Source: Schistocephalus solidus
Lineage: Eukaryota > Platyhelminthes > Cestoda > Diphyllobothriidea > Diphyllobothriidae
DNA length: 64,000 nt
Direction of reading: 5' to 3'
Assembly: GCA_017591395.1 (NCBI GenBank)
Contig: WEDG01000435.1
Span: 62,001 to 126,000 of the forward strand
Under the pieces are notes generated by a model, which saw only the letters and a list, made by a program, of their open reading frames with translations, had not been told where the DNA came from and ran no database searches. The translations under genes and the position numbers were made by a program. Positions 1 to 64,000 of the stretch are shown here, one piece after another (the stretch's first letter is position 1; every line of letters starts with the position of its first letter).

Positions 1-739
1 CAGAAATCATGGAAAGGGGCGGTAAACCAATTTGCCCTCATGCTGCACAAAGTCGGAAGGAAACTAAAGGGACACTTCGATATCCTAGATATCCTTGAGA
101 TTTCCTGGAAGCGCAAGCTTTCAGTGCACAGGTAGCAATACTGCGGTTGTGGCAAGTTTGCAAAGTGTCTTTGTTGAGTTTTTTTTCACTTGCGGGTAGA
201 CTGACCGCCTCAAAGGCACTGAAGTCCACCGGTATCAGAAGTCATCCTCAGCATGATTTCCACTCACCCCGCCCTTCTGCCAATTTTTTCCTTGTTTGAA
301 AATACACAATACTTTCTAGTGGCACTCCTGCCCACACACCTTTTGTCCTTCATGTTTGCTTTGTTTTATCGCGTCGTTTCCTTTAGCGACCTTCGGTTGC
401 CTTCTCTTGAGCTGCTGCTGCAAGTCAGCCAGTTCGTTACCCCTCCCCGGTTGACCACCATTTTGCGTGCCTTTCGGTTTGTCCTCTCTAACCTCTCTAG
501 CCTTTTCCTTCACAGTGTCAGTTTTATTTTGGATGTGATTTCCAGCCTTCTTCACAGCGGGCCTTTTGTCCCGTTCTCCTTTCGACTGTCAATCTCGGTA
601 GATGAGGGGAAGGTTCTCCTTTAGGTCAGTCCTTCTGGTCCCTTTGGTCGCGGCAACCACCAGCTACGTGCAATGACCGTGACAGGAAAGCAGTTGTCGA
701 TAGAAGCGAATGGACGAATTCCCGCAGAGCAATTTAGAA

Positions 740-740
<1 letters not shown>

Positions 741-770
<30 letters not shown>

Positions 771-862
771 AAGAAGAAGAAGAAGAAGAACAAGTAGAAG
801 AAGAAGAAGAAGAAGAAGAAGAAGAAGAAGAAGAAGAAAAAGAAAAGAAGAAGAAGAAGAAG
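741..862. repeat. (AAG)n microsatellite, imperfect
   Basis: An almost uninterrupted AAG/GAA tract of about 120 bp, broken by a CAAGTAG unit near 791-796 and an A-rich step near 838-846. The long Arg-rich and Leu-rich frames over it are artefacts. Confidence 0.97.
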
Positions 863-938
863 CGATTGCTGGAACAAGAAGTCTATTGGTCTGACGTTTC
901 GGATTCTCACTCGGACCCATTATCAGAGACAGTCACGG
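862..938 (-). repeat. Hammerhead-like short repeat family B, copy 1
   Basis: On the - strand this reads GACTGTCT, CTGATAA, TGGGTCC...GAATCC, then GAAACGTC and AGACCAATAGAC. It is homologous to four other copies (14421-14495, 35435-35512, 46884-46960, 53098-53172). The layout is that of a hammerhead core with a two-base-pair stem III (AC/GU) and a GUC cleavage triplet. Here core base G8 is A, so this copy is probably inactive. It abuts the AAG microsatellite. Confidence 0.6.
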
Positions 939-1824
939 GAAAGGGTACTAGAGACAAAAAGAACGCATCATTCATAGTAAACATTTGCCAGGCAATGGCC
1001 TGTCTACAATAATTAATAGGACTCGCGTTCACTGCTAGGATTCGTATCTGTTGCGAGTATTACTCTCCTGTGCGTAGCCGTGATTTCAGCACCGATATTT
1101 TGGTATTTGGCGTGACGATTTCTGACCAATTTGGCCCGCTGTTGTCGAAATATTTGGTTACCCGCACCCCCTCCGCGTGGCTACTAATTTTGTCCAGGCA
1201 AAATCGTAGCACATAATAGGGAGGTGGAAGGTCATTGCGTCTGTCAAATGAATTTGGGCCACGAGACCATAACTAAAACAGTTCGCGGCTCACATGGCCG
1301 TCGCCTCTTGCAGGCATTTAGGTCTCGTGAGGCCTGGAGGTGTGGCTGGATTGTGTCGAGGGAGCCGCAACCTGAGAACTAGCGTCATTTCTGTGCATTG
1401 CTGCTCCATGTTCGGCTATTGGCGTCCACAGTACTCTCAGTTTCTCTGAGGTAGTTGCTTTTCCGCAACTTTACCAGGTTCGGTAAACGAAGCCAGACGT
1501 TTCCTGCTAATTAACGTAGGGGTTTGGAATCTGTTGCCTATAAATACTGCGCTCCTGGTGCCTACATTACCCTGTTCTGAAACCATCTCTGGTGATGTTT
1601 TTGAATGCGAATCCAAAACATCTATACAAGTCATTTCTGTTCCTGCGATCAGTTGTGGTTGCCTTTTGACAAGGACTAGGGAAAATTTCATAAGTCATTA
1701 CCAGCCAACCATGCTCTACTTTTTAATTGGGCCTGCATCTTCAAGCTCTCAACGAATGACGTACTCCGATTAATATCTCTTTTGCCTAATTAGGCTGTCC
1801 GATGACAGTAAGATAGCCAGTTTT

Positions 1825-2002
1825 TCAATACCGACAAAAACAAGGGAGACTGGAGTGGCCATCTCTGGCTCATTAGACGTCATCAGCCAGTCATACTGAA
1901 CCCCAGGTGGTGGTGCCTCAACCGAGGTTTGGGCCCCCGACCTGTTGATCAGGAGTCCAACGCTCTATCCATTGAGCCATGGGCCCGTTGTTTTGCCGGT
2001 TT
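1825..2002 (-). repeat. tRNA-derived SINE (family A), head and body
   Basis: On the - strand a tRNA-like head (GGGCCCATGGCTCAATGGAT, box A-like, then a box B-like region) is followed by the body containing CCAGGGTT-like, GACTGGCTGATGACG and GGGAGACTGG-type blocks shared with the other copies. The hammerhead-like core is damaged here: stem II is mutated and GAAA has become GAGA. Confidence 0.8.
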
Positions 2003-2025
2003 TAATCAGCAATATTGACATTCGT

Positions 2026-2190
2026 TGACGAACGCTCACCGATCGCTAACCGGAACTCACCTCGTTCCGCTCTACCTTGGGACTCACTCTCAAGCCCCAT
2101 CAACAGCGGCACAGTGGCACCAGATTAACAATATTGACAAAGACAAGCGAGACTGTAATGGCCATCTCTGGCCCATTAGCCGTCGAAGAT
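2026..2190 (-). repeat. SINE family A, tail fragment (inverted relative to the next copy)
   Basis: The blocks GCTCACCGATCGCTAACCGG and CGTTCCGCTCTACCTTGGG, and those up to the GACAAAGACAAG motif, are the reverse complement of 2345-2500. The fragment breaks off inside the hammerhead-like core and has no tRNA head. With the + copy that follows it forms an inverted pair. Confidence 0.8.
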
Positions 2191-2242
2191 CGAGATCGTT
2201 CGTCGATAAATATCAATATTCCTGATTTAAATTAGCAAGACA

Positions 2243-2505
2243 ACGGGCCCGTGGCTCAATGTTAAGAGCGTTGGAGTTATACTTAGCAGGTTGCGGGTTC
2301 GTGCTTCGGATGATGCACCGCCTGGGGTTGGGTATGACTGGCTGACGATGGCTACTGAGCCAGAAATGGCCATTCCAGTCTATCTTGTCTTTGTCGGAAT
2401 CGTTAATCTGCCACCACTGTGCGGCTTTTGACGGGGCTCGAGAGTGAGTCCCAAGGTAGAGCGGAACGAGTGAATTCCGTTAGCGATCGGTGAGTGTTCT
2501 TCAAA
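2243..2505 (+). repeat. SINE family A, near-complete copy
   Basis: The tRNA-like head (GGGCCCGTGGCTCAATGTTA, then GCGGGTTCGTGC as a box-B-like segment) is followed by CCTGGGGTTGGGTATGACTG, the hammerhead-like core at 2336-2380, the CTTGTCTTTGTCGG block and the tail CGAGAGTGAGTCCCAAGGTA...GCGATCGGTGAG. The order of parts fits a Pol III-transcribed SINE. It serves here as the reference copy. Confidence 0.85.
2336..2380 (+). ncRNA. Hammerhead-ribozyme-like motif inside SINE
   Basis: In order: GACTGG (stem I, 2336-2341), core CTGACGA (2342-2348), stem II TGGCT/AGCCA around loop ACTG (2349-2362), GAAA (2363-2366, last A in stem III), palindromic stem III ATGG/CCAT (2366-2373), unpaired T (2374, predicted cleavage after it), CCAGTC (stem I, 2375-2380). 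All core positions of the CUGANGA...GAAA...UH consensus are met and all three stems pair. Stem III has no loop, so activity may need dimers. Other copies share the layout with C-A at the stem II base. Activity is untested. Confidence 0.6.
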
Positions 2506-2704
2506 AAACTAGCCAATCTCCGACGCCTCTGTCAGCAATACTTCTGGCGTCCTGCCGTCTGTTCAACGGCCGCCATACTTTCCTCCTCCTCCCCCCACGT
2601 GTCCTGTGTGCACCACTTCTGCCGTATCCTTGGTTTCGCTATTTTTTTTTGCTAGTTTGCTTGCCGTGCGTGAATCTCATCTTCACTTTGTCTGCCTCCC
2701 AGTA

Positions 2705-2726
2705 TGTGTGTGTGTGTGTGTGTGTG
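2705..2726. repeat. (GT)n microsatellite
   Basis: Eleven TG units about 100 bp upstream of the first recognised tomosyn exon. Confidence 0.95.
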
Positions 2727-2829
2727 GAGCTTTAGTAGTGGCGGCTTGGGTGCCTTCGCTTGCATGCCTTTAAACTCGTCCATACGTCCTACAGTTTTTG
2801 CTTCAATTATCTGCCGGTCCTTCTTTCAG

Positions 2830-13048
<10,219 letters not shown>

Positions 13049-13898
13049 TCAATTCACCACCTTCAGAGTCCTGCTGAACTTCCTGCCCCCTCCACCTAGC
13101 TCAGTCAGTTTGTGACACCTTCCTACTCCCTTCCCCTCCCCGCTCTCCCTCTCTTTCTTCCATGCCTCTGCTGCTTCCAACTACCCCTTCTCCCCCGCCC
13201 CTCATCCTCCCCTCTATTTTATGTTCGCGTTACACTCTATCGACCAACCGGTTCTTAACAGGCGGCGTCTTCCAGATCCAGCAACCGTCTGTTCCTCGTA
13301 TATGCTGCTAATCGAATTTATACAACTTCCTCCTGATCCTCTTTTTTCGTGTCTCTGTTTGAATTTCCGTCGTGGTGCTCGATCCTACTTCGCATAGTCT
13401 ACTTTCCATCACCCTGGTCTGTGTTTGCATGCACGTGTTTTTGAAGATCCCGTGGGTCAACACCCAGGCGGGTGCGCACACACCCGTGGGCTTAACTTCC
13501 CTAACGCGATTGTTTCTCAGGGTGGTCTTGCCTGCCGTTGTGATATTCACTACTATTAGCCCATCAGAATTATCACTAGATTCACCTCTTATTGGTATAT
13601 ATTGTTTTGGCCGGTTTATCCTCCCATGCTCCTGAACTTGGATGACTAATGGTCCCAAATCCCTGTCCCCCTCCTCTCTCCCCCACCCACGCCCATTCCG
13701 CCCTATCTCCCGATACCCCGCCATCGCTACATCCAGCAAACATTCCACACTATTTTTGATCTGGGATAGAACCATGCCTCTAACCCGTGTTTTCCATCCT
13801 CCAGCATTCCCTCGAAAATTCTGTCGTGTAGAGAGTTTATTTTGTGCACTTTTGAAACCAGAACTCTGATTTGCCGATGTCTCCCGTCCACTATCTCC

Positions 13899-13901
<3 letters not shown>
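13049..13901. other. Sequence downstream of tomosyn stop (3' UTR and beyond)
   Basis: Pyrimidine-rich sequence with many CCCTCC/CTCCCC tracts. No AATAAA was seen close to the stop. The first AATAAA downstream is at 14621-14626, beyond a CT microsatellite and a repeat copy, so the 3' end is undetermined. The 155-codon antisense frame (13308-13775) has no recognisable motif and is treated as chance. Confidence 0.45.

Positions 13902-13970
<69 letters not shown>
13902..13970. repeat. (CT)n microsatellite
   Basis: About 34 uninterrupted CT units followed by ATCTCTTTCTCTGTCTC. Confidence 0.97.
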
Positions 13971-13976
<6 letters not shown>

Positions 13977-14420
13977 TTCTCTGTCTCTTTTCTATGCAGA
14001 TACTCGGACAACCCGCCTCCGAGTGACTGCATTCTGTTTGATACACATACAGACAGATATATACATATACACGCGTATTCACGTACACTTGGTGCTGCTT
14101 ACCGGACATGCATAATTTCTGCCGGTTATTTTCCTTGTACCAACTACTTAAATGCATTCCGTACTCCTTCATTTTACCTATCGCCTCTTTCATCCTCGAG
14201 TACATGCTGGTACGGGAGCTTGTGTGCATTTGAAGGGTGGGTCTATGCAAGACTTATATTCTGGACTCGGATGAATCGCACCGACAAATGGTCCCTTAGC
14301 ATACCGTCTAGTTAGACCTGCTGTGCGAGGCAGCAAATTTCGGCTATTATTTATGCACTGCTCTTCAGCTTAGTACGTTGTCTTCTCTTAACGGCCTGTA
14401 CACTTGTATATGGGAGACGA

Positions 14421-14495
14421 TTCAATCGCTGAAACAAGCAGTTTATTAGCCTTCCGTTTCGAATTCTCATTAAAACCCATTATCAGAGACAGCCG
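14421..14495 (-). repeat. Hammerhead-like short repeat family B, copy 2
   Basis: On the - strand: GCTGTCTCTGATAATGGG, GAATTCGAAACGGAAGGC, then AATAAACTGCTTGTTTC. It aligns along its length with the copies at 862, 35435, 46884 and 53098. The CTGATAA and GAAACGGA cores are mutated. Confidence 0.6.
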
Positions 14496-15119
14496 TATAT
14501 AAGGGTAGTGAAGGTACCAGGAATGCAGTATTTATAGTATGTTGTTGCCGTGCGACCACTATCCGTGTCTTCGACTGTCTCCTGTTAATCAGTTCGAGTC
14601 AAAAACCGGAACGTCAAGCCAATAAACTTCGTGTTCCAACGATCGCAGCTTCTTCTGAGCTGCTTCCTGGAACTCGCCTTTTTGCACCAAAGTCAGGCTG
14701 GAACCACCGGTTCAGTCATAACAGGTGGTATAACTGATTGCAAGTAACACTGCTCAGCCTCCAGCTGAACAGATCAAGTCTTCGCGAGCCCTTTAAGGTG
14801 CTGATCTTCTTACCGCTCCTGGTGCCTTTCTGTTATCCTTTTTTGTGCAGACAGGCTTCTCTCTGCCCCTACTATTTACTTACTATTCCTCATTCGTTGC
14901 GGAGACATTTGAGAAAGTCCCGAGTCGATGCTGTCCGATGACGAACACGCCAGCTCGTCAGTTGATCCCTCAGCCTTCCTTGTCTACTTTATGGTATTGC
15001 TCCTGTCAGCAGGTTTTGTGAACAATTTTTACAGAAAATTTCAAATGATCCTGACAAGGCCAGTCTCGAAAATTACACTACAAGGCTGTCTAACACTGGT
15101 CGTGTTCATATTATATGTA

Positions 15120-15450
15120 GTTTTGTGTTAAATTCCTGGGAAATTACGTTTACGATTAAGGTGGGGTTTAGCGTTCAGTGTAGGCTATTGTTTAATTTTG
15201 TGGTGAAGGTCAGAGTTTGGGTTAGGGTCATGATTAGACTAAGGGTTAAGCTTGTTATCGCGTCAACTGTAGGGTTATGTTTCATGCTTAGGATAAGGCT
15301 AGGGTTAAGATTAAGGAGACAGTTTAGTATTATGTTAAGGTGAGTGTTAGCGTTAAGAAAAGGGAATATTTCTCTTTCCTTAACTTTACTGTAAGACCAC
15401 CTATTTTAAGCGAGCGGGACGGCTCCTATTCCCGTGTCCTGTATAGGCGG
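15120..15450 (-). repeat. Degenerate telomere-like repeat block with family tail
   Basis: Irregular GGTTAGGGT, AGGGTTAAG, GGGTTAGCG and similar motifs (TTAGGG-related on the + strand). The start at 15121-15160 (GTTAAATTCCTGGGAAATTACGTTTA) is the inverted form of the ACGTAATTTCC segment that follows the arrays near 30375 and 48170. GTGTCCTGTATAGGCGGC at 15436-15453 resembles the CATGTCCTGTTTAGGCGGCC tail. Confidence 0.7.
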
Positions 15451-16859
15451 CTATAAAAGGCAACCCTATCGAAAATGCATATTATTTAAGTAATTGTTTT
15501 AGAAAAATTGGTTCTGTAGGTGCTAAAAAGCCTGCATTCTAAAGCCAACATTCTGACCTATCTGAAATATATTCGATTTTACTGCAGGGTACTTACTATT
15601 TCAACCCCATTTAAGTAACCCTTCCAAATCGAAAATGTACTTCGGATTTTCTGTTCGCATATCACGAACTGGGCAACTGACTTTAAGCCATCCCCACCAA
15701 AAGTTTTACCGTACTGCAAACATAGGTATGAACAAAAAAGTCCCGAAAATTTTTCTGTTGAAGTTTCCGCTTCCAAAAGACGAAACAGTGAGGGGTCGGC
15801 TCCCCAGAATGTCCCCAGCATTGTATTTGCTGGTTTCTGGTATTTTACCCCAGATAAATATCGAGATTATAATTTTGCTAATAATTAGGAGCAGGAATTG
15901 GAGTTACTGGTCCGAAAGTTCAATGAAAATGTGAGTCGAAGCCAATCAATTACTAGCCTTTAGCTAGAACCTATTTCGAGCATTCGAAATAATATCTTTG
16001 CTTGAAAGGTTAAATAGAAGGATCCTCATTAATACTAATAATCCATCTTATCTGAATGTTCTACTCCTTAAGAAAGCTTGTAAATAGGCGTCTCCTAGGA
16101 TCTACGGAATATCAGTTGTGTAACCCAATGCTTTTAACTTCATTGAAGCTGCCCCTATAATGTGTGCATGATCCATGTTCATATCGAGGAATTTGGCATC
16201 AGCAAACATACATGAGGACCTAATTTTTCACCCTTGGTTAAAGCCAAAACGCTTATACTGGTGCAGAAATTGACATTTTCGTTTCTGGGACAACGAGTGC
16301 AATTTTCGGAAAAAGAGAAAAGCCCACATTCCTTAGCGTTTTTTTCGTAGTTCAACATGTAAACCAGCGCTTTTTCATGTATAAATTACCTTAGGAATGC
16401 TTTACGACCTTCGGTTGGGACGAACCCCTGGCAGGGGGAAAAAGTCTGCGGAACATGTGTCTAGGTTTATGGTATAGTGAATCGATCAGAAGTTTTACAC
16501 TACCTGTTGGCCGCAGATGCATAAATACCGCGCGGTTATACTACTGAAATCGATGGAATTTGGCTCAAATATCTGTATCAGCATTTTGACCGAAATTGAA
16601 AGCGTTTGGTCTCCGAATTCCCTCGAAGCTCACAAATAAATTTCTGCGAAAATTACAAGTCTACTTCTGCGTTTTGTGGCAAAAAAAACAGAAATTTCCA
16701 AAAAATATTTTTTTTATTGAATAAGTTGCCTGCTTTTGGAAACACTGCGATTCCCTACACGTTCTTTCACCTGAGTTTCATTTAATTAAGATCAAAATTT
16801 CCAGGCGATCTTTAGGAAAAACAAGGTTCATTTTAGTTTACAATTTTTTAATATTTTTA
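15451..16859. other. AT-rich sequence, nothing recognised
   Basis: Low GC and short open frames only. A 99-codon + frame (15635-15934) and its 80-codon antisense overlap and show no motif. Confidence 0.5.
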
Positions 16860-17425
16860 AGAAATACTATTTTTTAGAAAAAGTACAAATTAAAATCGAC
16901 CTATTTGAGTAAACTGAAGTTTTAAATGTATAGGAAGCCTGTCCATGCAAATAAACGAGTGAATAAAGCAGCAAAAGTATAATTACTTTTGAAAATAGTC
17001 TTTTTCAGAGTTTTTTTCATACATTTTCGGCTAGATTAAATGCAACATAAAGTATGGCCGTCATCAAGCAGCCTAACATGAAAGTGCATATTCCAACACC
17101 GTTTCACAAGAATTCGTCGTTTTTCTTCCGTTTGTAAATTGTCTTAGATGCGTTCGACCAAGGCAAGCAGATATTCGCTTGATTGCGCCGATAGGGACGG
17201 CAGAGGAATACAATATTTCATAAGCTCACCTGTTTGCAGGCCGGTCAATGACTAGTAAATTTACATTTAATTGTAAACGTACCATTTTCTGTATATAGAG
17301 ATGACTATTCTATTGTAAAATTTCTCTATAACTATTTCGGGTTTTCTATCACGATGAGTTTCAGATCATCCTTAAAGATGGGGTTAATTCTTTATGATTT
17401 TCAGTGTCTTTAGTCGTCTGCCCAT
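16860..17425 (+). repeat. Direct repeat R1, left copy
   Basis: About 570 bp, closely matching 19777-20352 in the same orientation. Identical stretches include AAATACTATTTTTTAGAAAA, GTCTTAGATGCGTTCGACCA and TTCGCTTGATTGCGCCGATA. The copies diverge more toward both ends. The pair brackets the LINE fragment at 17555-19775. Confidence 0.9.
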
Positions 17426-18558
17426 AAATGTACATTCTGTTCGATGTGTGTGCTTTAGTAAAAGGCTTTTCGAGCCTCAAATCCATTCAACTAACCAAAA
17501 TAACAAGACCAAATGTACGCTAAATTGCTCACTCAAATTTTGATCATGAGTTAAATCACCTGGTGAAAGTTCGACCGCCGTAGTCCGACGATGTCCACCG
17601 TATGCTCCACAACATGATGGTGCAGGGACGATGACTTGTGCGCAAATTAGTTTAAAGTGATAGCACACTCGTGCTGAAGCTACCGCACTCTCTACTCCTC
17701 CCCCACCTGAGCCCGGTGTCATGACAGAGTCAAGAAGACCGGAGGTGGGAGAAGATGCAGGTGGCTGGAGCCACCCCTTGGCCTGCCGCCACACCTGGCT
17801 CTGATCCCACGGAGTAGGAGTGTCATAAAATTCCACATTATGAAGGAGCCATTGCAGCCTGACTCTAAGTCCGCCAGTCAGCCACTCTACACAAACCACA
17901 CATGGGGCTAAACACGCGGTCCGAGTTATCTTGTTGGTTGGCAACATTCCAAGCCTTTGGCTTTTAGCGCACCGTGATAGTTTCAAGTGCATCAGATTGT
18001 TTATAGTGAGGAAGAAATGCTCTGAGCCGTCACCCGCACTCTCTCTCCCCAACCTCGCACAATCACACCACCGTCCGAGCCGGTCAGTTTTTTTGATGTA
18101 GGAGTGGGTGTAGCTGTTGGTGATCTCGTCTACGCGTACTACGTACAGGACCTGCCCCCAAACACAAGCGTCAGGATTTCACACAACAGGGGGTTGAACG
18201 GCTCACATCTCACATGTGTGAGATAGCCAGAGGTCACCTTAGGAAGGAGCTATTGCAGCCTGACGCTCAGACCACCCGTCAACCATTTTACACAACACAC
18301 ATTAGACTAATTGCGATGTCTGCGTTTAACTGTTAGTTGGCAAACTTCCAACCCTATGGCGCTTATCGCCCCGTGATATGCTCAAGCTCGGATCACACAT
18401 GCAACATAGGAGCCACACAAAGAAGGAGCCGAGGATCATACTTGCCTCTCAGTCAGTTATGCAGACAGAGAGCATGTTTTTGTGGTGTTGGGTGGGATCA
18501 TGTGAGGTGCAGAGGCTGAAGAGGAGAGATATAGTGTTGTGATATAGCCGGTGATGTT

Positions 18559-19252
18559 CTACCGCAGGTTTTCATGGAGACGCATGTGACCTAGTAGACC
18601 TATGTGGTGTGTGAATGTGTGTGGGCAGTGCGGAGAGTTGAGTCGGGTGCGGTGGGCTCTGTGCGATGGATTCGCAAGTGACCGACTAGGCTGGTGTGTG
18701 ACGCGAATGTGCGATCGCAATGAGGACAGGTTAGTTCCGATCCCCATTGCTGGTACTGGGGGTGGCGGTGGTGGTGGAGGAGGAGGTAGCAGGTGGCAGG
18801 TAGTCGGAGGTGGCCAATGAGGCGGCGGGAGTGAGGCAAGTGGTGTTCGTCGCCGTGATTGGCTTAACGGTGGGGGATGGAGGATGGTGTCGGTGGTCGT
18901 GGGCTGTGGGGCATCGATGAAGTGGTTATCAGTTGTTGGGTTGATCATCTTCATGGGGTCTGAAGCAGATGTGGCAGAAGTTGATGTTTTGGGATTGTTG
19001 TTGCATTGAGTTCGAAGATGTCCAACCAGGCCGAATCGTGCACGGAATGTGCTTTGACAGAGTGAGCACGGTGGCAGGGCTTGGGCATTGGCGGTATTGA
19101 TCCGTGGTTCTTGTGACTTGCGAGCCGGCCCTTTTGGCCATAGCAGCGGCGATCCGTTTGGCTTCGTATAATGCTGCACTAGTTTTCACGAATCTTCTCC
19201 ATGCCGGTCTATCCTGGGCGAGGTCCTCCCAGGTCGCCGGGTTGATTTGCAA
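18559..19252 (-). pseudogene. LINE linker and C2H2 zinc-finger domain, frameshifted
   Basis: Frame 1 (19252-18929) starts MQINPATWEDLAQDRPAWRR, a segment that directly follows the reverse transcriptase in this family. Frame 2 (19179-18559) holds CSLCQSTFRARFGLVGHLRT, a Ser/Thr/Pro-rich linker with a polyproline run, and CPHTFTHHIGLLGHMRLHEN before the stop. The middle finger has drifted into a third frame (CPHCDRTFASHTSLVGHLRI, 18600-18839). The fingers follow C-x2-C-x12-H-x3-H. They may bind nucleic acid for the element, by analogy with zinc knuckles in other LINEs. Confidence 0.85.
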
Positions 19253-19283
19253 TTTCTTTCAGAGATTTCTCCTAAGTGCCCTT

Positions 19284-19754
19284 TTAGCGTCGTTTTTGAC
19301 TCCCCTGTCTGCGAGCACCCGTAGCGACATCTCCGAAGAAAATTCCTTTGGGTAGTCGCTCATCTTCTATTCTTACCAGGTGGCCGCTCCATCGCATTTG
19401 CACTTGCCTCAGCATGGCGTGGATGCTGATGATTCCGGTTCGCTCTATGACTTCCGTGTCCGGGATCCCGTCTGGCCATCTCAGCTTCAGTATTCTGTGG
19501 AGGCAGTTGCGATAGAAGTGATTCAGCTTCCTGGCTTGATTTGAGTAGACCGTCCAGGTTTCCGCTCCGTAAAGAAGTGTCGTGAATACCGTGGCGATTT
19601 CACACGGAGGCCTGCAGCTGGCCGAGGGTTCGACTGGCTTTGGAGATACGTTGAGCAACCTTGTTGTCAACTCTCGTGTTGCGTGACAGTGTGCTTCCCA
19701 GATAAGCAATTTTTCCACATTTTTTAGTTGAGATAGGTTGATTTTGGTTTTCAA
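19284..19754 (-). pseudogene. LINE reverse transcriptase, C-terminal fragment
   Basis: The 156-codon frame reads [11 protein letters not shown] (frameshifted from the usual KFAYLGS region), then [37 protein letters not shown] and [17 protein letters not shown], ending [16 protein letters not shown]. These are the post-polymerase motifs of non-LTR retrotransposon reverse transcriptases in flatworm genomes. The catalytic domain upstream is missing, and the first part runs out of frame relative to the family. It functioned in target-primed reverse transcription when intact. Confidence 0.88.
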
Positions 19755-19776
19755 ATTTATATTATATTGTCCAGAA

Positions 19777-20352
19777 ATACTATTTTTTAGAAAAGGTACA
19801 AATTACGAAAAGGTGAAAAATCGATCTACTTGAGTAAACTGAAGTTTAAAATGTATAGAAAGCCTGTCCATGCAAATAAACGAGTGAATAAAGCAGCAAA
19901 AGTATAATTACTTTTGAAAATAGTCTTTTTCAGAGTTTTTTTCATACATTTTTGGCTAGATTAACCGCAGCGAAAAGTATGGCCGTCACCAAACAACCTA
20001 ACATGCGAGTGTATATTCAAACACCGTTTCACAAGAATTGGTAATTTTTCTTCTGTTTGTACATTGTCTTAGATGCGTTCGACCAAGGCAAGCAGATATT
20101 CGCTTGATTGCGCCGATAGGGACGGCAGAGGAATACAATATTTCATAAGCTCACCTGTTTGCAGGCCGGTCACTGACTAGTAAATTTACATAGAATTGTA
20201 AACGTACCATTTTCTGTATATAGAGATGACTATTCTATTGTAAAATTTCTCTATAACTATTTCGGGTTTTCTATCACAATGAATTTCAGATGTTCCTTGA
20301 AAATGGTGTGAATTCTTTACGACGTTCACTGTCTTCAGTCGACTGCTCATGT
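19777..20352 (+). repeat. Direct repeat R1, right copy
   Basis: Partner of 16860-17425, offset about 2.9 kb. It has a short insertion (GAAAAGGTGA) near 19807 and scattered substitutions. No TG...CA termini or primer-binding site were recognised, so an LTR interpretation is not supported beyond the bracketing. Confidence 0.9.
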
Positions 20353-22085
20353 GTATGGTAAAAACCTCAAAATAACATATGTATTTAAAGCATTTACCGA
20401 AATAGTGACTTTTTAGACATTCTTTCTAATGCAGACGACCGCCTGGGTCATATTTGTAGACTCACTCAAACATGAAATCTCGATGCAATGATAAATGAAC
20501 GTCCACAAAAAAATCCGCGAAAATATATGCTTATGATTAGTTAAAATACGTTCTATAGTATATTAATTTTTTAAGAAGCGTTTTAATTAGATGTTTCGCT
20601 GTCAAATTCCTGCATAATTAACGTTGTTCCAAAGTGAAGGCGAGGAAAAAGTGGAAACGTTTGACCGGTTTTTTGACTTCGCTGAAAATTTGGGATAAAA
20701 TTTCTGTTAAAATTTAAAGAACTCACTTCTCTCTTTCTATTGGAGAGTTGTTCAATATATTTGCTTACTTCTCAGGCTACTTCTAAGTTTTCACACGCAC
20801 CAGAGAGTGGCCGAATACTAAGATTTTGCGATAAAATATCAATTTTCTACCCCTTCCGTTTCAAGTTTCCTTATTCATTTATAGTCAACTGCAGACCGAA
20901 ATTGTCCTGACAGGCTTCGCGTACGCCGTGACAGCGAAAAGTGGCGGTTTGTCATCGCGTCTCCTAGATAGGCGCGTTAAAGGTCCTAAGTATCGGTTTT
21001 GTAAGACAAAGTACATTCACAAAAATTGATTACAGCCTTTTTTGGTATAATGTCAAAAATTTGCGAAACTTAATTTTTTCGACTAAATCTACCCCCGTTA
21101 TTCCGAAAACAATGTGATCTCTCAAACCTGCATTCACCTGATTTTCGTGAAAACAAAACAAAATGTATCGTTCTCCGAAGGGATGTATTTCAAATTTTTC
21201 CGGTTTATATTAATTTTCATTCAAAATACTGCGCGCAAAATTCTTTGATCCGTAGCTTTAAATAGCGTAGGAGAATTCCTGGATAGCAGGATGCGTCGGA
21301 TTTTGTCCCATGTTACCCCGTTATCCCATCAATAAACCAATCTGAAGCGAACTCTTTATTATCAAACAGCTTTTTGTGAATCAATTTAATACAACAAACA
21401 GAACTAAGACCTTAAAATGCCTGCCCTGCTACTTCCTCAAATTCTGCTACAGACATTTCATGAGTTAGGCAATCTACTGTATATGGACGAGCTTCTTCGC
21501 TTACTGAAGAGCTTATTCATGACAGACCTTCGCTGCTGAAATTCGCTTTGCCGGATGAGGGCTGGCCATATTAAACCAACCTACAAATAGGGATCGGAGC
21601 ACCATGGAGGTTCAAAATGAATTTAGATAGCACATTTTTAGGTAAAACGTTTAAAATAATAGTTTTTTTTGAAAAAAAATCGCATGTTTCAATTGAAAAG
21701 GTAGTTGGCAAACACATGTTTTCAGTAATTCATCAGCAGGCCGTTACAACTCCTCAGGAGTGTGCGCAGGCCACGGCATAGCGTGTGACATGAAGTAAAG
21801 CTTAAATGATCAGTCCTCGGCTTCCTGTCTTCTCAACTAGTGGTTATAGTAGCCAGGCCAGTGGATGTATCCCAAACCGAGACAAGTCATCCGTCAGATG
21901 CCTTTTATACTGCATAGAACACTGCGGGTGTTGGTTGAGGTCACCTCGAATCCGCCAATAACGGCCAGGCGTGCGCGAGTGAGTGACATTTTGAAAGCAA
22001 ATGACCATACCGACGTTATGCAAAGCCCAACAGGATTGTTAGAATCAACTGGGGGATCTGTGATGGAGAAGGTGTGATCGCTCCA
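20353..22085. other. AT-rich sequence, nothing recognised
   Basis: No open frame with a recognisable motif. A 70-codon frame at 21865-22077 and its antisense have no signature. Confidence 0.5.
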
Positions 22086-22106
22086 TCTCTCTCTCTCTCT
22101 CTCTCT
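22086..22106. repeat. (CT)n microsatellite
   Basis: Ten CT units. Confidence 0.9.
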
Positions 22107-22809
22107 CACTCGTCAGCCCCTCCCCGCAGTTTCCGACAGCGCTGCATTCCCCGCCAGTTGTTTAGCCGACACGTCGGTGTCCCCCTCTATCCAGACAGAT
22201 CATACAACTTCGTTGTACTCTATATTTTTTATACTCTATATTTTTATACCCAAGTTCATTATCGTTGGTACATCTTTCTCCCACATTTGACTCGATACCT
22301 ATGCTGCCTAACTGTGTGTACAAGCTAGCCTATTTACTGATCCTGTTTAGCTATTTTAATTTTGAAATCTACCCAAAATGCGTTACATTAATTGACCTGT
22401 GTCTTCCTCAACGTCTTCAGTCTCTGCAGTTAGTCATTGGCTGACTCGGCCAGTGCGTCCGTGCTGCATTCATCGGATTGGATCCTCGAATGTTCTGTTG
22501 TGGTTACCGTGACTTCCTGGAAAGGGCGTCGGGCGACGCCGAAAGTCAGCGGTTGCTTTTTGCAATGGATCCATCAGCGAAGGTACCATACAGGCGCTTA
22601 GCGACTAAAAAGAACAATGGCAATCCGTCCTGTAATCGTGACATACCAGTGCACAACACGCCAGTGCGTACCTGAACAGTTTAGGGCACAGCAGACAAGA
22701 TGTGAGTCCATGGTTCACTTATATAGTATTAACTAGAGACCTCTCTTGGTCGTGCTATTCAGCATCGGGATGTATCGGTCTAGAATAAAGTGATCAGTTG
22801 GTGTCATTT

Positions 22810-22930
22810 GTAGAATAAAATATCGACAAAGACAAGGGAGATTGAGATAATCGTTTCTGGTTTATTAGCCTTTGTCAGAAAGGCATACCCAATCTCGCAT
22901 CATTGGGCGGTAAGCTGTTCGATGATCTTC
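22810..22930 (-). repeat. SINE family A body fragment
   Basis: ATCGACAAAGACAAGGGAGA, TTTCTGGTTTATTAGCC and GGCATACCCAATCTCGC match the body. The core reads CTGACAA, so the hammerhead-like motif is damaged. The tRNA head is absent or unrecognisable. Confidence 0.65.
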
Positions 22931-23079
22931 CATAAATGCTAAAAGCCTTTTTTTATATCGACTGGGATCGGGAATATGAACTATGATGGAACAATGTTCG
23001 TCGATTAGATTTTAATTGTCTTCCTCCCGTATTTCTTTTGTGGTTCAGACTAAAACCTTTTAGGCCGTCGCCTAGTGAC

Positions 23080-23195
23080 TGGAAATGACCATTCAGACCT
23101 CCCTAATCTTTGTCGGTATTCCATCCTGCCTGCGCGGCTGTCTACGAGGTTTCTAAATTAAGCCCCAAAACGCAGCGGGACCAGTACTTGTCGCA
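23080..23195 (+). repeat. SINE family A body/tail fragment
   Basis: GAAATGACCATTCAGACCTC, CTAATCTTTGTCGGTATTCC, TGCGCGGCTGTC and AAGCCCCAAAACGCAGCGGG follow the SINE order. Its orientation is opposite to the copy at 22810-22930, another inverted pair. Confidence 0.6.
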
Positions 23196-23974
23196 ATCTA
23201 ATTGGTTAACGCAGTTCTAACAGAGTATCCTTCCTTTCTGGCGCTAAATCTGCTCCGTGAGGGATTTTCGTCGGTGCACGCACATAGAACTTTGGGCCAA
23301 AGAGGCAAAATGGCAACAGTAACGACAAAATGTTTTTATGGACGCTTCCAGAGCACAGTGGCATATCCTGCAGCCTAAAGCAAACTTGGGGAACGCTCGC
23401 GCACACCGGTCAGCCAATTACCGTGCTCCAGAATGTTCTCGAACGTCGTGCGCGCGAGTACGCATGCCAGTCAACCAACACGCCCCTGTTCCTACGTCGA
23501 TGCTAAGGGCAAGCTTTTTTGCAAAGGCTCTGCGACGGCGTACCGAGACCGAGCACGTGGCAACGTAGCCATGCCGCAGCAGCGTGCGTTCGGTGCCTTG
23601 AGGAATATATTCATCCTGTTTTAGGTTCATTCCTACTGATTTTGTATTTCCTTTACAAATTACGGTTGTTCCGTCTTACAGCCATCCTCTCCTCCAGAAT
23701 GGTAATTGTTGCGCTTACTCAGAAGAGGAACAACACTGTCTCATGATATGTGGTAGCCGAACTTTGATAAGCCCTTTTGAGTCATTGACGCTTGTCGTGT
23801 GTGCATGTTGCCCGTGAAGACGGTGCCGTTTCCCGTCACAGCAGGCATTGCATCCAACCTCACCACCGCATCAATAGCGAATTTGAAAAAGAAGAGAAAG
23901 TAAAACTGTTATAGCCCGACGCATAGATGAAAGAGAAGGATAGCAGGTGATTCGGGTAAAAAAATTATTCTCAG

Positions 23975-24175
23975 CCTGCGAACACCTGGGGTTTCCTCTC
24001 ATCCAAAACTCGCCTTGTTTATTTGCTGCCCTGAGCGTTCTGGAACTTTCCGTCCTATGGCGTGTTGGTCGTTGATTAGCCGATTCTTTCGTGAAAATCT
24101 CCAATGTCCGACCGGCCGCACGCGTGAGCTTGGCACAATGCTGCAACCTACGCTGATTGCCTGACTGGTTTAACG
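23975..24175 (-). repeat. Dispersed repeat C, copy 1
   Basis: The reverse complement matches 41815-42050: TGCAGCATTGTGCCAAGCTC versus TGCAGAATGCGCCAGCTG, ACGCGTGCGGCCGGTCGGAC versus ACGCGCGGTGGGTCGAAAAT, and a shared AATCAACAACC/AATCAACGACC segment. No coding sense was found. 23330-23600 may hold a third, more degenerate copy. Confidence 0.6.
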
Positions 24176-24179
24176 CATT

Positions 24180-25394
24180 CCGACGTGGCCTGCTCTACTG
24201 TGCGTGGATTAGAGTTCGTTTCGCCTTAGACCGGGACTCCACACTGTTTCAGTTCTCCGTAACAGAGGCTGGTCTTCACGTGTGTGTGCAGATATTACTT
24301 TTTTTAACAAACCGGAGCGTCCTAGAACTGCAGTAAGAGGTAAGAGGAAGAACTCAGGAATCAACAAAAGTTCAGATCAGCGGGAAACAACAGTGAATTT
24401 AATACATTATTTTTATATTTTAGAGGTAATTCAGCCCTAACAGACCCGGTAGGATTATGAACCAGTGCTCATCAGGATATCAGAAGACGAGAGTTAGTTT
24501 TTGATGATTTCAAATGACTTAAATGATGTGGAAAATGGCGTTGTTAAAACCACCTGTATAATCGGTTGTGTTAAGGTCTATTTCGTGGAGGGATAGCTAT
24601 AAGCCAGTTCAGCATACAATACTTTACGAACGACGGCGAACTGACGCAAAAGATGCTAACTTATTTCACTAAAGTCCCCAAACCATTATCACTTAAAAGC
24701 CCGTTTACCCGTCTCGCCATGTTTCTGCGGCCACCAGAAACGTCATTTTTGCACTCTAGTTGCTGCCAGAAAAATGGATCGGCTTTCCGTGTGATCAAAT
24801 TCTAGCAGAATAAACACAAATCTGAGTTTTTAACCCGCTCTCGACATAGACAGCCGCAAAAATTCCGGATGCATGTTTCGCTGATGATGTCAGTTGTCAG
24901 CAGACCTTACCTAAATCCCTGTTATTATTTTCGGCGAAGTTTTGACATGTGAGGAACTCTTCAGGTCTGTTGAGGAGTTTAACCCTCATAAGTTCACCAT
25001 GCCGCAGTGCAAAATCGGTGACGTTTAGTCTAGGTAGGCGTGATAGAAAGGCATCAGGTCACTGCGTGTGTGAGGTATTCGGACAGTCATTGCAACCATA
25101 ACTAACTATGTCAACATCTGGATGTGACGTGGTAATCTTTTTTTGTGACTCAAATAAGTTTCCCTCACAACCGCAGGTACACCACAACCGCGGTGTAATT
25201 GAGACGCCTTTAAACAACAGAGAAACCTGAATCCATGTTTCTCTCATGCTTGCAGGGGCCAGCGCCAGGCATACGTAAATTGCGGACTGCAATCACTCGA
25301 AATTGGAAGCATGAGTAAGTTTATTATCTGGCAAGGTTCTCACCACTGCACTAACCGGCTCGTGTCATTTCGGATGAACTCGGGGGTATTAAGG
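24180..25394. other. No feature recognised
   Basis: Mixed composition. There are no open frames with recognisable motifs and no repeat shared with the rest of the window. Confidence 0.5.
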
Positions 25395-25726
25395 GGCTTG
25401 ACTTTCCGGTCGGGTGGCGGGTGTCCAGTTAGGAGATGCACCGTGCAGGAGTGACGGGCTCAACGAACGAGAGCAATACGCTTCATTTTTAAATTATCAT
25501 TTTAAAATTTTCAGCAAAAAGGCCTCCATTCACTGAGGACAAAATTGGTACGCAAAAGAGATAGCACCAGAAGAAAACAGAAGATAAATAGTAAGCGAAA
25601 GCTGCAACTTTCTGCATCATGAACGGTCGGTCGTCAAAATTGCGCCAGAATTTCTTCAAAACGGTGTAGGCGTCGTTTGCAAACGATCTTCTTATCGTAT
25701 TTCTTTGACGCACCGGTGAAAAACTG

Positions 25727-25812
25727 GGCAGCCTCGGTGGGAATTGAACCCACGCCAGCAAGGGAAGGCTTTAGTACAGCGAACGCTCTAGCCAACTGAG
25801 CTAGGAGGCCCC
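25727..25812 (-). repeat. tRNA-like sequence, array copy 1
   Basis: On the - strand: acceptor-like GGCCTCC, then TAGCTCAGTTGGCTAGAGCG (classic D-arm/box A), a weak anticodon arm around GTACTAA, a long variable region, and GTGGGTTCAATTCCCAC (perfect T arm, box B), closing GAGGCTGCC. The acceptor pairs GCCTC/GAGGC. The anticodon stem has only three pairs, so it is more likely a tRNA pseudogene or a SINE head than a working tRNA. Confidence 0.6.
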
Positions 25813-25939
25813 ACCGCGAGCCGTAAGTTTAATCACACTTGGGTCAAGTTATCCGCCCAGCGTATGAAATCCACCAATTCTGACACAGTAAGCTGACTGC
25901 CCAAGCATTTTAGCTGTGATAGGAGGAGTCTCAACAATC

Positions 25940-26185
25940 GTGCTGCGAGACTCACTCATCCTTTTGTGCCTTGAGGCTCAATCTCGAACCCCGACTGCAG
26001 CCACTCAGTGGCTATGAAAATGAATTAATTAATGAATTCCATAACCGACAAAGACACGGGGGATTTAAAGGGCCGTTTCTGGCATATTAATCCTCATCAG
26101 ACTACCATACATTACCCCAGGTGTTACATCATCCGAGGCCCGAATCAGCGACCTTCTGGTTAGAAGTCCAACTAAGTGCTCACAG
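25940..26185 (-). repeat. SINE family A copy inside array unit 1
   Basis: Tail (GAGACTCACTCATCC, CTTGAGGCTCAATCTCGAAC), body (ACCGACAAAGACACGGGGG, TTTCTGGCATATTAATCCTC) and head (CTTCTGGTTAGAAGTCCAAC). The - strand core has CTGATGA and GAAA, but stem II is poor (GGATT/TGCCA). Confidence 0.75.
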
Positions 26186-27099
26186 TCCACAAAATTTTAA
26201 CTTATTTACTGTTATCAACCAGTGATACCTCAGCAAGAACGCTCATCCCATCGCGTAGTTATCTGTCCTTTGATATCCGTCTATTTTCAGCTGGATCCTC
26301 CCAAGTGCATCGAGATTTATCATCTCGAAGACCATCTTCAGATCCAAAGAGGTGATGTAGAGACTGGTTCAAATTGTCCGGCGATTTTATTGCAGTACCG
26401 TGGTTTTAGAAATCCGTACCGAATTTCAAGGAAAACTCAGGGATCCAGGAGTAGGCTCGGGTGATGGGGTAGGACTTAAACGGAGATTTAGCCAGCAGTA
26501 TTCCTGTTGTTGATGCAAATCATCGTTTTCGGAATCAAAGTGGGTGACCGAATGATCCCGGGGTGGTTCCGCTGATCGCATCGAGCAATTCAACAAAATA
26601 ACGTAAGCATGGCTGTAACAGTTAGTTTCACCCAACATATTCCCAAGATATTTTCAGATACGTCAGAATACCGGCTTTTCAATAAGTTTCTTTCCATTCA
26701 GTTGAAGAACTACACTCTACTTCTGGAGTACGCACCAGCCGACCGTCTACGCTGTGTGCGTGCGCAGGCTTGACTTTCCGGTCGGGTGCCGGGGTGTCCA
26801 GTTAGGAGATGCACCGTGCAGGAGTGAGGGGCTCAACGAACGAGAGCAATACGCTTCATTTTTAAATTATCATTTTAAAATTTTCAGCAAAAAGGCCTCC
26901 ATTCACTGAGGACAAAATTGGTACGCAAAAGAGATAGCACCAGAAGAAAACAGAAGATAAATAGTAAGCGAAAGCTGCAACTTTCTGCATCATGAACGGT
27001 CGGTCGTCAAAATTGCGCCAGAATTTCTTCAAAACGGTGTAGGCGTCGTTTGCAAACGATCTTCTTATCGTATTTCTTTGACGCACCGGTGAAAAACTG

Positions 27100-27185
27100 G
27101 GCAGCCTCGGTGGGAATTGAACCCACGCCAGCAAGGGAAGGCTTTAGTACAGCGAACGCTCTAGCCAACTGAGCTAGGAGGCCCC
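27100..27185 (-). repeat. tRNA-like sequence, array copy 2
   Basis: Identical by eye to the copy at 25727-25812, in the equivalent place of unit 2. Confidence 0.6.
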
Positions 27186-27312
27186 ACCGCGAGCCGTAAG
27201 TTTAATCACACTTGGGTCAAGTTATCCGCCCAGCGTATGAAATCCACCAATTCTGACACAGTAAGCTGACTGCCCAAGCATTTTAGCTGTGATAGGAGGA
27301 GTCTCAACAATC

Positions 27313-27558
27313 GTGCTGCGAGACTCACTCATCCTTTTGTGCCTTGAGGCTCAATCTCGAACCCCGACTGCAGCCACTCAGTGGCTATGAAAATGAATGA
27401 ATTAATGAATTCCATAACCGACAAAGACACGGGGGATTTAAAGGGCCGTTTCTGGCATATTAATCCTCATCAGACTACCATACATTACCCCAGGTGTTAC
27501 ATCATCCGAGGCCCGAATCAGCGACCTTCTGGTTAGAAGTCCAACTAAGTGCTCACAG
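27313..27558 (-). repeat. SINE family A copy inside array unit 2
   Basis: The duplicate of 25940-26185 created by the tandem repeat. Confidence 0.75.
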
Positions 27559-28137
27559 TCCACAAAATTTTAACTTATTTACTGTTATCAACCAGTGATA
27601 CCTCAGCAAGAACGCTCATCCCATCGCGTAGTTATCTGTCCTTTGATATCCGTCTATTTTCAGCTGGATCCTCCCAAGTGCATCGAGATTTATCATCTCG
27701 AAGACCATCTTCAGATCCAAAGAGGTGATGTAGAGACTGGTTCAAATTGTCCGGCGATTTTATTGCAGTACCGTGGTTTTAGAAATCCGTACCGAATTTC
27801 AAGGAAAACTCAGGGATCCAGGAGTAGGCTCGGGTGATGGGGTAAGACTTAAACGGAGATTTAGCCAGCAGTATTCCTGTTGTTGATGCAAATCATCGTT
27901 TTCGGAATCAAAGTGGGTGACCGAATGATCCCGGGGTGGTTCCGTTGATCGCATCGAGCAATTCAACAAAATAACGTAAGCATGGCTGTAACAGTTAGTT
28001 TCACCCAACATATTCCCAATATATTTTAGATACGTCAGAATGCCGGCTTTTCAATAAGTTTCTTTCCATTCAGTTGAAGAACTACACTCTAGTCTGGAGT
28101 ACGCACCCGCCGACCGTCTACGCTGTGTGCGTGCGCA

Positions 28138-28655
28138 GGCTTGACTTTCCGGTCGGGTGCCGGGGTGTCCAGTTAGGAGATGCACCGTGCAGGAGTGCTA
28201 GGGGGCTCAACGAACGAGAGCAATACGCTTCATTTTTAAATTATCATTTTAAAATTTTCAGCAAAAAGGCCTCCATTCACTGAGGACAAAATTGGTACGC
28301 AAAAGAGATAGCACCAGAAGAAAACAGAAGATAAATAGTAAGCGAAAGCTGCAACTTTCTGCATCATGAACGGTCGGTCGTCAAAATTGCGCCAGAATTT
28401 CTTCAAAACGGTGTAGGCGTCGTTTGCAAACGATCTTCTTATCGTATTTCTTTGACGCACCGGTGAAAAACTGGGCAGCCTCGGTGGGAATTGAACCCAC
28501 GCCAGCAAGGGAAGGCTTTAGTACAGCGAACGCTCTAGCCAACTGAGCTAGGAGGCCCCACCACGAGCCGTAAGTTTAATCACACTTGAGTCAAGTTATC
28601 CGCCCAGCGTATGAAATCCACCAATTCTGACACAGAAAGCTGACTGCCCAAGCAG
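28138..28655 (+). repeat. Tandem array, unit 3 (truncated)
   Basis: Follows units 1 and 2 closely through the tRNA-like sequence (28474-28559) to AAGCTGACTGCCCAAGCA, then departs into unrelated AT-rich sequence. The SINE part is missing. Confidence 0.95.
28474..28559 (-). repeat. tRNA-like sequence, array copy 3
   Basis: Identical by eye to the first two copies, in unit 3. A G-to-A change (CCACGAG for CCGCGAG) sits just outside it. Confidence 0.6.
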
Positions 28656-28765
28656 GATTTCCTAAGCAATCAAACTAGAATCTACCAGATGACTATCAGG
28701 CAAAATTAATTAGTAGAGGATTCAGCAGATTTGAATAATTTCTTTGACCCCCATGTGAAAAACTG

Positions 28766-28847
28766 GGCAGCCTCGGTGGGACTTGAACCCACGCTAACAA
28801 GGGGAAGGCTTTAGTACAGCCAACGCTCTACTGAGCTAGGAGGCCCC
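28766..28847 (-). repeat. tRNA-like sequence, diverged copy 4
   Basis: The same family (GTGGGTTCAAGTCCCAC T arm, TAGCTCAG-like D arm) but with a four-base loss in the D arm (GAGCTCAGTAGAGCG) and several substitutions. It lies outside the array unit. Confidence 0.6.
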
Positions 28848-28878
28848 AACAGGAGCCGTGAGTTTAATCACACTAGGG

Positions 28879-28907
28879 TTAAGCGTGGGATTTGTACCCA
28901 CGCTTAA
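28879..28907. repeat. Short perfect hairpin at the array's inverted edge
   Basis: The arms TTAAGCGTGGG (28879-28889) and CCCACGCTTAA (28897-28907) are exact complements around a 7-nt loop, exactly where the inverted copy of the unit start begins. Confidence 0.85.
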
Positions 28908-29055
28908 TTTAAAAATGAAGCGTATTGCTCTCGTTCGTTGAGCCCGTCACTCCTGCACGGTTCATCTCCTAACTGGACACCCCGCCACCCGACCGGAAAG
29001 TCAAGCCTGCGCACGCACACAGGGTAGACGGTCGGCTGGTGCGTACTCCAGATGA
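28908..29055 (-). repeat. Inverted copy of the array unit start
   Basis: The reverse complement of the unit 1/2 junction (about 26720-26870): AATGAAGCGTATTGCTCTCG, TAACTGGACACCCCGCCACC and TCAAGCCTGCGCACGCACAC. The array therefore begins and ends with the same sequence in opposite orientation, like terminal inverted repeats. Confidence 0.9.
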
Positions 29056-29059
29056 GTCA

Positions 29060-29694
29060 TTAATGCTCTATCGGACCGAATTTCAGCAGTATCCCGCCAA
29101 ATGACATTTATTGGTGCCGCATATCAAGTATTTATTCCTATAGGCGCACACGGGCCTATTGGCTTCCCGGAACAAACACAAAATCTTGACCTCCTTTAGA
29201 GTCCGAATGCGGTTCGTACCTGATGTGAATAAAAAATGAAGTAACAGTTGTAGAAATCGGCTTTCTGGGTGAAAGATAGGATTTTCCGTTCATCGAAGAA
29301 TCCCTTTTACTAGATAGATTACATTTAATGAAAGTTCATATACAAATAAGGTTTGTCCACCAAGCACGTGAATGGCTGAGGCTTCAAATAGTTTGTTCCG
29401 TGTTTAAATGTTAGAGATATCATTCGCAATTCAGTCATGCAGCGCTTCTCAAAGGCTCGTTTTTGAAGGTTGCGACAGGATTGTTGTTGTAAACGTCAGT
29501 AATTCGGACTAACCATCTGATTATTATGCATTCCATGAGCTGACTAACCTGTCATTCCTGGCCCGATAACTACAGTACTCTAAAGTAAGCTGCAACCGCC
29601 CTCGTTACTGACGACGACCATTTTGGGATTGTACACCATACCGGTGGCACAGGTTCTAGCTAAAAGTCCAGACACGTCTTTTGTCGATATTCTG
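29060..29694. other. No feature recognised
   Basis: Unique-looking sequence between the array and the telomere-like block. No coding signal. Confidence 0.5.
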
Positions 29695-30460
29695 CTAAAC
29701 CGTAAACCTAAACCCTACAGGTAACATGAACCCAAACCTTAACCCTTAGCCTAACCATGATCTTTACCCCAACTCTGACCTTAGCTTCAAATGTAAACCC
29801 AACCATCGCCTAAATCATGAATTCACACTGACACTAAACCTAACATAAAACTAGACTGCACCTTAATCTTAACTCTAGCCGAACTCTAAACCTAAGCCCC
29901 TACATGTAACATGAACCCAAACCATAACCCTTAGCCTAATCATGATCTTTACCCCAACTCTGACCTTAGCTTCAAACGTAAACCCAACCATTGCCTAAAT
30001 CCTGAATTCACACTGACACTAACCCTAACATAAAACTAGACTGCACCTTAATCTTAACTCTAGCCAAACTCTAAACCTAAGCCCTACATGTAACATGAAC
30101 CCAAACCATAACCCTTAGCCTAATCATGATCTTTACCCCAACTCTGACCTTAGCTTCAAACGTAAACCCAACCATTGCCTGAATCCTGAATTCCCATTGA
30201 CACTAAACCTAACATAAAACTAGACTGCACCTTAATCTTAACTCTAGCCGAACTCTAAACCTAAGCCCTACAGGTAACATGAACCCAAACCATAACCCTT
30301 AGCCTAATCATGATCTTTACCCCAACTCTGACCTTAGCTTCAAACTTGATCCTAACCCTCACCTTAATCCTAAACGTAATTTCCTTGGAAGTTAGCACAA
30401 AGCTACATTTATTGTGTGCGGTTCCTTTTACCTTGTCCTGTTTAGGCATACCTTACCTGA
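29695..30460 (+). repeat. Telomere-like tandem array, period about 184 bp, with conserved tail
   Basis: Higher-order repeats starting at about 29701, 29887, 30071 and 30255. Each runs AAACCTAAGCCCTACATGTA, ATGAACCCAAACC, CCTAATCATGATCTTTACCC and GACTGCACCTTAATCTTAAC. The subunits are degenerate CCCTAA/CCTTAA. After the last unit comes AACGTAATTTCCTTGGAAGT, then TTATTGTGTGCGG and CTTGTCCTGTTTAGGC, which recurs after the arrays at 45.5 and 48.2 kb. Confidence 0.9.
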
Positions 30461-30877
30461 AATTGTTGCCTTTTACTGTACTGCAGGGGATAACGCGCGG
30501 CCTTTCAGTGATCATCGTTGGGCACGCGCATATGATTAGAGGCCAATATGATGCCTTAATTCGCCTGAGCTGTGTGGACAGGTCGCATTCGTTCGTCAGT
30601 TTTCGGCTGAACCCCAACGAGAACGCTGCGTCCCTTTCAGTCAGCTAGGGGAGCAGATGGCTGATCAGGTCACTCAGCGGCCGTATTGTGCGGTCCATGA
30701 GGGGGTAGGGGGGTCGCAGGCTAAAAGTGTGCCGGTTCGGCTGACAGTTGTCCTCTGCCTTCTGGGCTCCGCTTTTGTTGGCGGGCGCGGTGTCGGAATT
30801 GAGGAGAGGGGAACACGCGCTCGCATTCGTGGCGGGTGAAGATAATTTATTTGACCATGGTCTCCGTGGCGCCATTG

Positions 30878-30908
30878 GGAGGAGGAGGAGGAGGAGGAGG
30901 AGGAGGAG
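30878..30908. repeat. (GGA)n microsatellite
   Basis: Ten GGA units shortly before the long TAG tract. Confidence 0.95.
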
Positions 30909-30927
30909 TTAGAAGAGGTGACTTTTT

Positions 30928-31188
<261 letters not shown>

Positions 31189-31674
31189 AGGTTGATCATT
31201 GGACAGTTCATTCCTCCAGATTCACGTCTTTCCAATTCTCCTATGCGTCCTGTAAACGATTGATTCCGAAACTTGTAGCTCCGTCTGCTCGATCGATCAC
31301 CGTACTCGGCTACGCATTGTAAGAGATTCCAAGTAATTCTCGTATATTCGGAGTCCGTTGAGTGCGTTGTTCACTACAGGTTTATTGCGTCAATTCTGTT
31401 CGCCTTCTCTTTTGCCAACCACAAAACTTGTATCTGTTTCAGCACCGTGTGGGCATCCAGTGTCATTCCAGGAGTTTAAGGTCTTCTTTCGTATTAATGC
31501 CCCTTCAGTGTTCTCTGACGGGCAGTTTAGTTGGAAGCGGTATAGCATCTTCGTGTGATAAGTGCTCACCGACAAATACATGATTATTTAAATCTCCATC
31601 TGTGGTATATTTACTGGCAGCAGTCAGTACTACCCCGGAACCGGATTGCATATCCAAGATTTAAAGTCCAAGTC

Positions 31675-31740
31675 TGTTGATCCTCTCTGATGACGGCTAA
31701 TATGCCAGAAATGACCACTTTCGTGTACGTCTTTCCTTGT
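31675..31740 (+). repeat. SINE family A core fragment
   Basis: CTCTCTGATGACGGCTAATA, TGCCAGAAATGACCAC and TCTTTCCTTGTC match the body. CTGATGA and GAAA are present but stem I is lost. Confidence 0.55.
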
Positions 31741-32078
31741 CCTTTTTACAGTAATCTTGGCTATATCTCGGTTCAAAGTTTCATGGCTAAACTCTATCGT
31801 GGATATTTCACTTGTTCGCGGAGTTCTGCGAACAATGGGTCTTTTATTTCTCGAATATGCTTGCTCACCTGGTTTGTCCGGTTTATTTCGAACAGGTGAC
31901 GCTATTGGCAGATGATTGTGTTGCATATTAAATACAACTTCTCAATTATATTCTTTACATACTTTAAATGAACCTTACCTAACATCCAAGGTAATATAAA
32001 GGGTTTACGGTGAACAGCCTATTGGGAAGTGTTTATAAAATCTGGAGTTTCCAAGGCCTTGACTATCTAAAAATAACC

Positions 32079-35434
<3,356 letters not shown>

Positions 35435-35512
35435 AGATGCGATCACTGGGACAAGAGCTTTACTCACCTGAAGTTTCAGATTCCAACTCGAACCCATCAC
35501 CAGAGACAGTAT
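35435..35512 (-). repeat. Hammerhead-like short repeat family B, copy 3
   Basis: On the - strand: ACTGTCTCTGGTGATGGGTT, CGAGTTGGAATCTGAAAC and TTCAGGTGAG, then CTCTTGTCCCAGTGATCG. CTGGTGA replaces CTGATGA, and the stem II arms GGGTTC/GAATCT pair in five of six positions. Confidence 0.6.
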
Positions 35513-35817
35513 CATACATGGTTATCATGATTAAAACTAATACCTTAATTTAGGTAATTGGAAAAATTTTTATGTTCTTCATCAACCCCCAATGACCTAA
35601 AAAATCTTTGTCCATAATCTTGCCAATTGGGCGGACCTGAAGAAAGAGAAAGCCCGTAAATTTACGCGAGATGAATGTGGTTATGTCACCGCCTTACTTA
35701 AGACCCAGGAGATAGGAGCAGCAATTAAAATAATAAGGGTGGGGCTTCCTTCCATTTTAAAGAACAAGTCAGGATTCCCACCTTGTACAACCAGATTTAA
35801 AATGTATTAGTAAATTA

Positions 35818-36880
35818 GTGGTATGTCATCCTCGCGCATTCACTCATCGCATGGGCCTATTCGGTCACATGCACATCCATGACAGTGGAATTCACCGTAA
35901 TGCCGACAACACCAATACCCCTTGCACACCCTCCACTCCTGTCATTCTTACCGCCACTGCCACCCCCACTCCCATGAATGACATTCCCTTAGCCTCTCCC
36001 GATTTCTCCTGCCCACACTGCGCCCGCAACTTCAACTCACGCATCGGCCTGGTCGGTTACCTGCGAATCCATCGCATGGAGGCTGGTGAACCAGTGCCTG
36101 GGGCTCCGACATACAGTCGATGCGCCCGCCTCCACTGCCCTCACTGCTCCCGCATATTTACACAACACATGGGCCTATTCGGACACATGCGTCTCCACGA
36201 AAACCTGCGGTAAACCACCGGAGGCTTATCCACATCAGCGCACACTACCTACACCAAGATATAGACAACACCCTCACCATCATCATGTACCTGAGAGTAT
36301 CACGGTTTCCTAGAAATCGTGGCTGACGCTTACACCAGACCGCGCCGTCGGCCCAGTGAGCGTTTTGTGTTGTGTGGCTGACCAGTTGCTTGGGAGTCAG
36401 ATGGCGATGGCTCCTCCATATCCCCTGATTTAGTGAATCCTAGTGTGTGCGTTATGGGGGCCAGGTCGTGCTGTGGCGCGCGAAGACGGGTACGCCGACC
36501 AGTCAGTCAATGCGCCCACTCCCACATCAGACTCGGACGGTGGTCTGATTTTGGGGGTGGGGGAGAGAGTGAGATGGACAGCTCAGCGCATTTTCCTCAC
36601 TATAAACAATCTGCGCGCTTGAAACTAGCACGGTGCGCTAAAAGTGGTGGTACGCCCAAGGGTGGTTGCGGCCGCGCCAGCCGCCTGCGCTCTGTCCCAT
36701 CTCCAGTCTTCTTGGCTGTGTCTTGACACCGGGCTCAGGTGGGGGAAGAGAGAGTGCGGTAGATGCAGTGCAAGTCTACTATCACTTCAAACTAAATCAC
36801 GCGCAAGTCACCGTCCCTGCACCACCTGGTGTGGAGCATACGGTGGACATAGTCGAAATCGACGGTCGAACTGTCGGTAT
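35818..36880 (+). mobile_element. 5'-truncated LINE end: three C2H2 fingers plus 3' UTR
   Basis: The open frame 35818-36213 is intact. It holds a partial finger (HRMGLFGHMHIHDSGIHRNA), CPHCARNFNSRIGLVGYLRI and CPHCSRIFTQHMGLFGHMRL, ending HENLR and stop. A linker repeats EAGEPVPGAPTYSR, seen also at 56.4 kb. The 3' UTR (36214-36880) carries GAGTGAGATGGACAGC and GGGCTCAGGTGGGGGAAGAG blocks shared with the other copies and ends near GGTGGACATAGTCG. The truncation lies within the zinc-finger domain, typical of incomplete target-primed reverse transcription. Confidence 0.85.
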
Positions 36881-37324
36881 GTTATCAAAAATACTAGCGG
36901 ACCACAGTTCAGTTGTGCATCAAAATAAGGACAGGTGCCTATGTGCAAGGCCTCCTGGGGTTTAGCCCTGAATACAACTGCCATTTTAAGTTTTTCATGT
37001 CACTTTTACCTATTTCACTCCAAAACCATCGAGAATGCCAAAACATTTCTTTTCAATCTTTGCTCCGCATAGGGAACTTTTTGATTATTCAACTCGATAA
37101 CTTCCCGATGTGACAGCTTCAAATGCGTCAAGATTAATCGAACCAACTGTCAAATAACGGCCTAACACTCTTCATTATATCTTGACGTTTACAGAGTAAT
37201 ATGCCTGTCCAAGAGAGTCCCACGTCATACGCATTCAGCGTAACTGAGGATACTGTTAGCTTCAGTGATCATACCCTTCAAATATTTTTTTTTTCGGAGA
37301 ACGATACTTAGACCATTACTTGTT

Positions 37325-37428
37325 ACGGGACTCACTCATCCCACTCTCGAGACGCACAGCGGTTGGTATTTGGCAGATGAATATTGCCGGAAACGAAAAA
37401 GGAGATTGGAATGGTAATTTGTGCTTAG
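37325..37428 (-). repeat. SINE family A tail/body fragment
   Basis: GACTCACTCATCCCACTCTC, GAGACGCACAGCGG and TGCCGGAAACGAAAAAGGAG match the tail and body. It breaks off in the body, directly against a + strand copy. Confidence 0.65.
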
Positions 37429-37640
37429 AGCCTCGGGTGGCGCAAAACGTGGGGTTTTGTATGGCTTGCCGATGACGGCTAATAAGCCAGAAATGGCCAT
37501 TCCAGTCTCCCTGGTCTTTTTCGGTAATGTCGGTAATGCCCATCCTATAAACCGCTGTGTGGCTGTGGGCGGGGTTCAAGAGTGAGCCCCAAGGCAGAAC
37601 GGGATGAGTGAGTCTTATAAACGATCGGTGAGCGCCAACC
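37429..37640 (+). repeat. SINE family A body and tail
   Basis: GCCTCGGGTGGCGCAAAACG, GACGGCTAATAAGCCAGAAA, ATGGCCATTCCAGTCTCCC and AAGGCAGAACGGGATGAGTG, then GATCGGTGAGCG. The hammerhead-like core is almost perfect but reads CCGATGA instead of CTGATGA. It forms an inverted pair with 37325-37428. Confidence 0.8.
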
Positions 37641-37666
37641 AGTGAATGCGAATATTCCCAGTAAAC

Positions 37667-37740
37667 CACGAGCCCGTCGCTCAATGATTAAGGCGTTTAA
37701 CTTCTAGTCAATAGGTCGTAAATTCGAGCCTCGGGTAGAC
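37667..37740 (+). repeat. SINE family A tRNA-like head only
   Basis: CGAGCCCGTCGCTCAATGAT, CTTCTAGTCAATAGGTCG and AATTCGAGCCTCGGGT are a tRNA-like head without a body. Confidence 0.6.
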
Positions 37741-38976
37741 TAATCAAGTCAAAGCGCTTATCATTTAACATAAAAACAGGAAATGAGCATGTTATTGCAT
37801 TCACCAGTCATTACATCTTGTTAAGAACGTGGGGGTTTGCAAAAGCAGTATTATCCCAGTTTTGTTGACTCGACTTTCTGCCGAGCGTGACCGTTCCCAG
37901 CGAGGGGACTGGATTCAAATCATTCAGATGAGCCAACTCAACCTGCTGTCTTTGGATGCTTAGCTCGGAGGTCGATCCCCAGCTGTCTTACATGTATTGC
38001 TAAAATTTAATTTTCTATAACAGTTACCTGTATTTAGTAGTTAAACCCTTATCAGCCTGACTCCTGTACATATGTGGCAGCATGTTTAACTTATTTCACC
38101 AGTAAACTCAAGAAAAATCATTCATTCTGTGTAGCCACCACGGTTCTGATAAAATTCATATCCCTCTTGCTCACAAGCGTTTAAATATCAGGCATGAAAC
38201 ACTGATAGGGTTCAAACAGTTAGATAAGAACTCCCCAACAGTAATGCAAATAATATTGCGCTTTATTGAAGGCAAGGTACCTACTTCAGTGTTTCAAACC
38301 AAGCCTCAACACGAAAGGTTACCCTAACCATAATCTCCCCTGGTAACTTGGGGTGAAGAAGGGCGTTCGTATGCCACTGTCCTTTTGGGGAGGCGTGGCA
38401 CACCAACGATTCCTCCTTCTCCCCCTTCAAAAACTGGAGCGCGTACGATATTCAAGTCCATAGGTCTTTATTCATACAACAGAACAGAGCACATGACAGT
38501 GTAGAAATTACGGCGAAAGCGCTCTTACATTGTCGCGCGTGTTTATGCTTACCCATGCAATAAACAAAAGACAGTATTGGCGACTAAGGATAACATGCAG
38601 CCTGATAAGGTCTTCGCCAGTCAATTTCCACTTTAAGTTCATTCATATCACTGCCTTTTTTGGACTTTACTTCCTGCCTGATTTTTCGGCCCCTAACAGT
38701 GTTCACGTGTACTGATTTATCGATTTTTCCCAAATCTAGTTAATTTCTCCTCACTTCCCTGTACATATGCCGCTGACATCAACTCAGGTGGCTCATGATT
38801 ATATTCTACTCGCGCCTTCGGCCTATCATTGGCTGATTGTTTGTAGTCCAAAGTTCGTCACCTGCCCACATATTTAAAACCCTAACCCACGCTTCAGAGA
38901 CACATTCTACAAAGATGATCACGCGGGAGCTGACTTGCCTTCTCCTTCCCCCCTCATCTCTTTGTCTTGCGGTTCA
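37741..38976. other. No feature recognised
   Basis: No coding signal or repeat was recognised, except CGCGCCTTCGG at 38811-38821, a short form of the motif at 56027 and 57972. Confidence 0.5.
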
Positions 38977-39735
38977 GGGCGCTGTACTTGAACTATGGCG
39001 GTTACCAACCCTTCCCTCCAGCAGTTCCGAAACTCCTCAACCCTCTGCAGGGCCACCAACAGCAGCAGGTCCAACAACAACAACAACAACCGGCCCATCA
39101 GTGGTCTTACGCCCATGGGCCAGCGCCGGTAACGGTCCGTCAGCCACAACAGACGACCTTTTTCTGCCCTCGCTGCCTCGGCTGCGCCTCTGGGTCAGTA
39201 CTTTGCAACTCTTCAACGGCCTGCAAGGGCAGCAACGGTGCTGGTGCTCACGATAGCTCGACTTCCGGTCTCGGTTCCGCACAGCCAGCGGACAATCTCT
39301 TCTACTCTGTCCTCCGGCGGCCGGTAGTCAAACCCCGGTCGTTAGCGCCACGGTAGGTAAGCGGAGTGAGGCACCACTGTAGAGCGGCACCAGTGGCGGC
39401 GGCGGCAGCTCCTTCCCTGATGCCAGTGGCCTGCTATTAACCACTCCTACAGCGGGCTCTACAGCCCAGTCGTAGGCAGCCCAACTGACGGCGTGTTGGG
39501 TGCGAACGGAGGCATCCTGGGAACTGGTGATGACACTGCCCTGGTAGACAGCACCGGCGATGCTCAGTACTACCTCGGACCCAGCGCATTCCAGTCGGGG
39601 GCGACAGTAGACGCGAATGGGGTCTTCCAGATCACCCCCGAGGCCGCAGAGCAGCATAGACAGCAGGATGAGCGCCTGCGACAGCTGCTCATCAAGCACT
39701 TCACTCACCTCGCCGTTCCACAGGAACAACAATAA
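38977..39735 (+). pseudogene. Q-rich coding-like stretch with broken frame
   Basis: After an acceptor-like GCGGTTCAG (ending 38977) the frame reads ALYLNYGGYQPFPPAVPKLL, NPLQGHQQQQVQQQQQQP and AHQWSYAHGPAPVTV. Coding-like composition then jumps among the three frames: APLGQYFATLQ, then GAGAHDSSTSGLGSAQPADN, then SGTSGGGGSSFPDASG (39382-39432), then NHSYSGLYSPVVGSPTDGVL, DDTALVDSTGDAQYYLGPSA and EQHRQQDERLRQLLIKHF, ending at TAA 39733-39735. Low-complexity Q/G/S and good codon sense suggest a real regulator or RNA-binding-type exon set, or a decayed copy. The family was not recognised. An A10 run lies at 39905-39914. Confidence 0.4.
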
Positions 39736-39914
39736 CAATGCTCAGGATCAATTCGATTGGACAAGTTTCCCCTAGTTAGTGCTACTGGGACGGGAACCTA
39801 CCTGCAGTCGCAACAACCACAGCAGCAACAACAAGTTTCCATTCCGCTCACTTCCCCACCTGTAATATCCTCTTTCGAGTTTTTCTCTGCATTGTTTCCT
39901 CATTGAAAAAAAAA

Positions 39915-41112
39915 ACAATTGTTGGCAAATTATCCCGTTTCTTTTCCTTACTTATAGTTCAGGGAAGATGAACTAGTTAAGCGACAGCGCCCCTGATGCT
40001 GACTGTGGTTATGGCGGTAGCTTATGTGGCTGTCGGTCAAGTTCAGGATTTTGCGCTAGGTGTATTATTCAGTACTGCAGTAACGCCGAACAGCCAGCAG
40101 GAAATCTGGGCCTAGTCTTTCAAAAGCACGGGGCTCCTAATTTGAACTTCCTCTGTTGGGTACCAGAGCAGTGGATTCGAGGCCTTGGCCAATCAGGAGT
40201 CGTGCCTGTAACCTGGCGTTCCTGAACCATGCATATTTGCGCACCCTTCTTGGGGGACAAGGATCAAGCGGTTAGGAGTCGTTTGCTGTGTAGCTGCTCT
40301 TGAAGTCAGAAATAACGCCCAAGCAGGGCACGCTTGTAGTTCTCGCACAAACAATTTATAATGTTTATTAGTCTGTCTCATGTTAGGGCATGCCTGGAAG
40401 TTTAAATTTTAGCAGGAGTCGGAATTCAAAGCCCCTCGGTAGATCACTAGAGCTCAACAAGTTTCTAGCCATTTTCACGAAATACGTTCCGTGGCATGCT
40501 GCCCTCCAGAATCCGCAGAGTAAGTCATCCTCGTTAGTACTTCAGTATCCAGCTCGAAAAGTCTACAACCGAACAGGACGCCGAATTTCCTTGCCAGTCT
40601 GCAACACGCAAACCCCTGCTAGAATTCTAAGTGTCACCCAGAGACTTTATAGAGGCAGGGTAGCCTGATCTTCGTTCGTCAATATCTCTTCAACAAAGGT
40701 AAAAAGCATAATGTCCATTAAAGAAGCATTGCTAGTAAGGACGAGGCGGTCTGTGAGAAGCATTTGCAAATTATTCGCATTCTTCACGCAGACCTTCCCA
40801 ACACAGGTATAGCAAAGCTTTAAACTTCTACCTGAGCAAAGAGGTTACTGGGCATACCACTCTGCCATTTGAACCATATGCCCACGCCGCATTGGCTGGG
40901 TTTGGGGTTACTTAGTGTTATGTGGATTCGATTTTCATTGACCTAGCATAACCGCAGAGCAGAATACGGATCTCTCATGACCCGGCTCATGACCCTGAGC
41001 GCTTTTAGGTAGTCGAATAGCAAAGAACAGTCAGTAAGCTGCAAAAAATACCGGTATGAGCTGTAAATGAAGTTCCTTTTCCTCATCCTGACTGCGCCTG
41101 GATGGTTATTAA
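39915..41112. other. No feature recognised
   Basis: No repeats shared with the rest of the window and no motif in the short open frames (the longest, 40390-40668 +, 92 codons). Confidence 0.45.
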
Positions 41113-41113
41113 G

Positions 41114-41161
<48 letters not shown>
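41113..41161. repeat. (TTG)n microsatellite
   Basis: Sixteen TTG units. The poly-Gln frame on the - strand is an artefact. Confidence 0.97.
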
Positions 41162-41162
<1 letters not shown>

Positions 41163-41814
41163 GTTGTTCTTCTGCCGAAAAAAGGAAGATCTAATGGAGT
41201 TTTTAAAAAGCCCTGCTTCAAATTTTAAATTTTAATTATCGCTGGGTTTATGGCCTCTGAAATGCCATTCCAAATAGAAGCAAAAATTTGGCACTACCTT
41301 CTGAATGAACTTCTTTTCGTTGATGTAGAAAATATTCACGAGTATTCCGGATTGACCCTAAAATAACTGGCCAATGGACGATTGTAGCAAACCTTTTACG
41401 CGCGTCATGCCATCAATGGGGAGCATATAAGGGACGCGGAGTTGTCATCTTTTCATAAAACAGCTGTTTTTCAATGATTATTCCGCGTTCAAAAAGATTC
41501 AGCTACCAACTTAAAAATGCCAGCATCGGATTCAAACTAGGGGAGCATGAGAGCATTCACACCTCAACTATTCCGTGCAAATTTTAGCATTTGAGTTCTG
41601 CTAGCTTAGCAGTTTGAAGTTTGGGACTCGGTACCGCGACTGCTTGTTCGTCGATACTGCTGGTCTCTGGAAGATTTCAGGAAATTGGCAAAATTACAAC
41701 GCAGATTATCAGCTGCTGATTTACTCCGCAAAGTATACTTCTATGAAGAACTGAAACTTAGTGAAATCACGATGTAAGGCAAGAGGAAGTTGTAACCAGG
41801 CCCGGTAGCGCGGA

Positions 41815-42050
41815 CCAAGCGGGCTGCAGAATGCGCCAGCTGAATCAAGCAGCCAATCAGCATGTGCACTGCCTTTACTCACGCGCGGTGGGTCGAAAAT
41901 TCGAGATTTCCGGCGAAGAGATTCTCGCGCAAGAAACAGCCAATCAACAACCGACTACCGGTAGGCCAGTCAGTTTTGGAACGCCCCTCCCGCTTTTGCT
42001 TGTGATAGCCACAATGTCCGAACGCCTCAGGGATCCGAATAAATAAGCAG
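41815..42050 (+). repeat. Dispersed repeat C, copy 2
   Basis: Partner of 23975-24175 in the opposite orientation, with shared blocks CAGCCAATCA, TCACGCGCGG, GAGATTTCCGGCGAAGAGAT and CAGCCAATCAACAACCGAC. The 71-codon frame across it is not regarded as a gene. Confidence 0.6.
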
Positions 42051-44346
42051 TATTTTAGAAAAAGGGAAAACCCCGCGTTTAAAACATTGTTTGTTTCCCC
42101 GAACCTGCACGCCTTCTATCTCCCCGTCCACTGGAGAAGCTTTCATGCTCCATCTTCTCCGCAATCTCGAAGTGAGCATGCGTTCTATATAATACTTGGA
42201 AATAACCTTCAAATCTAACAGCGACTGATGCGAAGAATCTTAGCTTCCCAAACACAAACGTTACTTTTTGAAAAGCGCGTTTTTTAGGAATGTTTCAAAG
42301 TAAAGAGCCACTATTATTGATGTCACTGCCAAATCCTCGTTAGTTCTGCCCAAAAGAATAGCTCCTAACGTCCCTAACAACAGCCCACTGACGGTTTTTA
42401 GCAGAAAAATTGTACCTTTGAAGTGGGAGCATTCAGTAGAATAGAAAAATGAAAACTACTAGACTGCATATTTCATTCGAAAGTAAGTAAGCCTCCGATG
42501 TTAGCAGCAGAGGACTGCAAACGGGGAGTAGTGAAAAACAGCCGATGTGCTTCTGAAGTCCGGTTTTGCGAATTCACGTGCTTTCGGCGCAGTTGGTAGA
42601 CTCCGGAAAGGTTCAGTTGACGTCAAAAATGTTCAGGTCCGCATTTCGTCCCTTCAGTACCTCTGCGAACGCCGCAGTGTCCTCATTTCAGCAGCATTGC
42701 CTGTGCCTTCGTTATCTGGAGACAGATGCGTACGTGCACTCAAAAAGGAGCGTCCTTCAAAAACTAGGGCTATGCGCGGCGGCCGTTAGTGCATGATGAA
42801 AACAACAGCCGTCGAGATTTTAGCAAAGTCACAGAAGTTCACGATTCGCATGAGCTGATTTCCAACTCGAAAAACAAAATATTTTTAGTGCTGTCACCAC
42901 TCTTTTTATGCGTCACAAGAGGATGGATGCTACGAGAGGAGGATGCTGAACTGCGTATATTAAAGACTACCGTAAGCCCTTTTGGCTGAGTTCGCAGTGG
43001 TGTGGCGGCTTGAATAATGGTTGTATTTAGGAACACCAGAGGTGCATCAGGTCTAGGCTTGAGTAGGAATTTCATGATAATTTCTGCTGACAACATATCG
43101 CTTTTTGTGTTTATATGACGCCAGGATCACCACTTGTAGCGGCAATACGCAGTTGGCGTACTTAGAGTGCCACAAACCCCAGATCAAGATTTGCTTAGCG
43201 AGAGAAGACGGAACACGCCTGAATGTGGGAATTACTGTGTAAAACACCCGAAACTTGCTGCGTCTCATATAGCAACGGTAGTTGTTATGAGGTCAGGGCC
43301 TGTGCTAACGATATTAAGTCTGTGAGAGCGAGACTATGGCGTCTGATGCTTTCATATGCATCGGAGCTTGGTTCGAGGTTTTTCTAGTGCCTAACGGGCT
43401 GTATGTGTGTTACCCAAGAAATAGTGTGTTTTAAGTGTGGGGCATAGACGAGTATGATTGAACGCATGTGTGTCGGAGCTAGTCGCAAGTCGGCACGTCT
43501 AATCCAGGTGAAATGTTAGTACAACGGAGGCTTTGCAGATAGAGTCGCGATCAGCCAGATGAAATAGATCACTCCAGTGCAATATGTCAACCCCATCTCT
43601 TCAGCAGAACCACATATCCCATCTACCGTCCCCTCCCATCGTCTACACAACCTCGTCAAAGACCGCCATTTCTACAGCGTGCAACGCTTAATTTGCGACT
43701 GCGACGTGCCACTGTGATGGGTACGCCCGGCTGTCCTGCTCGGCCAATCATAACCCTCACGGACCTGACTCACATGACTGCGTGACCACCGTGGGCAGCG
43801 GTCCCTATCGCCAGAAGTCGCCCGCGTCTCGACGCCCCTCATCAACGTCTCCCCTTTCCCGATAGTTCGCTACAAATCACTATCCTAACCTCTTCACTTC
43901 TTTCGAACCCGAATCCGAAGGTCGCAGCGCGGCTGGGATCTGGTTTTAAGAACTTAAGCTGCCGCGATAAACCCATTTGATCGCTATGCAGGAAAAAATA
44001 TTATATCAGTGATGCGAGTTACTATTTGACGAATGGTCTTAAGCCCTGAAATGTTATTTTTGAGCTCGAATAACCGAGCGCCGGAGCAGACGAAAAAGTG
44101 CCTCCACGACTCATAAGGTGCCTTTACACCTGCTGACGATCGGTGACTATCATTAACTAACTGACTGCGAGGCTGCCTTCTACGTCCTGGTTCCTCTTAG
44201 TCCTGCGATAAAAACTTTTCTGTCTTTCTGTCTGCACGAAGCTTTAAGGACTTTTGACTGGCCTGTCACGTTAGGTATAAACGAGGTCCATGCATATGTG
44301 CAGTTCATATAAAATGGAAACTTGCGTTCTGCTCTCAGCGGATTGG
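42051..44346. other. No feature recognised
   Basis: A GC-richer patch at 43560-43960 with CCCATCTACCGTCCCCTCCC-type sequence resembles repetitive DNA but has no second copy in the window. No coding signal. Confidence 0.45.
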
Positions 44347-44590
44347 CGCTCACCGATCGGTTGTGGGATTCAATCGTCCCGTCGTGCCTTGGGACTCACG
44401 ATCGATTCCCACCAACAGCATAATTGCTGGTGGAAGAAACATCACTGACAGAGACAAGGGTGACTAAAAATAACCATTTCGGCTTACTAGCGGAAATCAG
44501 CCAGCGATAATCAACTAGCGGGAGTAGCATCCACCCGCCCGCTTGGTTAGAAGACCAACGATATAACTCCACTGCGCCACAGGCTCGTTG
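44347..44590 (-). repeat. SINE family A, degenerate full copy
   Basis: GCGCTCACCGATCGGTTGTG, CGTGCCTTGGGACTCACGAT, GACAGAGACAAGGGTGAC, AATAACCATTTCGGCTTAC and CTTGGTTAGAAGACCAACG, ending CCACAGGCTCGTTGT, in the SINE order. The core is destroyed. Confidence 0.75.
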
Positions 44591-44617
44591 TATTACCCGT
44601 TTTGGTCCGAGCCTGGC

Positions 44618-44800
44618 TGGTGCAACACCTGGGGTTAGATATGGTTGATCGATGATGACTGCTTAGCCAGAAATGACTATTCCAGTCGCCCTGGTCTTTG
44701 TCAGTAATGTTCTTCTGCCTCGCTTAAGTACTCCGTTCTACGGCAGCCTTCGTAGTAGACCGTTTCGATACCTCTATGTTTGGGTATGGTTAATGTGCAG
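44618..44800 (+). repeat. SINE family A body fragment
   Basis: GGTGCAACACCTGGGGTTAG, CCAGAAATGACTATTCCAGT and GCCCTGGTCTTTGTCAGTAA. It forms an inverted pair with 44347-44590. Confidence 0.7.
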
Positions 44801-45284
44801 GTATGCGTCAGTCGATACAGGAAACAGACAATGACTGGACCCAGCCACGCTGAGTGCTACGCCCACACAGCTCCAGTCATGTGCGCGTGAGACGAGAGCC
44901 AGGTGGATGCCACGGACGTTGCCTGCGACGGATGAACCAGGAGGCCGGTAAGCTGCTATTTTTGCAGTAAACCGCCACAGAGCTGCAAGCGGACTGGTTC
45001 AGGTTCGAAGCATGCTGTCCAGTTAATTCATTCTTCCTGTCGTGTGAGCTGCGAACGGGCTATTCTCTCGAAATGGGACCATTGCAAGCCTGTTTAATAG
45101 ACGAATTCAGTCATTTTGAGCCTTTTGTCTCCCCAGAAAGCCGTCCCCGAACCATTTTCATCTTCAGAGTTTTATATCATATTCTGCCTTGTATCGCCAC
45201 CTAAAGAGGACACCGGAAAAGGGAACCGCCCCACCAGCTTAAAAAATGTGGCCTTACGGTAAATTTCAGAAAAGCTATAGATAT

Positions 45285-45660
45285 ACACCCGTATCTTAAC
45301 GCGAACACTAACCCCTAACATACAATACAGAACCGTCGCCTATATCCTAACCCTAACCGCACCCTAAACCTAAACCCTACCGTTAACACGATAATAACCC
45401 TTTAACCCTTAGACTTATCATGACCCTAACCCTAACTCTGACCTTATCCCCAAGCTTAAACCTCACCCACAACTTAACCCTAACCTACACCTCAATCCTG
45501 AACATAATTTGCTTTAAATTTAGCGCAAAGCCACATGTATTGTGGACGATTCCTTTCCTCGTATCCTGTTTAATTTTTTTTCTCCCAGAAAGCCACCCCG
45601 AAACCCTTTTCATCTTCCCATTTTTTTTACTTTTATATCATATTCTGCTGGATGATCGGC
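45285..45660 (+). repeat. Degenerate telomere-like block with conserved tail
   Basis: CCCTAACCGCACCCTAAACC, ATGACCCTAACCCTAACTC and similar repeats, then AACATAATTTGCTTTAAATT, GCAAAGCCACATGTATTGTG and TCGTATCCTGTTTAATTTTT. The tail is homologous to those following the arrays at 30.4 and 48.2 kb. Upstream, 45135-45185 (CAGAAAGCCGTCCCCGAACC, TTATATCATATTCTGC) duplicates 45585-45645. Confidence 0.85.
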
Positions 45661-46883
45661 ATGCTGCTGTTTTCCCAGTGCTAAATTAAATCTTTCAAGC
45701 CTGGCAGTAAGAGGCTGCCTTGAGAGTCTTGCTTCAATCATATAACGGACGGTGAGTGAGCATGGGAAAGACTAGTGCAAATAAAAAGGGCCGCAATTTT
45801 CACAGTATACTCGGATGCACAGGGAATGAAGCATCTCCGTCGGCTGCGACTGCTGTGAACCATTTCTGGGGCAATTTGGCCCCGAAGATAGTCAAAATCC
45901 TCCAGGGTAAAGGCCGCTTAAGCAGCAGCTGATTGCTATCGCGCAGTAATAGCGCAATATTCACTAACTTGCTAATGGGCAACCAGTTACAACCAGGGGT
46001 TACATGACACACCATATTGAGAGTACAGATAGTAGCAATAATCGAAAGCCCCTCCCCCGTCCCATGTTAAAGTCCAAAAAATTATTACTAAATAGAGTCC
46101 CGATCAATTTAAATTTGGGAGCAATCTTTGCGGAAATAACCCTTCATGGTCGTGCAGCCTTGCCGGTGTGGTAGGTAACGATCGAAACCACAAATCGCAA
46201 CAGTTTTCAGCAAAGCACTCCACCTTCCTAGTCAAGTAGTGGCTTCAAATGGATGAAAGTCGAGACTGCCACCCCAGAAAATAATTTAAAAAGAGGAGAA
46301 TACGCAAAGCCGGGAAAATTACCTGAATTTTAATGCCCTGACTCATAATCAGAGGTGAAAACACTAATAAAGCCTGTCTGAATATATCAAGGATGCGGTA
46401 TGAACTAAAATTCCGATCTCAGATTATTTGCAGGTTATTTCGAGGTTCTACCATGCAGGCGGGGAGTCAAACCGATTAATAATTAATGTTTTGTAAAATT
46501 CCAAGATGCATACAGTTTGGGAGTCATCTAAGCATAACTCCAAGAAATTATTTACATCTCAGTGATGGGAAAACGGAACCCGGGTCCATCACCTAGTGAG
46601 CAGTGTCTGTTAACTGAACCGTTTGCACCTATACCCGTGTCGCTAAATCATCGGAATATCCATGGCCTCTGGCACTTGCCATCCTTCCCTATGGTCCCGT
46701 TCGTTGATTTAAAGTCCTCGTTTCCTGCCGATTTGAATTTATCCGTCCTTATCTTCATCTGCTTTAGCTTATTAGGTACTTTAGTATGCTTTGATTTTCG
46801 GACATGCGTCCTGCAAACTCTCCTTCCAGTGGGGCTTTACTGAGTGGTTTCAAGTAGAGAATTGAGATCAGATCAGATATCAG
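45661..46883. other. No feature recognised
   Basis: No coding motif. The 93-codon + frame at 46562-46843 has a hydrophobic end but no support. Confidence 0.45.
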
Positions 46884-46960
46884 ATACTTTCTCTGAAGAT
46901 GGGTTCGAGCTGGAATAGGAAACGTCAGGTGATAACGCCTACTATTTCTCAAGCGATCGG
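46884..46960 (+). repeat. Hammerhead-like short repeat family B, copy 4
   Basis: TTTCTCTGAAGATGGGTTC, then GAGCTGGAATAG, then GAAACGTCAGGTGATAACG. CTGAAGA (46893-46899), GAAAC (46919-46923) and the GTC cleavage triplet (46924-46926) are intact. Stem II GGGTTC/GAATAG keeps four inner pairs, with an extra T between the core and the stem. It is the best-preserved core of this family in the window. Confidence 0.6.
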
Positions 46961-47204
46961 CATTTAACATTGAAACTTAAACATTCCTACTGTAAAGCCA
47001 CCTTAACATGGTTGGTTATTTGCAATGAAAAATCAAATAACACATTTGAGGTTGCCTTTACGAGACTTATTAGAGGCAATTGATGAAAGGCAGTATGAGA
47101 GATAATCTGACAATCGGATTTGTGGGTTCGCCTGCACCGCCCTCTACCCAAATACCAATACAGACAGTTTCGTGGATGGAAATCAAGCGCGCCGGTGGCA
47201 ACTG

Positions 47205-47340
47205 CAACCAAGTCTCGGGTGGAGCATCACCTGGGGTTGGGTCTGGTTGGTTGATGATTGCTATTTAGCCTGAAATGACCATTCCAGCATCCCCAGTCTT
47301 CGTCGGTAATGTTCTCCTACTGTCACTAAAACCGGTACAG
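47205..47340 (+). repeat. SINE family A body fragment
   Basis: CCAAGTCTCGGGTGGAGCAT, CACCTGGGGTTGGGTCTGGT, GAAATGACCATTCCAGCATC and GTCTTCGTCGGTAATGTTC. The core reads TTGATGA and stem II is poor. Confidence 0.7.
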
Positions 47341-47839
47341 TTATCTTCAGGTAACCCAGGCCGAGTACAATAAGTCAAATACTTCCCTATTAATCGAGAT
47401 TGTTTGCTTCTTAGCCTTGGCACTGGTTGGCTGCAGGTGAACACAGAGCAAAGACGAACACGCGCTGGGGTTTCAACGGCGGATAAGAACACAGCACTAA
47501 CCAGAAGGGACAGCTTGCGGCAACTGCTTTCAGAACCTTCTGTACGCTCTTTGTCTCAGTACTAGCTGGTTCAACCTAATTTATCGTCTCTGACTTCTGA
47601 TTTGGGAAGCTTCGTATTGCCGAGCACGTTACGTCAACTTCCCATCACAATATATGTACTCAGGTAAGAGTCCAAAATTTCAGAGAGGCTTAAATTCTCT
47701 TCCATGGAGTAAGTGGGTTCATACGACCGGTGAGCATGTCGGCTGCCCTCCGCAATGATGGATAATTGTTGTGGATTTCGTCCGTCTAATAGATTAATGT
47801 ACTGCCACGACGTTTTTGAACACATGCCCTAAAATTAAT

Positions 47840-48250
47840 ATGTCACCTTAATCTTAACCCTAGCCCTATCTTAAGCCTTAACCCTTAGCCTCATTCTGAC
47901 TGCAACCCCAGCTCTGACCTTAACCTTACCCTCAAACCTAACCCTAACCCTCACCTTGCTCAGAAACATAATTTCCGTGCCATTTGACATTTGAACACGC
48001 CCTAAAAATAAAATGTCACCTTAATCTTAACCCTAGCCTTATCCTAAGCCTTAAAACTTACAGTTCACATGATACTAGCCTTAACCCTTAGCCTCATTCT
48101 GACTGCAACCCCAGCTCTGACCTTAACCTTACCCTCAAACCTAACCCTAACTCTCACCTTGCTCAGAAACATAATTTCCGTGCCATTTGACGCAAAAACA
48201 CGTGTATTGTGGATGTTTCCTTTTTCCATGTCCTGTTTAGGCGGCCATGC
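47840..48250 (+). repeat. Telomere-like duplicated block with conserved tail
   Basis: Two copies of ATGTCACCTTAATCTTAACC...CTCAGAAACATAATTTCCGT (47840 and about 48015), spaced about 172 bp. The second continues into the family tail CACGTGTATTGTGGATG and CATGTCCTGTTTAGGCGGCC. The inner motifs are CCCTAA/CCTTAA-like. Confidence 0.88.
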
Positions 48251-51200
48251 AAGTCATCCTTACCGCCATGACGTTTTGAACGCATAACGGAATCCGTTGA
48301 ACATCCCTAGGAGTTCATTGTCCCTTTGCAATCAGAGCGTAAGATGGGCTCGCAATTCAAAATGCCCTCCAGCATTTTCCTTCCTGATCATCTGTTATAT
48401 TAAGTCCTAAAGACGTGACCGATAATATACTGGTTTTGGTAAAAAAAATATTCCTCCCCTTATAAATGGAAATGTACAAATCAATTTCTGTCCTATTTTG
48501 AGGAATGATAATTTCCCTATCGCAGTAAAACTTTCACGGATGCGGTGTGGTTGGTCCGTATGTTACAGTTTTTTGTGTGTGTTAATTTCCCGACTTTTCA
48601 TCGCCTAATTTACTAACCGTAAATGCAAACCTTCCATACTTTGTGTTGAAGTGGGAATTCTGACGTATCTCCATTAGTTTGTTCTAAATAAATCTGAGCA
48701 CCATTAGCTACTGGTCACTTTAGCCCGATTAAAGTTAAAAAACAAGCGTCCCTTTGCTTGATTGTACCCTCATTAATCATTAACTTTACTAATAGGAGTT
48801 AAATTCTGATTTCGGCTGAATTTCTCGCTTTCCCGTAGGGCAAACAAACTGCCTAACCCGCTAGTTATTACGGAATAAAGTTCCCCTTTTAACGACGAGG
48901 TCTTTGAAGCCTTAATGGAAAATAAGAAACTTTTCTAGTATTTCAGACACACTTAAACTTCACTTTTTCAGTGTCCAGAGAGTCCCGTCTCAGACGCAGT
49001 GACTGTTCGGACATCTCTTTGGTCCTTATAGTGTCGCTTAATCGAACACCGTTCAATACGGAAATATTAAAGCTGTCGACGATCGGGTTTAATAAAGGTC
49101 ATATGGCGGCTGACCGTCACGGTCCGAATTCAACTTCGTTCATGGGAATACTCTTCGTTCGCAAATTTCCGCAGTTCATTTAAAAACGCTAGTTTCTTCT
49201 CCCTTGGCATCCCGCCCCTTGCCATAAAAACTTATCGACTGTCAATCTTCAATGCACTGCTGAATGCCAGCGCTGACCATCTTTGGTAGAAGCAGATTCT
49301 ATCAGCACTGCTTCGATATCTTTCAGCCTTCGCTGAAAGCTAAGCTTGGAGTAGGTTAATTAAGATCACCGAGCGAACTCCACTTTGTTTAACGAACCGG
49401 GAGGGAGAGTATAAGTTCTTCTAATTAAAATGATAATCACAATGACAAACTGAAGAAGGTAAAGGAAAAGTAGGAATCTAAAAACAGAAGGATTGAATTA
49501 GGATTCTGCATTAAGTCTTCGCGGATTGCCTACCAACTGAAGCTCGTAGTACCTGTCCATTCATCTGCCTCTGATCCCAGTTCCACCGTTTGTCCTCCCT
49601 GACTTTCCAGTTTTGAGTTCGCTTTTATCGGTCAAGGGAAACAGTAATATCTCCCTGCATGATGGAAGGCTCGATTAAAATCTTATATTGCATGAAACAG
49701 AAAAGCGAAAGAGATAACCTCTACTGGGAACTGAGAGTGGAAGTAAACTAGGCTTCGATAGGGTCTTTATATATATCGGGTTGCTCAGGATCCTCCAAGA
49801 CCTCTGCATCTTCATCACCGTAACAAAACTCGAAAGGTGAATCACAGCCTTCCCAAGCAGTGCTCTAGAAAGGCTTAAAAAGTAAAAATGGTTAGCCAGT
49901 ACGAGATATTATCACCATGGCAGACAACAAACACCACAAAGACTAGACTGTGTCAGAAACTGAATTATAGGAGTGACAAAACTTCAGAAACATCCATAAG
50001 AGTGGGTCTTGTTGTAGGGCAGGCGCAATTTTATGGGAAAAACTGACTTATTCTCTATTTTTAGCCATTCAGACTTTTACCAGCTGACCAAATATTTTAT
50101 TTTTGGAGAAGTGTGCATGTCTAATTTCAACGGCATGCATGTTTCGTGTGAGTATAGCCAGTTATAAATAGCCAAGTTATCTCTAATGGTCTGTTTTCGA
50201 AAGTCTGCTAGTTGGACATGAGAGCAAAGCATTTAAAAAAGTCCAGGTGACGGCAAAGCAGCTGATCATGCATTGATTATATCTCAAAATGATCCACCAA
50301 TACAGGTTTGATCCTTGAGGATAGAATACGCAACGAGTGCGTTTGTTGTCTTGATGGTTAATTATGTCATTTTCAGTTTTTTGGCAGAATGCATCCCACA
50401 CAAAGTTGACACTCAATACCTACTTTATCTAAGTGTATTTCATCCCTCATAGAGCGTAATTTTTTTGGTAACGTTTCAGTCACACGTTTTTCCAACACAC
50501 AGAGCCTGATAGAGCACGTTGCCCAGACGCAATTGGCTACACTTTCTTGTATCAAACTGTAACAATCACCGTTAATAAGTGACGTCGGAAACTGCGAAAC
50601 AGCTGCTCGCCAGCCACTCAGCTCGGCCACTGGATGGCAACTTTTTACTTCTCACCACGGTCTCCGCTAAAATAACACGCGAGAAATTTAACCACTTCAA
50701 CTTTGGAGTACTGCCGAAAATCTTCGGACCTTGATTTATCATCTTTTTTCGCGCAGTAGAACCACTACCAGCTCGGCATAATCAAATCCATAGGTGCAGA
50801 TTTCTGTGAGGGAAATAATGTAGCTTAGCAGAATAGGATGGCAGTTACCTTCATAAAGGTCCTCTATTATAGGTTATTCGATACGCATCAAAAAGCTACA
50901 ATCTAAAATATGCTCACGCACTATCTCATAAGGCCAATCTAATTGATCATATCAGCGGCAGGAACAGAATTAGTTTTGCCACTACGGTTGACTGGTTTAT
51001 TCTTCGAGTATTCGAGTTGCAGGTAGGCATGAAAGTAAGGAAGGAGGAGGGGGAGTAGGCACCGGAACCAATTGTTTACTTTTCAGAATTTTCGAACTCC
51101 TATGGGATTCCATCGTCAAAATAACGAGTAGCATTTATAGATTAAACTAAACAACGACCCGTGCCGCAGGCCTCTGTCTGCTACCGCAAGTTCAATATGT

Positions 51201-51944
51201 TAATTGAGTGATTCCTCATCGGAGGCGCAGGCTTCAATCAATTCCCTGTTTGATTAGTTATCCTGGCGGCTGATCTAATTATCTACGTTGGAATTCAGCG
51301 TGAGTAGTGTTTGTATGACTCTGCCGTTTTATCGACCGCTCGGTTATAGGTTTTTCTCAGTCAACCGAATAGATTCAGGTTGACTTTACTTCTGCAGAGC
51401 TCACGTCAGTAATTCGCGGGTGCCACTGAACGGAATTCGGACCGTGTGAATACTCGTAACCAGCCGTGACGGCAGATCCTGAAAATATCTCATGTGCAGA
51501 AGTGAGTGTCAACTGACGAAAATTTGGCGGGGAGAAGCCTTTGTGACAGAGGCGCACAAATATGTTATGGTCTGTACGTGTGTGACTTAAATTACCATAA
51601 TAATCCAAGTTAAGAAGCTCTACGGCAGATTTTGTGAACTCCGCATATTTTACTTGATACTGTACACCTAGAACGGGCCATGCGGTCGATGCGCTGGGCA
51701 AAAACGGAGATCAGATCAGGGCACGGCAGGCGTTATTGGAGATGCACACCCATCACACATGGGAGGGGTGTGATGGAACGCCTAGGCACAGGCCCACGCC
51801 ACACCACTCACCGACAAATTATTCCGTCTCCGCTCTTATTGACTCTCTCTTGGCTTGAGAGGGAGGAGGGAATGAGAGAGAGAGAGAGCTACGCTTTATT
51901 TTGAAAGTAAAATTCCAAAAAAATTCAGCAAAAGACGGTGACTT
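48251..51944. other. No feature recognised
   Basis: AT-rich to mixed sequence with no shared repeat apart from a short GA run at 51870-51888. The open frames at 50183-50630 and 51375-51701 on the - strand have no motif I recognise. Confidence 0.45.
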
Positions 51945-52870
51945 GCGCGTGAATTAGTTTTAAGTGATAGTAGCCTTGCGCTGCAGCTACCGCACTCTCT
52001 CATCCTCCCCCACCTGAGCCCGATGTCAAGACAGAGTCAAGAAGACCGGAGATGGGAGAGGGCTCAGGTGGCTGGTGCGGCTGGAGCCGCCCCTGGGCGT
52101 GCCACCACACCTGGCTTGGATCCCACGGAGTGGGAGTGCCATAAAGGCCACATTAAGAAGGAGCCATTGTAGCCTGACTCTCAGTCCGCCAGTCAGCCAC
52201 TTCACACAAAACACACATTGGGCTGACCACGCGGTCCGAGTTATCCCGTCAGTTGGCAACCTTCCAAGCCACGGCTTTTAGCTCACCGTGATAGTTTCAA
52301 GCGCGTCAGATTTTTATAGTGAGGAACATGCGCTGAGCTGTCGACCTCACTCTCTCCAACCCCACAATCAGACACTGTCCGAACCGGTCAGTTGCCTGAC
52401 GTGGGAGTGGGTGCATTGGCTGACGGATCAGCGTAACCGTCTTCGCACGCCACAGCACGACCTGGCCCCCATCATGCACACACCAGGATTCACAAACTCA
52501 GGGGATATGGAGCAGCCATCGCCGTCTGACTCCCAGTCCACTGGTCAGCCACTCGACACACACAGCACATACACTGAGCCGACGGCGTGGTCTGGTGGAA
52601 GCGTCAGATTGGCAGACGTCCCAGCCACGGTTTCTAGGACACCGTGATATACTCTGGTAAATGGTGATTGTGAGGGTGTTGTCGATGCATTGGTGTAGGT
52701 ATTGTGCGCTGATGTAGCTTAGCCTCCGGTGGTTTACCGGAGGTTGTCGTGGAGTCGCATGTGTCCTAATAGGCCCATGCGGTGTAAATGTGCGGGAGCA
52801 GTGAGGGCAGTGAAGGCGCCTTCCTTCACTGCCCCCAATCGACGTACATATAAGAGGATTCACATGCGAC
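51945..52870 (-). mobile_element. LINE 3' end: zinc-finger remnant and 3' UTR
   Basis: On the - strand: a finger remnant (LHCPHCSRTFTPH then GPIRTHATPRQP in another frame, 52863-52720) followed by UTR blocks CCTCAGCCTCC-like, CTGACCAGTGGACTGGGAGT and GGCTCAGGTGGGGGAGGATG, ending near 51945. The block order is the same as at 17.6-18.5 kb. No reverse-transcriptase part is present. Confidence 0.8.
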
Positions 52871-52894
52871 TGGAGAGCAGAAAAGATGGCGGCT

Positions 52895-53030
52895 CAATTG
52901 CAAAAGCCCGCCTTAGAAGCTGCAAAAGTCTACTATCACTGTAAACTAATTCATGCTTAAGTGATCGTCCCTGCGCCCAACCTGTTGTGAAGCACACAGT
53001 GAACATCGTCGGAGTCGATGGTCAACTATT
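52895..53030 (+). mobile_element. LINE 3'-terminal fragment, opposite orientation
   Basis: CAAAAGTCTACTATCACTGT, AAACTAATTCATGC, GTGATCGTCCCTGCGCCC and GTGAACATCGTCGGAGTCGA match the 3' terminal 120 bp of the + element at 36760-36880. It abuts the - strand element at 51945-52870. Confidence 0.7.
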
Positions 53031-53097
53031 AGTTGCATTTATTTTTAATGTTGGTGTAGATGAGACGGAAGAGTAGGTGTCCATAATACACTTTTGT

Positions 53098-53172
53098 GCG
53101 ACTGTCTCTGAAGATGGTTTCGAGAGAAAATTCGAAACATCAGGCTAATTAGGCTCTTGTTCCAGTGATCGT
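53098..53172 (+). repeat. Hammerhead-like short repeat family B, copy 5
   Basis: GCGACTGTCTCTGAAGATGG, TTTCGAGAGAAAATTC, GAAACATCAGGCTAATTAGG, then CTCTTGTTCCAGTGATCG. CTGAAGA is intact and ATC replaces the GTC triplet (still NUH). A long imperfect hairpin (GATGGTTTCGA with TCGAAACATC) competes with the ribozyme fold. Confidence 0.6.
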
Positions 53173-54689
53173 GACCGTTTCTTCATAAGTACTGCTTGTA
53201 ACTCACCTCTTCGCTTCTATTAGCGAGTAGGTGTCCATTTGAGCACTCGGCCCCCTAAATGTTCCATCATGTTAGGGACAGCCTGATTAGTTGAGCATTC
53301 GCTGTTATCGAGTTTCATGTATATAGCGTCCATATTGTTGTCATAACGGACGCAAACGTGTCCAATCAGTTTGATTCGAGTCAAGAAAGTGGGTTGCGAA
53401 CAAGAGTTTGTCACTGACCACGTTATTTCTGCGTATTTTCACCTTGGCTTTCCGCATTATTTTTGCTACAAATAACGCTGTTTACTTTTTTTGATGGATT
53501 ATTACGCCCACCAATAATTTCCTGGATTACTTTTCGATGTAAAGATCTAAGGAATTTTTAATTGATTTTTAGCTAGTTAGTTCGTACGGCCAGTAGAAAA
53601 TCAAGTTGTTGGACCATCATAGAACGCCCTATCGCCATGGTGACGCTGGGTCAGGGTGACCTGTTGTGGCCCTGTAAAGAACCGAAAGATCAGCCCATTA
53701 TGCGATCTGAGTATCAGGCATTCAAAGATGACACCCGCATTCAAGACCCCCCACATGGATGTGGAGAAGCCCCCTTCCCACTTTTGGCGTTGACAGAAAG
53801 TTCAGCTTTCCGAGTTGTAGGAAAGCGTGGTCATCACCAACGACCACGCCCACCTCGTCAAACCGGTGTGTTGAGATGATACAGCAAATTTGCAGATTGT
53901 TCTAGGTAACGCACGATGGCCCAATTTTCCACCCAAAGGTCAATATTTCCGCTCACAGACGAAAAGAAGTCTTAACTTTGCCACATTTCTGGCGATGGTA
54001 TACGTCGGTAAATGAAGATTTCTGACTAATTGCCGCTGGCAGCGGCTTGCCTAAAAGCGAACGACCATTCCAGACTGCTAGTGTGAACGAACTCAAACGA
54101 GCAGCCCGGAGAGTATGGGACGGGAGTTGGGGATGGGGGGTATTGTAGTTTGTTTGAGTTTTAAGACCGCGTATTTTGCGATCTGTGAGCCGTGGCCAGC
54201 TGCCGAAGACGTGACACCCAGCATTTGTTTAGGGCACCTTTTCTAGCCCATTCCTCCGCAAGGAGGCAAGCAGTGCTGTCCTTAAATAGGGCTGCTTGGA
54301 CCTCCCAGAAGGCTGCCGAACTCCACCATGGGTCACGGTTTTGTTTTAGCGGGAGAACGACCCGAGTTAGCCTGGGCCGCCTACGGGGTTGCCGTTGACC
54401 CTACGTAGGACATTTTGAATTGGAGGGGGGGGGGGGTGGGAAGTTCGGGAGTCAGACATACCGGGTGTGGAGGCACACACATCACCAGAGACCCTCACCT
54501 GGTTTAGCCCGCTGGTCGTTATGGCTGCCCGGGGTGTGGCCGCTGGGAATAACCCAGCTTCGAGGAGCCACAGGTGATAGTTTGGTACCAGATAGAGGTA
54601 GCCACATAAGCATTCACCACCTGCACGAGGCAAATGGAGTGACCTACTGCTACCTGTGTGATGCCCACCCAAGCTAGTACCCCCTACAC
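53173..54689. other. No feature recognised; 12-G run at 54425-54436
   Basis: 54190-54680 has repetitive-element flavour (GC-rich, CCGCAAGGAGGCAAGCAG) but no second copy in the window, and it leads straight into the LINE 3' end. Confidence 0.45.
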
Positions 54690-56020
54690 CCCAGTCTAAT
54701 TCGACTGTCATAGTCAGACGATGTCCACCGTATGTTGTGCAGGGACGGTGACTCACGCTGGCTTATAGTGAGAGAAGCCTAGCGCTGAAGCTACCTCACT
54801 CTCTGTTCAACTCCCCCACCTAGACCCGGTGTCAAAACACAGCCAAGAATACTGGAGAGGGCGTCGGCCCACGCACTGTGGTCCTTCTCAAAACAAGAAC
54901 ACAACAACAGAAGAGAGGGGCGGCTCGGATCCCAACTGAGTGGGAGTGCCATAAACACCACATTAAGAAGGAGCCATTGCAGCCTGACTCGCAGTACACC
55001 AGTCGTCCATGACGCGCAAACTCACGCACTGGGCCGATCACGCGGTCCGAGTTATTCCGTCAGTTGGCAACCTTCCAAAGCATGGCTTTTAGCGCTCCGT
55101 GATAGTTTCAAGCGTGTCAGCTTATTTAGATTGAGGGAAAATGCGCTCAGTCGTTGACCTCACTCTCTCCTCCACCCCCACGATCAAACCACCGTCTGAG
55201 CCGGTCAGTTGTCTGACGTGGGAGTGGGCGCATAGGCTGACGGGACCGCACACCCATTTTCGCGCGCCACGGCACGACCTGGCCCCCATAATGTACACAC
55301 CAGTATTCACTAAATCAGGGGATATGGAGGAGCCATAGCCGACTGACTCCCAGTCCACTGGTCAGCCACACAACGCACAGCACACACTGGGTGCTTGTGA
55401 CTTGCGAACCGTCCTTTAAGTCTTAGCAGCGGCGATCCGGTTGGCCTCATAGATTGCTGCACTTGTCTTCACGGATCTTCTTCATGCCGGTCTATCCTGG
55501 ACGAGGTCTTCCCAGGTCACTGGGTTGATTTGCAGTTGTTTCAGAGATTTCTTCCAAGTGTCCTTGTAGCGTCGTTTTTAACCTCCCTGTCGGAGAGCAC
55601 CCGTAGCAACATCTCTGTAGAAAAGTCATTTGGGTAGTCACTTGTTGTCCATTCTCACCAGGTGGCCAATCCATCGCAGTTGCACTTGCCTCAGCGTGGC
55701 GTGATGTTGAGGATTCCGGTCCACTCCAGGACTTCCGTGTTTTGGATCCTGTTTGGCAAGCTCAGCGTCAGTCTTCTGTGGAGGCAGCTGAGATGGAAGT
55801 GATTCAGTTTCCTATCTTCCCTCGAGTAGCCGAGGAGTCAAGGTGTCTCGTCAAGACGACATCCTTGTCCATCTTCCGTTTGGTTTTCAGGTAAATACCG
55901 TGGCGATTCCACACGGAGGCCTGCAGCCGGCCGAAAGCCTAACTAGCTTTGGAGATCCTTTTTGAAACCTCGTCGTCGATTCTCGTGTTGCGTGTTGTGT
56001 TTTTATGGCAGTAATAGTGA
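54690..56020 (-). mobile_element. LINE fragment with reverse-transcriptase end joined directly to 3' UTR
   Basis: The UTR blocks 54690-55390 match 17.6-18.3 kb. Continuing on the - strand, 55395-56010 encodes a frameshifted reverse-transcriptase C-terminus: TGILNI-type, RIDRHEEDP, LHRRLTLSLPNRIQ and RPPCGIATVF. The zinc-finger domain that should separate them is missing, so this copy has an internal deletion or is a chimera. Confidence 0.8.
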
Positions 56021-56026
56021 GATGTA

Positions 56027-56049
56027 GCGTTCGCGCCTTCGGCGACGGA
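56027..56049. repeat. Short GC-rich hairpin motif, copy 1
   Basis: GCGTTCGCGCCTTCGGCGAC plus GGA. It is identical to 57972-57994. CGCC-TTCG-GGCG-like pairing around a TTCG tetraloop is possible. Confidence 0.6.
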
Positions 56050-56079
56050 TATGGATATGGCTTACAAGCCAGCAACACA

Positions 56080-56790
56080 ATGCACAACACACGCTGGGCC
56101 GACGGCGTGGTGTACGCGTCAGATTGACAGCCTTCCAAGCCATGGTTTCTAGGAAACCTTGATATTGTCAGGTACATGATGATGGTGAGGGTGTTGTGTA
56201 TGTATTGTTAACGATAGTGTGTGCTGATGTGGGTTAGCCTCCGGTGGTTAACCGAAGGTTGGCATGAAGGTGCGTGTCCTAATAGGCCCATGCGGTGTGT
56301 AAATGCGCGGGAGCAGTGAGGGCAGTGGATGCGGGCGCGGCGACTGTATGTCGGAGTCCCAGGCACTGGTTCACCAGCCTCCGTGCGATGAATTCGCAGG
56401 TGACCGACCAGGCCGATGCGTGAGTTGAAGTTTTGGGTGCAGTATGGGCAGGAGAAATCGGAAGGGGCTGGGGGATGTCGTTCGTTGTAGTTGAGGTAGC
56501 AGTGGAGGTGAGAATGCCAGGAGCGGAGGGTGTGCATGGGGTATTGTGTTGTCGGCATTGCGGTTAATTCCACTGTCGCGGGTGCGCATGTGACCGAATA
56601 GGCCCATGCGAGGGCAGTGGATAAGGTAATCTCTGCTGTGGGTCGATGCCCCAGGCACTGGTTCACCAGTCTCTGTGCAAACGCTTCGCAAGTGACTGAC
56701 CTGGCCGATATGTGAGATGAATGTACGGTCGCAATGAGAACCGTTTAGCAGATAGTCCCCATCACTGGTGGTGGTGGTGGTGGTGGCGGC
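56080..56790 (-). mobile_element. LINE zinc-finger domain and part of 3' UTR
   Basis: Two overlapping frames on the - strand (56666-56208 and 56691-56371) hold a first finger remnant (PRMGLFGHMRTRDSG), CPYCTQNFNSRIGLVGHLRI and CPHCSRAFTHRMGLLGHAPS, with the linker EAGEPVPGTPTYSRRAR. The finger pattern is C-x2-C-x12-H-x3-H. A GGT microsatellite (56766-56801) lies at the upstream edge, equivalent to the polyproline/Ser linker of the copy at 18.77 kb. Confidence 0.85.
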
Positions 56791-57619
56791 GGTGGTTGTG
56801 GTGTCAGACTGCGTGGTTGGTTAAAACATATGCGTAATTTTTAAATACGTGTTTTCCTAAATAAGTACAGCAGATGTGCTTATTAGTTTGTGGTTTTAGA
56901 TACCAACGATGGTGGGGTTGTTGAAGTTCTCCTGGATTCTTCCGGGCGTCTGCAGTACCTAAAACTGATGAGTCGGTTTCTCTGGTGCTCTAACAACCCT
57001 GGGATCTAAAACGTAAACGCGAAGCAATTCGTGGGCTATATGTTTTTAAGCAAGCTTTCATGGGTGGTTTGACTTGTCCATTCCATAGTTGTGAATGAGT
57101 TAAGGTATGGTTGAGTTCGGTTGACTTAAGGCTTTTGATCAGGCCTGGCAACTTAAGCTTCATTTTTTAGGATATGTGCAAGGTGCCCACGGCTACCTCA
57201 GAGGATCTCTGGCTAGGCTAGGTAGAATAGTGGTCAGATGCCGCCAAGGTTGGCGTAAGGTGCTTTGAAGACTGACAAGGAATTTATCATGTTGCCGAGG
57301 TCGCAGCGCGCTTCACTTCCTTCGACGGTTCTGTCAGTGAGGATCCAATATCTAAGTCCGAGGAGCAAACTTTAACCAATGTTCCAAAGGCGGCATGAAG
57401 AGGCTTTACTGGTGGGACAAAAGAGGATGGTAGATCGAAGGTTCTGGGAACGAAAGATTAAAAACAACAATGTAACCCATAGCATTGCTTAAATACTCCA
57501 AGACGGTATGATGGAAGGGGCGCGCAAATTGAAAGGTGGTGTGTAAGTAGACCGTTAAAGGGAGAAAAACACGGAAGCTAAAGGTAACTGCGAGAGTAGG
57601 AACCAACTGTTCAAATCCA

Positions 57620-57870
57620 AGTCCTTACCCTTAACCCTTCATTTAAGCCCTAAAACTAAGCCCAAACTTTAATCCAAACTCCAATCCAAAGTACCAACCC
57701 TAAGCTGTTACCATGATCCCTAAGTTCGAACCCTAAATGCAATTTCTAACACTAACCATACAATTTTATTCCATAAACCTAAGTTCGAACCCCAAATTTT
57801 AATCTATAAGCTCATCAGCTAACCCTAGCCCTAAAACCCCAATCCAAACCTTTCTGACTTAGCAGATTCA
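57620..57870 (+). repeat. Degenerate telomere-like block
   Basis: TTACCCTTAACCCTTCATTT, CTAAGTTCGAACCCTAAATG, and a second CTAAGTTCGAACCCCAAATT about 65 bp on. More diverged than the other blocks, and the conserved tail was not found. Confidence 0.75.
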
Positions 57871-57971
57871 AACCCAAGCAGTCTTACAATAACAAAATCC
57901 TTAAATTTACATATTAACTCCTCCTGTGGTTTCTTGGCTGCCAGTGAGGTGAATTTGGAGGCAGTTATATT

Positions 57972-57994
57972 GCGTTCGCGCCTTCGGCGACGGA
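57972..57994. repeat. Short GC-rich hairpin motif, copy 2
   Basis: Exact copy of the 23-bp motif at 56027-56049. Flanks are unrelated. Confidence 0.6.
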
Positions 57995-58842
57995 ATCTAT
58001 TACCGGCTTCTTGGTCCCTATAAACTTCATCTTAAGTGACGCCTCAGGGCTCACCGACTGCGTAAAATTCCCAGAAAGTAATCTTATCCTTCAGGCTGCC
58101 AAGCTTTCGCTGATAAAACCAACTCCTTCATAATGTTGTGCGTTTTAGAGAGGGTGTATCCGGCTACAAGTTCAGTAAGCTAACCTTCCTAGGCACTGAG
58201 AGTAATGACTCCTACGTCGTCGCAGACGAAATCGCAGTCGACACTAGCTATATCTCGTTCTGGTCGGTTTTTTTCTGTCGGTGATGCAACTTAGCCAATG
58301 CGGTCTGAATCGTGCGTGCGCCGATTTGCAAAGACAGCCTTGACTGGCCCCATCTGTGCGACCGTGCCACTCGTCCGAGAACTTTGAGAACTGGCGTGAT
58401 TAGAGTTGACTAGGATAGGGATACACGTATTAGCGGGGGATGACTGTCGGCGTAGGGGCTAAACAGACAGCAGTTCAAACTTATCATTTGATTCACCTAT
58501 TGGTACCCAGCTCACAAATGAAGCAGTCTTCTAACGTGGAAAATTCCTGAGCGATTGAAGGCTACGGACCAGCTGTCCATGTGTGGATTCAACCTCAGCT
58601 TGAAAGAAATACCGAGGTTTGGCCTCACATTTTGCAGAGCTTCTAGGAGTCGTAACTAGGACTTGGGTGGCCGTTGAGGTCAGCGGGTAATAACCGACCT
58701 CGTGTAGTAGCAAGTCGCACAGACAAAATGGTTCCTAGGTCTTTGGCCGTGTTCACTGTCCTTATCAGATTTTCTGTGGTCAAGAAACAAACACTTTCTC
58801 AAACAGGCCGGTTCAAAGCGTCCCCTGCCGTTTCCGAACAGT

Positions 58843-59331
58843 TCAACTTCGTAACCGGAGGTTGGGGGATGAGCAGGGGACCGAAAACCTGCATCCACAC
58901 CGTTTGCCGACTTTTAATTGCTGTGGGCGAGTAAAAAGCGTGAGTGTGCGGCTGTGTGGGCACGACGACACGATGGAAAAGTTCAACTGAGACTTGCACT
59001 CCATCATCGAGTCTGCGCAGGAGGCGGGGACAAAATGGCTATCCTCGGTAAATGCAAGGTCCATATGAGCACAGATCACGCTGTCTGAAGGGAAGTGATC
59101 GATTACCACGAGATCGGCTGGCGCAACAGTAATGGACCCTTTCTTCGGCAGGCATGCATAGAACACAATCCGCTCGTCACAAATACCACTGCCAATTACT
59201 GGACTATGTTCGTGTGAGGAGACGAGGTCAACCTGAGGTGCTAGTGGCCAAGTCGACGATAGGTTCGGAATGCTGGAACGCACCCACCTTGCCCTTACTG
59301 CAACGCTTAATCCTGCAGGCATCTGCCTCAA
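58843..59331 (-). CDS. Unassigned open frame, possible exon
   Basis: A 162-codon frame with no low-complexity sequence, including CDERIVFYACLPKKGSITV, APADLVVIDHFPSDSVICA and DLAFTEDSHFVPASCADS. It is preceded on the - strand by a TTGAGGCAG acceptor-like sequence. Cys-rich and alternating hydrophobic, as in secreted or extracellular domains, but no family was recognised. It lies 0.7 kb downstream of another frame of similar size on the same strand, which raises the odds of a spliced gene. A chance frame is still likely. Confidence 0.25.
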   Translation of the reverse strand: MRQMPAGLSVAVRARWVRSSIPNLSSTWPLAPQVDLVSSHEHSPVIGSGICDERIVFYACLPKKGSITVAPADLVVIDHFPSDSVICAHMDLAFTEDSHFVPASCADSMMECKSQLNFSIVSSCPHSRTLTLFTRPQQLKVGKRCGCRFSVPCSSPNLRLRS

Positions 59332-60016
59332 GGCATAAGAAGTTGTGCCGAGGTGCTAGGCTATATTGCCTGTAGCTAACTGTTCACCCTTCTTAAACTG
59401 TACTGAACGCGAACTACGCTGCTCTAGCTAGCGCGCGTGGTATGTGCTGGATGCTCGCATCGTTTGACATTATATCATTATTTCTTGCATAAATCCTGGG
59501 TTGTCCTGATATCAGTTTGCTGGGATAGCAATAGCGTCCTTCGAGTTCAAAGTCTTGATTTTTGATAGGCTTGGGGCAGATTGGGGTTCAGCAACCCCTG
59601 AAATATCGACCTGAAGGACCAGGAAGGGGAGGGGCGATGAGAAGATTAAGAGGAGGAGAATGGGGGCATGGCTTGAGAGGCCCTTGGATGCACACAAAGG
59701 TGGCGCCAAGACAGGTTTGATGGCAAAAACGACGTCTCCTCCACGTGACACACAAGATAAACGCCAAAATGACATACTTCTAATGCCAAATTAATTTCAG
59801 ACAGGGCTGAGGGAGATTTGAAATAAGTGGTGGACGAACAGGAAGGAAACCATCCAAGGATACACAGACTGTCCAATCAATCTACGGCCTTCGACTCAAG
59901 CGACTGCGCCACCGATCAGAACAGACAACACCCGTCCAGCTGCGAGGTGTTCGTCAACAGACTGATCCGATTGATATCAAATTCCGCATTCTCTGTAGGG
60001 AACCCATGTCGAAGTT

Positions 60017-60520
60017 TCAGTTCGTTCCGCCGAGGACACAAAGGACAGCCATCATCAGCGCTACAGGCATGATGCCAAACTGCTCCCACTGTATCACGTC
60101 AAGACCTAGTATGTCACCTTGGAATCCATCAAAATTCGAACAAAGAACCGGCGCCTGAAGCTCCAGCCAACACTCATCGCGCACCTCTCCAGACAGCGAC
60201 TGGGCTTCATAGGCGATAGGCACATACACTATATTGATATGCAAAACAGCACAACCCAGATCCTCCTTACACAAAAATATACTTAAATAAGGCATGGGCC
60301 TTCCGGTCACACAAACATCCGCGTCAACGAGCAGAAAAACACATTTTGCACATGCGAATATCATGGTGAGTGATTGGTCAGCGCCGTTAGGACACGCGAA
60401 ACGCCGCTTTTGTGCATTCCAAGTCCAGTTTTCATTTCCGGTAAGATCTGGCCACGCGTAGTGCATAAACAGCACATGTGAGGTGCGTGTAGACGGAGAC
60501 ACTCGCGCCACGCCATCCAT
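60017..60520 (-). CDS. Unassigned open frame, possible exon
   Basis: A 167-codon frame, one of the longest in the window not explained by repeats. ATG at 60520 follows an in-frame TGA. The product contains HVLFMHYAWPDLTGNENWTW, ADQSLTMIFACAKCVFLLVD and SLSGEVRDECWLELQAPVLC, and it ends in a hydrophobic stretch (GIMPVALMMAVLCVLGGTN) that could be a membrane segment. There are several Cys residues and one N-x-T/S site. Family not recognised. It could be a lineage-specific surface protein exon or chance. Confidence 0.28.
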   Translation of the reverse strand: MDGVARVSPSTRTSHVLFMHYAWPDLTGNENWTWNAQKRRFACPNGADQSLTMIFACAKCVFLLVDADVCVTGRPMPYLSIFLCKEDLGCAVLHINIVYVPIAYEAQSLSGEVRDECWLELQAPVLCSNFDGFQGDILGLDVIQWEQFGIMPVALMMAVLCVLGGTN

Positions 60521-62479
60521 TGCAATCAGTGCTATTACCAGTCATCCAAAAGAACGGGGTACGCTACCTCTTACCCTGAATAGCAGTTCATGAATATGAA
60601 CCACTAAATGCACCTTAGAACTAATACTATGCCGGACTGGTCATTATGTGGAATTTTTCCAACTGACGCTGTGATTCAGCCCTACTCATGGGGCCTAGGG
60701 TAAAAATAAAATGGCTTGGAGACTTCCTGAATGACTTCCGGCAGGTCTGTTGCAGTTAGGACGGGTGAAGCACGTAAAGAGGTCCTGTTGGACTTTATTA
60801 ACCATTGCTGCGCAAGTTTGTTTTACAACAAACAATTTCACACGAAATTCGACAGTTTACAGCACGTGCAGTAGACTTCGGCAATTCCGATGAACTGCCA
60901 TGCTTCGGGATGAATGGGTTTTCTGTGCGCGGCCGATCCCTTTGATGGAAATCGATGCCGTTGTCTATCCGCATGCAAGTGAGTGTCTCTCGCCAACTTC
61001 GCGTGGCTTCTACCTCGCATCAGGGGTTCAGTGAAACACTTAGCGTGCGTGGCTGCTATGCCACTGAAAGCTCAAATAAAAACCGACAGTCTCATGGCAG
61101 CGCACGCCTTTGAAGCTGCGTGTCTCCTGCTCACGGGCGCCGGTACTCCGGTACGCCTTTCTCTTCAGTTCTTACGCACACAACAGTTGTCCGAAAATAG
61201 CCCATTCGGATTCGAGACGAGCAGAGATGGCGGCGCGTGACGACTGATCTTTGCCGACTCGTCCCCGAAAACCCCATGGACACTCCTGCGTGTGCTTGCT
61301 CCCAGCCCTCTTTGCACTCGCACTCAGTTAAGAATGCCCTCCTGATTGTATATTCATGAGTGCCGAGGCGGATACTCCGCTACTGTTTCGCATCCTATTC
61401 GACTATCTACTGCGTAAATGCTTGGAATTTCAAGGGAGTTCCTGGTCTTTATTTGTCCGCCTCTTAGGTCGAAGATGCATTGCAGCTTCGAAATGGGAGG
61501 CGACACAGAGGATGCCTCCTGAAAAGATATGTTTCCCATTTGATCCTTCGGACGCCGTTCATCGGACATATCCCGTGTCCTGTCCTAAGTGATAACATTT
61601 CACGGTCACATAGACGGACACCCGAATATTGAGAAGCAGGACAGAATCAGATGCCATGCCAAATCACAACAAAACATTGTCAGAATGCTTGTTTTCAACA
61701 AAGAAAGGTTAACTAAGGGCGGGGGGGCATTTCAGCCACACTAAGCATGACATCTTACTGTGGATCTGAAAACCTACATCCGTAAGTTGCCCGAAGGCAA
61801 AAGGAGCGTGCTGGCGTAACTGAAAAGCCAGCTTCTCTCTAACACTAATCACGCTAACCATCCATTAAAAAAACAACAGTCTCCAATTCTCCGCGCATTG
61901 ACTTGCTTACACGGCCCCAAGATCAATTGACAGCTGACTAATCGCGTCTAGGATGCAGCTGTCTCGCGCGTGATCATTGGCGCCTAATCGACAGAAAATG
62001 ATCGCAAACTGAGTGGCGTAGCAAATAAGTCATTAGAACCATGCTGATCCTCGACTTAAGGTTAGAAGCAAGTTCAATTTCCGCCATGACACAGTCGCAG
62101 TACATCTGAGAGGCAATAATCCCCACCCGAATGTCTGAACTGACAATAGTCTCCATAAAGACGACGATGCTGATATCATTTTTAGATATAAAATCGACTA
62201 CTTGCCACAAAAATCGCATGTGCTGGACCCATATAACAATTGACTATTTCAGTAGCGAGGGCGCTTTAAAATACAAGGATCATGTATAGTTTGTCCAAAC
62301 ATTGTGCATATTCGACGAAACTCGTGGAAACGGTACACCGAGTGTGAGGCTAAGGGATGACAATACATCATGAGATCCAAGGGACATGAAGTCTCGACCG
62401 GCATACAGGGCAATGTTTTCCGTGTTTCTAATACCCGAAAACATCGCATTATAAAACAACAATGCTATCTGTTGTGTCC
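60521..62479. other. No feature recognised
   Basis: Open frames of 60-85 codons on both strands without motifs. A G-rich run GGGCGGGGGGGC lies near 61719. Confidence 0.45.
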
Positions 62480-62635
62480 CTTGCAGAGAAAGTGAAATAG
62501 CCATTTCTGGCATACCAACGGTCATCAGCCAGCCATGCCCGACCCCGGGTTCTAGAAACCCCGATGCTCAACCGCACGACCTGCTGGTTAGGAGTCCAAT
62601 ACCCTAACCACTGCACTACCTCTGGGTTTGGTTAT
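62480..62635 (-). repeat. SINE family A, head and body
   Basis: AGTGAAATAGCCATTTCTGG, GGTCATCAGCCAGCCATGC, CCCGACCCCGGGTTCTAG and CCTGCTGGTTAGGAGTCCAA. The - strand has CTGATGA and GAAA, but stem II is mispaired. Confidence 0.72.
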
Positions 62636-62715
62636 GGCTGGCTGGTAAAGGCTAATAAGCCCTAAATGGCCACTCCGGTCCCCCTTGTCTTGGTCGACCA
62701 TATCCTGCCCATAGT
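62615..62715 (+). repeat. SINE family A body fragment
   Basis: CTCTGGGTTTGGTTATGGCT, AAGGCTAATAAGCCCTAAAT, GGCCACTCCGGTCCCCCTTG and TCTTGGTCGACC. It forms an inverted pair with 62480-62635. The core has CTGGTAA, so it is inactive. Confidence 0.68.
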
Positions 62716-64000
62716 ATTTGCCACACCATTTACCTTGTGTGCGAACGTCAATCCGCGTCTCCTTACCGGTCATCTCTAAATCTGCAAATTACGCTCTTTC
62801 CCGGCTCAAAATGCACATGCAAATATCCCGATTTTAGAGGTTGACATGAGCCAGGAAAGCCTGGTAACCGCGTAGTTGCCTGACTGGAGTTGGATTCCAG
62901 GGATTTTCAACTTATTTTACGGTACTCTCAGTCGGAACGTGAACATCTGGGCGTGAATAAAACGGGCAAGGTGCCTTCACTTGCATTAAATCCAAACTGT
63001 CTAAGTCTTTTCTACACCAGCAATGATGTTGCCGGAAGTCTTCAGGTTCTTTCAGTCAACGTGCGACGTTCGACAGGTCGTAAGAGACCGAGACGAAAAA
63101 GGCTGCAAGCACATGAACCCAAGGTGTTTCGTAATGAAAGATGGAGGTATATATAACATTGGACAGAACAAACGCGCATGCACTCACTAGCCAAACCAGT
63201 AATAAAGAATGATACACGAGGATAAAAAGATGCATAAGTTCGAATACGTGGTAATTAGTTCGTGCTGATTCTGAACGGACCCAGCTAAGTGACACATACG
63301 CGATATCAAGAAAAAACGAAAAGATGAGCGTTCACAGGATAGGTGAACTGGGACCATCGGATGAGCACATAGGCCCAGGCAGAAATAAAACCCGAGTAGA
63401 GAGCGCAGGGGGGGAGGAGGATTGGAGAATGGTGCATATAAAGTAGAAAAAGAAAGGAGGGTGAGCGGGCGGGCGGGAAACGACCGAGTAGAAATTAAAA
63501 AAAAAACATAGTAACATGGTCCGCAGCAACACAAACGTAGTTTAAAGTGCAGAGTCGGCGTTGACTCCCAGATCACAAAATGCCGACAGGGGGGAAGGTG
63601 AGTGTGCACATGAAGGACCTGAAGGCCCCGCGGTGCTGATAGAGGAGACGCGAACGATGGTAAGTCGCGAGGATGGGTGGATGACCATAAGAATCAATGC
63701 CGAACACACTAAGATAGTATGATGGAGATGGGAGCTGGGATAAACCAGTGTCCAAAAATCACTTCTGTCAGTGGTATCAACGAGATCTTGAGTGGACGTA
63801 TATATCCATATATATTTCCATTAGAGAGGAATCCGGACGGATGCTGGATAACGGCGCGGGGTTTGAAGGGCTAAAATGTTTCAGGGGAGATCGACCACAC
63901 GCACAACCACCAATTCGCCTTGAGAGGTTGTCTGAACGCGCCACATCGCTGGGTCCAGGTACTTCCCATCAGGTCCCATAAGGCCCTGAACGAAGGTCTG
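62716..64000. other. No feature recognised
   Basis: No repeat shared with the window and no recognisable coding motif. Purine-rich at 63400-63500. Confidence 0.45.

Follow-up and report, generated by a model that had tools for sequence, protein, structure and literature searches.

A hammerhead repeat with a tRNA-like head, retrozyme-type layout and two insertion end sites in the tapeworm Schistocephalus solidus

A repeat family with a type I hammerhead layout was characterized in Schistocephalus solidus, beginning from one copy in the window (the whole 64,000-nucleotide stretch of DNA analyzed). Judged by its layout, the repeat appears to be a retrozyme with a tRNA-like head, and it is nearest in kind to schistosome SM-alpha, to which it is likened by layout and not by sequence. 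What looks new is its pattern of insertion, with two fixed ends downstream of the ribozyme, head-to-head arms and single target-site duplications. On balance we consider it probable that this is a retrozyme-type repeat whose Pol III multimers would be cut to units by the ribozyme, closed into circles and copied by a helper reverse transcriptase with two start sites.

A type I hammerhead in a repeat family

On direct reading, all hammerhead parts and coordinates given for 2336..2380 in the original prediction were correct (Table 1). The core has the form CUGANGA...GAAA...UH with an open stem I, and there are three helices, with 6 pairs in stem I, 4-5 in stem II and 2 (monomer) or 8 (predicted dimer) in stem III. 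Further copies were sought with a strict descriptor (CTGANGA, stem II with at least 4 of 5 pairs, GAAA, U16.1-H17 and stem I with at least 5 of 6 pairs), which matched the window twice, at 2342 (+) and 6535 (-). In 358.5 kb of the genome, both strands included, there were 34 matches, all in the hammerhead repeat family (16 in the array of locus L038 and one in L017, a duplicate of L031), compared with 3 in 200 Mb of random sequence (one strand, first-order model with the window's dinucleotides). Because of this difference, chance is excluded as the origin of the motif, which is a property of the family, as had been proposed. The accompanying statement that the layout recurs in most copies was accurate for the layout, which was found again among 21 family pieces in the window using nhmmer, but the catalytic core was intact in only 31 of 91 non-redundant copies, the remainder being decayed, and in 11 of 39 copies from the window and loci chosen irrespective of position. 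Subfamily A has a 45-nt ribozyme whose exact sequence is present in 12,659 copies in the 604-Mb genome (6,652 and 6,007 by strand), while the reversed pattern, used as a control, gave 0 and 0 genome-wide. In 49 of 91 copies, the basal pair of stem II is replaced by a C.A mismatch; for an axolotl ribozyme whose helix II has a basal U-U mismatch, cleavage is still reported, and is better in the dimer (PMC7229834).

Table 1. Hammerhead parts and family copies in the window
Feature	Position	Strand	Basis or remarks
Type I hammerhead layout	2336-2380	+	Read directly from sequence; strict descriptor match
Stem I strands, GACTGG / CCAGTC	2336-2341 / 2375-2380	+	Read directly
Core, CTGACGA and GAAA	2342-2348, 2363-2366	+	Read directly
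Stem II, TGGCT, loop ACTG, AGCCA	2349-2353, 2358-2362 (strands)	+	Read directly
Stem III palindrome, ATGGCCAT, (A)TGGCCAT	2366-2373, then T 2374	+	Read directly
Predicted hammerhead cut	2374/2375	+	Layout
Right arm of head-to-head pair holding the hammerhead	2192..2523	+	Unit phase 262, then head, ribozyme and tail to type ii end
Left arm of the same pair	1809..2185	-	From unit phase 105, about 1.2 units, type i end
tRNA-like head	2252..2304	+	By eye; A-box-like 2252-2262, degraded B-box-like 2296-2304
Subfamily A copy, second to meet the strict descriptor	6497..6541	-	Descriptor
Subfamily A head-to-head pair	6492..6944	arms 6492-6832 - / 6777-6944 +	Overlap in profile match
About 1.5 units, two degraded ribozymes	11163..11632	+	Profile match
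One-unit copy, permuted	37425..37738	+	Start and end in B-box region
Head-to-head pair	44319..44721	44319-44607 - / 44606-44721 +	Type ii end (-), type i end (+)
Head-to-head pair	22817..23210		Left end type i, right end type ii
Head-to-head pair	62486..62702		Both outer ends near type i site
One-unit copy	3875..4190	-	Long (CTA)n run in type i end region
Copy with type i end and intact catalytic core	12560..12733	-
Copy adjoining tRNA-Ser-like sequence in 1.37-kb tandem repeat	25914..26172	-	Repeated at 27286-27545
Short copy from the B box up to the type i site	47210..47315	+

Conservation and covariation

The Rfam hammerhead models, which had been suggested as a check, gave no match to the window, to the copy alone or to the pristine subfamily-A ribozyme up to E = 10, in searches run without a positive control, an outcome named beforehand as counting against the proposal; a match to these models is an aid to recognition and lies outside the definition of a type I hammerhead. 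Compensatory changes, also suggested as a check, were few among 40 copies and not clearly above shuffles. A change on both sides affected 2 of the 6 pairs in stem I, 1 of 4 in stem II and 1 of 2 in stem III, with each such change in 1-2 copies; the covariation score was equalled in 43 of 500 shuffles and the number of both-sided pair changes in 96 of 500. RNAalifold did not recover the hammerhead from 40 copies. Decayed copies from a single genome are poor material for the covariation and RNAalifold tests.

Core sites matched the consensus at 0.904, compared with 0.843 elsewhere (91 copies; permutation p = 0.006). Subfamilies A and B diverge across most of the unit (67 of 130 tail positions alike), and the ribozyme domain, with 70 of 73 positions alike, is the best-conserved 73-column segment between them (median 53, minimum 36). 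The B consensus of this first comparison was derived from a mixed profile, three of whose rows were from A; when it was rebuilt from 38 copies, leaving out the L038 row and one that is A-like, the figure was again 70 of 73, with the minimum (33) in the tail. Of the three differences in the domain, one lies outside the ribozyme, one is at the free seventh core position and one changes a stem I U-A to U-G, and all three are expected to be tolerable. Because the seventh core position belongs to a CpG in many copies, variability there is not clean evidence.

These results bear on the reading that a conserved, structured tRNA-like RNA resembles a hammerhead by coincidence and does no cutting. Such a coincidence would fit the lack of an Rfam hammerhead match, the weak covariation and the C.A at the base of stem II, and is nonetheless very improbable given only 3 random matches per 200 Mb, preferential conservation of the core sites and ribozyme domain, and 12,659 exact copies.

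Stem III and predicted dimers

In the monomer, stem III consists of two pairs and a GGCC loop, and when the ribozyme segment is folded alone and unconstrained, its minimum-energy structure differs from the hammerhead. For the subfamily-A ribozyme dimer, the predicted co-fold is a double hammerhead (-44.1 versus 2 x -16.3 kcal/mol), while the dimer of the window copy is predicted to take a different structure; the proposal of dimeric ribozymes is supported for the pristine subfamily. The palindromic, almost loop-less stem III, described in the original prediction as potentially novel, is not new and is already known from newt and axolotl ribozymes (PMC7229834). As described there, axolotl ribozymes have a stem III of 1-2 pairs with a tetraloop cap, palindromic in one group, and in both axolotl and newt ribozymes cleavage is far better in the dimer. 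Schistosome W-element candidates are likewise reported to have an extremely short stem III (PMC8490949).

Repeat unit, arrays and abundance

The unit is 303-315 bp long (405 bp in one case) and comprises a tRNA-like head, the ribozyme, a structured tail and a spacer, followed in tandem copies by the next head; units and arrays thus have the retrozyme form of hammerhead-bounded tandem units of about 150-400 bp. The 405-bp unit (L031:5475-5879) contains an internal 90-bp tail duplication starting beside the ribozyme cut site, and its neighboring units share two changes, a core altered to CAGACGA and a stem II pair replaced on both sides, G-C by A-T. Profile searches identified 134 family pieces in 358.5 kb, and 61 were present in 254 kb (the window and 19 ten-kilobase stretches chosen regardless of position). 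The 603.7-Mb genome may hold on the order of 10^5 pieces, a rough estimate because the window is non-random, the contigs came from earlier matches and one stretch contains a long array.

That stretch, L038, was taken regardless of position and starts within an array of 15 full units (304-308 bp, 99.3% identical by substitutions), in which the ribozyme is intact in 15 of 15, one of them with a stem I G-to-A change allowed by the pattern. The L038 unit had at least 220 matches among the 40 of 1,735 candidates that were scored, and the matches listed span 28 contigs. At C925:15113-24904, about 32 near-identical units lie head-to-tail in a row. Matches of the ribozyme consensus to viral contigs numbered 0.

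The heads of both subfamilies are degraded and tRNA-like. The head of a sister copy, 6560-6630 (-), scored above the Rfam tRNA cut-off (30.3 bits), ARAGORN at a relaxed threshold assigned Leu(CAA) to the head in the subfamily-A units shown, and the anticodon of the subfamily B head is TCT by eye. A run of TTTT would stop Pol III; since TTTT is absent from both doubled consensus units, Pol III read-through into multimers is plausible. Stop to stop, no frame exceeds 93 codons in the A unit when tripled, or 70 in a B-type unit of L015, so the unit evidently encodes no reverse transcriptase.

Two additional features of the window were noted. A 1.37-kb tandem repeat at 25727-28845 (-) contains tRNA-Ser-like sequence (ARAGORN anticodon ACT; Rfam 35.9 bits in three copies), and very long trinucleotide runs are present at 3728-4147, where a family copy has its type i end region, and at 30674-31370.

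Insertion ends

End points were mapped in 46 pieces of at least 60 bp from the window and 18 loci, with the L038 array left out. For 37 of the 46 pieces, the 3' end lies in one of two stretches, unit positions 155-185 (22 pieces; first or type i site) and 262-300 (15 pieces; second or type ii site), where an even spread would put about 10. These ends suggest two internal reverse transcription start sites downstream of the hammerhead. Array ends use the same sites, type ii for C925 and C3447 and type i for C2018, and each array meets an AT repeat there. Copy starts on the 5' side are scattered.

Insertion ends at the ribozyme cut as a rule were rejected: a 3' end at this site was found in 1 of 46 pieces, and in 0 of 46 from query-chosen loci, so the insertion ends give no sign of cleavage. 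One fragment of the ribozyme, at L038:4965-5032 beyond the array and a stretch of (AT)33, does stop in GGCCAT, within one base of the predicted 3' end of cleavage, and runs on into further AT repeat.

At least 20 nt of the preceding unit is included in 18 of 24 head-containing colinear copies, and 8 of 39 colinear copies are at least 330 nt long. Copies longer than one unit therefore require a multimeric or circular template, and uncut multimers would explain them as well as circles do. The family had been described as a tRNA-derived SINE. A tRNA-like head joined to a hammerhead agrees with that description, but it is not the whole story because head-to-tail arrays and insertions longer than one unit are retrozyme-type features; a tRNA-derived SINE is expected to begin at the Pol III start and to span at most one unit, and only 4 of 46 starts lie near that point.

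Head-to-head pairs and target-site duplications

The copy that had been read as a SINE forms the right-hand arm of a head-to-head pair; the hammerhead arm was recognized in the original prediction, whereas the pair and the tandem arrays were missed. Ribozyme pieces in the left arm, 1809..2185 (-), carry GAGA in place of GAAA, and no target-site duplication was recognized around the pair (1809-2185 / 2192-2523). In the window and 18 loci, neighbors within 100 bp were head-to-head in 13 cases, tandem in 1 and tail-to-tail in 1. When query-chosen loci were added, neighbors within 60 bp were head-to-head in 26 cases, tandem in 5 and tail-to-tail in 3, but many loci behind the 26 pairs were picked by likeness to the window copy, and the 13/1/1 count is the one from a set without such choice. 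The outer ends of the 26 pairs were one of each site in 16 cases, two second-site ends in 4, two first-site ends in 1 and other in 5. A few of these pairs may be of other origin, because some overlap on opposite strands, with gaps down to -186, and because of L013:713-1325, an arm pair with two type ii ends that lies inside a larger palindrome (outer flanks largely mutual reverse complements). Pooled counts leave out L001, which repeats the window, and various counts omit L014, L017, L030 and L038 as duplicates or array.

A single target-site duplication, as around retrozyme insertions, was present at several loci. A score of at least 9 was obtained for 6 of 23 pairs, compared with 0.95 expected from swapped flanks, and for 3 of 37 other copies, compared with 0.86 expected. 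The duplication of the L007 pair is GAAAACTATTC (11/11), that of L022, counted among the 6, lies 13-26 nt off the mapped ends, and L021, a copy of 1.54 units, has one duplication (12/13).

In subfamily A, the two end sites are alike at 14 of 16 positions, a value reached by 233 of 22,435 random pairs. In subfamily B, the sites have other sequences with a weak likeness (5.6% of random pairs score as high in one comparison, and the local score was 6 in another), and the likeness of the two sites is convincing in subfamily A only.

Two end points, scattered starts and single duplications together point to reverse transcription. They also bear on the reading that the family is satellite DNA, amplified as DNA by unequal exchange or extrachromosomal circles and dispersed by recombination, with RNA and ribozyme as side products. 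Although long arrays of near-identical units agree with it, we regard satellite amplification as quite improbable in view of the single target-site duplications and of the end points common to three array ends and most dispersed copies, with starts that are scattered.

Retroelement fragments in the window

A tapeworm-like origin, as had been suggested for the family, agrees with a reverse transcriptase-like fragment at 19284-19799 (-), whose best homologs, over about 60% of the query, are from Schistocephalus solidus (78% identity) and Spirometra (about 70%), some of the homologs being named reverse transcriptase. Repeated zinc-finger-like frames are present at 18559-19185 (-), 35761-36213 (+), 52498-52893 (-) and 56208-56820 (-); two share a terminal GHMRLHENLR, and in the three frames examined the Pfam matches were below cut-offs. 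These frames are likely the 3' part of a LINE-like element.

Twin priming by a LINE is a source of head-to-head pairs. The family might accordingly be an ordinary tRNA-derived SINE copied by a LINE, with pairs made by twin priming, a relic hammerhead and arrays formed later by unequal crossing-over. The tRNA-like head (30.3 bits), the short target-site duplications, flanks that are AT-richer at copy ends (61.3% versus 55.5%, 81 ends), the fragments described above (in which Pfam names no reverse transcriptase and the zinc fingers stay below cut-offs) and insertion ends that ignore the ribozyme cut site are all compatible with such copying. We nevertheless judge it unlikely, if the least so of the alternatives weighed here, because 18 of the 24 copies with a head reach into the preceding unit, 8 of 39 copies are longer than one unit, a copy of 1.54 units has one target-site duplication, there are two fixed 3' ends instead of one, and the ribozyme domain is the best-conserved part between the subfamilies.

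Comparison with known systems

In schistosomes, SINE-like repeats that carry a hammerhead are known as SM-alpha and Sj-alpha (Ferbeyre 1998; Laha 2000). The SM-alpha unit is reported as about 335 bp (PMC8490949), over 38,000 hammerhead candidates are reported in S. mansoni (PMC2770079), and schistosome tandem hammerhead repeats of 150-400 bp, some with a full tRNA, have been described (PMC4918200). As far as these accounts go, the tapeworm repeat shares with SM-alpha a flatworm host, a tRNA-derived head, a type I hammerhead, a similar unit size and a copy number in the tens of thousands. The SM-alpha head is derived from tRNA-Gln(TTG), whereas the subfamily-A units shown here are not Gln in ARAGORN, and the two 3' ends and head-to-head pairs of the tapeworm repeat were not found described in the portions of the schistosome literature compared. 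In open-licence literature searched with a few wordings, the hammerhead reports found were from schistosomes, and none was found of a hammerhead or retrozyme in a tapeworm or in Cestoda.

Metazoan non-LTR retrozymes are described as having type I hammerheads with a weak stem III in small tandem units and RNAs of about 170-400 nt (PMC7229834) that are self-paired (PMC7229834; Cervera and de la Pena 2020). The tapeworm repeat resembles them in its type I hammerhead, small tandem units and weak stem III. According to the sections of PMC7761336 consulted, retrozymes do not seem to harbor promoters or helper-revealing motifs; in contrast, the repeat described here has a candidate promoter in its tRNA-like head and inserts with ends at two fixed sites. 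Penelope and Terminon elements are named there as likely helpers of metazoan retrozymes (PMC7761336).

For PAc of Anolis, a Penelope-like element, reverse transcription is reported to start at two internal RNA sites downstream of the hammerhead, in a region rich in AC; the targets are AT-rich, both of their strands are extended, and genomic copies occur in tandem. Insertion is reported to be independent of ribozyme cleavage, and nothing in the account indicates use of the end made by the ribozyme (PMC11167929). The footprint of the tapeworm repeat resembles each of the PAc points that are visible in sequence, with an AC-rich stretch in subfamily A only, and differs in that its two sites are about 110 nt apart, compared with the 30-40-bp tail of PAc. 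Penelope elements also encode a reverse transcriptase and GIY-YIG, whereas the tapeworm unit, of about 300 bp and with no frame above 93 codons, has no such coding region.

Proposed mechanism and helper

Pol III use, cleavage, dimer action, circularization and a helper are all inferred from the features above. The tRNA-like head likely drives Pol III transcription across several units, the ribozyme would cut the multimeric transcripts into unit lengths, and these RNAs are likely ligated to circles. A helper reverse transcriptase likely copies the repeat RNA to DNA from two fixed internal start sites.

By analogy, a Penelope-like enzyme would be the likeliest helper, because an enzyme of this kind is reported to begin at two RNA sites that follow a hammerhead, extending both target strands; we hold this identification tentatively, at a little below an even chance. 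A more specific version, in which a Penelope-type enzyme would copy the RNA (probably circles) from two ends, both strands of a nicked AT-rich target priming on paired internal sites, is possible but rather doubtful. The cDNA arms would run until they meet, giving head-to-head pairs with one target-site duplication, and the paired start sites would evolve together (14/16 alike in A; other sequences in B). Genome-wide, at least five GIY-YIG matches were present among 150 of 1,471 candidates scored, at 28.5-30.1 bits, partly with stops; the five are above the Pfam cut-off of 22.6, yet low. No convincing helper sharing the 3' end of the repeat, and no such LINE 3' UTR, was found in 358 kb, where the search for shared 3' ends returned marginal matches and one of 27 nt linking two arms in L013/L030.

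Significance

The tapeworm family extends tRNA-linked hammerhead retrozymes, as recognized by their layout, from blood flukes to a tapeworm, where the exact ribozyme alone has 12,659 copies. Its insertions provide a readable footprint of how a retrozyme-type RNA returns to DNA. The question of the helper becomes testable, as a candidate enzyme must reproduce the two start sites, the head-to-head arms and the single duplications, and two-ended copying of the Penelope type, if true, would name the helper class of metazoan retrozymes.
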